The position numbers and the translations under genes were made by a program. The notes below the pieces were generated by a model. It saw only the letters and a program-made list of their open reading frames with translations, searched no databases and was not told the origin of the DNA. A stretch of 47,630 nucleotides of DNA from Elusimicrobiota bacterium (GTDB lineage: Bacteria; Elusimicrobiota; Elusimicrobia; Elusimicrobiales; UBA9959), in assembly GCA_012517285.1 (NCBI GenBank), contig JAAYVG010000002.1, positions 1 through 47,630 of the forward strand, given 5' to 3'. Below are positions 1-47,630 of the stretch, piece by piece. Numbering within the stretch: the first letter of the stretch is position 1; every line of letters starts with the position of its first letter.

Positions 1-303
1 ACTGAATTGAAAGGTGATATTGATAATGTAAGGACTGAATTAAAAGCAGTAAGAACTGAATTAAAACAAGATATTTCCGGAGTTGTGGGTGAAATTGTTA
101 AGCTGGATATAAGGATTACAAAGATTGAAGAGAATATGGCAACAAAGGATGATATAAACCGAATATTAAATATTATAGATAGTTTTATTAATGAGATCAG
201 AGATTATAGAAGTAAGGATATTTTAAGGGGTGAAGCAATAATGGAGCATGATAAGAAGATTAAGGATCATGAGACAAGGCTTCAAAATCTTGAGTCAAGA
301 TAA
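1..303 (+). CDS. Coiled-coil protein, 5' end outside window
   Basis: The reading frame is open from the first base of the window, so only the C-terminal ~100 residues are seen and the start is missing. The visible part is highly charged and helical, with a short repeat (TELK spaced by about seven to ten residues: TELKGDIDNVRTELK, then VRTELKQD) and regularly spaced Ile/Leu, as in a coiled coil. There is no signal peptide, membrane segment or catalytic motif in this part. It ends in TAA about 85 bases before the trehalose genes. I do not recognise a specific family; many short bacterial coiled-coil proteins look like this, so no function is assigned. Confidence 0.6.
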   Translation, partial: TELKGDIDNVRTELKAVRTELKQDISGVVGEIVKLDIRITKIEENMATKDDINRILNIIDSFINEIRDYRSKDILRGEAIMEHDKKIKDHETRLQNLESR

Positions 304-388
304 AACAAGAAAATAATGCTTATGAAAGATAATCTAAATCTTCCCTTTTTGAGATGTGGAAAATGACACATTGTTTTAAGAGAAATTA

Positions 389-2596
389 ATGAGATTATTA
401 GTAGTTTCAAACAGACTCCCTTTCTCTGTATTAAAGGAGAATGAAAATATATCTTTAAAACCGAGTTCAGGGGGGCTTGTTTCGGGTATAAGTTCATATT
501 TGGATTATATAAAAAATTCTCCAATATCCAACTTTGAATATCTATGGATAGGTTGGCCCGGTGCTTATATAGAAGAAAAACTTCAAGAAAATTTTTCTGA
601 CGAGGTATTGATCCAACACAATGTCGTTCCTGTTTTTGTCTCAGAAGAAGAGATGGATAAGTTTTATTTAGGATTTTGTAACTCCACTATATGGCCACTC
701 TTTCACTATTTTCCATCCTATGTGAAGTTTGATAATGATGAATGGAATGTTTATAAAAAAGTGAATGAATATTTTGCTGAAAAGATACTTGATGTAATAA
801 AAGATGGTGATGTTTTGTGGATTCATGATTATCATCTTATGCTTTTACCAGATATGATAAGAAAAAAAACAGATAAAGACATCAAGATAGGTTTTTTTCT
901 TCATATTCCTTTCCCTTCGTTTGAAATATACAGGATAATGCCAAGGCTATGGAGGCAGGAGATACTGGATGGAATTATGGGCTCTGATCTGGTAGGTTTT
1001 CATACACAGGAGTACACTCATTCATTTCTTAGAACAATACTAAGGATAAAGGGGTTATCACATAATTTAGGTGAGGTTGAATACGATAACAGAATAGTGA
1101 AGATAGACACCTTTCCTATGGGAATAGATTTTGATAAGTTTTATAACTCAACAAATAATAAAAAAACAATTAGAGAAAAAAATGAAATAAAAAATCAATT
1201 AAAAAATTTGAGAATAATTTTGTCTGTTGATAGACTTGATTATACAAAAGGCGTTTTAAACAGATTAAAAGGTTTTAAAAAATTTTTAAAAAGCAACCCT
1301 GATTATTTAGGTAAAGTTGTATTTATACTTATCATTGTGCCCTCAAGAATTGGGGTGGATAAGTATCAGGAGATGAAGGATAGTTTAGATAAAATGATAG
1401 GAGAGATAAATGGAGAGTTTGGAAATATAAACTGGCAACCCATCATATACCAGTACAGGCATATTCCATTTGAAAACCTTGTAGCACTTTATAATCTGGC
1501 AGATGTGGCATTGATAACACCATTAAGAGATGGTATGAATCTTGTTGCTAAGGAATATATAGCAGCTAAGGGAAAAGAAAAAAATGGTGTTTTAATATTA
1601 AGTGAGGTGGCTGGAGCAGCAAAGGAACTCTCTGAAGCATTATTAGTTAATCCAAATGATATAGATGAAATATCCAATAGCATAAAGATTGCCATTGAAA
1701 TGGATAACTCGTTAAAGATTGAAAAAATAGAAAACATGCAAAGAAGAATAAGAGATTATAATGTTTTAGAATGGGTCAAGGATTTTTTATTTTCACTTGA
1801 TAAGATAAAAGAGGAAAACAAGAAAAATGAGATAAAAATAATTTCTGATGATGATACGAAAAAGATATTAAAAGACTTTCAAAGATCACAAAACAGACTT
1901 ATAATGTTGGATTATGATGGAACGCTTGTTGATTTTAGATCATTGCCATATATGGCAGTTCCTGATAAAGATTTAATAGATATATTAGAGAAACTTTCTA
2001 AAAGAGCAAATTTAGTTATCTTAAGTGGCAGGAGGCTTGATTTTTTGGAAAAATATTTTGGGAGTATGGATATATCTCTCTCAGCTGAACATGGTGCTTT
2101 TATAAAAGAAAAAGGTACTGTATGGAATGTTATGTCTCACTCTGATGTAAATTGGAAAACTGAATTATTAACCATTCTTAAACATTATTCCAACAGGCTG
2201 CCAGGATCATATATAGAAGAAAAGACATTTTCTATATCCTTTCACTATAGGAATTGTGATCCTGAGATGTCAGATATAAGGGTGAAGGAGTTTATGGATG
2301 AATTGATAAATTATACATCCAATCTAAACCTTCAGATACTAAATGGTAATAAGGTTTTTGAAATAAGAAATTATGAGGTAAACAAGGCAACTGCTGCGGC
2401 TCATTTTATAGCTAAAGATAACTTTGATTTTATAATCTTTATAGGTGATGATTGGACCGATGAGGATGTCTTTAAACTCTTAAAGGATAAGAATGCATAT
2501 ACAATAAAAATCGGTTTGAGTTCATCTGCAGCGAAAAGAAATATTTTAAATATCAGCAAAGTAAGAAAATTGCTGAAGGTGTTGATTGATGAGTGA
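389..2596 (+). CDS. otsAB: Bifunctional trehalose-6-phosphate synthase/phosphatase (OtsA-OtsB fusion)
   Basis: A single 735-residue cytoplasmic protein joins two enzymes of the OtsAB route. Residues 1 to ~480 are a GT20 synthase (UDP-glucose + glucose-6-phosphate to trehalose-6-phosphate): N-terminal SNRLPFS and GGL loop, WIHDYHLMLLP, HIPFPS, RLDYTKG and the PLRDGMNLVAKEY donor-site motif. Residues ~495-735 are a HAD phosphatase that releases trehalose: DYDGT with nucleophile D508, LSGR, and GDDWTDEDVF near residue 686. Both halves keep their key motifs, so both activities are expected. The fusion order is the same as in many eukaryotic and some bacterial TPS/TPP proteins. The downstream gene overlaps its stop by 8 bases, implying co-translation with the rest of the trehalose block. 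The RBS upstream of ATG 389 is weak. Confidence 0.95.
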   Translation: MRLLVVSNRLPFSVLKENENISLKPSSGGLVSGISSYLDYIKNSPISNFEYLWIGWPGAYIEEKLQENFSDEVLIQHNVVPVFVSEEEMDKFYLGFCNSTIWPLFHYFPSYVKFDNDEWNVYKKVNEYFAEKILDVIKDGDVLWIHDYHLMLLPDMIRKKTDKDIKIGFFLHIPFPSFEIYRIMPRLWRQEILDGIMGSDLVGFHTQEYTHSFLRTILRIKGLSHNLGEVEYDNRIVKIDTFPMGIDFDKFYNSTNNKKTIREKNEIKNQLKNLRIILSVDRLDYTKGVLNRLKGFKKFLKSNPDYLGKVVFILIIVPSRIGVDKYQEMKDSLDKMIGEINGEFGNINWQPIIYQYRHIPFENLVALYNLADVALITPLRDGMNLVAKEYIAAKGKEKNGVLILSEVAGAAKELSEALLVNPNDIDEISNSIKIAIEMDNSLKIEKIENMQRRIRDYNVLEWVKDFLFSLDKIKEENKKNEIKIISDDDTKKILKDFQRSQNRLIMLDYDGTLVDFRSLPYMAVPDKDLIDILEKLSKRANLVILSGRRLDFLEKYFGSMDISLSAEHGAFIKEKGTVWNVMSHSDVNWKTELLTILKHYSNRLPGSYIEEKTFSISFHYRNCDPEMSDIRVKEFMDELINYTSNLNLQILNGNKVFEIRNYEVNKATAAAHFIAKDNFDFIIFIGDDWTDEDVFKLLKDKNAYTIKIGLSSSAAKRNILNISKVRKLLKVLIDE

Positions 2597-3227
2597 ATTT
2601 GACTTTAAAACAGAAATGCACCTAATAAAATTATTAGGGATTAAAGCAAGGAATATTGAAGAATTATATGAAAACATTCGTATTGTTCCTTTAAGTTCTA
2701 TATATTATCATACCCACAGATTTTTAAAACAGCACCACTTCCTATCACCAGAGCCTCCAAATGATTTTGCATACTGGATAAAAAATGCTCTCAATATAAA
2801 AAAGTTAGCTGAGGCTGTATCAAGCATAGATACCGTTAGCTTTGATGGATTAAAAGAATTAAGGAATGCTATTCTCGCAACTATTTATAACTATCTAAAG
2901 AATGTTAAAACCATAAATAACTGCGAGAGGGGAGAAGAGTTTTATTTTATGAGTTGCCAAACATTTGTTTTTTCAACAGGTAAGAAGGCTAATAACATCA
3001 ATGAGTTTTATGAGATAATGAAAGATATAGATATTAATTCCATCTACTTTCATATCTTTGAATCAAGATTAAGACTAAAGAAGAAAGAAAATGATTTTCA
3101 GAACTGGTTTAATGAAATAGGTGAGGCAAGGATTGCTATGAAGTTATCAAACTTTGACCCATACACTATGACACTTGATAACTTAAGAAAAAAAATCTTA
3201 AGTATAATTGAGGATACTTTAAAATGA
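2589..3227 (+). CDS. DUF5752-like protein with an internal duplication, between otsAB and treT
   Basis: Cytoplasmic protein of 212 residues with no known enzymatic motif. It resembles a domain of unknown function (DUF5752, as I recall it) found beside sugar glycosyltransferases. The protein is a tandem duplication: residues ~5-104 and ~118-212 share the order F-x-F, G-x-KA-x-NI-x-E-x-YE, SIYYH/SIYFH, NDFAYW/NDFQNW, and a final LRxxI helix. The first copy keeps two His in YYHTHR that the second lacks. ATG 2589 lies inside the end of otsAB (8-base overlap), and its TGA overlaps the ATG of treT, so the three genes are probably translated together. This points to a role in trehalose or NDP-glucose metabolism, perhaps a regulator or scaffold, but that is inference. 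ATG 2589 is preferred over the TTG just before it. Confidence 0.7.
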   Translation: MSEFDFKTEMHLIKLLGIKARNIEELYENIRIVPLSSIYYHTHRFLKQHHFLSPEPPNDFAYWIKNALNIKKLAEAVSSIDTVSFDGLKELRNAILATIYNYLKNVKTINNCERGEEFYFMSCQTFVFSTGKKANNINEFYEIMKDIDINSIYFHIFESRLRLKKKENDFQNWFNEIGEARIAMKLSNFDPYTMTLDNLRKKILSIIEDTLK

Positions 3228-4444
3228 TAAATCTTGAGAATTACAGGAGGATTGTTGGCAATAACGTAATGGATGAGCTTTACATTCTCGGTGAAAAATT
3301 AAAGGGTAAAAAAATATTGAACATAAATTCGACTTCTGTTGGCGGAGGTGTGGCTGAGATACTAAACAAGTTAGTACCATTGTTAAATCAAGTAGGGGTC
3401 TGTGCTGAGTGGAATGTTATAAAGGGAGATAGTAAGTTTTTTACCATAACCAAAAAGATTCATAATGCATTACACGGAAAAAATCAAGAACTATCAGTTG
3501 AAGAAATGGATTATTTTATAGATATAAACAAACAAAATATGAAGGGGATAGATCTTTCATCTGATATTGTTTATGTTCATGATCCTCAACCAATATGCCT
3601 TGTCGAAAAAAAGTCAGATTTTAAAAACAACTGGATATGGAGGTGTCATATTGATATAACAGAGGCTCAGGAAGATGTTTATGAATTTTTGAGGGGTTAT
3701 ATCTCTCTTTATGATAGCTGCGTGTTTTCAGCTCCGGCATTTTCTAAAAAAGATATCACAATACCACAGATTATGATTCCACCATCTATAGATCCTTTAA
3801 GTGATAAGAATAAGGATTTGCCAGAAGGAGAGATTAAAAAAATATTTGAAAAATATAATATAGATATGACAAGACCTGTTGTAACACAAATTTCGAGATT
3901 TGATTATTTAAAAGATCCTTGCGGTGTTATAGAGGTTTATAAACTTGTGAAAAAGCATACCGACTGTCAACTTGTTTTAGCTGGTGGTGGGGCAACTGAT
4001 GACCCTGAGGGAATGATGGTTTATGAAGAGGTGTTAAATAAAGCAAAGGGTGATACTGACATACATATTTTATTACTCCCTCAGGATGATATATTGATAA
4101 ATGCATTACAAAGGGGTAGTACAATTATAATTCAAAAATCAATAAAGGAAGGGTTCGGGCTTACTGTTTCTGAAGCATTATGGAAAGAAAAACCAGTGAT
4201 TGCATCGGCAGTTGGAGGGATACCATTACAGATAACGCATAAATACAGTGGACTCTTAACATATTCAATAGAGGGAACTGCATACTATTTAAAACAGCTT
4301 TTAGATAATCCTGATTATGCAGCTAAACTTGCAAAAAATGGCAGGGAACATGTTAAAAATAATTTTCTTATAACAAGGCATTTAAGAGACTATTTATTGC
4401 TATTCTTGTCTGTTTATTACAAGGATGATATTATTTACTTTTAA
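3224..4444 (+). CDS. treT: Trehalose glycosyltransferring synthase (GT4)
   Basis: 406-residue cytoplasmic GT-B glycosyltransferase, the usual length for TreT, which reversibly makes trehalose from NDP-glucose and glucose. The N-terminal domain has the TreT-like NSTSVGGGVAEIL loop and VYVHDPQP; the C-terminal domain has QISRFDYLKDP, and EGFGLTVSEALW starting at E309, followed by PVIASAVGGIP, the nucleotide-sugar site of GT4 enzymes. Its ATG overlaps the stop of the DUF5752-like gene (ATGA). Its presence next to OtsAB gives this organism two ways to form trehalose; TreT can also run in reverse to recover NDP-glucose. The alternative, a generic GT4 sucrose/trehalose-phosphorylase-like enzyme, is less likely given the context. 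Confidence 0.88.
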   Translation: MINLENYRRIVGNNVMDELYILGEKLKGKKILNINSTSVGGGVAEILNKLVPLLNQVGVCAEWNVIKGDSKFFTITKKIHNALHGKNQELSVEEMDYFIDINKQNMKGIDLSSDIVYVHDPQPICLVEKKSDFKNNWIWRCHIDITEAQEDVYEFLRGYISLYDSCVFSAPAFSKKDITIPQIMIPPSIDPLSDKNKDLPEGEIKKIFEKYNIDMTRPVVTQISRFDYLKDPCGVIEVYKLVKKHTDCQLVLAGGGATDDPEGMMVYEEVLNKAKGDTDIHILLLPQDDILINALQRGSTIIIQKSIKEGFGLTVSEALWKEKPVIASAVGGIPLQITHKYSGLLTYSIEGTAYYLKQLLDNPDYAAKLAKNGREHVKNNFLITRHLRDYLLLFLSVYYKDDIIYF

Positions 4445-4483
4445 TATAAAATTAACCCTGCTTTTTTATTATAAAATATTTAT

Positions 4484-5374
4484 ATGTCTTTAAATCATAA
4501 GCCTAAAACTGTTTTTATAACAGGTTTTCAAAAAAATTGTGGGAAAACTACATTCCTTAACTATCTCCTTTCAAAGTGTCCACAGGGGAAAAATGTTTTC
4601 TGTGCATCTGTCGGGGTTGATAATATAAAACCTGATTTTTTAAATACTGATTTTAAACCACAGCTAAAGATTAAAAAGGGATGGAGTGTTCTTACAAATA
4701 CTGAATTTTTAAAGACTCTTTTAGCACCATACAAAATAATAGACATAATAGACTCTGATGTTATGGGAGCAAAGCCTTGCATCATATCACCCCTTATAGA
4801 CTCATACATAAGACTTTCCAGTTGCGGGACAAACTCACAGATATACAATCTGATAACTGAAAAGGCAAAAAAATCCGATATTGTTTATATTGATGGAGCC
4901 TTTGACAGGATAACCCAGCTTTCACTTTTTGATGATAGTGAATTTTTTTATGTTTTTAAGGTTTCCACATCTAATATTGAAACAGTCATTGAAAAGATAC
5001 TTTATTTGGAGAGTATGAGAGATATTACGGTTAAAATTGAAAACAGGAGTTTTATAAATAATATGTCAGATGACATTGTTGTTCACGGCGATACTCTTTA
5101 TCTCAAAGGTGCACTAACATATTCAAAGATTGATATGTTTGATGAAAAAATAAAGAAAATTGTTATCTCTGATTTTACAAAGATTTTTTTGAGCTACAGG
5201 GACTGGATTAAGTTCACTACAAAATATAAAGTATTTTTTACATCAGAGTTTAATTTTTGTGGCTATGTTATAAATTTATACGATATTAAAGGTGATGATT
5301 TTAGTAAAAGATTTGACAAAAAAGTATATAATAGATTTATATATAACCCATATGAATATAGAAAAATTCTGTGA
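4484..5374 (+). CDS. kamB: KamB-like P-loop protein (lysine 5,6-aminomutase accessory protein)
   Basis: 296-residue protein with an N-terminal Walker A (GFQKNCGKT, residues 14-22) and a later YIDGAFDR segment that may serve as Walker B. The assignment as KamB rests mainly on position: it directly precedes a MutS-like gene and the two aminomutase subunits, in the kamB-kamC-kamD-kamE order known from lysine-fermenting bacteria. KamB and KamC are annotated by family as subunits of a reactivating factor for the B12 aminomutase; that role is by analogy with other B12-enzyme reactivases, not visible here. No Shine-Dalgarno is visible before ATG 4484; a TATAAA at 4470-4475 lies only 8 bases upstream, so if that is a promoter the message could be nearly leaderless. 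The next gene starts within its last 23 bases. Confidence 0.75.
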   Translation: MSLNHKPKTVFITGFQKNCGKTTFLNYLLSKCPQGKNVFCASVGVDNIKPDFLNTDFKPQLKIKKGWSVLTNTEFLKTLLAPYKIIDIIDSDVMGAKPCIISPLIDSYIRLSSCGTNSQIYNLITEKAKKSDIVYIDGAFDRITQLSLFDDSEFFYVFKVSTSNIETVIEKILYLESMRDITVKIENRSFINNMSDDIVVHGDTLYLKGALTYSKIDMFDEKIKKIVISDFTKIFLSYRDWIKFTTKYKVFFTSEFNFCGYVINLYDIKGDDFSKRFDKKVYNRFIYNPYEYRKIL

Positions 5375-6947
5375 ATTTGATTACATAAGCAAAAATTTTT
5401 TGCCGCATACTCCTTATGGTAAGGTGTATAAAGAAAATCTTAAGCTTATAACAGATAAAAAGAAATTAGAAAAAAAATATTCTGCTATAGATATATTTGC
5501 TGATATAAGAAAGAATAAAAGATTTGATTATGACAAGATAAAATATCACCTCAAAAATATTCCATATATAAACCCAGCAAAAGAAGTTTCAGATATAACA
5601 GATTTATTTTTTTATAAAAAATTTTTGAATAACTATCATTCCATATATAAAATAATGAATAAAAAAACAAAAGACTTTTTTAATATTATATGGAAGTATG
5701 ATGAAGCATACAATCTTCTAAACATTGATGGATATTCTGATACATTCTATATAAGCGATAAGTATGATAAACGCCTTGCTGAATTAAGGAAATCATTGAA
5801 TGATATATCAAAAAAGATTGAAGAAAAGAAAAAGACTTTTTTTGAGCTTATAAAGAAAGAAACACAGCTTGATATTGATTCTGATTTTGTTATTGTTGAA
5901 ACACAAAAGTTAAATGATAGTTTTAATAATTTTTTTAATGTTGAGATGTATGATAGCTCAAAAGTTGTTTTAAAGCCAAAATATCCTATGGATTACATCT
6001 CAACTATTCAGGAAAAGGAAAGATTAATAGCTGATGAAAAAAATATAGAAAATGAGGTCGTTGAAAAGCTTGTTAAGGAAATTGAAAAGATAAGATCGGA
6101 TATAAGGCTGTTGATAAATTCAGTTCTTGATATTGATATAGCGGTTTCATCATTAGAACTTGCTATAAAATTTAATTTAAAAAGACCTGTTTTTAATACC
6201 ACAAGAATAAGCTTTAAAAATGGATATTTTCTTCCATTAAAGGATGAGCTTGATACTATAAAAATTCCGTACACTCCGTTAAACTTTACATTTGACAAAC
6301 GACTTAATGTCATAAGAGGATCAAATATGGGGGGGAAAACTGTTGCTCTTAAAACACTTGCACTATCGCAACTTATGGCACAGTACGGCTTTTTTGTTTC
6401 TGCAGAAAGATTTGAAACTTTAATCTTTGATGATATATCATCAGTTATGGTTGAGAGTGATATAAAGGGCTTAAGCAGCTTTGCATATGAGATATATAAG
6501 TTTGTTAATATATACAACAGCATATTGGATAAAAAGGTTCTTTTGATAATGGATGAGTTTGCAAGAACCACTGGGGTTTCTGAAGCTACAGCCATTGTTA
6601 ACTCAATCCTATCAAAATTCAACAACATGAAAAATATATATTTCTTTATGGCAACACATCTCCACAGCATAGAAAGATTAAAATCACTTGATATACTTAG
6701 GATGAAAGGTTTTGATAAAAACAGCTATCTAAAATATTTTGATTCAAAAACGATAACAGATATAAAAGAAAAGATAAAACTTATAAACAAGTTTATGGAT
6801 TATGAGCTGATAAGAGCAAGTAATACAGATTATATATCAAGCGATGCCCTTGATATATCATATATACTCGGTATAGATAAAGAGATTTATGAGAGTTCTA
6901 AAAAATACATGGAGGAAAGAAATGAAAACCAAGAAACTAAAAAATAG
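5352..6947 (+). CDS. kamC: KamC-like MutS-family ATPase (lysine 5,6-aminomutase accessory protein)
   Basis: 531-residue protein whose C-terminal third is a MutS-type ABC ATPase: Walker A GSNMGGKT (residues 323-330), Walker B LLIMDEFARTT, and FMATHLHSIE. The middle is a charged helical region like the MutS core, but there is no mismatch-recognition domain, so this is not a DNA repair MutS. A MutS-like protein next to the aminomutase subunits is the hallmark of KamC (and of the equivalent orf at ornithine 4,5-aminomutase loci), thought to help reactivate the B12 enzyme. ATG 5352 is preferred to the in-frame ATG at 5292 because it shortens the overlap with kamB to 23 bases. It overlaps kamD by 26 bases. 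Confidence 0.78.
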   Translation: MNIEKFCEFDYISKNFLPHTPYGKVYKENLKLITDKKKLEKKYSAIDIFADIRKNKRFDYDKIKYHLKNIPYINPAKEVSDITDLFFYKKFLNNYHSIYKIMNKKTKDFFNIIWKYDEAYNLLNIDGYSDTFYISDKYDKRLAELRKSLNDISKKIEEKKKTFFELIKKETQLDIDSDFVIVETQKLNDSFNNFFNVEMYDSSKVVLKPKYPMDYISTIQEKERLIADEKNIENEVVEKLVKEIEKIRSDIRLLINSVLDIDIAVSSLELAIKFNLKRPVFNTTRISFKNGYFLPLKDELDTIKIPYTPLNFTFDKRLNVIRGSNMGGKTVALKTLALSQLMAQYGFFVSAERFETLIFDDISSVMVESDIKGLSSFAYEIYKFVNIYNSILDKKVLLIMDEFARTTGVSEATAIVNSILSKFNNMKNIYFFMATHLHSIERLKSLDILRMKGFDKNSYLKYFDSKTITDIKEKIKLINKFMDYELIRASNTDYISSDALDISYILGIDKEIYESSKKYMEERNENQETKK

Positions 6948-8511
6948 CAAAACTCCACTTCTTTTTCTTGATAGAAAAAAAATAGATATGGCAAGAAAGC
7001 TAAGTGATGATATAACAGCTGATGTATCAAAATATATAGACCTTCATACAACAGCCACAGTTGAGAGAGCAACACTAAGGATGTTTGGTTGTGATGGAGC
7101 AAGCGTTGATAGGGTTCCTGTTCCAAACATAATAGCTGATAAACTAAAGGATAAAACAGGGGAAGGGTTGAGCAAGTATTATCTAAATGCTCTTGTAAAA
7201 ACAGGAAAAAGTGTTGAGGAACTGAACAATGAAATCGCTAATGGATTTGATATATCCAAAATTGAATTAGGTGATTTTAAAAAAATAAAATCTAAGGGAG
7301 AGGAACTTGTAGAAAAGATTGGAGAAAAGATAGATAAAAATGTGAATTATAGAAATAAAAAACTGGAAGAATATAAAGCGAATGAAAAAAAACCATGGCT
7401 TTATGTCATAGTTGCAACCGGAAATATTTATGAAGACGTAAAGCAAGCAAAGGCTGCGGCTTTGGAGGGAGCTGATATAATAGCGGTGATAAGAACCACT
7501 GCACAAAGCCTTCTTGACTATGTTCCTTACGGAGCAACGACTGAAGGCTTTGGTGGGACATATGCCACTCAGGAAAATTTTAAAATAATGAGAAAGGCTC
7601 TTGATGAGGTCAGTGATAAAACAAAAAGGTATATAAGACTTGTTAACTATTGTTCAGGACTTTGTATGCCAGAGATTGCTGCTATGGGAGCAATTGAAAG
7701 GCTTGATATGATGCTAAATGACTCAATGTATGGAATACTTTTTAGAGATATAAACATGTATAGAACGTTTACAGATCAGTATTTCTCAAGAATGATAAAC
7801 TCTGCTGCAGAGATCATTATAAACACAGGTGAGGATAATTATCTGACCACATCGGATGCTGTTGAAAATGCCCACACAGTTTTAACATCCCAGTTTATAA
7901 ATGAAAGTTTTGCAAAAAGAGCAGGTATGAAGAAAGAGCTTATGGGTTTAGGCCATGCGTTTGAGATGGACCCTGATATAAAAAACGGATTTCTTCTTGA
8001 GTTTTCACAGGCACTTATGGCAAGAGAGATATTTCCAGAGCATCCATTAAAATACATGCCACCAACAAAGTTTATGACAGGCGATATCTTTAAAGGATAT
8101 GCTATGAACACGCTTTTTAATTTTACAGCAAAGGCAACAAATCAGACTATACAGCTTCTGGGCATGCTAACAGAGGCAATACATACCCCTTATCTTCATG
8201 ACAGGTACTTAGCAATAGAAAATGCAAAGTATGTACACAACAACATCTATGACTTTATAAATGAGATAACTTTTAAAAAGGATGGAATAATTGTAAAAAG
8301 AGCTAAGATTGTTCTTGATGAAGCCCTTGATATGCTAAAAGAGATAAAGAAAATAAGTCTTTTTGATGCTATTGAAAAAGGTATGTTCGCTGATATAAAA
8401 AGGCCTAAGGATGGTGGAAAGGGGTTTGATGGAGTTTTTGAAAAAACTGGTGATTACTACAATCCTGTGGAAGATTTTTTAAAGAAAAAACTTAATATTA
8501 TCAATAATTGA
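6922..8511 (+). CDS. kamD: Lysine 5,6-aminomutase, alpha (large) subunit
   Basis: 529 residues, close to the ~516 of characterised KamD. With KamE it forms the adenosylcobalamin- and PLP-dependent enzyme that moves the terminal amino group of D-lysine or L-beta-lysine to C5. The large subunit forms the TIM-barrel; recognisable stretches include the N-terminal helix with HTTATVERATLRM, the TTAQSLLDYVPYGATTEGF region and the VNYCSGLCMPE loop. ATG 6922 is chosen because GGAGG (6911-6915) sits 6 bases before it; an in-frame ATG at 6889 lies further inside kamC without an RBS. KamE follows after 15 bases with its own strong RBS. D-ornithine aminomutase is excluded because that enzyme has a different subunit split (small OraS, very large OraE). 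Confidence 0.93.
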   Translation: MKTKKLKNSKTPLLFLDRKKIDMARKLSDDITADVSKYIDLHTTATVERATLRMFGCDGASVDRVPVPNIIADKLKDKTGEGLSKYYLNALVKTGKSVEELNNEIANGFDISKIELGDFKKIKSKGEELVEKIGEKIDKNVNYRNKKLEEYKANEKKPWLYVIVATGNIYEDVKQAKAAALEGADIIAVIRTTAQSLLDYVPYGATTEGFGGTYATQENFKIMRKALDEVSDKTKRYIRLVNYCSGLCMPEIAAMGAIERLDMMLNDSMYGILFRDINMYRTFTDQYFSRMINSAAEIIINTGEDNYLTTSDAVENAHTVLTSQFINESFAKRAGMKKELMGLGHAFEMDPDIKNGFLLEFSQALMAREIFPEHPLKYMPPTKFMTGDIFKGYAMNTLFNFTAKATNQTIQLLGMLTEAIHTPYLHDRYLAIENAKYVHNNIYDFINEITFKKDGIIVKRAKIVLDEALDMLKEIKKISLFDAIEKGMFADIKRPKDGGKGFDGVFEKTGDYYNPVEDFLKKKLNIINN

Positions 8512-8526
8512 TTTTGGAGGATAATT

Positions 8527-9261
8527 ATGAAATTGGTTAAAGCATATGGTGATACATTAAACGATGGTGCTGTCCAGCTTTCTTTCACACTGCCAGTTCC
8601 ATATGGTGGAAAAGCAAAAGAAGCTGCAAAAATTTATGTTGAAAAATTAGGATTTAAAACGACTGATATAGTTCATATGGCAGAGCTTTCTGATGATTTT
8701 ACATTTTTTATTGCCTACGCAAAAACTGATATTTCAATAGATTATGATTCTGTTGAATACACTCCAGCTATTGATAAGTCAATGAGTATGGATGAAGTAA
8801 ACCAGTTTATAAAGGAAAAAATAAAAAGGAAAATTGTTATTGTTGGAGCAACTACAGGTTTTGATGCACACACTGTTGGAATAGATGCAATAATGAATAT
8901 GAAGGGATATAATCATCACTTTGGACTTGAAAGATATCCTATGATTGAGGCAATAAACTTAGGAGCACAGGTTCCAAATGAAAGGCTTATAGAAACTGCA
9001 AAAAAAGTCAATGCTGATGCTATACTCATATCACAGATTGTTACTCAGAAGGATACACACATCAAAAATCTTACAAATTTTATAGAACTTCTTGAAGCTG
9101 AAAAATTAAGGGACAGGTTTATAGTTGTTATAGGAGGTCCGAGAATAAACAACAAACTGGCTGTAGAGTTAGGTTTTGATGCTGGTTTTGGTTCTGGCAC
9201 ATACGCTGATGATGTAGCAACATATATAGTTAGAAAGATATATGAGAAAATGATAAAATGA
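8527..9261 (+). CDS. kamE: Lysine 5,6-aminomutase, beta (B12/PLP-binding) subunit
   Basis: 244-residue subunit carrying the cofactors. The cobalamin 'base-off/His-on' motif DxHxxG is present as DAHTVG, with lower axial ligand H115. Exactly eleven residues later is K126 (in MNMKGYN), the spacing of His133 and the PLP-binding Lys144 in the characterised enzyme. The Rossmann-like B12 domain continues with VIGGPRINNKLAVELGFDAGFG. All catalytic features are intact, so the mutase is probably functional. A strong GGAGG precedes ATG 8527. Together with kamD this is the most secure pathway marker in the operon. Confidence 0.95.
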   Translation: MKLVKAYGDTLNDGAVQLSFTLPVPYGGKAKEAAKIYVEKLGFKTTDIVHMAELSDDFTFFIAYAKTDISIDYDSVEYTPAIDKSMSMDEVNQFIKEKIKRKIVIVGATTGFDAHTVGIDAIMNMKGYNHHFGLERYPMIEAINLGAQVPNERLIETAKKVNADAILISQIVTQKDTHIKNLTNFIELLEAEKLRDRFIVVIGGPRINNKLAVELGFDAGFGSGTYADDVATYIVRKIYEKMIK

Positions 9262-9319
9262 ATTATGGTTATTTAGTAAGAAGGGTAAAGAAAAGGAAAG
9301 AATAAACACTGGAGGAGAT

Positions 9320-10564
9320 ATGGATAAATTAAAATTGGATAATTCGTTTAAGCTTTATGAGGAAGCCCAAAGGCTTATACCTGGTGGTATGGCAGGGATA
9401 AGAAGGCCTTATAATTTTGTTTTAGGAGAATATCCTATATTTTTTGAAGAGGCAAAGGGAGGAAGAGTAAAGGATGTGGATGGAAACGAGTATATAGATA
9501 TGCTTTGTTCATATGGTCCAATAATAATAGGTCATCGTGAAAAAGAGATAGATGATGCAGTTGTTGAACAGATAAGAAAGAAGGGATTCTGTATGTCACT
9601 TGTTCAGCCTGTTCAAAATACACTTGCTAAAAAGGTTACAGAATTAATCCCATGTGCTGAGATGGTTGTTTTTGTAAAAACTGGTTCTGATGCAACAACA
9701 TTTGCAACGAGAGTAGCAAGAGGATTTACTCACAAGACAAAGATCTTAAGATGTGGTTATCATGGCTGGCATGATTGGTGTGTTGAGGTAAAGGGTGGAG
9801 TTCCTAAAAAGCTTTATGAGGACGTTTATGAGTTCCATTACAATGATTTGGAAGGTGCGGAGAAACTTGTTAATGAGAACAAGGATGATCTGGCTGCAAT
9901 AATAGTAACACCTGTTGGACATAACAATGCTCATCCTGTTGAGATGCCAAAACCGGGATTTTTAGAAGGATTAAAAGAATTAGCACATAAAAACAATGCA
10001 GTCCTAATATTTGATGAGATAAGAAGTGGTTTTAGATTTTCATTAGGTGGTGCCCAAAAGGTTTTTGGAGTTACCCCTGATTTAGGATGCTTTGGAAAAG
10101 CAATGGCAAACGGATATGATATAAGCATGGTTTGTGGTAAAAAAGAGGTGATGGATGTTGCCACCCCAGGAGATAATGTTTTCATATCATCAACCTATTT
10201 TCCAAACAGCCTTTCAATGGTAGCATCACTCAAAACCATTGAAATACTTGAGAGGGATAACGTGCTTGATGATATAAAGAAAAAGGGTGAGATGTTTGCT
10301 AAAAAGGTCAGACCATTCATAGAAAAAAAAGGTTTTCCTGTTCAATTTACTGGGGAACCATATATGCCATATATCACATTTAACAAGGATGAAACTGGCG
10401 ATTACAAAGAAAAGAGAAAAACTTTTTATACAAATCTTATAAGGAGAAAGGTTTTTTTACAACCATATCATCATGGTTATATATGTTACAGACATACAAA
10501 GAAGGATATAAAATACGCTGCTGATATGGTTATGGAAAGTTTAGAAGAAACATACAGGAAATAA
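9320..10564 (+). CDS. PLP-dependent class III aminotransferase / glutamate-1-semialdehyde-aminomutase-like
   Basis: 414-residue fold-type I PLP enzyme of the HemL-like class III group: GSDATTFATRVAR (phosphate-binding), GYHGWHD, LIFDEIRSGFR with the pyridine-N-binding Asp, and GKAMANG with the Schiff-base lysine K260. It is not simply HemL: there is no heme gene nearby, and it stands between kamE and a thiolase. The lysine pathway normally uses Kdd, an NAD-dependent dehydrogenase, to turn 3,5-diaminohexanoate into 5-amino-3-oxohexanoate; a transaminase at this position could replace it, which is inference. The gap after kamE is 58 bases and a good GGAGG precedes ATG 9320. The substrate is unknown. 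Confidence 0.85.
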   Translation: MDKLKLDNSFKLYEEAQRLIPGGMAGIRRPYNFVLGEYPIFFEEAKGGRVKDVDGNEYIDMLCSYGPIIIGHREKEIDDAVVEQIRKKGFCMSLVQPVQNTLAKKVTELIPCAEMVVFVKTGSDATTFATRVARGFTHKTKILRCGYHGWHDWCVEVKGGVPKKLYEDVYEFHYNDLEGAEKLVNENKDDLAAIIVTPVGHNNAHPVEMPKPGFLEGLKELAHKNNAVLIFDEIRSGFRFSLGGAQKVFGVTPDLGCFGKAMANGYDISMVCGKKEVMDVATPGDNVFISSTYFPNSLSMVASLKTIEILERDNVLDDIKKKGEMFAKKVRPFIEKKGFPVQFTGEPYMPYITFNKDETGDYKEKRKTFYTNLIRRKVFLQPYHHGYICYRHTKKDIKYAADMVMESLEETYRK

Positions 10565-10648
10565 ATAGACAGATTAGTTATTTGGTTATCTATTTATTTT
10601 TCCGTCTTCTGACTTATGACATATGTCTTATTCTAAAATGGAGGTATT

Positions 10649-11830
10649 ATGACAAATGAAGTGTATATAATAGATGGAGTTAGAACTCCTATAGGAACAT
10701 TTGGTGGAAGTCTTAAAGACTTCTCTTCATCAAAGTTAGGAGAAATAGTTACTAAGGCTTTGATTGAAAAAACTAAAGTTGATACAAATGATATTGACGA
10801 GCTTATTTTTGGAAATGTGCTTCAGGCAGGAAGTGGTATGAATGTCGCAAGGCAGGTTCAACTGAACTCTCAAATACCTCATCATAAAACAGCAATGACT
10901 GTTAATATGGTTTGTGGTTCAGGACTAAGAAGTGTTGCACTTGCCGACACTCTTATAAAAGCAAATGAAGCACGAATGATAATAGCAGGTGGAACTGAAT
11001 CTATGAGCACAGCTCCTTACCTTTTAAAAAGCAACAGATGGGGACAGAAGATGGGAAATGGTGAGGTCATTGATGAAATGATATATGATGGACTCTGGGA
11101 TATATTTAACAACTATCATATGGGAGTAACTGCTGAAAACTTAGCTGAAAAATATAATATAACAAGAGAAGAGCAGGATGAGCTTAGTGTCAGATCTCAA
11201 AATAAAGCTGAAAAAGCAATAAAAGAGGGAAGGTTTAAGGATGAGATAGTTCCTGTTTTAATACCTCAGAGGAAGGGGGAACCAGTAAGATTTGAAAATG
11301 ATGAACATCCAAGATTTGGTACCACAATTGAAAAGCTATCAGCATTAAAACCAGCTTTTAAAAAGGATGGAACCGTGACAGCGGGGAACTCAAGCGGGAT
11401 AAATGATGGAGCAGCAGCTGTGCTTCTTACAAATGAAGAGATGGTAAAAAAATATGATTTTAAACCTCTTGCTAAAATAGTTTCATATGGATATTACGGC
11501 GTTGATCCAAAGATTATGGGAGTTGGACCAGTTGAGGCAATAAAGATAGCACTAAGAAAGGCTAACTGGAATAAAGATGAGGTAGAGCTATGGGAGCTAA
11601 ATGAAGCATTTGCTGCTCAATCACTAAGTGTGATGAAAGGGCTTGAATTAAGCGATGAAAATGTAAATGTAAATGGTGGAGCCATAGCCTTGGGTCATCC
11701 TATTGGTGCAAGCGGGACAAGGATACTTGTAACACTTTTGTATGAGATGAAAAAGCGAAATTTAAAGAAGGGGGTTGCTTCATTATGCATTGGTGGAGGT
11801 ATGGGCATAGCAGTTTGTGTTGAGAGATAA
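10649..11830 (+). CDS. atoB: Acetyl-CoA C-acetyltransferase (thiolase)
   Basis: 393 residues, full length for a biosynthetic-type thiolase that interconverts two acetyl-CoA and acetoacetyl-CoA. The catalytic triad is present: nucleophile C89 (MVCGSG), H350 (GHPIGASG) and C380 (CIGGGMG), as are NEAFA and GGTESMS. It follows the aminotransferase after 84 bases with its own GGAGG. In lysine fermentation the pathway yields acetoacetate and a C4 CoA ester, so a thiolase that splits acetoacetyl-CoA fits the operon. A thiolase for a longer beta-ketoacyl-CoA is also possible. Confidence 0.93.
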
Positions 11831-11858
11831 AAAATAAAATATATTCCGATTCTCGTGC

Positions 11859-12053
11859 TTTTTTAGTTTAAAAAAACTTTTCTCATAGGGGAATTTTAGA
11901 AACACCACTTTTTCATGGGCACTACATTTTCTTGATTATGTAAGTTGTCAACCGCCACTCCCGCCTAATAAGTTTATATATCTACCCGCTTCATAGCTTA
12001 TTCTGGAAGATAAACCATATCTTATCTTTTTAACCTTATCAAATAAAATACTC
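11859..12053. repeat. 195-bp dispersed repeat, copy A
   Basis: This stretch matches 47429-47623 almost base for base in the same orientation, and similarity stops abruptly at both ends in both places. It lies between the thiolase and glgP. Read on the minus strand it contains the decayed version of a small reading frame that is open in the other copy: a T is missing in CTACCCGC (CTTACCCGC in copy B), which shifts the frame. It has no clear terminal inverted repeats. It may be the end of a mobile gene or a non-coding element. Confidence 0.8.
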
Positions 12054-12107
12054 CTTTAAATTTTATATACTATATTTATAATTTTATTTTTTAATAAGGA
12101 GAAATTG

Positions 12108-14657
12108 ATGAAAACATACTCTTTTAACGTTATTCCTGATCTTCCTGAGAATTTGAAGCCTTTAAATGAGCTTGCTACAAATATGTGGTTTACATGGAAC
12201 TGGGATGCTATAATGATGTTTGTTCAGATAGATGAGGAGAAGTGGCATATATCACACAGAAATCCTAAATGGATATTAGGAACACTTTCCCACAACAGAA
12301 TAGAGCAGTTAAGCAAGGATGAAAATTTTTTAAAACTGCTTAATAACGTTAAGAAGAAATATGATGATTATATGTCTGTAACTGATACTTGGTTTAATAA
12401 GAATAAAACTGATGCAGAAAGAAATATGCTTGTTGCATATTTCTCTATGGAGTATGGAATAGGTGAAGGTCTCCCGATATATTCAGGTGGTCTTGGTATG
12501 CTGAGTGGTGATCACTTGAAGTCTTCCTCGGATATGGGACTCCCTGTTATAGGTATGGGTCTCCTTTACAGAAAGGGATATGTACAGCAGGTTTTAAACA
12601 GGGATAACTGGCAAACTGAGGCATATCCAGAAAATGATTGGTATAATATGCCTGTAGAAATAGTAAAAAGAACCGATGGCAGTCCTATAAGAGTTAGCGT
12701 CAATTTAGCAGGAGAAGAGGTTAAGGTTGGCATATGGAGAGTCCCAGTAGGAAGAACATCTCTTTATCTGCTTGATACCAATCTGACTGAAAACTCTATC
12801 TCTGCAAGAGGAATAACAGAACAGCTTTATGGTGGAGATAGGGAAAACAGGATAAGACAGGAGATAATACTCGGTGTAGGTGGATACAGGGCATTGAAAG
12901 AAATGGGATTGCTACCAACGATATATCATGTTAATGAGGGACATTCAGCATTTTTGCTTCTTGAAAGGATAAGGGATCTTATGAAAGAAAAAGGACTGAA
13001 TTTTTATGAAGCAAAAAAAGCTGTATGGGCAACAAGCGTTTTTACGACTCACACCCCTGTTATGGCTGGCAATGAATATTTTGACTTTAATCTTATAAAA
13101 AAATATTTTGAAAATTATTCAGCAGAGCTTGGTATATCTTTTGCAGATTTTCTTGAACTTGGTAAGGAAGAAAAAAATTCACTTGGTTTTTGTATGACGG
13201 TGCTTGCCTTAAGGCTTGCTGCTTATTCAAATGCTGTGAGCAAGCTTCATCAGGACACAAGCAGAAAGATGTGGCACAAAGTCTGGTCCAATCTTCCACT
13301 TTATGATATCCCAATAGATTTTGTTACCAATGGAGTGCATACAAGTTCATGGATAAGTCATGAACACCATGAGGAGTACTGCCGTTATGTTTTTGATAAT
13401 GCAAATGATACATCTATAGTGGAAAACTATAACTGGAATAATATCCATAACATACCCGATGAAAAGTTATGGGAATTAAAAATGATAAGAAAGAATAAGC
13501 TCATAAAGCTTATAAGGGATAGAATGATAAGACAGTACAAAAGGCTTGGTGCTGATTCAACTGTTATAAAAGACATTCAAAATATTTTAAATCCTGAATA
13601 TTTAACAATTGGATTTGCAAGAAGATTTGCAACATATAAAAGAGCAAATCTGTTTATGAAGAATTTAGAAAGATTGGCAGAAATAGTTAATAATGATAAA
13701 ATGCCTGTACAATTTATTATTTCAGGCAAGGCACATCAGGCTGATACTCAAGGAAAAGAACTTATAAAACAGGTTGCATCATTAAATCTTGACAAGAGGT
13801 TTAAGTCAAGGATTGTTTTTGTTGAGGATTATAATATGAATGTTGCAAGGTACATGATACAGGGGGTTGATGTATGGCTTAACAATCCGATAAGACCTCT
13901 TGAAGCAAGCGGTACAAGTGGTATGAAAGCAGCGATAAATGGGGTGCTAAATCTTTCAGTTCTTGACGGATGGTGGGATGAGGGATATTCACCTGAGTTA
14001 GGCTGGGCCATAGGTGGTGTGGATACATACAAAAGTGATGATGAAAGAGATTATGTAGAATCTGAATCACTTTATAATCTGCTTGAGAAGGTTGTGGTCC
14101 CACTCTACTATGACAAGGAAAATGGTTTGCCGAGAAAATGGATAAAGATGATGAAAAATTCTGTTTCAAGGCTGGTCCCATATTTCAACACTGACAGGAT
14201 GCTAAGAGAGTATTATCAAAAGTTTTATGTGAAAGCAAACAACCATTTCAACCATCTTATAAACCATAATGTTATAAAGGAAAGTGTAGGATTATGGTGG
14301 AATAGAGTATATAAAAATTTTGATAAGGTTAGAGTTGTTGTAGATAATTTTAAACCAAGCTCAGAGCTTAAAACAGGGAACAGCTTTGAGGTCAGGGCTG
14401 TTGTATGGCTCGGTGATATATTGCCTGATGATGTGAAGGTTGAGATAGTAATAGGTTCGCTTGATGGGGAGTCAATATTTAAGTATGGAAGAGCATTTGA
14501 GATGAAGTGTGTTAATAAGGGTTCAAATGGATATATTTATTCAACTGAGATAAAGTGCTATAAGAGCGGCAAGCATGACTTCGCTGTCAGGGTTCTTCCA
14601 TATCATAAGGAACTACCCGATCTTCCAATCCCGGGTTTTATTGTATGGAATGAATAA
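12108..14657 (+). CDS. glgP: Alpha-glucan (glycogen/maltodextrin) phosphorylase
   Basis: 849-residue GT35 enzyme that releases glucose-1-phosphate from alpha-1,4-glucans. The N-terminal ~110 residues match the DUF3417-type extension of the thermophile/actinobacterial alpha-glucan phosphorylases (ELATNMWFTWNWDA). Then come FSMEYGIGEGLPIYSGGLG, VNEGHSAF, TNGVHTSSW, and the PLP site EASGTSGMKAA with K607. A C-terminal ~80-residue beta-rich domain follows the catalytic core. ATG 12108 is preferred: AAGGAG (12096-12101) is 6 bases before it, while the preceding in-frame TTG is too close. It stands alone, but glucose-1-phosphate can feed the NDP-glucose used by the trehalose genes 8 kb away. Confidence 0.93.
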   Translation: MKTYSFNVIPDLPENLKPLNELATNMWFTWNWDAIMMFVQIDEEKWHISHRNPKWILGTLSHNRIEQLSKDENFLKLLNNVKKKYDDYMSVTDTWFNKNKTDAERNMLVAYFSMEYGIGEGLPIYSGGLGMLSGDHLKSSSDMGLPVIGMGLLYRKGYVQQVLNRDNWQTEAYPENDWYNMPVEIVKRTDGSPIRVSVNLAGEEVKVGIWRVPVGRTSLYLLDTNLTENSISARGITEQLYGGDRENRIRQEIILGVGGYRALKEMGLLPTIYHVNEGHSAFLLLERIRDLMKEKGLNFYEAKKAVWATSVFTTHTPVMAGNEYFDFNLIKKYFENYSAELGISFADFLELGKEEKNSLGFCMTVLALRLAAYSNAVSKLHQDTSRKMWHKVWSNLPLYDIPIDFVTNGVHTSSWISHEHHEEYCRYVFDNANDTSIVENYNWNNIHNIPDEKLWELKMIRKNKLIKLIRDRMIRQYKRLGADSTVIKDIQNILNPEYLTIGFARRFATYKRANLFMKNLERLAEIVNNDKMPVQFIISGKAHQADTQGKELIKQVASLNLDKRFKSRIVFVEDYNMNVARYMIQGVDVWLNNPIRPLEASGTSGMKAAINGVLNLSVLDGWWDEGYSPELGWAIGGVDTYKSDDERDYVESESLYNLLEKVVVPLYYDKENGLPRKWIKMMKNSVSRLVPYFNTDRMLREYYQKFYVKANNHFNHLINHNVIKESVGLWWNRVYKNFDKVRVVVDNFKPSSELKTGNSFEVRAVVWLGDILPDDVKVEIVIGSLDGESIFKYGRAFEMKCVNKGSNGYIYSTEIKCYKSGKHDFAVRVLPYHKELPDLPIPGFIVWNE

Positions 14658-14919
14658 TATATAATTAACTTTTTTTATACTTTAAGTATTTTAGGTTAAA
14701 AATTTAATAGAATTTAAATAATGGTAGAATAATTATTAAGTCACTGTTTGTTCAATTGTCTTAGCAGTTATCTGTAAGATGAAGTCAGTAAATATGTTTA
14801 TAATAAATGTTTTCTTTTAACTTTCTTCTGACTTGTTTTTATATACATATCTTTAACTGCTACTTGTCTTTGCATAAAATGATAACTGCTTATGGTTTAT
14901 TATCTTTTAAGGAGGATAT
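14658..14919 (+). promoter_or_regulatory. Possible structured leader upstream of the guaB3-guaA-purC block
   Basis: This 262-base gap has nested complementary segments: 14763-14772 (AGCAGTTATC) pairs perfectly with 14881-14890 (GATAACTGCT), and inside it 14782-14788 (AAGTCAG) pairs with 14828-14834 (CTGACTT). A second partner for the 5' arm, AACTGCT at 14855-14861, would exclude the full 14881-14890 pairing. The outer helix ends about 20 bases before the GGAGG of guaB3. Two exclusive pairings near the RBS are what a regulatory leader would show, but I do not recognise a known riboswitch and the region is very AT-rich. Confidence 0.3.
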
Positions 14920-16086
14920 ATGTCATATTTTATAGGAAGAAATAGAGAAGCAAGGTATTCTTATGGTTTTGATGATGTGGCACTGGTGCCTTCGGATGTG
15001 GCTGTTGACCCTGATGATGTTGATATATCAATGAACATTGCTAATATAAAGCTTAAGATACCGTTTCTTGCTTCTGCTATGGATGGAGTTGTTGATGTTA
15101 AAATGGCTGAGGCATTCAATAAAGTTGGTGGACTTGCTGTTTTAAATCTTGATGGTATAAACACAAGATATGAAAATCCAGAGGAGGCTGTAAATGAGAT
15201 TGTCAATGCACCAAATGATAAGGCAACAGAAGTTTTTCAGAAAATTTATAAAGAACCAATAAAACCAAAGCTTATTGCGAAACGTGTTGAAGAAATAAAG
15301 AAGCGAAGAGTTTACTGTGCTGTGAGCTCTGTGCCTCAAAATGCATCAAAGTTCGGCCCTATTGCAAGGGATGCTGGGGCTGATATATATTTTGTCCAAG
15401 CAACAGTTTTGACGAAAAAATATTATTCTTCAAAACAGCAACCCCTCGACTTAGAAAAATTTATTAAAATGATGGAAATACCTGTGGTTTTAGGAAACTG
15501 TGTAACATATAAGGTTGCCCTTGATTTTATGGAGGTTGGAGCTGCTGCTGTTATGGTTGGTGTTGGTCCTGGTGCAGCATGCACAACAAGAGGTGTCTTA
15601 GGAATTGGTGTTCCACAGATCACAGCAACAGTTGACTGTGCGGCAGCAAAAGAGGTTTATTACAAAAAAACAGGAAAATATGTTCCTATAATAACAGATG
15701 GCGGAATGATAACAGGGGGAGATGTTTCTAAGGCTATAGCAGCAGGTGCTGATGCAGTTATGATTGGTTCACCTTTTGCAAAGGCTATAGAAGCACCTGG
15801 GAAGGGATATCACTGGGGAATGGCAACATCCCATGAGAATCTACCGAGGGGTACAAGGGTTAATGTTGGTATAACTGGGACAATTGAAGAGATACTCTTA
15901 GGTCCAGCCAAAACAGATGATGGGACGCAGAACCTTGCTGGTGCCCTTAAAACATCTATGGGATCACTAGGTGTAAGAAACATAAGAGAAATGCAGATGG
16001 CACAGATAATTATTGCACCATCAATAAAGGCTGAGGGAAAGCTTTTGCAAAAAACCCAGATAGTTGGTATGGGAAGGCAGAAATAG
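14920..16086 (+). CDS. guaB3: GuaB3-type IMP dehydrogenase family protein
   Basis: 388-residue TIM-barrel protein of the IMP dehydrogenase/GMP reductase superfamily. It lacks the CBS pair of ordinary GuaB and its overall sequence and length fit the GuaB3 group. The catalytic loop cysteine is C221 in GPGAACTTR, and the nucleotide-phosphate and flap regions [13 protein letters not shown] and MIGSPFA are present. It starts with [24 protein letters not shown], whose conserved Arg/Tyr-rich start is GuaB3-like. It is followed 45 bases later by guaA, which supports oxidation of IMP to XMP rather than reduction of GMP. A strong AAGGAGG precedes ATG 14920. Confidence 0.85.
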
Positions 16087-16131
16087 TGGTTAGTGATCAG
16101 CAAAAGCAAAAAGCATAGTCAGTGGAGTCAT

Positions 16132-17670
16132 ATGAAAACTGATATCATTTTAATACTTGATTTTGGGAGCCAGTATACACAGCTTATAGCCAAAGAGTTA
16201 AGAAAGAAAAAAGTTTTTTGTGAAATACTTCCATACACCGCTTCTTTAAATGAGATAAAAGAGAAAAATCCATCAGGCATAATTCTTTCAGGTGGACCTG
16301 ATAGTGTTTACAACAAAAACTCTCCTAAATTGAGTTTTAATATTTCAGATGCTGATGTCCCTGTGCTTGCTATATGCTACGGTATGCAGCTTATAGCAGT
16401 TGATTATGGTGGAGTTACAAAGGCTGGGGTTAAGAGAGAATATGGTCACACTGAAATAAATTTGGCTAAAAACTCTAAACTCTTTAAAGGAATAAACAGA
16501 AGGACAGTCGTCTGGATGAGCCACGGTGATGAGGTTCTAAAACTTCCTGATGGATTTGTTTTAAATTCTAAAACCGAAAATGGTGTAATAAGCGGCTTTG
16601 AATCAGAAACTAAAAAAATCTATGCAATACAGTTTCATCCAGAGGTAAAACACACAAGAGATGGTGAAAAAATAATAAGCAATTTTGCATTTAATATATG
16701 TGGTGTAAAAAATTTGTTTGAATATGATGACTTTATAGAAACAGCTGTAAAAAACATATCAGAGTCTGTTGGTTCTATGAAAGCAATATGTGCACTATCA
16801 GGTGGGGTTGACTCATCAGTTGCAGCATTTCTCACACACAAGGCTATAGGCAAAAATTTGAAGTGTGTTTTTGTTGATACAGGACTTTTACGATCAGGTG
16901 ACAGAGAAAGGATTGAGGATGTTTTTAAAAAGCAGTTTGATTTTGATATAGATATTGTTGATGCTTCATCCCTTTTTTTAAAAAGGCTCAAAGGTGTAAC
17001 TGATCCCGAAACTAAAAGAAAGATAATAGGAGAAGCATTCATAGATGTGTTTAAAAAAGAGGCTCAAAGGATCAAAGGTGCAAGTTTTCTTGTACAGGGA
17101 ACGCTGTACCCTGATATAATAGAATCTGTTTCTGTCAAAGGGCCATCAGCTGTTATAAAAAGTCATCACAATGTTGGTGGATTGCCAAAAAATTTAGGAT
17201 TTAAGCTCATTGAACCTCTTAAGTTTCTCTTCAAGGATGATGTAAGGGATATTGGTAAAAGATTAGGAATACCTGATGATGTTCTCTTTCAACATCCATT
17301 TCCCGGTCCTGGACTTGCCATAAGAATAATTGGCGAGGTGAGTAAAGAAAGGCTTGAAATACTAAAAAAGGCTGACTTTATATTAAGAGATGAGCTTAAA
17401 AAATCAGGGTACTATAACAAGATATGGCAGGCTTTTTGTGTTCTGCTTCCCATAAAGTCAGTTGGTGTTATGGGAGATGAGAGAAGCTATGAAAATGTTT
17501 TGGCTTTAAGATTTGTTGACAGTGTTGATGGTATGACTGCTGACTGGTCAAGAGTAAGCAATGATGTATTGAACAGTATATCAAAAAGAATTGTTGGTGA
17601 GGTAAAAGGAATAAACAGGGTTGTATATGATATAACCTCAAAACCACCTGCAACAATTGAGTGGGAATAA
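16132..17670 (+). CDS. guaA: GMP synthase (glutamine-hydrolysing)
   Basis: 512 residues, standard length. The N-terminal class I glutamine amidotransferase has FGSQYTQLIA, the nucleophile elbow AICYGMQ and the FHPEVKHT His-Glu segment. The ATP-pyrophosphatase domain has the PP-loop SGGVDSSVAA, and the C-terminal dimerisation domain ends in PPATIEWE, the invariant GuaA end. It converts XMP to GMP, directly after the predicted XMP-producing GuaB3. ATG 16132 has GGAG five bases upstream and gives the expected N-terminus; an upstream in-frame start at 16093 would add 13 unlikely residues. Confidence 0.96.
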   Translation: MKTDIILILDFGSQYTQLIAKELRKKKVFCEILPYTASLNEIKEKNPSGIILSGGPDSVYNKNSPKLSFNISDADVPVLAICYGMQLIAVDYGGVTKAGVKREYGHTEINLAKNSKLFKGINRRTVVWMSHGDEVLKLPDGFVLNSKTENGVISGFESETKKIYAIQFHPEVKHTRDGEKIISNFAFNICGVKNLFEYDDFIETAVKNISESVGSMKAICALSGGVDSSVAAFLTHKAIGKNLKCVFVDTGLLRSGDRERIEDVFKKQFDFDIDIVDASSLFLKRLKGVTDPETKRKIIGEAFIDVFKKEAQRIKGASFLVQGTLYPDIIESVSVKGPSAVIKSHHNVGGLPKNLGFKLIEPLKFLFKDDVRDIGKRLGIPDDVLFQHPFPGPGLAIRIIGEVSKERLEILKKADFILRDELKKSGYYNKIWQAFCVLLPIKSVGVMGDERSYENVLALRFVDSVDGMTADWSRVSNDVLNSISKRIVGEVKGINRVVYDITSKPPATIEWE

Positions 17671-17684
17671 AACAGTGGAGGGAT

Positions 17685-18548
17685 ATGAAAGAATTAAAAG
17701 ATTTTAAGCTTTATAAGGGTAAGGTAAGAGATGTTTATTCCATTGATAATGATAAACTCTTGATCGTCTCAACAGACAGGATATCGGCTTTTGATTTTGT
17801 TCTTCCATCTGAAATATATGGGAAGGGGGAGATTCTGAATCAGATATCGCTATTCTGGTTTAATAAGACAAAAAATATAATAAGAAATCACATAATAACT
17901 GGAAATATTGATGATATAAAAAAACTAACATCATTGAATCTTTCAGAGTGGTATTCTAAAAGAACTGTTCTTACACATAAAGCAAAAAGAATTGATTTTG
18001 AATGTATTGTAAGAGGTTATATAGTTGGAAGTGGCTGGAAGGAGTATCAAAAGACCGGAGAGATATGCGGAATAAAGCTGAAAGAAAATTTAAGATATGC
18101 TCAAAAACTGGATGAACCAATATTTACACCAACTACCAAGGCTGATGAGGGTCATGATGAGAACATTGAATTCAACTATATGTCTAAAAAAATAGGTAAC
18201 GAACTTGCAAAAAAAATAAAAGATATATCTATAAACATTTATAACTTTGCTCACAACTATCTTTTAGAAAAAGGAATTATACTTGCAGATACAAAGCTTG
18301 AGTTTGGTATGCTTGGTGACGAACTGATACTGATAGATGAACTATTAACCCCTGACAGTTCAAGATTTTGGGATAGAAAGACATATAATGTTGGTGAAGA
18401 ACCTATAAGCTTTGACAAGCAGTTTGTCAGAAACTATCTTCTATCAACTGACTGGGACAGGAAATCAACTCCTCCCAAATTACCAGAGAGTGTTATAGAA
18501 AATACCGCTAAAAAATATAATGAGATTATGAAATTAATAATAGATTGA
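17685..18548 (+). CDS. purC: Phosphoribosylaminoimidazole-succinocarboxamide synthase
   Basis: 287-residue SAICAR synthetase (CAIR + Asp + ATP), step 8 of purine synthesis. Motifs: LYKGKVRDVYSI, STDRISAFDFVLP, CIVRGYIVGSGWKEYQ, TPTTKADEGHDEN, LADTKLEFG and DELLTPDSSRFW. It is the longer ~290-residue variety (yeast Ade1-like) rather than the ~240-residue E. coli form. ATG 17685 is preceded by GGAGGG (17677-17682), 14 bases after guaA, so guaB3-guaA-purC form a purine operon. An in-frame start at 17661, inside guaA, is rejected because the RBS lies after it. Confidence 0.96.
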   Translation: MKELKDFKLYKGKVRDVYSIDNDKLLIVSTDRISAFDFVLPSEIYGKGEILNQISLFWFNKTKNIIRNHIITGNIDDIKKLTSLNLSEWYSKRTVLTHKAKRIDFECIVRGYIVGSGWKEYQKTGEICGIKLKENLRYAQKLDEPIFTPTTKADEGHDENIEFNYMSKKIGNELAKKIKDISINIYNFAHNYLLEKGIILADTKLEFGMLGDELILIDELLTPDSSRFWDRKTYNVGEEPISFDKQFVRNYLLSTDWDRKSTPPKLPESVIENTAKKYNEIMKLIID

Positions 18549-18587
18549 TAGAGATTTTATTTTAAATTGAGTTTACAACCTCTAAAT

Positions 18588-19280
18588 TCAGTATTTTCCT
18601 TCCCCAGCACTCTGTCCAGATACTATTGAAACGCTTGCACTCGCCCCAATCCTTGTTGCACCTGCCATAATCATATCTGCTGCTGTTTTATAATCCCTTA
18701 TTCCTCCTGATGCCTTTACTCCCATATCAGGGCCAACAGTTTTTCTCATAAGTTTTACATCCTCAACCGTTGCTCCTGATGGCCCAAAGCCTGTTGATGT
18801 TTTAACGAAATCAGCACCAGCTTTTTTTGCCATATTACAAGCTTTAATTTTTTCATCATCTTTGAGGTATGTTGTCTCTATTATAACCTTCAATACCTTA
18901 TCCTCTGTAGCCTTTCTAATAGCTTCTATATCCATCAAAACTGTTGTATAATCTCCTGATTTAAGTGCAGGTATGTTTATCACCATATCTATTTCATCAG
19001 CCCCAGCTGCTATTGCATCCCTTGCTTCAACAACTTTTGTTAATGATGTATTTGAACCAAGTGGAAAACCTATCACAGTACATACCTTAACACCACTTCC
19101 TTTCACTATCCCTGAAGCAAGTGAAACATAGAATGGATTAATACACACCGATGCAAAATGATACTTTATGGCTTCATCACAAAGTTTTTTTATATCTGCT
19201 ATCGTAGCGTTTGCTTTGAGCAGTGTATGATCTATATATGGTGCCAACTCAGTTGGATTTGATATCTCTATTTTTTTCAT
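18588..19280 (-). CDS. deoC: Deoxyribose-phosphate aldolase
   Basis: 230-residue class I aldolase cleaving 2-deoxyribose-5-phosphate to glyceraldehyde-3-phosphate and acetaldehyde in nucleoside salvage. The Schiff-base lysine is K160 (VKTSTGFG), with the second lysine K189 (VKASGGIR) and D98 in DEIDMV. The N-terminus [11 protein letters not shown] and the IGFPLGS strand are typical. It is convergent with purC: only 39 bases separate the stop codons and I see no clear terminator hairpin there. No other deo gene is adjacent. Confidence 0.96.
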
Positions 19281-19489
19281 ACTCGCCTCTCATACCTAAA
19301 ATTATTAAACAGCTATAACTAAATTATATAATTTTATTCACATCATATTTAAACATGGTTCACCAGCGTATTTAATCCGTCTACATACTGATGAATCTGT
19401 TTAGATCTTGATTACATCAGTTTTCATCTCGATGAATCTGTTTACATCTTGATGATTAAATAATCAGATAACTTTTTCAGTGACCCAAT
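19281..19489. other. Intergenic segment with a 23-bp near-direct repeat and a solo MITE-like end
   Basis: Between deoC and the antiporter gene. A 23-base unit, GATGAATCTGTTTAGATCTTGAT (shown by its first and last bases at 19390 and 19412), recurs at 19431-19453 with one mismatch. At 19470-19486, just after the antiporter stop codon, lies AACTTTTTCAGTGACCC, the reverse complement of a sequence close to the terminal repeat of the two MITEs in this window. No partner end is near, so it looks like a remnant or a related element's scar. Confidence 0.5.
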
Positions 19490-21166
19490 TTAGTTGTTTG
19501 GTGGATATCCGTAAAGACTTGCTCTTATACCATCCCTCTGTGTTGACATTGAAAGTGTATTTTGACTGCCTTCGAGCGATTCAGCTATTGCAACAGCAAC
19601 CTCTACCTCACCACAAGCAACGACATCCGCTCCGGCTTTTTTAAGTGATTCAACCTCTTTTAGATGATCGCATCTAACAATTACACTTATAGCAGGATTT
19701 ATACTTTTAACTCGTCTCACTATTTCATCAGAGTATTCTATATCTGTTGTTACAATAAGACCTGCTGCATCATTTACTCCTGCCTCTTCAAGGACACCCG
19801 GTTTTAAAGCATCACCGTATATTATATCGTAATCTTCTCTCTTCAATCTTTTAACTGTTTCAAAATTAAGTTCTATTATTTTGATCTTTGCTCCATGATT
19901 TTTAAGAATTGAATAAACTGTCTGCCCAACAGGTCCATATCCAACAAGTATATATTTTTGAGGATCTACTATAGCTGATTTCTCCTGCGAAACTGATTTT
20001 AAATGAGAGAATCTATATCTTCTTGCAATTGAGTAAATAGCAGGATTTAAAGCCATGGATATTATAGAAGCAGCTATAATAGCATTCCATCCCTCATTTG
20101 ACAAAACACCAAGATTCAATGCAAGGGACCCAAGTATGAAGCTAAACTCACCAACCTGAGAAAAAGCAGCACCAACAGGTATGGCAATTGAAAAATCCTT
20201 ACCAAGAACTCTGGCTGTAAGTGTAGCAATCAGTGGTTTTCCTATTATAATAACAAGAAGCGTTACAATTGTTATCCCTGGATATAAAATAATAGACCTG
20301 ATGTCAAAAAGCATACCAATTGAAACAAAAAATATAACAGCAAATGCATCTCTCATAGGCATAGCATCTGCAGCAGCTCTAGCTGCAAACTCAGATCTCC
20401 CGACAGCAAGTCCTGCTAAAAAAGCACCTAACTCAATCGATATACCAAAAAAGTGAGAGGTACCAAAACCTACTCCCAAAGCAAGTGCGAGCACGGAAAG
20501 TGTAAACAACTCTGATGAACGGGTTATAGCAATTTTTTCAAGTATGAAAGGTATCACCCATTTACCGAGCAAAAAGATTATAACAAACAATGAAAATATT
20601 TTGTATACAGCTACCATAAACACTGATGAATAGCTATTAGAACCAGAAGCTTTAAATATCATTGGGAAAGCTAACAGGAGTAGAACTGTTATTATATCCT
20701 CAACAACAGTCCAGCCTATCGCAATATATCCTATCTGAGTGTTGAGATCAAAATGAGATGATAAAACTGTTGCCATCACAACAGTACTTGCAACAGATAT
20801 GGAAAGTCCTAACACTATTCCTGATGTCCAACTCCATCCAAAAAATCTTAAAAGCAAAGCAAGAAGAATGGTTGAGAGTGTGCTCTGAATAATGGCACCG
20901 GGAATGGCAATCTTCCAAACATTTAAAAGCTCTTTTAGATTAAACTTTATACCTATTCCAAACATAAGCAAAACAACACCTATATCAGCAAGTTGCTTTG
21001 CTATGGTTCTATCAGCAATAAATCCGGGTGTAAAGGGACCGACGGCAATACCAGCAATTAAATAACCGACTATGGGCGATAAATGAATCCTCGTTGCTAT
21101 AAACCCAAATATGAGTGCTGTTATAAGACTACCGGTAAATGTTGCTATAAGATTAAATTCATTCAT
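19490..21166 (-). CDS. Kef/YbaL-type cation:proton antiporter (CPA2) with TrkA-N domain
   Basis: 558-residue inner-membrane protein. The first ~385 residues form about 12 hydrophobic segments of the CPA2 family, with the family signatures GYLIAGIAVGPFTPGF, LLMFGIGIKFNL and ELGAFLAGLAVG. Residues 406-528 are a cytosolic Rossmann RCK/TrkA-N domain (GYGPVGQ at 409-415) that usually binds NAD(H) or nucleotides and gates transport. It probably exchanges K+ or Na+ for H+. The ion cannot be told from sequence. The gene is divergent from the small envelope protein gene, with 70 bases of very AT-rich sequence between. Confidence 0.9.
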   Translation of the reverse strand: MNEFNLIATFTGSLITALIFGFIATRIHLSPIVGYLIAGIAVGPFTPGFIADRTIAKQLADIGVVLLMFGIGIKFNLKELLNVWKIAIPGAIIQSTLSTILLALLLRFFGWSWTSGIVLGLSISVASTVVMATVLSSHFDLNTQIGYIAIGWTVVEDIITVLLLLAFPMIFKASGSNSYSSVFMVAVYKIFSLFVIIFLLGKWVIPFILEKIAITRSSELFTLSVLALALGVGFGTSHFFGISIELGAFLAGLAVGRSEFAARAAADAMPMRDAFAVIFFVSIGMLFDIRSIILYPGITIVTLLVIIIGKPLIATLTARVLGKDFSIAIPVGAAFSQVGEFSFILGSLALNLGVLSNEGWNAIIAASIISMALNPAIYSIARRYRFSHLKSVSQEKSAIVDPQKYILVGYGPVGQTVYSILKNHGAKIKIIELNFETVKRLKREDYDIIYGDALKPGVLEEAGVNDAAGLIVTTDIEYSDEIVRRVKSINPAISVIVRCDHLKEVESLKKAGADVVACGEVEVAVAIAESLEGSQNTLSMSTQRDGIRASLYGYPPNN

Positions 21167-21236
21167 AATTTATAATATTTTATCATATATAAAATTATAT
21201 TGTTAAAACATAATAAATTTGATATAAAATAATTAT

Positions 21237-21701
21237 ATGAGAAGAATTATTATAATGTTTTTTGTTTTGTTATCACCATCAATATTCTGGGGAAAGAATG
21301 TTGGTGCTGGGATAGAGCTCGGAAATATTTCTGGAATATCATTAAAATATGAAAACGATGATATGATAAAGAATAATAATTCTATAAACTCGCTCATCTC
21401 ATGGCGTACTGAGGGTGACAGTAAACTATCAATATTTGGAGATTGGACATTTAACAAAACATATATAAAAGAAAGCAAAGATGACATATTAAATCTTCCG
21501 TATTACTATGGGATTGGAAGCGGTTTGATATTTGATGATGGGGTAGAAATTGCAGTAAGACTTCCACTTGGCCTTAAATATATATTTCAGGAGGAAAATA
21601 TAGAAGTCTTTTTTGAAATAACACCTGCCTTAAAACTGCTTAAGGGAAGCGAAGCTGAGCTATATATTGGAGCTGGAGCAAGATACCTTTTTAAAATTTA
21701 A
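21237..21701 (+). CDS. Small exported protein, possibly outer-membrane beta-barrel-like
   Basis: 154 residues. An N-terminal hydrophobic segment after MRR (IIIMFFVLLSPSIFWG) looks like a Sec signal peptide. The mature part has alternating polar/hydrophobic strands, Gly and aromatic residues (GAGIELGNISGISLKYE, YYGIGSGLIF, GLKYIFQ) and ends AGARYLFKI, with an aromatic third from the C-terminus and a hydrophobic last residue, as in beta-barrel outer-membrane proteins. A small 8-strand barrel is plausible; family unknown. A candidate extended -10 (TGATATAAA, 21220-21228) lies just before the ATG, leaving almost no leader. It is followed 24 bases later by the UlaG-like gene. Confidence 0.6.
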   Translation: MRRIIIMFFVLLSPSIFWGKNVGAGIELGNISGISLKYENDDMIKNNNSINSLISWRTEGDSKLSIFGDWTFNKTYIKESKDDILNLPYYYGIGSGLIFDDGVEIAVRLPLGLKYIFQEENIEVFFEITPALKLLKGSEAELYIGAGARYLFKI

Positions 21702-21725
21702 TCTCATGCCCCTACATGGAGGTAT

Positions 21726-22355
21726 ATGATGAGAGAAGATATAGAAAAAGCAATAATATGGTTAGGTCATTCGTCTATGATGATAAAAGCCGATGGGAAA
21801 AATATATTTATTGATCCGTGGAAACTAAAAAATTTTGATGATAAGGCGGATATAATACTAATAACTCATCCACACTACGACCATTACAGTGAAAACGATA
21901 TCCAGAAAATATCTACACCAAAAACATATATATATTCCTGTAAAGAGGTTATATCAAAAACATCTCTTAAGAATAAACAACTTGTAGAACCTTATGGGGA
22001 TATAATAAATGGGGACATAAAAATAAAGGCATTTCCTGCATATAATATAAATAAAGATTTTCATCTCAAAAAAAATAACTGGATGGGTTTTATAATTGAT
22101 TATTTAGATACTAAAATTTATATAAGTGGTGATACAGATTTTACAAATGAGATGAGGCAACTCTCAGTTAACGTAGCTATAATCCCTATTGGTGGAACAT
22201 ATACTATGACAGAAATTGAAGCAGCAGATTTTATAAATACAATAAAGCCTGATATAGCAATCCCTATACACTGGGGAGATATTGTTGGAACAAAGGAAAA
22301 TGCTGAAAAGTTTAAATCACTGGTTAAGCCACCAACAAAGGTTGTGATAAAATAA
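21726..22355 (+). CDS. UlaG-like metallo-beta-lactamase-fold hydrolase
   Basis: 209-residue cytoplasmic protein of the MBL-fold group that includes UlaG (L-ascorbate-6-phosphate lactonase) and many uncharacterised hydrolases. The metal ligands are in HPHYDH (H48, H50, D52, H53); SGDTDF supplies a further Asp and IPIHWGD the last His. The start WLGHSSMMI is typical for the family. GGAGG at 21719 is close to the ATG at 21726 and the ATG at 21729, either of which may be used. The neighbours give no clue to substrate. Confidence 0.85.
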   Translation: MMREDIEKAIIWLGHSSMMIKADGKNIFIDPWKLKNFDDKADIILITHPHYDHYSENDIQKISTPKTYIYSCKEVISKTSLKNKQLVEPYGDIINGDIKIKAFPAYNINKDFHLKKNNWMGFIIDYLDTKIYISGDTDFTNEMRQLSVNVAIIPIGGTYTMTEIEAADFINTIKPDIAIPIHWGDIVGTKENAEKFKSLVKPPTKVVIK

Positions 22356-22413
22356 CTTTTTTAGATCATAAAAAGTCCAATATATGTTATGAACCCTTAC
22401 AAGAGTTAAATAT

Positions 22414-22588
22414 GGTTCACTGAAAAAGTCTATTTGAGCAGATTTATTGCCAAAAGAAAGACAAAAAAAGTGCAAGGTTTTTGCAATATTACCCTAAAAA
22501 TTGTGCACTTTTAAAACAATAATTTACTATAATCAAGACAATTATTCATTGAAAAAATTATCTTTCGTTAGACTTTTTCAGTGAACCC
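22414..22588. mobile_element. MITE copy 1 (175 bp) with 7-bp target-site duplication
   Basis: Non-autonomous element bounded by inverted ends GGTTCACTGAAAAAGTCTA and the near-complement TTAGACTTTTTCAGTGAACCC. It is flanked by a perfect 7-bp direct repeat TAAATAT (22407-22413 and 22589-22595), the scar of transposition. The left end lacks one G that the other copy has. An internal hairpin pairs AAAAGTGCA (22466-22474) with TGCACTTTT (22504-22512). There is no transposase inside. It lies just upstream of the broken methyltransferase gene. Confidence 0.92.
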
Positions 22589-22642
22589 TAAATATGTTAG
22601 AATCAAAAGAAGATCGTAGATAAAAGGATAAATGAATTATAT

Positions 22643-23406
22643 ATGGAAGTTATTGGTAAAGATAATAAAGATTCAAAAGTATTTCATCTAATACGGCTTA
22701 TGGTAAACAATAAAAGCGTTATATCTGAAAATATAAAGAAATATCCAAAGAAAAAAGGTCTTACTGATTTAATGAAATAAACAAAGAATTCCTACCGATA
22801 ATAAAAGAAAAAATAGGCTTCGACGCAGGCAGGCCTGCCTGCGTCGAAGCGACTTCGGCAGGCAGGGATGAATTATTCAAAGGTGCGACATTTTAAATTA
22901 TCGAACAAAAAGATGAAAGCATAAATTATAAAAGCGAAATTTTAAAATTACCTTATATTTTTAAGGATTTAATAAAATTTAGCAGGAAAATTGACCCCAA
23001 AAAATTAAAATTTGGCTCAAAAATTGATTCTACAAACAGCGAAAGAATTGATTTGTATTCTGTAAAACAAGTTATAAATCCAGGCAAAGTATTGCTAAGT
23101 AATGGTTTGGTAGTCAAATTGATTGGGGTTAAAGTAAAAAATGAAATGCTGAATGAGGCAACCGAGTTTCTGCAATCTAAATTAAAAAACCAGCGAGTTT
23201 TTATTAAATTTGATAATGTGAAATACGACAATGAGAATAACTTACTTTGCTACTTATATCTACAAAATAAAACTTTTATCAATGCCCATTTGATAAAAAA
23301 TAAATTGGTTGATGTTGATGATAGTTTTAATTATAAATACAAAACAAAATTTTTAAATTTAATACCGAAGGAGAATAAATTCCCTAAGGGGAAGGTACAA
23401 CAATAA
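22643..23406 (+). pseudogene. DNA methyltransferase pseudogene (C-terminal part, SNase-like tail)
   Basis: A 45-residue frame (22643-22780, with HLIRLMVNNKSVISENI and KKGLTDLM) continues in another frame as NEINKEFLPIIKEKIGFD, is then interrupted by a palindromic repeat (22817-22866), reads DELFKGATF up to a TAA at 22894, and then stays open through KLPYIFKDLIKF and SRKIDPKKLKFGS to 23406. The last ~100 residues (VKLIGVKV, FIKFDNVKYD, NLLCYLYL, FINAHLIKN) resemble the SNase-like tail found on some type II DNA methyltransferases. Catalytic motifs (DPPY, FxGxG) are not present. Its position directly before a restriction-endonuclease remnant supports a modification gene. I infer the family from general resemblance, so the methyltransferase call is moderate; the broken state is clear. 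Confidence 0.55.
22817..22850. repeat. Perfect 34-bp GC-rich palindrome
   Basis: The 17-base arm GCTTCGACGCAGGCAGG is followed directly by its exact complement. It is followed by GACTTCGGCAGGCAGG, which carries part of the arm again. The high G+C contrasts sharply with the surrounding AT-rich sequence, and it sits inside the broken methyltransferase frame. A related palindrome with the same CTTCGGC core is at 47397-47413. It looks like a mobile palindromic unit (REP-like). Confidence 0.9.
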
Positions 23407-24040
23407 TATAGCAAAAGAATGGATTTTAAACCAAGCTAATATGAGGTGAGGTTTAACCAAGAAAAGTAAGGTTGGACCTGTTGCTGAATTAATAAGAAAA
23501 TGTGCTCCTAAAACCGTTGAGGAATGGGAAAAATTTTATTTGGAAAATGCTTATCCGAAACAACAGTTGGAACAACTTGGTAAAACTTTATTTATAAAAG
23601 TCACTGATGTCTGTAAGGCCGAAATAGAAGGTGTTACAGAAGAGGATTGTATAAATTTTATTTACAACTTGCTCATCAATAGAACATTTGACGGCCACCA
23701 ATCAGAAATTCAAACAATTTACGGACAACTTGAAAAGATTCTTGGTGTAAAAATAGAACCTGCTCCTGATGAATGGGATAGAGGATATAATGTTGATTAT
23801 TTTATTAAAGTTAACGATAAGTATATTGGCCTTCAGGTAAAACCAGCGGGTTACGAATACATTACCCAGATAATCAATGAAAGAGAATAACAGAAAAAGA
23901 CGCATGAAAACTTTACCTCAAAATTTGGTGGAAAAGTATTTTATATTATTTCAATAACTGAAGGCAAAAATAAAATAATCCATAATCCCAAAGTAATTGA
24001 TGAGATAAAGGAAGAAATCGAAAGATTGAAAAAGGGATAA
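23402..24040 (+). pseudogene. MjaI-family type II restriction endonuclease, pseudogene
   Basis: One reading frame of about 210 codons is broken by two stops: TGA at 23447-23449, where homologues would have Trp (ANMR-W-GL), and TAA at 23888-23890 (INERE-stop-QKKTHENF). Between and after them the sequence reads as a continuous protein: KVGPVAELIRKC, TVEEWEKFYLENAYPK, EEDCINFIYNLLINRTFDG, WDRGYNVDYFIKVNDKYIGL, and FGGKVFYIISITEGK. The segment VDYFIKVNDKYIGLQVKP has the D-x(n)-Q/E-x-K pattern of PD-(D/E)XK nucleases. I recognise the pattern of the MjaI family (CTAG-type enzymes), from memory. No clear start codon remains. It is read right after the methyltransferase remnant, so this is a dead restriction-modification pair. 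Confidence 0.65.
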
Positions 24041-24165
24041 TGGAAAGTATGACAATAACAATTCTTGGTTTAGTTGTAACTCTGGTCGGAACTTACTTTA
24101 CTTATATTTCATTTGTTAATCCAATAACGAGATTTAAGATACATTTGCAAAGAAGTATAAGTTAA
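24040..24165 (+). CDS. 41-residue single-pass membrane protein
   Basis: Small frame whose ATG overlaps the TAA of the endonuclease remnant by one base (TAATG), as in translationally coupled genes. Residues ~4-24 (MTITILGLVVTLVGTYFTYIS) form one hydrophobic helix; the rest is basic (NPITRFKIHLQRS). It could be a small membrane protein linked to the dead restriction system, or the truncated start of a longer membrane protein. No family recognised. Confidence 0.4.
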   Translation: MESMTITILGLVVTLVGTYFTYISFVNPITRFKIHLQRSIS

Positions 24166-24223
24166 CTTTTAAAATAAAGTTTTTAATTTGACTTTTTAAA
24201 AGGGATATTGTATTATTATTATT

Positions 24224-24541
24224 ATGAGTAAGAAGCTTAACAGTTTTTTAGGATTGTTGTTTCTTGTTCTTTTGTCCTTTTCTTTTTATAAGTTTTTAAG
24301 ATTAAATCCAACGAACAACTTTTACCTTTATTCATTTTTTGACTCTGATACTGAACTTGCTGATTCGTCTTTTCTCGATCATTCATCAGATTTTCATTCA
24401 TACAGCTTACTTATATCATATTCATCGCTTTATTTTAATAAAAATACAGTTTTTTATTTTTTAGTTTCTATAGCAGTGTTTTATTTTAAACCAGTGTTAT
24501 TAAAACTATCAAGAATGAGAGCCCCACCAATTATATATTAA
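24224..24541 (+). CDS. Hypothetical membrane protein, 105 aa
   Basis: Short protein with an N-terminal hydrophobic segment (LGLLFLVLLSFSFYKFL) after a basic start, a Ser/Asp/Tyr-rich middle (SDTELADSSFLDHSSDFHSYS) and a second hydrophobic segment near the C-terminus (VFYFLVSIAVFYF). This suggests two membrane helices with an external loop. It has no clear Shine-Dalgarno. It precedes the Lys-rich secreted protein by 64 bases. No family recognised; the frame may not be expressed. Confidence 0.4.
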   Translation: MSKKLNSFLGLLFLVLLSFSFYKFLRLNPTNNFYLYSFFDSDTELADSSFLDHSSDFHSYSLLISYSSLYFNKNTVFYFLVSIAVFYFKPVLLKLSRMRAPPIIY

Positions 24542-24605
24542 ATTCTCATTATATTTAAAAAATCAATATTTTAAGATCATGATTTAGTCAAATAAAGGAG
24601 GACTA

Positions 24606-25160
24606 ATGAAAAAGATGTTAATAGTTGCAGTTACAGCTGTAATGACAAGCGGGATAGCTTTTGCACAGCAGAGCAATACTACCCCTGCTACAAATACAAA
24701 TACGCCCACTGTTGATACACAAAAAAAGGATCAGCCAGTGGCTAAGAAAGAGATGAAAAAAGAAAAAAAGGTTGCTGTAAAAAACTACAAGGGAATCCTT
24801 GATTCAGTAAATCTTGACAACAACACAATTGTTGTAAAGGATATGAAAAAAGGAAAGGATGTAAAAGAAGAAGTGATGCATACTTTTACACTTACCCCTG
24901 ATGTTAAGATGATTATGAATGGAAAAGAAGTAACCTTAAAGGATGTGGCAAAGGGTGATAAGGTTATGATAAAATATGTTGGAAGCATTGAATCACCTGA
25001 TATAAAGCAAGTTAAGTTTGCAAAGCCAGAAGAACACAAAAAAGCAAAAGCAGAAAAAAAAGAAATGAAGAAAGAATCAGAAGAGAAAACAATGAAAAAG
25101 TCACAGGTAGATCCTAAGACAGCAAACGAAGCTCCAGCTACAACTACAGCAGGACATTAA
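24606..25160 (+). CDS. Secreted Lys/Glu-rich protein with a small beta domain
   Basis: 184 residues. A clear Sec signal peptide (MKKMLIVAVTAVMTSGIAFA, cleaved before QQ) is followed by a Thr/Asn/Pro linker, a Lys-rich segment, and a compact ~80-residue domain (YKGILDSVNLDNNTIVVKD to PDIKQVKFAKP). The domain reads as short beta strands around a DVAKGDKVMIKYVG turn, reminiscent of the OB-like DUF5666/periplasmic domains. The tail is very Lys/Glu-rich. It is probably periplasmic. It has a strong AAAGGAGGA RBS and a rho-independent terminator right behind, so it is likely a well-expressed single gene. Confidence 0.65.
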   Translation: MKKMLIVAVTAVMTSGIAFAQQSNTTPATNTNTPTVDTQKKDQPVAKKEMKKEKKVAVKNYKGILDSVNLDNNTIVVKDMKKGKDVKEEVMHTFTLTPDVKMIMNGKEVTLKDVAKGDKVMIKYVGSIESPDIKQVKFAKPEEHKKAKAEKKEMKKESEEKTMKKSQVDPKTANEAPATTTAGH

Positions 25161-25185
25161 TAATTAGAAAAGCTGTATAAAATCA

Positions 25186-25222
25186 GGGCAGTTGCTAAAA
25201 AAAAACAACTGCCCTTTTTTTT
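25186..25222 (+). terminator. Rho-independent terminator
   Basis: Perfect 9-bp stem GGGCAGTTG (25186-25194) with CAACTGCCC (25206-25214), an A-rich 11-base loop, then eight T. It ends the transcript of the Lys-rich secreted protein and separates it from hppA. It is the clearest terminator in the window. Confidence 0.93.
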
Positions 25223-25234
25223 ATAAATTTTGTT

Positions 25235-25262
25235 TTGAGTATCGCTAAAAATTTTATATATT
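25235..25262 (+). promoter_or_regulatory. Candidate promoter of hppA
   Basis: TTGAGT (25235-25240) and TATATT (25257-25262) separated by 16 bases, directly after the terminator and about 30 bases before the hppA start codon. This fits a sigma-70-like promoter, but in such AT-rich DNA matches are common. Confidence 0.35.
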
Positions 25263-25294
25263 ATATTTATAAAGTTTTAGTATTAGGAGGAGTG

Positions 25295-27661
25295 ATGAAG
25301 ATTATTTTACTTTTATTATCTATAGCTTCTAATTCATGGGCAAGTGAGGCCAACCTTGTTATACCTGATCTCAGAAATGTCAGCTTTGGTTCGTTTAATG
25401 GCCACAGTCTTCTTGTCTGGGGGATACTCGTATGCGTGCTCGGTATAGTTTTTGGGCTTTATCACTTTTCAAAAGTTAAAAAATTACCTGTTCACAGATC
25501 AATGCTTGAGGTTTCAGAGCTTATATATGAGACCTGCAAAACATATTTATTTACTCAGGGAAAATTTCTTTTTATATTGTGGGTTTTTATCGCAGTGATA
25601 ATACTTTTTTATTTTGGATATCTTTTAAACTTTACTGCGGGTAAACTTTTCATAATACTTCTTTTTAGCGTAATTGGAATACTTGGTTCATACAGTGTGG
25701 CATGGTTTGGTATGAGGTTAAACACATATGCAAACTCAAGAACAGCTTTTTCAGTGTTGAAGGGTTATCCATATCCTGCTATGGATATACCTCTTAGTTC
25801 TGGAATAAGCATAGGAACTGTGCTAATAAGTATTGAGCTTATAATAATGCTTTTCATACTGCTTTTTATTCCTGGAGAATACTCTGGACCATGTTTTATA
25901 GGATTTGCTATAGGAGAATCTCTCGGTGCTGCAGCGCTCAGAATAGCTGGTGGCATATTTACTAAGATTGCAGACATCGGCTCTGATCTTATGAAGATAG
26001 TTTTTAAAATAAAGGAGGATGATGCAAGAAACCCTGGTGTTATAGCAGACTGCACCGGAGATAATGCAGGAGACTCTGTTGGACCTACAGCTGACGGTTT
26101 TGAAACGTATGGGGTTACAGGCGTAGCGCTTATAACCTTTATAGTTTTAGCAATAAAAGATCCTGTTATACAGATACAGCTTCTGGTATGGATATTTGTG
26201 ATGCGTGTTGCTATGATTGTAACAAGCATTGTCTCATACTGGCTAAACAAGACTTATTTTAAGGCAAAGTATCAAAATGAAAAAAAGTTTAACTTTGAAA
26301 CACCGCTAACATCACTTGTATGGATTACATCAATAATATCAATAGCAATGACTTATTTGCTGAGCTACCTTATAATACCATGCATAAACGGTGATACAAC
26401 ATACTGGTATAAGCTTGCAACAATAATAACATGTGGAACCCTTGCTGCAGCGATAATACCTGAGTTTGTCAAGATATTTACATCAACAAAATCAAAGCAT
26501 GTAAAAGAGGTTTTAAATGCTTCTAAGGAGGGTGGAGCATCTCTTAATATACTTTCAGGATTTGTGGCAGGCAACTTTTCAGCATACTGGCTTGGTATGA
26601 TCATAGTTTTATTGATGGGTATTGCATATTATGTATCATCATTCGGTCTAAGCGTTATAATGATAAATCCTGCGATCTTTGCCTTTGGACTTGTTGCGTT
26701 TGGTTTTCTCGGTATGGGACCAGTTACAATTGCTGTGGACTCATATGGTCCTGTCACAGATAACGCACAGTCCATATTTGAACTTTCAACGATAGAAACT
26801 ATCCCGGGTGTAAAAGAAGATATAAAAAAAGAGTTTGGCTTTGATCCTGATTTCAATGCCAAGAATTATCTTGAAGAAAATGATGGAGCAGGTAATACCT
26901 TTAAAGCAACCGCAAAGCCTGTTTTGATAGGTACAGCTGTTGTGGGTGCAACAACACTGATATTCTCAATAATACAGGTTTTAAGAATTAAATATGGTGA
27001 TGCGAGTGCTATTGAGGGTCTTTCAATATTAAATCCGCTCTTTCTTTTAGGGATAATACTCGGTGGTGCAATGATATACTGGTTCAGCGGTGCATCAAAT
27101 CAGGCGGTTACCACCGGAGCTTATAGAGCAACAGAGTTCATAAAGAACAATATTAAACTGGAAGGGGTAACAAAGGCAAGCGTTAGTGATTCTAAAAAAG
27201 TTGTTGAGATATGCACACAGTACGCTCAAAAGGGAATGTTTAATATATTTATAGCAGTATTTTTTGCAACCCTCGCCTTTGCTTGTTTAAACCATTATCT
27301 TTTCATAGGATACCTCATATCAATAGCCCTCTTCGGTCTTTATCAGGCTATATTTATGGCAAACGCTGGCGGCGCATGGGATAATGCAAAGAAACTTGTT
27401 GAGACAGAGCTTGATATGAAAGGAACAGCCTTACATGATGCAACGGTTGTCGGTGATACTGTTGGAGATCCATTTAAGGACACAGCATCTGTTTCAATGA
27501 ATCCTATAATAAAATTCACCACATTATTTGGTCTTTTAGCAGTTGAGCTTGCAATAGAGCTATCAACAAATGTAAGAATAACTGCTTTTATAATATTCTT
27601 CATAATATCTGTTATTTTTGTATGGAGAAGCTTTTATAAGATGAGAATTAAAGAAGATTAA
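25295..27661 (+). CDS. hppA: Membrane-bound pyrophosphatase (H+- or Na+-pumping), divergent type
   Basis: 788-residue polytopic protein (about 15-16 helices) that couples pyrophosphate hydrolysis to ion pumping across the inner membrane. Active-site segments are present: DIGSDLMK (227-234), EDDARNP, GDNAGDSVGPTADGFETYGVTG, MGPVTIAVDSYGPVTDNAQ, ANAGGAWDNAKK and GDTVGDPFKDT. Family-conserved GNTxK reads GNTFKA (533-538); Lys rather than Ala there marks K+-independent enzymes. Several usual residues differ: DxGxDLVGKVE is DIGSDLMKIVF, and EDDPRNP is EDDARNP. This points to a divergent subfamily, so the pumped ion is uncertain. ATG 25295 follows AGGAGG (25285-25290). An N-terminal hydrophobic segment ending at ASEA may be a signal or first helix. 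Confidence 0.92.
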   Translation: MKIILLLLSIASNSWASEANLVIPDLRNVSFGSFNGHSLLVWGILVCVLGIVFGLYHFSKVKKLPVHRSMLEVSELIYETCKTYLFTQGKFLFILWVFIAVIILFYFGYLLNFTAGKLFIILLFSVIGILGSYSVAWFGMRLNTYANSRTAFSVLKGYPYPAMDIPLSSGISIGTVLISIELIIMLFILLFIPGEYSGPCFIGFAIGESLGAAALRIAGGIFTKIADIGSDLMKIVFKIKEDDARNPGVIADCTGDNAGDSVGPTADGFETYGVTGVALITFIVLAIKDPVIQIQLLVWIFVMRVAMIVTSIVSYWLNKTYFKAKYQNEKKFNFETPLTSLVWITSIISIAMTYLLSYLIIPCINGDTTYWYKLATIITCGTLAAAIIPEFVKIFTSTKSKHVKEVLNASKEGGASLNILSGFVAGNFSAYWLGMIIVLLMGIAYYVSSFGLSVIMINPAIFAFGLVAFGFLGMGPVTIAVDSYGPVTDNAQSIFELSTIETIPGVKEDIKKEFGFDPDFNAKNYLEENDGAGNTFKATAKPVLIGTAVVGATTLIFSIIQVLRIKYGDASAIEGLSILNPLFLLGIILGGAMIYWFSGASNQAVTTGAYRATEFIKNNIKLEGVTKASVSDSKKVVEICTQYAQKGMFNIFIAVFFATLAFACLNHYLFIGYLISIALFGLYQAIFMANAGGAWDNAKKLVETELDMKGTALHDATVVGDTVGDPFKDTASVSMNPIIKFTTLFGLLAVELAIELSTNVRITAFIIFFIISVIFVWRSFYKMRIKED

Positions 27662-27681
27662 AGACATTTATACAGGTTTGA

Positions 27682-29103
27682 ATGATATATATTATTTTAG
27701 CTGCAATTGTTTTATTGTCTATCTTTTTTATATTCAATTTCAAGGGAATAAATAAATATCAAAAAAATAATACAGGAAGAATCATTCAAAGGCTCTACTA
27801 TGATGATATAAAACCATTATTAATAATACACATCCTTTTTTTAATCCCTGTTTTTTTAATAAGCAGAAAGGCAGCCTTTGGTTTTATCTGTGGAAATATA
27901 TTTTCACTTTTTTTAGTCCTCATTGATATTCGAGTGGATTACTTTGTAATACAACACTATCAGGATGAGAACAAACTTTACATCAAAAATATATTTGAAA
28001 GCATAAAGCTATTAATCTATTTATTTACAAATTTTATTTTCTATCTTTTATATTTAATATTTTCTAACTCAATAGATTATGGTATGATCTTTGCAGGGAT
28101 GATTTTCTCAGCATTTTCTGTTTATATATGTAAAGCAGCAAAATCAAAAAAGATAATAAATCATATAAATCTATCGTATTTTTCGGTAATGATAGCTTCA
28201 TCCTCACTCCTCTTTATTAAATTTGCTAATATCAACCAGATAAAACTTTTAATCCTTATTTATACATCATTTATATTCTCATATTTAATCAATTCTTTAA
28301 TGAAAGATAAGATTGCTTCAATAAAGAACGAGGCTATCAGAAACAATATAATTTTTATTATCTCATACATAATCATTTCCCTTCTTGCCTTCACCATCCA
28401 TCATATTGATATGATTTTATATATATCACATATACTTTTTTTTATAGTCATATATATATTCACTATTGGAAAAGAGAAATCATCATCATATCAGACATTA
28501 AAACTATTCATACTCGCCGTAATAATAAAATTTATATCAAGATTGTTTAAATCTGAAGGTATGGATTATCATTTGTTTTTTGGATTTTTGACAGCATCCA
28601 CTCTTCCTGTGATATTTAATTATTTAAAGACTGTTCAGTTTAATTTTATTTTAAAAATCAAAGATATTGATAGCGACAAGGAACTTGAATTTAATTTATA
28701 TTCATTAAAACTTTCACTGCTATTTATTATTATTTTATTTTATCTATCATTCATCTTTGCATATGATTCTATGAACAGATACTATGGATACTCTGATATA
28801 TTTGATGCTTTTGTCCTCATGATTCCAATTGGCATATTCTATATATATGAATTATTTGGCGATAAGATGATTGATATAAATGGCAAACTTTCATTAAATC
28901 TGATATTTAATATTGCCTTTGCAGTCTTTTGCTTTTCATTTTTAATTGTTGCTATATCATATATCTCAACAATGGGAATTACTAATTTAACGACATCAAT
29001 TCTGCTTTTTAGCTTTTTAACACTGTTTTTTTCAAAAACATACTACTCATACGCGATATCACTTCTATATCTATCATCTCTTTACATAATAATTTATGTT
29101 TGA
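27682..29103 (+). CDS. Polytopic membrane protein, possibly a degenerate HppA paralogue
   Basis: 473 residues, almost wholly hydrophobic, ~13 predicted helices, no recognised catalytic motif. It starts 20 bases after hppA and overlaps the next gene by 8. Several segments occur in the same order as in membrane pyrophosphatases: residues 30-85 (NTGRIIQRLYYDDIKPL, then AAFGFICGNIFSLF and IDIRV, cf. the EGAxAFLxRQY and GxxxSxxxGxxGM regions), 299-312 (FFGFLTASTLPVIF, cf. LIGGALPFLF), and a later GYSDIFDAFVLMIP segment where HppA has its last Gly-rich helix before AGGAWDN. None of the Asp-rich pyrophosphate-binding loops is kept. I infer an inactive paralogue or partner of HppA; otherwise it is an orphan membrane protein. 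Confidence 0.6.
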   Translation: MIYIILAAIVLLSIFFIFNFKGINKYQKNNTGRIIQRLYYDDIKPLLIIHILFLIPVFLISRKAAFGFICGNIFSLFLVLIDIRVDYFVIQHYQDENKLYIKNIFESIKLLIYLFTNFIFYLLYLIFSNSIDYGMIFAGMIFSAFSVYICKAAKSKKIINHINLSYFSVMIASSSLLFIKFANINQIKLLILIYTSFIFSYLINSLMKDKIASIKNEAIRNNIIFIISYIIISLLAFTIHHIDMILYISHILFFIVIYIFTIGKEKSSSYQTLKLFILAVIIKFISRLFKSEGMDYHLFFGFLTASTLPVIFNYLKTVQFNFILKIKDIDSDKELEFNLYSLKLSLLFIIILFYLSFIFAYDSMNRYYGYSDIFDAFVLMIPIGIFYIYELFGDKMIDINGKLSLNLIFNIAFAVFCFSFLIVAISYISTMGITNLTTSILLFSFLTLFFSKTYYSYAISLLYLSSLYIIIYV

Positions 29104-29842
29104 ACTAAAAAAGATTATTTCATCGTTTCTAACATTCCCAGGACTTTTTATATCTTTAAGCATTTTTTTATCAGTTTATTATTTGATAAAAAAGAATAAA
29201 AAAAATTTTAAGATCTTTTTGATGATTGCCGTTATTGTTTATATCACTTCGATAGATTTCTTTTTTAACTACTTGATATGTAGAAGCGAAAGAAAAATAA
29301 ACGCAACAGCAAAAATAGATGGTGATGTCATAGTAGTTTTAAGTGCAGGCAACACATCGTTATCAGATACTCTGACAGGATGCGAATCACTTTCAGAACA
29401 ATCTAACTCAAGGCTCTTCAAGGCATATCAGATACACAGAAAAACATACCTTCCTCTTATTGTGACAGGGGGAATAATAGATAATTATGCATCTGATGCC
29501 GATATATCTAAAAAAATTCTTATTTCACTCGGAGTAAATGCAAAAGATATATTTTTGGAAAACAAATCTATGGATACATATCAAAATGCTCTTTACTCAA
29601 AAATGATATCAGATCAAAACAACTTTAAGAAGCCTATCATAATAACTGAAGCTATACATATACCGAGGAGCATATATCTCCTTAAAAAGGCTGGGTTTAA
29701 CGATGTTTCATACTATCCATCATCATATATCTGCAATGGTAATATGGGCTTTATGGATTTTCTACCAAACAGCTATTACAACCAAAACAAATATTTACAC
29801 GAGCTATTAGGAATAATTTATTACAGGATTATAAATTTATAA
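29096..29842 (+). CDS. SanA/ElyC/YdcF-like DUF218 membrane protein
   Basis: 248 residues. Two N-terminal hydrophobic segments (LTFPGLFISLSIFLSVYYLI and IFLMIAVIVYITSIDFFFNYL) anchor it in the inner membrane. The rest is the DUF218 Rossmann-like domain: DVIVVLSAGN, SNSRLFKAYQIHR, LIVTGG, ENKSMDTYQNALYSK, IIITEAIHIPRS. Members such as SanA and ElyC influence envelope or lipid-carrier homeostasis. It overlaps the upstream membrane-protein gene by 8 bases, so the three genes from hppA form a likely operon. Confidence 0.85.
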   Translation: MFELKKIISSFLTFPGLFISLSIFLSVYYLIKKNKKNFKIFLMIAVIVYITSIDFFFNYLICRSERKINATAKIDGDVIVVLSAGNTSLSDTLTGCESLSEQSNSRLFKAYQIHRKTYLPLIVTGGIIDNYASDADISKKILISLGVNAKDIFLENKSMDTYQNALYSKMISDQNNFKKPIIITEAIHIPRSIYLLKKAGFNDVSYYPSSYICNGNMGFMDFLPNSYYNQNKYLHELLGIIYYRIINL

Positions 29843-29928
29843 TTTGAACAAATAACTATATTTTTGTTAATATATATCTTATAATAAGCTTTTTGGTAAG
29901 TCGATAATTTTTGTTTCTGATAAGGCTC

Positions 29929-30012
29929 GGGCAAGTGGCGGAACTGGTAGACGCGCAGGTCTCAAAAACCTGTCCCGGTCACGGGGTGTGGGTTCAAATC
30001 CCTCCTTGCCCA
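29929..30012 (+). tRNA. tRNA-Leu (CAA)
   Basis: 84-base cloverleaf: acceptor GGGCAAG pairs with CTTGCCC (30005-30011) with discriminator A. The anticodon stem CAGGT/ACCTG encloses CTCAAAA, giving anticodon CAA (codon UUG). It has the long class II variable arm (CCCGGTCACGGGG) and a T-arm with GTTCAAAT. CCA is not encoded (the next base is T). Its 3' end is duplicated downstream. Confidence 0.95.
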
Positions 30013-30262
30013 TTGCTGGTGCTAAGTCCCGATGTAAATCGGGACGCGGGATTTGAAAGTCCGCAGGAGCGAAGGCGACGAGTGGACTTTGCTTTAAAAC
30101 AGTATCTGTGGACACTCTGGCAATTTCGCTAAGCGAAATTTGACAGCGTAGCAGACTGCGAAACCCAGTGGAATAATTTGCTTTGCAAATTAAAATCCAA
30201 AGGATTTTATTCCACGGGGTTATTTGTAGGCAAATCCCTCCTTGCCCATTGCTGGTGCTAAG
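29995..30262. repeat. tRNA-Leu 3'-end duplication flanking a hairpin-rich insert
   Basis: A perfect 32-bp direct repeat covers the tRNA 3' end and 14 bases beyond (29995-30026) and recurs at 30231-30262, 236 bp later. This resembles attL/attR made by integration into a tRNA gene. The 204 bases between hold at least three hairpins: GTCCCGAT-GTAA-ATCGGGAC (30026-30045), CAATTTCGCT/AGCGAAATTTG (near 30121-30142), and a TGGAATAA ... TTATTCCA stem (near 30170-30215). There is no integrase, so it is a tiny remnant or a cassette mobilised elsewhere. Confidence 0.75.
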
Positions 30263-30296
30263 GATTTTTACTTTCTAAGAGAGATATGGGGTGATT

Positions 30297-30686
30297 ATGG
30301 ATAATAAACAAAAGGTTTTGATTGTGGATGACAATCCTTCTATGATAGAGATAGTTAAGATGTCGCTTGAAACTGATTATGATATAATTTCTGCCTCAGA
30401 TGGAAGAGAAGGAATAGATCTTGCTAAGAAGGAAAAACCTGATGTCATTATAATGGACGTTATGATGCCAAATATCTCAGGGCTTGAAATGCTCAGGCTT
30501 TTACTCTCTGATGATGAAACTATGGATATTCCTGTCATAGTTTTTACAGCAAGCCATTTTGATCCATCAACAGAGATGATCTTCAAGGTTGAAAAAAATG
30601 TCAAGTCATTTTTAAAAAAACCATGTGGAATTGATGTCATAAGACAACAGGTAAAAATGGCGATAAATTCAAAAAACTCTAAATAA
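30297..30686 (+). CDS. Single-domain response regulator (CheY-like receiver)
   Basis: 129-residue receiver domain only, with no output domain. Acidic pocket D11-D12, phospho-acceptor D54 (IIMDVMMPN), switch T84 (VFTAS) and K108 (FLKKP) are all present. It probably takes a phosphate from a histidine kinase elsewhere and acts by protein contact. ATG 30297 is preferred; an in-frame GTG lies two codons upstream. It stands alone between the tRNA-Leu region and ileS, with no kinase nearby. A short GTTTAAA/TTTAAAC hairpin follows the gene. Confidence 0.9.
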   Translation: MDNKQKVLIVDDNPSMIEIVKMSLETDYDIISASDGREGIDLAKKEKPDVIIMDVMMPNISGLEMLRLLLSDDETMDIPVIVFTASHFDPSTEMIFKVEKNVKSFLKKPCGIDVIRQQVKMAINSKNSK

Positions 30687-30749
30687 ATCACTCTGATAAA
30701 GTTTAAAAATTTAAACCAAATCTTTTAAAACAAATATCACAATCTAATT

Positions 30750-30758
30750 TGATATAAT
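30750..30758 (+). promoter_or_regulatory. Candidate extended -10 promoter of ileS
   Basis: TGATATAAT matches the extended -10 (TG-n-TATAAT) exactly. A transcript from about 30765 would have a ~22-base leader with GGAG before ATG 30787. There is no convincing -35, which extended -10 promoters can lack. Confidence 0.45.
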
Positions 30759-30786
30759 TATATATATTACTACTGGAGAAATATTT

Positions 30787-33585
30787 ATGGAAAACACAGA
30801 AAAAAAATCTTATTCAAACACAGTTTTTTTACCTAAAACTTCATTTTCTATGAAGGCAAATCTTGTAAACAAAGAGCCTGAGATTATAAAATTTTGGAAT
30901 GAGAAAGATATATATTTTGAGATATTGAAAAGAAATGAAAATTCAAAGACATTTTTTCTCCACGATGGGCCGCCATATGCTAATGGTCATATCCACACAG
31001 GACATTCACTTAACAAGATATTAAAGGACTTTGTTATAAAGTCTCACTCAATAATGGGCTACAGAACACCTTACATTCCCGGCTGGGATTGCCATGGACT
31101 CCCTATAGAGCAACAGCTTTTGAAAGAATTAAAGATATCAAAGAGGCATATAACTGATGTTGCAGATTTCAGAAAAAAGGCAAGAGAATTTGCCCAAAAG
31201 TTTGTTGATATCCAGAGGAATGAGTTTAAAAGACTTGGTGTTTTCGCAGACTGGGAACATCCATACATAACAATGTCTAAGGATTATGAGGCAACTGTCG
31301 TCAAGGCATTTTTGGAGCTTATGGAAAAAGGTTATATAGAAAGGGATAAAAAGACCATATCATGGTGCCCTATCTGTGAAACTGCACTTGCTGATGCTGA
31401 GGTGGAGTACAACGACAAAGTTTCACATACCGTATTTGTAAAGTTTAACATTAAAAAATCCATAAGAGAGCTTGAAAATTTTAAAAATTTATCAATTGTT
31501 ATATGGACTACAACTCCATGGACGCTTCCAGCAAATATGGCTGCTGCTGTAAATAAAAACGAGCTCTATGCTGTATTAAAGTTTGGAGATGAGCATCTTC
31601 TGGTGGCTGATAAGTTGCTTGAATATTTTTTAAAATCATCAGGAATATCTGCTGAAAAGGTTTACAGCATCCAGGGCGAAAAACTCATTGGGATTGAGTA
31701 TGAGGCACCATTCGTCAATCTTTTAAAAGAAAAATATAGATATAACAGAAAGATTATAGCAACTGATTTTGTGGATATGACAACTGGAAGCGGAATAGTT
31801 CACATAGCTCCAGGCCATGGTGAGGATGATTACTTTGCAGGCAAGAAGTGGAATATTGATATATTTTGTCCTGTCAGGGAGGATGGCAAGTTCAGTGATG
31901 ATGTTACGATGCTCGAAGGAAAATTTGTCTTTGATGCAAATGATGAGATAATAGATATGTTAAAGAATAAAAATCTTCTCCTTGCCAAGGGAAGCATAAA
32001 TCACAGCTACCCTCACTGCTGGAGATGTAAAAATCCTATTATATTTAGAGCGACAGAACAGTGGTTTTTAAAGATTGACAAACACTCACTAAGAGATAAG
32101 TTATTGGATTTAGCAAAGGGTGTTAGATGGATTCCAGAGTCAGGTTATGAAAGGATATCATCAATGATAAGAATGAGACCTGATTGGTGTCTTTCAAGAC
32201 AGCGTTACTGGGGGACACCAATAATAGCTTTTTACTGTAAAAAGTGTGGTAAGCTTCAGAAGGATTTCACTGTTTTAAATGATATACAGAAAAGGATAGA
32301 AAGGGATGGAAGTGACTTCTGGTTCTCACTCCCGATAAAGGAGATCATTCCTTCATCATACAGATGTGAGTGTGGATCGTCTGATTTTGAAAAGGAAAAG
32401 GATATACTTGATGTCTGGCTTGATTCTGGAATTTCATGGTATTCAGTATGCAAGAACAGAGAGAATATATATCCTGTTGATCTCTATCTTGAGGGTTCAG
32501 ACCAACACAGGGGATGGTTTCAAACATCATTGATACCATCGGTGGCTCTCAACTCAACTGCACCGTATAAAACTGTTTTAACCCATGGCTTTGTCCTTGA
32601 TGAAAATGGTAAGGCAATGCATAAATCACTTGGTAATGTTGTATCACCAGATGATGTTATAAAAAAATATGGAGCTGAGATACTTAGGTTATGGGTTGCA
32701 CTTTCTAACTGGAATGAGGATGTCAGAATTTCTGATAAGCTTCTTGCAGTACCAATTGATATGTACAGAAAAATAAGGAATACATTCAGATACCTTTTAG
32801 GCAATCTTAATGATTTTAAGCCTCAGAAAAAGATTTCATACGCTGATATGCTTGAGATAGATAGATATATGCTTATAAAGCTTTCTGCACTCAATAAAGG
32901 AGTCTTGGAAAGTTACAGAGATTTTGAATACAGAAAAGCAATAAAGGCAATAAGCGACTTCTGTATAATAGAACTCTCATCATTTTATCTTGATGTCTTG
33001 AAGGACAGGCTATATACAATGCCATTTGATTCACTGGAAAGACGTTCAGCTCAAAGCGCTATGTATGAAATACTCAGATCCCTTCTTGTTATGACATCCC
33101 CAGTGCTTTCTTTTACATCAGAAGAGGCTTGGCAGACATTTAAAAAAGAGGTTGATGGCAATATCTCTGAAAGCGTATTTTTAAATGACATGAGCGAAAT
33201 AAACATTGAATACAAGGATGACATGCTTTCATCAAAGTGGGATAAAATTATATCCATAAGGAGCTCAGCATTAAAGGAGATAGAAAATGCAAGAAAGAAC
33301 GGTCTTGTTGGATCGTCTCTTGAAGCAAAAATTATTTTTAGTGTAGGAGATGACGATTATAATTTTATAGAAAAAAATCTAAATGATATAACTGTGAGCT
33401 GTATAGTATCACAGGCTGAGGTAAAAAGATCTCAGGGAGATCTTAGGATAGAGGTCATAAAAGCTGATGGTGAAAAGTGTCCACGTTGCTGGCAGTGGAG
33501 TGTGGATATAGGCAAAGACGACAGATATCCAGAACTCTGTTTGAAGTGTGCATCAGCAATGAAAAAAAATTCTAATAATGGTTAA
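30787..33585 (+). CDS. ileS: Isoleucyl-tRNA synthetase
   Basis: 932-residue class I synthetase. The HIGH signature is HIHTGH (68-73), and the KMSKS loop is KAMHKS (609-614), a variant also seen in other bacterial IleS. The editing domain is between (TTTPWTLPANMAAAV, GSGIVHIAPGHGEDD). The C-terminal zinc-binding CPRCW ... CLKCA (about residues 899-925) is retained, as in the bacterial eukaryote-unlike type. A strong TGGAGA precedes the start. LspA overlaps its end by 8 bases, the same ileS-lspA pairing seen in many bacteria. Confidence 0.97.
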   Translation: MENTEKKSYSNTVFLPKTSFSMKANLVNKEPEIIKFWNEKDIYFEILKRNENSKTFFLHDGPPYANGHIHTGHSLNKILKDFVIKSHSIMGYRTPYIPGWDCHGLPIEQQLLKELKISKRHITDVADFRKKAREFAQKFVDIQRNEFKRLGVFADWEHPYITMSKDYEATVVKAFLELMEKGYIERDKKTISWCPICETALADAEVEYNDKVSHTVFVKFNIKKSIRELENFKNLSIVIWTTTPWTLPANMAAAVNKNELYAVLKFGDEHLLVADKLLEYFLKSSGISAEKVYSIQGEKLIGIEYEAPFVNLLKEKYRYNRKIIATDFVDMTTGSGIVHIAPGHGEDDYFAGKKWNIDIFCPVREDGKFSDDVTMLEGKFVFDANDEIIDMLKNKNLLLAKGSINHSYPHCWRCKNPIIFRATEQWFLKIDKHSLRDKLLDLAKGVRWIPESGYERISSMIRMRPDWCLSRQRYWGTPIIAFYCKKCGKLQKDFTVLNDIQKRIERDGSDFWFSLPIKEIIPSSYRCECGSSDFEKEKDILDVWLDSGISWYSVCKNRENIYPVDLYLEGSDQHRGWFQTSLIPSVALNSTAPYKTVLTHGFVLDENGKAMHKSLGNVVSPDDVIKKYGAEILRLWVALSNWNEDVRISDKLLAVPIDMYRKIRNTFRYLLGNLNDFKPQKKISYADMLEIDRYMLIKLSALNKGVLESYRDFEYRKAIKAISDFCIIELSSFYLDVLKDRLYTMPFDSLERRSAQSAMYEILRSLLVMTSPVLSFTSEEAWQTFKKEVDGNISESVFLNDMSEINIEYKDDMLSSKWDKIISIRSSALKEIENARKNGLVGSSLEAKIIFSVGDDDYNFIEKNLNDITVSCIVSQAEVKRSQGDLRIEVIKADGEKCPRCWQWSVDIGKDDRYPELCLKCASAMKKNSNNG

Positions 33586-34027
33586 AGATAAAAGAGAAAT
33601 AACAGGTCTTGCTGTAATTATTCTTGTTTTTTTTGTTGATCGTTTAACCAAGTTTGTTCTTTTAAACAATCTATCACTTCATCACTGTTCTGTTATAGGA
33701 AATCTTCTCAGATTTGAATATACCCGTAACACAGGAATAGCTTTTGGTTTTATGAAGGGACATAACGTTTTCTTCCTTTTGTTCAACACAGTACTGCTCC
33801 TATTTTTGTTTTTTATAAGAAGAAAATTTAAGGATAGCTATTCATTTATAGGAATAAATTTTGTAATAGGAGGAGCTTTAGGAAATTTAGTTGACAGGAT
33901 AAAATACAATTATGTTGTTGACTTTATAGATTTAAGTTTTTTCCCTGCAATATTTAATATTGCAGATTTTTCAATCACAGTTGGTGCTGTTCTCATACTT
34001 TTTTCAAGTTTAAGGGAGGAGAAATGA
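33578..34027 (+). CDS. lspA: Lipoprotein signal peptidase (signal peptidase II)
   Basis: 149-residue inner-membrane aspartic protease with four hydrophobic segments, which cleaves prolipoproteins at the lipobox. Signatures: GNLVDR (102-107), VVDFID with D115, and NIADF with D130; the latter two Asp are the catalytic dyad. The first helix motif FFVDRLTKF and NTGIAFG are also typical. It overlaps ileS by 8 bases and the lipoprotein gene by 4, so it is co-translated with one of its likely substrates. Confidence 0.96.
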   Translation: MVKDKREITGLAVIILVFFVDRLTKFVLLNNLSLHHCSVIGNLLRFEYTRNTGIAFGFMKGHNVFFLLFNTVLLLFLFFIRRKFKDSYSFIGINFVIGGALGNLVDRIKYNYVVDFIDLSFFPAIFNIADFSITVGAVLILFSSLREEK

Positions 34028-34932
34028 GTAAACTGATAATAATTTTAGGTTTTTTTGTAGTATCCTGTTCCAATAATCCTGATTACTATTATAAAAGGGG
34101 AAATTCTTTTTTTGCTTCAGGTGACTATTATAAGGCCATTGATATGTATTCCAAAGCAATTTTGAGAAAACCTGATTTTGCAGAGGCACTTGTTTCAAGA
34201 GGACTCACATATGAAAGACTTGGAGATAAGAATAAGGCCATAGAAGACTATTCAAAGGCTATTGATACAAACTCCAAATATCTTCCAGCCTACAACAACT
34301 TGGCATCCATTTATATAGAAAGCTCAATGTATCAGGATGCACTTTATTTTGTTAACAAGGCCATTGAGATAAATCCAGATTACTATTATGCATATTATAA
34401 CAGGGGATTGATATATTTCTATACAAAAAAATATCAGGATGCTATTAATGACTTTTCAAAGGCCATATCCATATCACCAAAAGATATTGCATATTATTAC
34501 AGGGCTATGTCATACTATAATCTCTCCGAATATTCAAAGGCTATATCAGATTTGAAAACTATTATCCAAAAAAATCCAACTGATACAATATATTATCAGC
34601 TGGCTAAGATTGAGTTCGAAACTGATCCACAGAGTGCGTTGGATGACATTTCAAAGGCATTGGCAATTAAGGAAAGTCATACTTATTACTACTTAAAGGC
34701 AAGGATAGAGGTAAGGTTAAACCGATTATCTGAGGCATCAGATGATATGAACAGAGCAATTAAAATTGCAGGAGTGCCGAATTCAGAATATCTTTATTAT
34801 GCAGGTGATATATATTTTGCATTAAACGATAAAAGCAATGCCAGAAAATATTATGACATGGCATTAGAGATAGACAACAAGACAATTGATATATATAAAA
34901 ATAAAATCCGTAAATTAAATATAAAAAAATAA
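34024..34932 (+). CDS. TPR-repeat lipoprotein
   Basis: 302 residues. The signal ends in a lipobox (FFVVSC, lipidated C15), so the protein is anchored in a membrane and is a substrate for LspA. About eight tetratricopeptide repeats follow (pattern DYYKAIDMYSKAI, NKAIEDYSKAI, QDAINDFSKAI, SEASDDMNRAI), a scaffold for protein contacts. There is no catalytic domain. Four-base ATGA overlap with lspA; the next gene starts 6 bases after its stop. It may serve envelope assembly together with the GT-C-like and peptidase-MA-like proteins downstream. Confidence 0.88.
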   Translation: MSKLIIILGFFVVSCSNNPDYYYKRGNSFFASGDYYKAIDMYSKAILRKPDFAEALVSRGLTYERLGDKNKAIEDYSKAIDTNSKYLPAYNNLASIYIESSMYQDALYFVNKAIEINPDYYYAYYNRGLIYFYTKKYQDAINDFSKAISISPKDIAYYYRAMSYYNLSEYSKAISDLKTIIQKNPTDTIYYQLAKIEFETDPQSALDDISKALAIKESHTYYYLKARIEVRLNRLSEASDDMNRAIKIAGVPNSEYLYYAGDIYFALNDKSNARKYYDMALEIDNKTIDIYKNKIRKLNIKK

Positions 34933-34938
34933 TCCAAT

Positions 34939-37047
34939 ATGCCTGAGGAAAACAAACAAACTTTTTTTGAAAACCTGAAAAAAAGATTTCTTGCAAACAG
35001 GATTGCTGTTGAAAGTGTTTTGTTTGAGAATGAGAACAAGTATAAGCCATCAGAGAAAATAGATTACAGGTACTGGCTTTATTTTTTTCTAATCATATTT
35101 ACATACATATCTTTGAACTTTATATATTTTTCGAGGAATGGTGATATACTTTCATTCAATGACCTAAAATCATTAGAATATGTAAAAACATACATAACAT
35201 CAAGCATATCAAGCATTATAAGTTATTCTGATATAACCTCAATAAACTTTGATATGCCATTATATTACCTTTTGTATATTCCTGTAATAAAGCTGTTTGG
35301 CCCATCTTATTCCATATTTTTTGTTAACTCAATTCTTGTATTGATACTTTCCATTTCAATCTATTTGATATTGATTGAAACAAGGAATAAGAACACCGCC
35401 ATAACAGGTGTTTTGACAATGCTATCAATGCCATTTATCTTTGAAATTACTAGAAATTTTTCACCTGTACTTATGACAATGACAGTGGTCTCATGGAGCT
35501 ACTACCTTTATATAAAAACAAATAATTTTGAAAAAACCAGTTATATCCCAGCACTTATCATTATTTTTTCTCTGGGTTTTATAACAGATAAATTTTATAT
35601 TTTATATGTTCTTCCCATACTCGGTTTCATAAATTTTTTAATAACAAGTGTTTATGCATATCTTCTGATATGGATAACAGTTCCATGTATTGTTATATCT
35701 CTCATATTTTATTTAAGATTTTTAACCCTTGGAATTTTTAAATATATTATCGGTGGGATGCATTTTTCAGGATTTTGGAACTTGGGTTTTTACTTAAAAA
35801 GCATTATAAACTCAACAGGAATGATTTATTTTATAATACTGCTTTTGTTTTTTATATGGTTATGCTTTGCAAGGTATATGATCTACAACAACAAAAAAAC
35901 ACTTATCAAATGGCTTCTCTATCCCCTTATTATATTCTCATTTATTCCTTTTATAAACGAGCAAAATATTTATCCTGCTATTATACCGCTTGTAGCAGGA
36001 GGGGTCATAATGATCCCTTTGATTGTAAGAAAATATTATATATATCTCACAACTCTTATAATAATCACAGAAGGAATTTTTACTTTTAATCCTTTAACAA
36101 TAGATGGATATAAATTGTTCGGAGTCAAAAACACCTATGCTGAAAAGAAAAGCATTAACGCTATTATGCTTTCACTCAAAGAGGAATCAGATATTGATAA
36201 TACTATAAGCAACGCTACAGATAAAAATGATAACAGAATTAAACTGGCTGGGGTTTATACTGAAAACCAGTATATAAATTTTTATACATTTAATTCTGTA
36301 AAAAGGAATTACAAACTGGATAATCTTATATTTATAGATCTTAATCCTAAGATATCTAGCTTTCTTGATTACATCATAGTTAATAAAAATAATATTAATC
36401 TTATAGATAAAAGCATATTTTATGAAGTTTCAAACATTAAAGAACTTTATCTTATGAAAAAAAAGTCAATTAATTTTAATGCAGAAGAAAATATTTTAAG
36501 TGAATACATTGTACCTCATATTAAAATTGGAGAACTTACTCTTGATAATAACATAGTTTCAATCAATAATTATGATAAAGAAAGAGGGGCAGCCGATTAT
36601 GCAATTATAAAATCCAACTATGCAAATTTTAAAGGAATAGATATATATGGTCTGAAATTAAAGATTAATGACTTCCAATTTTCAAGAAATTCTCCATATT
36701 TTATTACAGGCTTTTCCTCAGCAGAGATTCTTGATTCTAAAATTTCAGATTTTTCATTAACAAGATTTGTAGAAGATAAATTCAATGACAAACTATCAAT
36801 AGAATTTATTGATGATCTGATAAAGCTTAATTCTCAAATTATGGGTGCTGAGCTGACTGTGTATGGAAACATTGATATAAAAGACAGCGATATAAAATTT
36901 AAGGTTAATTATTTCAAATATGGAATAATAACAATGCCAAAATTTATATGCAATTTTCTTAACTTCAAACTAAATTCAAATCAGTATTCAATTCCATTAA
37001 AAATTAACAGAATTAAAATAAATCAGGGAATTATAATATTACAATGA
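34939..37047 (+). CDS. Large membrane protein, GT-C (ArnT/PMT-like) fold likely
   Basis: 702 residues. Cytoplasmic N-terminal ~45 residues, then about 10-11 hydrophobic segments to ~residue 390, then a ~300-residue soluble C-terminal part. MPLYYLLYIPVIKLFG followed by repeated helices matches the layout of lipid-linked sugar glycosyltransferases (where HPPLYY is usual), but His-Pro is replaced by Asp-Met and the acidic first loop is not obvious. The C-terminal region has no recognised domain and is beta-rich (repeated short strands, DIKDSDIKFKVNYF). It may transfer a sugar from a polyprenyl carrier or be a glycosyltransferase-derived envelope protein. It overlaps the next gene by 4 bases. Confidence 0.6.
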   Translation: MPEENKQTFFENLKKRFLANRIAVESVLFENENKYKPSEKIDYRYWLYFFLIIFTYISLNFIYFSRNGDILSFNDLKSLEYVKTYITSSISSIISYSDITSINFDMPLYYLLYIPVIKLFGPSYSIFFVNSILVLILSISIYLILIETRNKNTAITGVLTMLSMPFIFEITRNFSPVLMTMTVVSWSYYLYIKTNNFEKTSYIPALIIIFSLGFITDKFYILYVLPILGFINFLITSVYAYLLIWITVPCIVISLIFYLRFLTLGIFKYIIGGMHFSGFWNLGFYLKSIINSTGMIYFIILLLFFIWLCFARYMIYNNKKTLIKWLLYPLIIFSFIPFINEQNIYPAIIPLVAGGVIMIPLIVRKYYIYLTTLIIITEGIFTFNPLTIDGYKLFGVKNTYAEKKSINAIMLSLKEESDIDNTISNATDKNDNRIKLAGVYTENQYINFYTFNSVKRNYKLDNLIFIDLNPKISSFLDYIIVNKNNINLIDKSIFYEVSNIKELYLMKKKSINFNAEENILSEYIVPHIKIGELTLDNNIVSINNYDKERGAADYAIIKSNYANFKGIDIYGLKLKINDFQFSRNSPYFITGFSSAEILDSKISDFSLTRFVEDKFNDKLSIEFIDDLIKLNSQIMGAELTVYGNIDIKDSDIKFKVNYFKYGIITMPKFICNFLNFKLNSNQYSIPLKINRIKINQGIIILQ

Positions 37048-37838
37048 AAAAACTTATAATTATATCATTGCTGTGTTTTTGCTCATGTTCAAATGTTGAG
37101 GTCATAAGGCCAACCACTGAATTATTTTATTCTAAATATCCAGATTATGTCTATATGGAATCAGCCCATTTTATAATCAATGCCCCATCTGATATCGATT
37201 TAAAATATTATTCATTGCTTGCTGAAAGATTCTATTACAATATTATGATGGATACAAACCTTTTTTCATTTGTTCCTGCACATCCATACAGGATCATAAT
37301 TCATAAGGATAAAAATACATTTTTAACAAGGACTGGTTCTTTTGATTGGAGCGGCGGTTTTATCAAGGATAACATTATAGAAACCTATATATCACCAACC
37401 ATTGATTCCACACTTGCCCATGAGATAACTCACCTCATACTCAATGAGTTTATTGGGGAAAATATTTATTTTTATAGTTGGCTTTCTGAAGGACTTGCTA
37501 CATATGAGGAAAGAAAAGCATCATCAGATGTAGATATTGAGTATGAAAATATTTTTAGAACCAAAGTAATTCCATCGCCTTACAGATTTACAAATCTTAT
37601 ATCATTTATTCCTAAAAAAGAGACATCCAATGATGAGGTAAAAAAATACTATGCAGAATCCTCTGATATCATTAAGTTCATGATAAACAGGGAGGGAAGT
37701 TTTAAATTTTATATATTTCTTGATGGACTCAAGAGAAATCTATCGCTTGATAATGCTCTCAAAAACGCATATCCCACAAGCTTTACTTCTGTTTCAGCAC
37801 TCGAAAGAATATGGCTTAGAGAAAGGGTTGGGATATGA
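37044..37838 (+). CDS. Peptidase-MA-like zinc metallopeptidase lipoprotein
   Basis: 264 residues with a lipoprotein signal (MKKLIIISLLCFCSC, lipidated Cys at ~15). The catalytic core is gluzincin-like: HEITH at 126-130 and a third zinc ligand E149 in WLSEGLATYEE, eighteen residues after the second His. The layout (small N-terminal domain, HExxH, SEGxAxxxE) is that of the peptidase-MA/collagenase-like group. It is likely exported and membrane-tethered. ATGA overlaps with both neighbours, so it is co-translated in the lspA-TPR-GT-C-peptidase-copA run. Substrate unknown. Confidence 0.85.
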   Translation: MKKLIIISLLCFCSCSNVEVIRPTTELFYSKYPDYVYMESAHFIINAPSDIDLKYYSLLAERFYYNIMMDTNLFSFVPAHPYRIIIHKDKNTFLTRTGSFDWSGGFIKDNIIETYISPTIDSTLAHEITHLILNEFIGENIYFYSWLSEGLATYEERKASSDVDIEYENIFRTKVIPSPYRFTNLISFIPKKETSNDEVKKYYAESSDIIKFMINREGSFKFYIFLDGLKRNLSLDNALKNAYPTSFTSVSALERIWLRERVGI

Positions 37839-40009
37839 ATACAAAAAAACTTGTTATATATGTGGAAGATATACACTGTGCGAGCTGTTCACAAATAATC
37901 ACTGACTCTCTCTCAAAAATGGGGGGAGTCAACAAGGTGAATGTTTATCTTGTTTCAAAAATTGTTTCAATTGAATATGATACAGATGCCGTAACTGCAA
38001 ATAGAATAATTGATAGAATAAAATCACTTGGGTATACTCCTTCCATACAAATAGAGGAAGATGTTTTAAATGAAAGTTTTTATGATAAAAAAAATAATGC
38101 TGAAAAAAATACCTTGTTTTTAAAGTTTATACTATCACTGGTATCAGTAATAATTCTATTTTATGCTAAATACTTTTACATCAATGGTCTTGCATCATTT
38201 TTAATAGGGATTTTTATCTGGGCATACTGCGCAGGTCATTATCACAAGGGTTTTTTATACTCAATAAAGAACTTTACATTTGATATGAACAGTCTGGTAA
38301 GTATATCAACGACTGTTTCATTGATATTTAACTCAATTGCATTTTTTTATCCTGATGCTGTTAATCAGATGGAGCCACACTGGCATGAGTTAGCTATGCT
38401 TATAGCGTTCATAAACTTTGGAAGATACCTAGAACTGTTCGTCAGAGAGAAGGCAACAAGTACTGCATCAGCCATGTTAAAAATGTATCCTAAATTTGCA
38501 AATGTTTTAAAGGATGGTGAAATAAAAAGAGTTTCTGTTGAAAATATAAATATTGGTGATATCATTGTAATAAAAAAGGGGGAACAGATCCCGTGTGACT
38601 CTACAGTTATAAATGGTGAGACATATGTTGATGAATCCACGTTTACTGGTGAAAGCAATCCTGTTTTTAAAAAAAAGGGGGATATACTTTATGCTACAAC
38701 AATAAACACACATGGATTTATTGAAGCAAGGGTAGAAAAAACGGCAAAAGACACATTATTTATGCAAATTGTTGGACTTGTAAGGGATTCACAGATAAAA
38801 AAAACAAAGGTTTCAAACCGAGTTGATAGAATAACAAAATATTTTGTTCCAAGCATATTAATTATATCATTATTCTTTGCTGTATTCTGGTACCTACATG
38901 ATGGGCTTAATATGGCACTCCTTGCTTTATCATCAGTTCTCATAGTTGCATGTCCTTGTGCTATGGGACTCAGCGTTCCAATAGCTTTATTTATAGGTTT
39001 TACAAGGGCATCAAAAAGTGGTTTTATAATAAACAATCCTGATACAATCAACGAGATAAAGGACATAAATCTTGTTATATTTGATAAAACAGGAACTCTT
39101 ACAAAAGGTGAGTTAGAGCCGGTGGAAATCAAATCAATTATGGATAAAGATAAATTTTTATACATACTTAAATCAGCCTTTACAAAAAGCTCACATATAC
39201 TTGCTGATAACTTTGTAAGATATTACAAAGATATCAAGCCAGGAGATGCTTCTGATTTTAATGAAATAGCAGGAAAAGGAATTGTATGCAAGATTGATGA
39301 TAAAAAAGCTGTTATAGGAAATATAAACTTTTTAAAAGAAAATGGTATAAATATTGATAATGCTGATGAAGATTATCTTTTAAAATCTGAGTTCAGTTAT
39401 TTTGCATTAGGATTTGATAATAAATTTGAAGGTTATGTTATTATGAAAGACTCACTAAGAGAGAATGCTTCTGAGATAATTAATAGATTTAAACAGTATG
39501 GCATAAAGCCGGTAATAGCAAGTGGAGACAAAAAAAATATCGTTCAAAGCATAGCAAAAGAACTCGGTATAGATGATTATTATTATGAGGTTCTTCCAGA
39601 GGAGAAGCACAGTATAGTTTTAAAGTACAAGATGATGGGATATAAGGTTATGATGATTGGTGATGGCCTAAATGACAGTGCTGCGATATCCAATTCAGAC
39701 ATAGGCATAGCTTTAAAAAAGGGCTCCGACATAACAGCAACTGCAAGCGATATTATACTGATCAAAGAAGACCTTTCACTCATATTTAAAGTTATAAAGC
39801 TTTCAAAGTCTATTGAAAAAATAATAAAAGAGAATCTATTCTGGGCTTTTGGATACAACACTATTTTGATTCCTGTTGCTGGTGGTGTTCTTCTTTTATT
39901 TGGTGGACCAATGATGCCACCATATCTTTCAGCCATGGCTATGAGTCTTAGCAGCATATCAGTTGTTCTAAATTCAATGAGACTTTATAGAATTAAAATA
40001 GATGAATAG
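37835..40009 (+). CDS. copA: Copper-type P1B-ATPase
   Basis: 724 residues: one N-terminal heavy-metal-associated domain (CASC, 15-18), eight membrane helices with the metal site CPC (373-375, VACPCAMGL), the actuator TGES (FTGESN), phosphorylated D417 in DKTGTLTKGE, and hinge GDGLNDSAA. The CPC motif and N-terminal CxxC fit Cu+ export; Ag+ or assembly of cuproenzymes cannot be excluded. The HMA has CASC rather than the commoner CxxC variants such as CAAC. It overlaps the peptidase gene by 4 bases, an unusual partner, and no copper regulator is nearby. Confidence 0.93.
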   Translation: MNTKKLVIYVEDIHCASCSQIITDSLSKMGGVNKVNVYLVSKIVSIEYDTDAVTANRIIDRIKSLGYTPSIQIEEDVLNESFYDKKNNAEKNTLFLKFILSLVSVIILFYAKYFYINGLASFLIGIFIWAYCAGHYHKGFLYSIKNFTFDMNSLVSISTTVSLIFNSIAFFYPDAVNQMEPHWHELAMLIAFINFGRYLELFVREKATSTASAMLKMYPKFANVLKDGEIKRVSVENINIGDIIVIKKGEQIPCDSTVINGETYVDESTFTGESNPVFKKKGDILYATTINTHGFIEARVEKTAKDTLFMQIVGLVRDSQIKKTKVSNRVDRITKYFVPSILIISLFFAVFWYLHDGLNMALLALSSVLIVACPCAMGLSVPIALFIGFTRASKSGFIINNPDTINEIKDINLVIFDKTGTLTKGELEPVEIKSIMDKDKFLYILKSAFTKSSHILADNFVRYYKDIKPGDASDFNEIAGKGIVCKIDDKKAVIGNINFLKENGINIDNADEDYLLKSEFSYFALGFDNKFEGYVIMKDSLRENASEIINRFKQYGIKPVIASGDKKNIVQSIAKELGIDDYYYEVLPEEKHSIVLKYKMMGYKVMMIGDGLNDSAAISNSDIGIALKKGSDITATASDIILIKEDLSLIFKVIKLSKSIEKIIKENLFWAFGYNTILIPVAGGVLLLFGGPMMPPYLSAMAMSLSSISVVLNSMRLYRIKIDE

Positions 40010-40022
40010 ACTTGATGTGTGA

Positions 40023-40166
40023 ATGAATAGAGCAATAGATGATTTGAAGGTATATAGGTGTAATAAGATGGAAGGATATAAAAGTAGATTCATGGCAACT
40101 TGGAACTGCAGAGATATCTCTCTTCCTAAACAATTGGATAACTTCGTTTTATTGGAGGTTATATGA
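40023..40166 (+). CDS. Possible 47-residue small protein before queF
   Basis: The gap between copA and queF contains a complete frame (MNRAIDDLKVYRCNKMEGYK at the start, FVLLEVI at the end) whose TGA overlaps the queF ATG as ATGA. That arrangement is typical of coupled genes and would be odd by chance, but no Shine-Dalgarno is clear, there is no similarity I recognise, and the queF RBS (GGAGG) lies inside it. It could be an expressed leader peptide or a decayed gene end. Confidence 0.3.
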   Translation: MNRAIDDLKVYRCNKMEGYKSRFMATWNCRDISLPKQLDNFVLLEVI

Positions 40167-40561
40167 AAAAAAATAACTATGGTTACAGTAATGAACATGC
40201 TAAATCGTTTAAGGAAATAGAATTACCAGATATAGATGTATGGGAGAATCAATATCCTGGAAATGACTATACAATAAGGATAGTTCATCCTGAGTTTACA
40301 TCAGTATGTCCTAAAACAGGACTTCCTGATTTCGGAACAATAACAATAGAATACATACCTGATAGATATTGTCTTGAACTTAAGTCACTTAAATATTATT
40401 TTCTCAAGTATCGCGACTTAGGAATATTTATGGAAAACTCAGTTAATAAAATACTTCAAGACGTTGTAAAAGCAGCAAAGCCTAAAAAATGCGTAGTAAC
40501 AGGAGACTTCACACCACGTGGAGGGATAAAATCTATTGTTACTGCTGAGTATAAAAAATAA
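40163..40561 (+). CDS. queF: NADPH-dependent preQ0 reductase (QueF)
   Basis: 132-residue unimodular QueF, reducing 7-cyano-7-deazaguanine to preQ1 for tRNA queuosine. The active-site CPKTGLPDFG has nucleophile C49 (which forms the thioimide) and D56. The substrate/NADPH segment CLELKSLKYY and the C-terminal GDFTPRGGI are present. It is the only queuosine gene here. GGAGG precedes ATG 40163. About 90 bases after its end lies MITE copy 2. Confidence 0.95.
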   Translation: MKKNNYGYSNEHAKSFKEIELPDIDVWENQYPGNDYTIRIVHPEFTSVCPKTGLPDFGTITIEYIPDRYCLELKSLKYYFLKYRDLGIFMENSVNKILQDVVKAAKPKKCVVTGDFTPRGGIKSIVTAEYKK

Positions 40562-40649
40562 GAGCTTAAAAGAATAAACAAATGTGAAATTTTAACCATG
40601 ATCAGTTGGTGGGGATTTGTTGTTTTTTATTAACCTTAATCTTAACCTA

Positions 40650-40926
40650 GGGTTCACTGAAAAAGTCTATTTGAACAATAAAACAAGGATTTTCGTTATG
40701 AGGCAAGGAAGAACGAGCGAGCATACTACAAAGTAGTCTGTAAGCAAGTTCTGACGAAGCCGTAGTAGAAAAGCATTGAGTTTATTGCCAAAAGAAAGAT
40801 AAGAAAAGTGCAAGGTTTTTGCAAGATTACCCCAAAAATCGTGCACTTTTAAAGCAATGATACACTATAATCAAGATAACTATTCATTTGGAAAATTATC
40901 TTTCGTTAGAGTTTTTCAGTGAACCC
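40650..40926. mobile_element. MITE copy 2 (277 bp) with 7-bp target-site duplication
   Basis: Ends GGGTTCACTGAAAAAGTCT and the near-complement AGTTTTTCAGTGAACCC are flanked by a perfect 7-bp direct repeat TAACCTA (40643-40649 and 40927-40933). The right ~150 bases match MITE copy 1 closely, including the TTTATTGCCAAAAGAAAGA and GTGCA hairpin core. It carries about 100 extra bases (40669-40776 region) that copy 1 lacks. Its right end lies inside a host gene. No transposase is encoded. Confidence 0.92.
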
Positions 40927-41409
40927 TAACCTATTCAAATCAGTAACCATTATATCGTTTATAAGTTTATTAGCAAAGTTTTCATTGATAAACTCCTCTG
41001 CTTGTTTTTTATCAATATTACTGAAATAAAACCGTCTTGCAAAACTGACTTTGTCAGGGGAGGGAAATCCACAATCAGTTATTATATTTTTAACACTTTC
41101 GCCAACAACATCTGTTATTCCATCTTTAAACCATACATCAACTGAAAAGTCATAACGGGATAATAGATCCAGTTGTTTAGCACCATAAAACTTATTGTTC
41201 AATCTATATACCTCAACAATAGGATCTATGAGTATCTCATCAGCTATTCTTTTAAAATAATTAATATTTTTATTCACTGATATTCTGTATATTTTTGAAA
41301 ATTTTATCTCAGTGTTTTTGGATAAAGCATTTTTTAAAAAGTTAGAAAACTTTTCACTCTCATTGTCAAACTCATCCTTAGTAAATATCTCTACCAAATT
41401 ATTAATCAT
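40906..41409 (-). CDS. Tandem PurS-like protein, C-terminus rewritten by a MITE
   Basis: 167 residues. Segments match the PurS-like N-terminal part of the long (about 990-residue) phosphoribosylformylglycinamidine synthases as I recall them: IADEILIDPIVEVY, RYDFSVDVWFKDGITDVVGES, and EFINENFANKLINDIMV. It therefore contains two PurS-type domains but no PurL catalytic part. The last six residues (GFTEKL) and the stop are MITE sequence. Removing the MITE and one target repeat lets the frame continue 17 codons to a TAA, with unconserved residues, so the pre-insertion protein was also short. It may be a stand-alone PurS, or a fragment of an old purL. Confidence 0.6.
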   Translation of the reverse strand: MINNLVEIFTKDEFDNESEKFSNFLKNALSKNTEIKFSKIYRISVNKNINYFKRIADEILIDPIVEVYRLNNKFYGAKQLDLLSRYDFSVDVWFKDGITDVVGESVKNIITDCGFPSPDKVSFARRFYFSNIDKKQAEEFINENFANKLINDIMVTDLNRLGFTEKL

Positions 41410-41538
41410 TCATTTCTCCTAAAAACTTATTTTATAAAAATATTAAATAAAATAAAAAAATTAACTTTTATACATTGTATAAAAGCATCGGGAGATAAAA
41501 AACTTAATTTTTGAAAAAACTATAATAGATATTCTATA
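41410..41538. other. Short AT-rich gap, no feature
   Basis: 129 bases between the divergent-looking ends of the PurS-like gene and the PLD-like gene (both minus strand). I see no gene or clear hairpin; ATTAACTTTTATAC is the only notable A/T block and might hold the promoter of the PurS-like gene. Confidence 0.3.
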
Positions 41539-42783
41539 TCATTTTCCATCATCAGTTGTATTATCATTTATTTTATCTATTTTATCAAAATCAGCTGATG
41601 ATGCAGGAGCAGTTGCTTTGGAATAAAACCAATCAAACTGTTTCTGATAGGCACTCACAACTGAAGAATCATCAGTGAATACTATATTTTCAAAGGAATT
41701 AACGCTTGCATTGGTTGTAAAATTAAATGATCCCGTTCCAAGAATTTTACCATCAAATATAAAAAACTTATTATGCATTGCACCCTTATCATTTCTTCCA
41801 CCAATCCATCTAAATGGCACACCTGCCTCATAAACATACTTAGCCATATATGATGATTTTGCCATATCATCATCCTCCAAAAATCTGACCTTAACCCCAC
41901 GAGCATTTGCTCTGATTATTGCATCAGCAATAGGCTTGGACGAAAATGTAAATGTGACAGCATCCACCGATACACTAGCTGCATCTATAAGCGAAGCAAT
42001 CCTGTTTTCTGTTTCAGAGCCGGGGGAAAAAAGATAAAGAGGAACCTTAACTCCATTTAAAACAATACTGCCACTTTTATCCTGTGGCGGTGTTCCATAA
42101 TATCCCTCAGGGACCTCTGGAGATGCTCCCTGTTCCATGGTTCTTGCCTTAGACCACATCCACTTAAAATAATCGACATATCCCTTAACATAAACAGGGT
42201 TTCTAAAAACTAATGTATTTTCATAGTTTGAAAACGTTGCACCAAACGTCCAGTTGTATGAACCTGTTGTCACAAGGGTCTTATCATGAATAGTTATCTT
42301 GTTATGATTTACGCCATAACTCCTTGTTCCTCTTAACGTTCTTACCTCTATTCCATCACCCGCACTTATAAGCCTCTTTATCTGAGCATCAGCCTTTGGG
42401 TAAACATGACTTTCATCGATTATTATTCTGATCTTAACACCCCTATCCCTTGCAGCTATAAGGGCATCAGGGATATCCTTCATATTTATGCTGTAGATCA
42501 CACAATCTATTGTGTTAACACTTGCACTTGATGCATTCACAATAAGCTGATTTAAATAAGAAAATGAATAATTTGGTATTTTTGAAAAATCACCAATATC
42601 TTTTTTTTGTCTTTCAATCTTTAGCTCAGGCTTTGAGATAACATCAGAGAAATCAGTCTCAGTGGTAGTAAAAAAATTATCCTTTAAATTACTTTTATCA
42701 AAAGCAGATATATCAGCAGCATACAGATAGCCTGAAAGAAAAACTGCCGATAAAAACATTCCGATTTTCTCAGTTATTTTCAT
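41539..42783 (-). CDS. Exported phospholipase-D-like protein
   Basis: 414 residues. A Sec signal peptide (to about residue 23, GYLYAADIS) exports it. Two HKD motifs are intact: H160-x-K162-x4-D167 (NHNKITIHD) and H337-x-K339-x4-D344 (MHNKFFIFD), followed by GSYNWT and GSFNFT as in the PLD superfamily. The two motifs make one active site that may cleave phosphodiesters in lipid or nucleic acid; the PLD nuclease-like (Nuc/EndA) subgroup fits the size of each half. ATG 42783 with GAGAGG just upstream is preferred to the TTG four codons earlier. No neighbouring gene suggests a substrate. Confidence 0.9.
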   Translation of the reverse strand: MKITEKIGMFLSAVFLSGYLYAADISAFDKSNLKDNFFTTTETDFSDVISKPELKIERQKKDIGDFSKIPNYSFSYLNQLIVNASSASVNTIDCVIYSINMKDIPDALIAARDRGVKIRIIIDESHVYPKADAQIKRLISAGDGIEVRTLRGTRSYGVNHNKITIHDKTLVTTGSYNWTFGATFSNYENTLVFRNPVYVKGYVDYFKWMWSKARTMEQGASPEVPEGYYGTPPQDKSGSIVLNGVKVPLYLFSPGSETENRIASLIDAASVSVDAVTFTFSSKPIADAIIRANARGVKVRFLEDDDMAKSSYMAKYVYEAGVPFRWIGGRNDKGAMHNKFFIFDGKILGTGSFNFTTNASVNSFENIVFTDDSSVVSAYQKQFDWFYSKATAPASSADFDKIDKINDNTTDDGK

Positions 42784-42927
42784 TTTGCCTCTCAAAAAAT
42801 ATTAACATTTCTACATATAACAAATCGCTTATTATATGGTAAATCATAACAATTAAAAAATCAAGAACTTTAAGGAATTTTTTATAGGGACTAAAGTCCT
42901 ATATTATGGATGAATAATCTTATAGAT

Positions 42928-44670
42928 TTAATATGAAGTGGTCAGTCTTCTTTCCTGTATCTCATTCTTTATCTTTGAGATAAAATCATCAGGATTTACA
43001 TCATTAACATTTTTATTTCCTCTGATCTTTAATGAGATAACATTTTTTTCTACTTCTTTTTTTCCTATTATAACTATATATGGTGGCTTTATCGTTGTTG
43101 CAGACTTAATTTTTCCTGATATTGGCTCTGTGGATAAATCTATTTTTGCTCTTATACCTTCTTGAACAAGCCTTTCATAAAACGCCTTTGTATAAGCTTC
43201 TTCATTGGTTGTTATGTCCATAACATAAACCTGAACAGGGCTAAGCCACGAAGGAAAGGCACCAGCATAATGCTCTATCAAAATACCAAAGAATCTTTCA
43301 AGCGAGCCTAAAAGTGCACGGTGTATCATATAAGGCCTGTGAAGCTTGCCATCAGCACCAGAGTATTCCATCTCAAATCTTTCAGGTTCATTAAAATCAA
43401 ACTGTATCGTTGTTGTCTGCCACTCCCTTCCAAGTGCATCCTTAATTTTCAGGTCTATTTTTGGTCCATAGAATGCACCACCACCCTCATCAACCTCATA
43501 CTTAAGATTTTCCTTTTCAACAGCTGCAACGAGACTTTTTTCAGCCTTTCTCCACATATCCTCACTGCCTATTGAATCAGCAGGCTTTGTTGATATATAA
43601 GCCTTTATATCCTTAAAGCCAAAATCATCCCATATCTTAAGACTGAAATTAAGAACCTTTAATACCTCACTTTCCATCTGCTCCTGTGTGCAGAAGAGAT
43701 GGGCATCATCCTGAGTAAAACCTCTGACCCTCGTAAGGCCATGTAAAACGCCAGCCTTTTCAAATCTGTAAACTGTTCCTAACTCCGCCCATCTGAGCGG
43801 CAGATCCCTGTATGATCTTGTCTTTGACTTGTATATCTCAATATGAAATGGACAGTTCATAGGTTTTGCATAATAGTTTATTTCATCTATCTTCATTGGA
43901 GCATACATTGAATCCTTGTAAAATCCGAGATGACCCGACGTCATCCAGAGATTTTCTCTACCTATGTGCGGAGTATTAACGAACTGATAACCATTCTTTA
44001 AATGTCTTTCTCTCCAGAAATTTTCAATTTCATATCTTATCATCGCACCATTTGGATGCCAGAGAACAAGCCCTGGACCAACATTCTCGTTTATGCTGTA
44101 AAGATCAAGCTGTTTTGCCAAAACTCTGTGATCCCTTTTCGCAGCTTCTTGAAGAAATCTTATATAATCATTGAGCTCTTTTTTAGTTTCAAAAGCAAAG
44201 GCATAAATCCTTGTTAACATTGGATTTTTCTCGCTACCTCTCCAGTATGCGCCGGCAATAGATGAAAGCTTAAATCCAACAGATCTTAGTTCTTTAGTAT
44301 TTGATACATGTGGACCTTTGCACAGGTCAACAAATTCACCATTTTTATATATCCAGACAGTATCATCTGTTAAACCATCTATGAGTTCAACCTTAAAATT
44401 TTCTCCCAGATTTGTGAAATACTCCCTTGCCTTGTTTTTATCCCACTCCTCTCTTATAAAATCCTGATTTTCATTTATAATATTTATCATCTCATCTTCA
44501 ATCTTTGGAAGATCATCCTCCTTTATAGGAGTTTTAAAGTCAAAATCATAGTAAAAACCATTATCTATTGCAGGCCCAATAGCAACCTTCACATCCTTAT
44601 AAATCCTCTTTACAGCAAGAGCCATAACATGTGAGAGTGAATGTCTTATCTTTAATATTTTTTCATCCAT
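42928..44670 (-). CDS. thrS: Threonyl-tRNA synthetase, form without TGS domain
   Basis: 580 residues, about 60 shorter than E. coli ThrS because the N-terminal TGS (N1) domain is absent: the protein begins at the editing domain. Editing residues are H10/H14 (HSLSHV) and C117/H121 (CKGPH), so proof-reading should remain. The class II core has the zinc ligand Cys in MNCPFH, YRFEKAGVLHGLTRVRGFTQDDAH, and GSLERFFGILIEH, followed by the anticodon-binding domain. No in-frame TGS remnant is visible upstream of ATG 44670; a weak GA-rich stretch is the only RBS candidate. Confidence 0.95.
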   Translation of the reverse strand: MDEKILKIRHSLSHVMALAVKRIYKDVKVAIGPAIDNGFYYDFDFKTPIKEDDLPKIEDEMINIINENQDFIREEWDKNKAREYFTNLGENFKVELIDGLTDDTVWIYKNGEFVDLCKGPHVSNTKELRSVGFKLSSIAGAYWRGSEKNPMLTRIYAFAFETKKELNDYIRFLQEAAKRDHRVLAKQLDLYSINENVGPGLVLWHPNGAMIRYEIENFWRERHLKNGYQFVNTPHIGRENLWMTSGHLGFYKDSMYAPMKIDEINYYAKPMNCPFHIEIYKSKTRSYRDLPLRWAELGTVYRFEKAGVLHGLTRVRGFTQDDAHLFCTQEQMESEVLKVLNFSLKIWDDFGFKDIKAYISTKPADSIGSEDMWRKAEKSLVAAVEKENLKYEVDEGGGAFYGPKIDLKIKDALGREWQTTTIQFDFNEPERFEMEYSGADGKLHRPYMIHRALLGSLERFFGILIEHYAGAFPSWLSPVQVYVMDITTNEEAYTKAFYERLVQEGIRAKIDLSTEPISGKIKSATTIKPPYIVIIGKKEVEKNVISLKIRGNKNVNDVNPDDFISKIKNEIQERRLTTSY

Positions 44671-44739
44671 AAATTTAAATAAGAAAACAAAAGTAAGATA
44701 TTAAAAAACGGAAATTCTGTACCAACAAAAAAGCGAATA

Positions 44740-44813
44740 TGCCCGGTATAGGACTTGAACCTATGACCTTTCCCATGTCAAGGGAACGCGCTAGCCAACT
44801 GCGCCAACCGGGC
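44740..44813 (-). tRNA. tRNA-Val (GAC)
   Basis: Read on the minus strand: acceptor GCCCGGT/ACCGGGC, D-arm GCGC...GCGC, anticodon stem TTCCC/GGGAA with loop TTGACAT (anticodon GAC, codons GUC/GUU), T-arm with GTTCAAGT, discriminator A. CCA is not encoded. It lies between thrS and the sugar transferase gene. Confidence 0.95.
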
Positions 44814-44853
44814 TCTAAGATGATATTATACAAATTTAGTATAATATTTATCA

Positions 44854-46278
44854 ATGAATAGTACAAAAATTAAAAAAAATCTTGCTATCATCTTACTTTT
44901 AATAACAGATCTGATATCGCTCATTCTTATTTTTGAATTAGCAAAGGCAATAAGGTTATATATACTTCCTGATATAATTTCACTACCACCATTCACTCAT
45001 ACAACGATATCCTATATCTGGATTTTTCCAATATATATAATAATATTTTTTTATGAAAAACTTTATTTCAAAACATTCCCATTCTGGGATGAGATAAAAA
45101 TAATAATAAAATCAGTCATAATATCCTTAATTGTAATACTTTCAATTTTATTTCTTGGCAAGCTTTCACAAACATACTCAAGAACACTTATAATAACTTA
45201 TAATATATTTTTGATTCTTTTATTCCCAATAACAAGAACATTAGTCAGAAAATTGCTTTACAGATCAGATCTTCTTGTTAAAAAGGCACTCATAATAGGC
45301 AGCAATGGGCTTGCAGAGGATATATACTCATCATTAAAAAAAGAAACCAATCTCTGCTATAAGATTGCAGGATTTATTGATGATAGAAGAGATGGTAAAA
45401 GGATAGAGCATTACAAGATTCATAGGGGAATAAAAAAGATATATTCCTACATAAGGCTCGCTCATATAACTGACGTAATAATAGCAAAGGAAAATATTGG
45501 GACAGAGGAATTGTCAAAACTTATAAACCATATACAGCACAGGGTTGAAAATGTTATATATGTTCCTGAGATCTCAGGCATAGCAGCATATGGAACGGAT
45601 ATAAAATACTTTTTTAATCAACAGATGATAGCCTTTGAAATAAAGAATAATCTTTCAAATCCTATAACATATATTTCTAAAAGAATTATTGATTATATAC
45701 TTTCAGTTATAATATTTGCAGTTATAATAATACCCATGATAGCAGTAATGATTCTAATAAAACTTACAAGTCCGGGAGCTGTCATTTACTCCCAAGAAAG
45801 AATAGGTAAAAATGGGAAACCATTTAGATGTCACAAATTTAGAACAATGTTTAATGATGCTGATGAAAGACTTAATGAAATACTTTCAAAAGACCCTGAT
45901 AAAAAAAAGGAATGGGAAACATACTGGAAACTGAAGGATGATCCAAGGATAACTCCAATAGGTAATTTCCTAAGAAAAACATCTCTTGATGAATTACCCC
46001 AAATATTCAATGTATTAAAAGGAGAGATGTCTCTTGTTGGACCAAGACCCGTAGTGCAAAAAGAAATAGATTATTATTATAAAGATGAAGCGGAATATTA
46101 TTTTAAAGTTCCACCGGGAATTACAGGCCTATGGCAGGTAAGCGGACGAAGCAATACCTCTTATGAACAGAGAGTATCGATTGACAGCTGGTATGTAAAA
46201 AACTGGAATCTGTGGCTAGATATAGTAATTCTTCTAAAAACAGTTAGAGCAGTGATAAGACATGAGGGAGCGTGCTAA
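44854..46278 (+). CDS. Polyprenyl-phosphate sugar-phosphate transferase (WbaP/WcaJ-like)
   Basis: 474-residue inner-membrane enzyme that starts a glycan by moving a sugar-1-phosphate to undecaprenyl phosphate. Four N-terminal helices, then a Rossmann-like domain (ALIIGSNGLAEDIYSSLKKE), then another helix (residues ~285-305) and the catalytic domain: SPGAVIYSQERIGKNG, FRCHKFRTM, TSLDELPQIFNVLKGEMSLVG, PGITGLWQVSGRS. This is the ~470-residue CpsE/WcaJ/WbaP arrangement, likely for an O-antigen or capsule repeat. The sugar (glucose or galactose) cannot be told. GT9 follows without a gap. Confidence 0.92.
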   Translation: MNSTKIKKNLAIILLLITDLISLILIFELAKAIRLYILPDIISLPPFTHTTISYIWIFPIYIIIFFYEKLYFKTFPFWDEIKIIIKSVIISLIVILSILFLGKLSQTYSRTLIITYNIFLILLFPITRTLVRKLLYRSDLLVKKALIIGSNGLAEDIYSSLKKETNLCYKIAGFIDDRRDGKRIEHYKIHRGIKKIYSYIRLAHITDVIIAKENIGTEELSKLINHIQHRVENVIYVPEISGIAAYGTDIKYFFNQQMIAFEIKNNLSNPITYISKRIIDYILSVIIFAVIIIPMIAVMILIKLTSPGAVIYSQERIGKNGKPFRCHKFRTMFNDADERLNEILSKDPDKKKEWETYWKLKDDPRITPIGNFLRKTSLDELPQIFNVLKGEMSLVGPRPVVQKEIDYYYKDEAEYYFKVPPGITGLWQVSGRSNTSYEQRVSIDSWYVKNWNLWLDIVILLKTVRAVIRHEGAC

Positions 46279-47232
46279 GTGAATAATATTTTGATAATAT
46301 GGATAGGAAGATTGGGTGATTTTGCAGTAAGCTTAAGATTTTTGAATGCAGTAAGAAAAACATATCCTGAGTCTAAAATAACATTCATAGGCACAAAGAA
46401 AAACCGTGAGCTTGCAGAAATAAGTTCATTATTTGATAGCATAATATTTCTACCAAATATTATAAATTTTTTTGTTTATCTCAAGGTTATTATTTCTTTG
46501 TATTTTAAAAAATATGATCTTTTAATAGATCTAAACCCATCATACTCAAGAACCTCAAATTTAATAGCAAATATAACTCATTCCAAAAGAAAAGTATCAT
46601 TTACAAAAAAATTGTCAGAGAAAATTTTTACCGATACAATCACCCTCAATGAAACCATTCCAACAAGAGAAAAATACAGACAATTAGCAAGATATCTAAA
46701 CTTGGATTATGATGTTATATATATTCTAAAAATAGATCTACATAATTATGGGCAAGAGCTTTTAATAAAAAGGAAAATAGATATCAATAAAAAACTTATT
46801 GCAATATTTGCTGGAAATTTTAATAAGGTCGGGCATAAATGGCCTGATGAAAAGTTTATAGAGCTTACAAAAAAGCTTAGGACAAAATACACTGATTTTG
46901 AATTTTTTTATATCGCAAGCATACATGAACTAAAGGCTAATATTGATGGTATAATAAGCAAACTTCCCTTACAAAAATTTGTTATATCATCAAGTATAAA
47001 AGATTTAATCTCTATACTTGAAAACACAAATCTATTGATAACAAACAACACAGGGATATTGCATATAGCTGATATATTAGATATCCCGACACTATCAATA
47101 AACACAAAGTATTCTCACACAATCTGGCTTCCTGAGGGGGAAAAACATACTTCAGTTTACTCCCAGAACTGGAAGAGCTGTCATGATATCTCTGCTGATG
47201 AGGTTATTAAAAAATTTTCAGAACTCTTTTAA
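46279..47232 (+). CDS. GT9 glycosyltransferase (heptosyltransferase family)
   Basis: 317 residues, GT-B fold. N-terminal IIWIGRLGDFAVSLRFLNA and the C-terminal NNTGILHIADILDIPT are the GT9 donor- and acceptor-site signatures. GT9 members transfer heptose in LPS core or related sugars. GTG 46279 follows the previous stop directly (TAAGTG), so it is co-translated with the sugar transferase; the closing part (HTIWLPEG) also fits. Exact donor unknown. Confidence 0.85.
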   Translation: MNNILIIWIGRLGDFAVSLRFLNAVRKTYPESKITFIGTKKNRELAEISSLFDSIIFLPNIINFFVYLKVIISLYFKKYDLLIDLNPSYSRTSNLIANITHSKRKVSFTKKLSEKIFTDTITLNETIPTREKYRQLARYLNLDYDVIYILKIDLHNYGQELLIKRKIDINKKLIAIFAGNFNKVGHKWPDEKFIELTKKLRTKYTDFEFFYIASIHELKANIDGIISKLPLQKFVISSSIKDLISILENTNLLITNNTGILHIADILDIPTLSINTKYSHTIWLPEGEKHTSVYSQNWKSCHDISADEVIKKFSELF

Positions 47233-47428
47233 TTTCTAATTCCTTTATATTTCAATCAATGACACAATAAAATAGGGGACACTGAAAAAGTTATTTGGTT
47301 GTTTAGTTATTTACTAAAACATAAAGATTAAGTCAGATGACAGAAAACAGAAGAATAAAAAAAATCACTATTTATCTGACATCTGACCCTGCCTACGCCG
47401 AAGCGGCTTCGGCACCCGACTTCCGCAT
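47233..47428. other. Repeat-rich intergenic stretch without a gene
   Basis: This stretch holds: GGGGACACTGAAAAAGTT at 47275-47292, similar to the MITE ends but with no partner nearby; a 12-bp imperfect inverted repeat GTCAGATGACAG (47332-47343) and CTGACATCTGAC (47376-47387); and a 17-base palindrome GCCGAAGC-G-GCTTCGGC (47397-47413). No coding frame is convincing. Confidence 0.55.
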
Positions 47429-47623
47429 TTTTTTAGTTAAAAAAACTTTTCTCATAGGGGAATTTTAGAAACACCCTTTTTTCATGGGCACTACATTTTC
47501 TTGATTATGTAAGGCGTCAACTGCCACTCCCGCCTCATAAGTTTATATATCTTACCCGCTTCTTGGCTTATTCTGGAAGGTAAACCATATCTTATCTTTT
47601 TTACTTTATCAAATAAAATACTC
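47429..47623. repeat. 195-bp dispersed repeat, copy B
   Basis: Second copy of the repeat at 11859-12053, same orientation, differing at few bases. On the minus strand it holds an open frame from the window edge to a TAG at 47491-47493 whose last 45 residues include FDKVKKIRYGLPSRI, GKIYKLMRREWQL and TPYIIKKM. Copy A preserves the same peptide apart from a one-base shift. I do not recognise the peptide; a transposase or mobile-gene end is one possibility. Confidence 0.75.
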
Positions 47624-47630
47624 GTCTGTG

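What the first reader, a model, noticed from the sequence alone, without database searches (positions are those of the whole stretch)
22407..22595. MITE family with perfect 7-bp target duplications (copy 1)
A 175-bp element with complementary ends related to GGGTTCACTGAAAAAGTC is bounded by TAAATAT on both sides. A second copy (40650-40926) has its own, different 7-bp duplication, so both are true transposition events, not chance repeats. Neither encodes a transposase, so a full-length relative elsewhere in the genome must move them. The one-G loss at the left end suggests this copy may be older. Internal AAAAGTGCA/TGCACTTTT hairpin is shared.
Basis: seen in the sequence. Interest (0 to 1): 0.6.

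Follow-up and report, generated by a model that had tools for sequence, protein, structure and literature searches.

The report
Jumping DNA scraps lacking own enzyme
The stretch is one of several dozen copies of a short "parasitic" DNA element in an uncultured Elusimicrobia bacterium; it is the shrunken remains of an IS5-type jumping gene whose enzyme was not found in this genome, while relatives that still carry the enzyme turn up in neighbouring species.

Summary
Window 22413-22588 is a 176-bp element without an ORF; 40650-40926 is a 277-bp sister. They belong to a swarm: 99 TIR ends at up to one mismatch in the host assembly, none for the reversed pattern. The duplication is not a fixed 7 bp: of 35 paired elements with clean ends, 17 have an exact 6-bp and 3 an exact 7-bp repeat, target TANN(N)TA, against 3.5 expected from mixed pairs. 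Copy 1 reads better as a 6-bp repeat, TAAATA, with its first base G changed to T; a lost G with a 7-bp repeat cannot be excluded. Copy 1 lacks a 103-bp palindromic module that copy 2 keeps. The "full-length relative elsewhere in the genome" was not found: the assembly has no IS5_1 transposase hit and one unrelated DDE gene. Partners exist in other Elusimicrobiota: IS5-type (NCBIfam NF033578) elements of about 1.6 kb with the same ends. Verdict: a real, apparently orphaned, IS5-derived MITE swarm; a new member of a known kind.

The parts
22407..22412 (+). left target-site duplication of copy 1, TAAATA
22413..22588 (+). copy 1: 176-bp MITE (type A lacking the central module); first base T where the family has G
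22413..22430 (+). left terminal inverted repeat of copy 1
22466..22512 (+). subterminal hairpin AAAAGTGCA...TGCACTTTT; TGCA pair at 82-118 counted from the right end
22571..22588 (-). right terminal inverted repeat of copy 1 (the end matching the IS 5' end by hairpin distance)
22589..22594 (+). right target-site duplication of copy 1, TAAATA (a further T follows at 22595)
40643..40649 (+). left target-site duplication of copy 2, TAACCTA (7 bp)
40650..40926 (+). copy 2: full 277-bp type A MITE
40678..40780 (+). central palindromic module (GAGCATAC...GTCTGT), missing from copy 1
40804..40850 (+). subterminal hairpin of copy 2
40927..40933 (+). right target-site duplication of copy 2, TAACCTA
19470..19487 (-). 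lone TIR-like end (2 mismatches), no partner found nearby
47275..47292 (+). lone TIR-like end GGGGACACTGAAAAAGTT (1 mismatch), no partner in the window

Best explanation
Copy 1 is a non-autonomous IS derivative (MITE). It keeps what a DDE transposase needs in cis, two 18-bp ends and a palindromic leader about 80-118 bp from one end, and has lost the transposase gene. A transposase of the IS5-type group NF033578, supplied in trans, cut it out (inferred) and joined it to a TANN(N)TA site, leaving a 6- or 7-bp duplication (shown for the family). Copy 1 later lost the central palindrome by deletion (inferred from alignment with full copies). In autonomous relatives the same palindrome is the leader of the transposase gene, so the MITE is the 5' end of such an IS joined to a 3' end (shown by position and sequence; the event itself is inferred). 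The partner enzyme is missing from this assembly, so the swarm is probably inactive now or depends on an enzyme not assembled.
For: Swarm, ends and TSDs. Same ends plus TANNTA duplications, no ORF, in Elusimicrobia UBA9634, a Flavobacteriales and a Lentisphaeria genome. Transposase genes inside such ends: IS317 (327 bits to NF033578, cut-off 275), IS318 (325), IS319 (323), G175:C233 (328), frameshifted Flavobacteriales L303 (TATATA flank, GGGTTCACTGAAAAAGTT), N-terminal part in G338 (TATTTA|GGGTTCACTGAGAAAAG), Omnitrophota L297 (511 bits, TSD TATATA, ends GTCGATGCTGAAAAA). D179, D383, E432 are invariant in the 6 aligned transposases (reading them as the DDE triad is mine). Hairpin position: TGCA pair starts at 79-82 and ends at 116-119 in IS317, IS318, IS319, G175, L303, the deleted L341 and G338, and, counted from one end, at 82-118/119 in all 20 type-A-related copies among the 30 own elements scanned; 3 of 20,000 shuffles of five of these ISs place it so. 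Start codon 22-30 bases after the pair in IS317, IS318, IS319 and G338. Covariation, 13 further pair types against 7.7 in shuffles. UBA9634 MITE interior against IS317 5' end, TIRs removed: 70% over 102 bp, E 3e-13.
Against: No transposase of this group in the host assembly, so mobilisation in this genome is not shown. The type A interior resembles the known ISs only at the hairpin (best E 4e-4); its own parent IS was not found. Some ISs lack a clean direct duplication: IS317 TATCTA/TAGCTA; IS318 TAAGTA and deleted L341 TAATTTA are followed by inverted rather than direct copies; G175 TAGTTA/TGGTTA. 15 of 35 clean own pairs have no exact TSD. Two hairpin pairs, 10 and 12 from the outside, are broken in 10 of 17 rows each. 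Not all own types keep the TGCA pair: of 30 elements scanned, six (C15, C44a, C44b, C37, C10, C19) lack it, and C32b has it at 48-83 / 167-202.
Confidence: 0.85

Rival explanations
1. The elements are moved by a transposase of another family that happens to use similar ends, for instance the single DDE gene at C6:62 kb (weakly IS4-like, with a 132-aa upstream ORF).
For: It is the only DDE_Tnp_1 hit in the host assembly.
Against: Its flanks hold no such ends, and no match to NF033578 was reported for it. Where these ends bound a transposase gene, the gene was NF033578-like, or ISNCY_1-like with different ends GTTGCTCCTG.
Confidence: 0.07
2. The repeats spread as palindromic sequence units by recombination or replication slippage, and the flanking repeats are chance in AT-rich DNA.
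For: The DNA is AT-rich; the central hairpin tip is exchanged between copies in all four combinations with a flanking site.
Against: 20 of 35 pairs have exact 6/7-bp repeats against 3.5 expected from mixed flanks, P 6e-12; ends stop sharply at the TIRs; similar TSDs in other phyla.
Confidence: 0.03
3. An autonomous copy is present in the strain but missing from the draft assembly (97% complete, 52 contigs). This concerns only the whereabouts of the enzyme and can be true together with the best explanation.
For: Copies are 3-9% diverged and many TSDs are intact, so activity is not ancient; the assembly breaks inside MITEs.
Against: All 12 contig-end TIRs are accounted for by MITE halves in balanced numbers (my count); no fragment of the transposase was found.
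Confidence: 0.3

Closest known systems
IS5-family transposase group NF033578 (NCBIfam transpos_IS5_1) elements, seen here in Elusimicrobiota, Omnitrophota and Flavobacteriales
   Same: Same 18-bp end pattern, TANNTA flanks and palindromic leader at 80-118 bp
   Different: They carry a transposase of about 460-480 aa; the window copies carry none
IS5-linked MITEs of Porphyromonas gingivalis (BrickBuilt, MITE239, MITEPgRS; PMC4596501, passages read)
   Same: Short, non-coding, TIRs shared with IS5-family elements, no transposase remnant
   Different: Other TIRs (GAGACC...), TSDs reported as varying in length and sequence, BrickBuilt with a 23-nt minisatellite; full IS copies are in the same genome
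Palindromic-leader control of IS transposases (IS10, IS50; recalled, no call)
   Same: A hairpin in front of the transposase start codon
   Different: Not tested here; the hairpin is also kept in elements without a gene, and at a fixed distance from the end

Membership tests
MITE | short (under about 500 bp), no transposase ORF | tested here: met
   176 and 277 bp, no ORF of 80 aa or more lying inside
MITE | terminal inverted repeats | tested here: met
   18-bp ends, 0-1 mismatches
MITE | target-site duplications | tested here: met
   20 of 35 clean pairs exact, 3.5 expected
MITE | multiple dispersed copies | tested here: met
   99 ends; 19 copies over 260 or more of 277 bp
MITE | autonomous partner with the same ends in the same genome | tested here: not met
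   none in the assembly; partners in other genomes. Orphan MITEs are known as a kind (recalled), so I do not count this as defining.
IS5 family, group NF033578 | NF033578-type DDE transposase in the element | tested here: not met
   window elements non-coding; so filed as derivatives, not as IS members
IS5 family, group NF033578 | ends and leader of the group | tested here: met
   TIR pattern, and TGCA pair at 82-118 as in the ISs
IS5 family (classic groups) | TSD of 2-4 or 8-9 bp according to group (lengths recalled, no call) | tested here: not met
   6-7 bp TANN(N)TA here

The most novel reading that the evidence does not exclude
The TGCA palindrome at a fixed distance from the end is a cis site for transposition, a subterminal binding site for transposase or a host factor, doubling as the leader of the transposase gene. 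It defines a cross-phylum clade of TANNTA-targeting IS5-type elements whose MITE swarms outlive the enzyme in some hosts. The 10-bp (about one helical turn) shift of the site in the Omnitrophota IS fits DNA binding rather than RNA alone.
Probability: 0.35. Interest if true: 0.5.

Novelty: new member of a known kind. Interest (0 to 1): 0.35.

Why it matters
It shows that MITE swarms with the same ends and the same TANNTA target sit in Elusimicrobiota, Bacteroidota and Lentisphaeria genomes, and names the transposase group behind them. The palindrome kept by coding and non-coding elements at one fixed distance gives a concrete, testable cis element. A genome full of MITEs with no enzyme found is a case for asking how long such families last after their source is lost.

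Tried and rejected
Rejected: constant 7-bp TSD; resident transposase at C6:62 kb as the mover; Firmicutes and other elements with GGGNNCACTGAAAAAGTC ends and 8-9-bp repeats as the same family (L171, L193 among others); copy 1 as clearly older. Led nowhere: Rfam at gathering threshold on 5 sources found only two tRNAs; the sister genome G001 matches the neighbouring gene (68% identity, ending at the gene) and a 68-bp stretch elsewhere, so no empty site for copy 1; viral contigs gave 2 loci; literature searches for TANNTA, IS5 MITEs, leader hairpins and Elusimicrobia ISs showed no description of this family in the listings or the passages that I read; only a licence-limited library was searched. 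The classic IS5 TSD lengths and IS10/IS50 leader control are recalled. Counting choices: one search used 36 of the 46 pairings and kept one pair with a 3-mismatch end that had a TSD while dropping others with such ends; one search repeats it on 46, 43 and 35 pairs with the same outcome. The hairpin count used 17 hand-picked rows whose arms I aligned on the TGCA core; Lentisphaeria and Algoriphagus elements, which lack that core, were left out, so it leans towards the structure. Elements named IS317 and so on are my labels after locus numbers (G175:C233 is L372, G338 is L323).

Full report
What is there. Its sister at 40650-40926 is 277 bp, bounded by TAACCTA. They align over copy-2 bases 2-28 and 132-277: copy 1 lacks the 103-bp centre, 40678-40780.

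A swarm, not two copies. The host assembly (1.96 Mb, 52 contigs, 97% complete) has 99 ends at up to one mismatch and none for the reversed pattern. Copy 2 finds 46 BLAST matches, 19 near full length. Pairing ends gives 46 pairings; of 35 with both ends at 2 or fewer mismatches and no alternative pairing, 17 have an exact 6-bp and 3 an exact 7-bp direct repeat, 3.5 expected from mixed pairs, P 6e-12. The repeats are TAAATA, TATTTA, AATTTA, TACTTA, TAAGTA, TAGTTA, and TAACCTA, TATAATA, AGAAATA (TAACTTA there belongs to a pair with a poorer end), so the target is roughly TANN(N)TA. Copy 1 therefore most simply has a 6-bp repeat and a G-to-T change at base 1. The alternative (lost G, 7-bp repeat) gains some weight because another copy with a left-end T, C40:15381, also has T after its right repeat; a third copy with a T at one end, C43:3064, has no matching flanks.

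Several types share the ends: A (277 bp), B (about 300 bp, read from contig ends), C (306-346 bp, GGGGGCACTG), a 591-bp element with another MITE nested in it, and short forms of 106-204 bp.

Host. The loci of family f1 include records named Elusimicrobia: G010 shares contig length and position with CALEIX010000321, and G136 shares coordinates with UBA9634, G041. So the host is an Elusimicrobiota member; its species is not told.

Distribution. 22 of 340 Elusimicrobiota genomes have at least one TANNTA-GGGNNYRCTGAAAAAGNC site at up to one mismatch; the host has 72, UBA9634 49, G010 13, G346 11, the sister species G001 none. Outside the phylum, the Flavobacteriales genome G042 has 53 and the Lentisphaeria genome G047 57 under a similar pattern at up to two mismatches, reversed control 0. 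Elements of about 220-340 bp with direct 6-bp repeats are found there.

The mover. The host has one DDE_Tnp_1 gene, not bounded by these ends, and no NF033578 match. The first links were L303 (Flavobacteriales: end GGGTTCACTGAAAAAGTT after TATATA, frameshifted transposase) and L297 (Omnitrophota: 1457 bp, TSD TATATA, 511 bits to NF033578). In the phylum, 88 of 340 genomes match NF033578 but only 4 exceed its cut-off. Of the five genes over the cut-off in those four genomes, L317, L318, L319 and G175:C233 have these ends; for the fifth, L316 (G175:C156, running off its contig), no such end was found. L320, with ends GTTGCTCCTGAAAAAGTC and TSD TAGATA, scores best to ISNCY_1 and lacks the hairpin. 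Direct duplications are clean in L320 and L297; L319 has the self-complementary TACGTA; L317 and G175 differ by one letter; L318 and L341 have inverted flanks, which I cannot explain.

The hairpin. In the ISs a palindrome AAA(A)STGCAMGG...CCSTGCASTTT lies in front of the transposase start (codon at 139-149 from the end in L317, L318, L319, G338). Its TGCA pair begins at 79-82 and ends at 116-119 in seven elements that carry transposase sequence (L317, L318, L319, G175:C233, L303, L341, G338), and at 70-106 in L297. In the host's type A copies, window copies included, the pair is at 82-118/119 from the right end; in types C3, C44c and D at 80-116/117; six of 30 scanned elements lack it and one has it elsewhere. 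It folds (z -2.2 to -4.9) and covaries, mostly at the fifth pair, CG/GC/UA/AU. The UBA9634 MITE is 70% identical to the L317 IS over 102 bp inside the TIR. So the MITE is the IS leader plus both ends, without the gene.

The centre. The module missing from copy 1 folds as one long imperfect hairpin (z -2.6), recurs in types B and C, and was not seen in the IS ends printed. Its tip is either ATACTACAAAGTAGTCTG (14 copies) or CCCGATATATCGGGG (5 copies), in all four combinations with a nearby variable site, so tips have been exchanged or replaced repeatedly. Loss of the module in copy 1 and in C43:3064 has different junctions, hence separate deletions.

Shown and inferred. Shown: swarm, ends, TSDs, missing gene, partner genes with the same ends and leader in relatives. 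Inferred: excision and integration by that transposase, a cis role of the palindrome, loss of the enzyme in this host.

Novelty. Non-coding IS5-linked elements are known (PMC4596501, passages). The TANN(N)TA target, the fixed-distance leader and the partner group were not met in the papers that I could search, which is weak evidence because the library is partial. A new member of a known kind, modest interest.

Noticed in passing
L307:1438-1956, L308, L324, L326-L340, L342-L344: 52 of 59 family-f1 Elusimicrobiota genomes match NF033578; apart from a few complete or other transposases the match is a short ORF (typically 165-195 aa) covering only the N-terminal part (about model 8-130). A thymidine-kinase motif lies beside it in 19 of 19 f1 loci checked. 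It looks like a domesticated transposase DNA-binding domain; no match in the host and its sister species.
   Followed up: partly
copy 2 module 40678-40780; L075, L080, L084, L086, L089, L108: A palindrome CCCGATNNATCGGGG, flanked by (G/A)AGC and TA(A/G)C, replaces different parts of different MITE types, as if hairpin tips were exchangeable units.
   Followed up: partly
22817-22866: GC-rich palindrome with CTTCGGCAGGCAGG, found 17 times in the 313 kb of own stretches scanned, also inside MITE types B and C and in G345/G346 MITEs.
   Followed up: partly
11859-12053 and 47428-47623: A 195-bp repeat, 93% identical, upstream of a glycogen-phosphorylase-like gene and at the window end; not one of these MITEs.
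   Followed up: no
L109:2000-2198 (C46:29999-30197): A 199-bp element with the TGCA pair at 82-118 from both ends: two 5'-type ends (types C and A) sharing one hairpin.
   Followed up: no
L318, L341: IS flanks are inverted rather than direct copies (TAAGTA/TACTTA; TAATTTA/TAAATTA).
   Followed up: no
L089:1891-2481: A 591-bp element with a second MITE with other ends (GGGTCACT...) nested inside, holding the same kind of palindromic module twice.
   Followed up: no
L121: Only DDE_Tnp_1 gene of the host: 429-aa weakly IS4-like transposase with a 132-aa ORF upstream.
   Followed up: partly

What the first reader, a model, noticed from the sequence alone, without database searches (positions are those of the whole stretch)
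27682..29103. Possible catalytically dead paralogue of membrane pyrophosphatase behind hppA
The 473-residue polytopic protein shows HppA-like segments in the right order (first RQY/GxxxS helices, LIGGALPFLF-like helix, last Gly-rich helix) but none of the Asp-rich pyrophosphate loops. It is 20 bases after hppA and probably co-translated with the next gene. It could be a regulatory or heterodimer subunit; membrane PPases are normally homodimers.
Basis: inference. Interest (0 to 1): 0.6.

Follow-up and report, generated by a model that had tools for sequence, protein, structure and literature searches.

The report
Dead pyrophosphatase twin beside active pump
Next to the gene for a pyrophosphate-driven ion pump, some Elusimicrobiota bacteria carry a second, catalytically dead copy of the pump, and the gene in this window is probably a very worn member of that lineage; this matters because these pumps are thought to work only as pairs of identical subunits.

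Summary
An intact 473-aa polytopic ORF lies 20 bases after an intact hppA and overlaps the next gene (DUF218/ElyC-like) by 8 bases. Only one homologue exists in 341 Elusimicrobiota genomes: 37% identical, same genus, same operon. No library profile matches either protein.

The interpretation gained unexpected support from relatives. Five genomes of the same family have, in exactly this slot, a second full-length membrane pyrophosphatase (PF03030, E 1e-19 to 1e-107; 616-709 aa) that keeps only 5-10 of 35 invariant charged/Asn residues. These paralogues are monophyletic, nest among the class's conventional HppAs, and are under purifying selection (dN/dS about 0.35).

For the window gene itself the link is probable, not proven. 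For it: same slot; predicted 16 TM with both ends outside, as in mPPases; an in-register N-terminal HMM match to HppA (0 of 300 shuffles reach it); helices matching in order (modest). Against: global alignment does not beat shuffles, hhalign finds nothing, AlphaFold2 failed (pLDDT 42-46).

Best reading: a retained, fast-evolving non-catalytic mPPase relative, most likely an accessory or partner subunit of HppA. Partnership is inference. I found no description of such dead tandem mPPases in the literature held.

The parts
25295..27661 (+). hppA: intact membrane pyrophosphatase of the divergent group (788 aa from this ATG; 808 aa from TTG 25235), with Lys in the GNTFKATAK motif (K+-independent type by the established rule)
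   Evidence: PF03030 E=2.9e-185; NCBIfam NF001950 1388 bits; all 35 invariant charged/Asn columns located in it
27682..29103 (+). the 473-aa polytopic protein: predicted 16 TM, both termini outside, no catalytic motif; probable degenerate mPPase relative
27715..27936 (+). TM1-TM3 region of the 473-aa protein, the only stretch with a significant residue-level match to HppA (TM1, RQY-like loop, TM2, F-x-x-G-x-x-x-S helix 3); ends approximate
   Evidence: HMM matches 14.3 and 13.7 bits to HppA N-termini of G332 and G241, in register; 0/300 shuffles reach 14.3
28762..28806 (+). loop TM12-13 (YDSMNRYYGYSDIFD), predicted extracytoplasmic, the best conserved loop of more than six residues between the two homologues (11/15)
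29096..29842 (+). DUF218 / ElyC-like gene, overlapping the 473-aa ORF by 8 bases; follows hppA (directly or after the middle gene) in most family genomes examined
   Evidence: PF02698 E=4e-25; NF007794 ElyC E=4e-15, below its cut-off; synteny

Best explanation
The 473-aa gene is the most degenerate known member of a tandem, non-catalytic membrane-pyrophosphatase lineage that sits between hppA and the ElyC-like gene in one Elusimicrobiota family. An ancestor of the family placed a conventional HppA behind its divergent hppA; that copy lost its PPi site but kept the 16-helix membrane body, was lost in many species, and in this genus also shed its cytoplasmic catalytic loops. Most likely mechanism (inferred): the dead protein is made with HppA from one transcript, sits beside it in the membrane and modulates it, either as a heterodimer partner at the usual dimer interface (half-dead pump) or as a separate accessory subunit. 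Shown: dead paralogues in the slot, purifying selection, operon order, the 16-TM both-ends-out prediction. Inferred: common descent of the 473-aa protein with them, physical partnership, regulatory effect.
For: Slot: five genomes (G003, G005, G014, G024, G029) have a PF03030 paralogue exactly between hppA and DUF218; the window and its sister have the 473/497-aa gene there. Death of the recognised paralogues: 5-10 of 35 invariant D/E/K/R/N residues kept while still matching Tm-PPase 4AV3 at E=2.8e-69 as a profile. They form one group nested among conventional HppAs, 100/100. On the HppA tree carriers lie on both sides of the family, G005 on the window's side, so an ancestral presence with repeated loss is plausible; sister species G009/G029 differ. 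Selection: dN/dS of middle genes 0.37, 0.34, 0.33 in three species pairs. For the 473-aa protein: 16 TM, N-out/C-out predicted for both homologues separately, K+R 27/28 in cytosolic versus 5/4 in outside loops; blind HMM search of 341 genomes gives as its best two hits outside the genus the N-termini of two HppAs, in register, 0/300 shuffles as good; helix-order test with strict register: Z 3.2 against dead paralogues + active HppAs, 0/100 shuffles as good, correct diagonal far above shifted ones.
Against: Global profile alignment of the pair to mPPase profiles is no better than shuffles (Z -0.7 to 1.0); hhalign finds nothing; BLASTP against own HppA E=0.66. The helix-order signal varies with settings (calibrated z 0.8-2.8), and an earlier version used too loose a window. 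AlphaFold2 pLDDT 42 (2 sequences) and 46 (10 sequences with mPPases); Foldseek of neither model finds mPPase. Nearest genera to the window (g2, g13, g10) lack a recognised paralogue (G002's slot is cut off by a contig end), so descent needs many losses. No HppA residue tracks the presence of the middle gene after correction. Nothing shows physical interaction.
Confidence: 0.55

Rival explanations
1. Unrelated lineage-specific polytopic membrane protein (for example an envelope or polysaccharide protein going with the ElyC-like gene) that happens to occupy the same labile slot; the mPPase likeness is chance among hydrophobic helices.
For: No profile match at any E tried; global alignment null; the 473-aa gene overlaps the DUF218 gene, not hppA; other unrelated genes also enter the slot in some genomes (G013, G004).
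Against: 16 TM with both termini outside is uncommon: among 28 polytopic proteins of this genome scored with the same predictor only this one was 16 TM and N-out. N-terminal in-register HMM match, 0/300 shuffles. Same slot as five certain dead mPPases.
Confidence: 0.3
2. Decaying pseudogene of a second pyrophosphatase, with no function.
For: Fast divergence (35.6% identity where HppA is 88.7%); frequent loss in relatives, even between sister species; catalytic residues gone.
Against: Open reading frame intact in both species and in all five recognised paralogues; dN/dS 0.33-0.37 in three independent pairs; conserved overlaps and short gaps; a strongly conserved outside loop.
Confidence: 0.05
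3. A non-catalytic mPPase derivative with its own transport job (channel or carrier uncoupled from PPi), not a partner of HppA.
For: Keeps 16 predicted membrane helices while losing cytoplasmic loops; the dead paralogues keep helices 7 and 13 best, not only interface helices 10, 13, 15.
Against: Always found behind hppA, never elsewhere in 341 genomes, which favours a role tied to HppA.
Confidence: 0.1

Closest known systems
Membrane-bound pyrophosphatase (HppA, PF03030; Tm-PPase 4AV3, Vr-PPase 4A01)
   Same: 16 TM with both termini outside (predicted), N-terminal TM1-3 match, location beside hppA; the five recognised relatives are full-length homologues (E 2.8e-69 to 4AV3 as a profile)
   Different: No catalytic motif, no Pfam match, about 200 residues shorter through loss of cytoplasmic loops; the recognised relatives keep 5-10 of 35 invariant charged/Asn residues
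Divergent group of mPPases (NCBIfam NF001950; compare the evolutionarily divergent, Na+-regulated H+-PPases of Luoto et al. 2015, cited in PMC10897367)
   Same: This is the intact neighbour in the operon
   Different: The dead paralogues branch with conventional HppAs, not with this group, so they are not recent duplicates of the neighbour
Asymmetric mPPase homodimers with half-of-the-sites reactivity (PMC10897367, PMC8469034, PMC6530997)
   Same: A dimer with one working site would be the natural, genetically fixed form of the functional asymmetry proposed there
   Different: The known enzymes are homodimers; no heterodimer or dead subunit was found in the papers searched
Pseudoenzyme partner subunits in ion pumps and transporters (general class)
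   Same: A catalytically dead homologue kept next to its active relative
   Different: I found no described case for membrane pyrophosphatases in the library held

Membership tests
Membrane pyrophosphatase (PF03030), the 473-aa protein | Sequence profile match over the gathering score | tested here: not met
   No Pfam family up to E=10 for either homologue
Membrane pyrophosphatase (PF03030), the 473-aa protein | PPi/Mg-binding Asp/Lys motifs on the cytoplasmic loops | tested here: not met
   None in the sequence; the loops are shortened to 5-31 residues
Membrane pyrophosphatase (PF03030), the 473-aa protein | 16 TM helices, both termini extracytoplasmic | tested here: met
   Own topology calculation, both homologues separately; prediction only
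Membrane pyrophosphatase (PF03030), the 473-aa protein | Homologous residue pattern along the helices | tested here: inconclusive
   TM1-3 match, 0/300 shuffles; helix order calibrated z 0.8-2.8; global alignment null
Membrane pyrophosphatase (PF03030), the 473-aa protein | mPPase fold | tested here: inconclusive
   AlphaFold2 pLDDT 42 and 46, Foldseek meaningless
Membrane pyrophosphatase (PF03030), the five tandem paralogues | Profile match and full-length homology | tested here: met
   PF03030 E 1.3e-19 to 1.6e-107; 4AV3 E=2.8e-69 as a profile
Membrane pyrophosphatase (PF03030), the five tandem paralogues | Catalytic residues | tested here: not met
   5-10 of 35 invariant D/E/K/R/N columns kept; of 24 D/K only 2-6
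Heterodimeric mPPase | Physical association with HppA | not testable with these tools
   Only operon linkage available

The most novel reading that the evidence does not exclude
In a family of Elusimicrobiota the pyrophosphate pump works as an obligate or facultative heterodimer: an active divergent HppA paired with a dead, conventional-type HppA relative, of which the window's 473-aa protein is a minimal form reduced to the membrane body.
Probability: 0.3. Interest if true: 0.85.

Novelty: new variant of a known kind. Interest (0 to 1): 0.6.

Why it matters
Membrane pyrophosphatases are described as homodimers whose two sites influence each other, and whether that asymmetry is part of the pumping cycle is an active question (PMC10897367). 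A natural operon that supplies one active and one dead subunit would be a genetic experiment done by evolution: it could show whether a dimer with a single site can pump, and which helices carry inter-subunit communication. Independently of the window protein, the five recognisable dead tandem paralogues are, as far as the searched literature shows, an undescribed kind of mPPase gene, under selection though catalytically dead.

Tried and rejected
Direct BLASTP and hhalign of the 473-aa protein against HppA or the dead paralogues: no signal. Global profile alignment with shuffle controls: null. AlphaFold2 on the two homologues, then on an alignment with mPPases: low confidence; Foldseek hits to unrelated proteins. 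Wider search for relatives: none beyond the sister species in two genome-contig scans, 341 phylum genomes and viral contigs. Duplicate of the neighbouring hppA: rejected for the recognised paralogues, which branch with conventional HppAs. HppA residues co-varying with presence of the partner: best p=5e-4 over thousands of tests, not significant. My first helix-order test let the window run into the next helix; repeated with strict register, the signal stayed but was smaller, and the special closeness to the G005 paralogue seen largely went away.

Full report
WHAT IS THERE. The ORF at 27682-29103 (+) is intact and encodes 473 aa. It begins 20 bases after a complete hppA (PF03030 E=2.9e-185; NCBIfam NF001950 1388 bits) and overlaps by 8 bases an ORF for a DUF218/ElyC-like protein (PF02698 E=4e-25). 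Searching 341 genomes of the phylum and the genome-contig collection gives one homologue, in a genome of the same genus (G001 = DYIF01000007.1, titled Elusimicrobium minutum isolate TT109_36_37): 497 aa, 37% identity in alignment (35.6% in a second computation), same three-gene order with gaps of 40 and -14 bases. The neighbouring HppA is 88.7% identical between the two species, the DUF218 protein 50.8%. So the middle gene is real, under selection (dN/dS 0.33; synonymous sites near saturation) and evolves fast.

A SERIES OF DEAD PYROPHOSPHATASES IN THE SAME SLOT. A PF03030 search of relatives showed that five genomes of the same GTDB family carry a second, divergent PF03030 gene next to hppA. 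Reading out the loci placed all five (616-709 aa) exactly between hppA and the DUF218 gene, where the 473-aa gene lies in the window. In most of the remaining family genomes examined the DUF218 gene follows hppA without such a gene. The paralogues are full-length mPPases (hhalign to active HppA E=7e-44 over 652 columns; profile match to Tm-PPase 4AV3 E=2.8e-69) but keep only 5-10 of 35 D/E/K/R/N columns invariant in 42 active-type HppAs, 2-6 of 24 for Asp and Lys alone. PF03030 scores fall from 361 bits (G014) to 71 bits (G029). The dN/dS of the pairs G003/G014 and G024/G029 is 0.37 and 0.34, against about 0.1 for their hppA: relaxed but clearly selected. They form one group nested among conventional, active HppAs of the same class, and are therefore not duplicates of the divergent hppA beside them. 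On the HppA tree carriers lie on both sides of the family, with G005 on the window's side; of the sister species G009 and G029 only one has it. Ancestral presence with frequent loss is the simplest reading, but horizontal exchange is not excluded.

IS THE 473-aa PROTEIN ONE OF THEM? For: (1) the slot. (2) Topology: a simple dynamic-programming predictor gives 16 TM, N-out, C-out for both homologues and for their alignment, with K+R 27/28 in inside loops and 5/4 in outside loops. That is the mPPase topology (established knowledge from the solved structures). The same predictor gives 16-18 TM, N-out for conventional HppAs. Among 28 polytopic proteins of this genome scored, no other was 16 TM and N-out. 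(3) In a blind search of 341 genomes with the two-sequence HMM, the best two hits outside the genus (E 0.0022 and 0.0027) were the N-termini of two HppA genes, in register. Block-preserving shuffles never reached that score, 0/300. The two HppAs are related to each other, so this counts as about one observation. (4) A helix-by-helix test with strict register puts the correct diagonal far above shifted ones: Z 3.2 against dead paralogues plus active HppAs (0/100 shuffles as good) and 3.2 against dead paralogues alone (1/150); calibrated z ranges 0.8-2.8 over settings.

Against: no profile match, no hhalign signal, global alignment equal to shuffles, and uninformative structure predictions even with mPPases in the alignment. 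I put common descent at about 0.65-0.7. By the membership table the protein cannot be filed as a membrane pyrophosphatase; it may be derived from one.

MECHANISM. Shown: co-directional genes with tiny gaps or overlaps, selection, loss of catalysis in the recognised paralogues, occurrence only behind hppA. Inferred: that the dead protein assembles with HppA. Known mPPases are homodimers with the interface on helices 10, 13 and 15 and with half-of-the-sites behaviour (PMC10897367). In the dead paralogues helices 7 and 13 are best kept (62% and 53% identity to the nearest active HppAs; helix means range 20-62%), which is compatible with a kept interface but not specific to it. In the window pair the best kept loop of useful length is the outside loop 12-13. 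No HppA residue tracks presence of the partner. A heterodimer, an accessory subunit, or an independent transport role all remain open; I favour a partner of HppA because the gene is found nowhere else.

LITERATURE. Searches for heterodimer, pseudoenzyme or inactive paralogue together with membrane pyrophosphatase found no such case. The library holds open-licence papers only.

VERDICT.

Noticed in passing
L035, L037, L045, L055, L059 (G003, G005, G014, G024, G029): Five tandem catalytically dead but selected PF03030 paralogues between hppA and a DUF218 gene; the strongest part of this finding, though outside the window.
   Followed up: yes
window 5292-9261: MutS-domain-V protein followed by both subunits of a D-lysine 5,6- / ornithine 4,5-aminomutase (PF09043, PF16554 + B12-binding), then aminotransferase-like and thiolase-like ORFs: looks like an amino acid fermentation cluster.
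   Followed up: no
window 23540-23890: 116-aa ORF matching the MjaI restriction endonuclease family (PF09568, profile positions 46-146 of 164), apparently a truncated remnant near an SNase-like ORF.
   Followed up: no
window 389-4444: Trehalose gene group: an OtsA/OtsB-like fusion ORF by its sequence, a DUF5752 protein, and a TreT-type trehalose synthase (DUF5752 and TreT by Pfam).
   Followed up: no
L044 (G013), L036 (G004): The slot behind hppA is labile: in G013 a 651-aa polytopic ORF directly follows hppA, in G004 a 197-aa membrane ORF lies there.
   Followed up: no
L056 (G025): hppA is split into two ORFs (334 and 489 aa) 97 bases apart: frameshift or assembly error.
   Followed up: no
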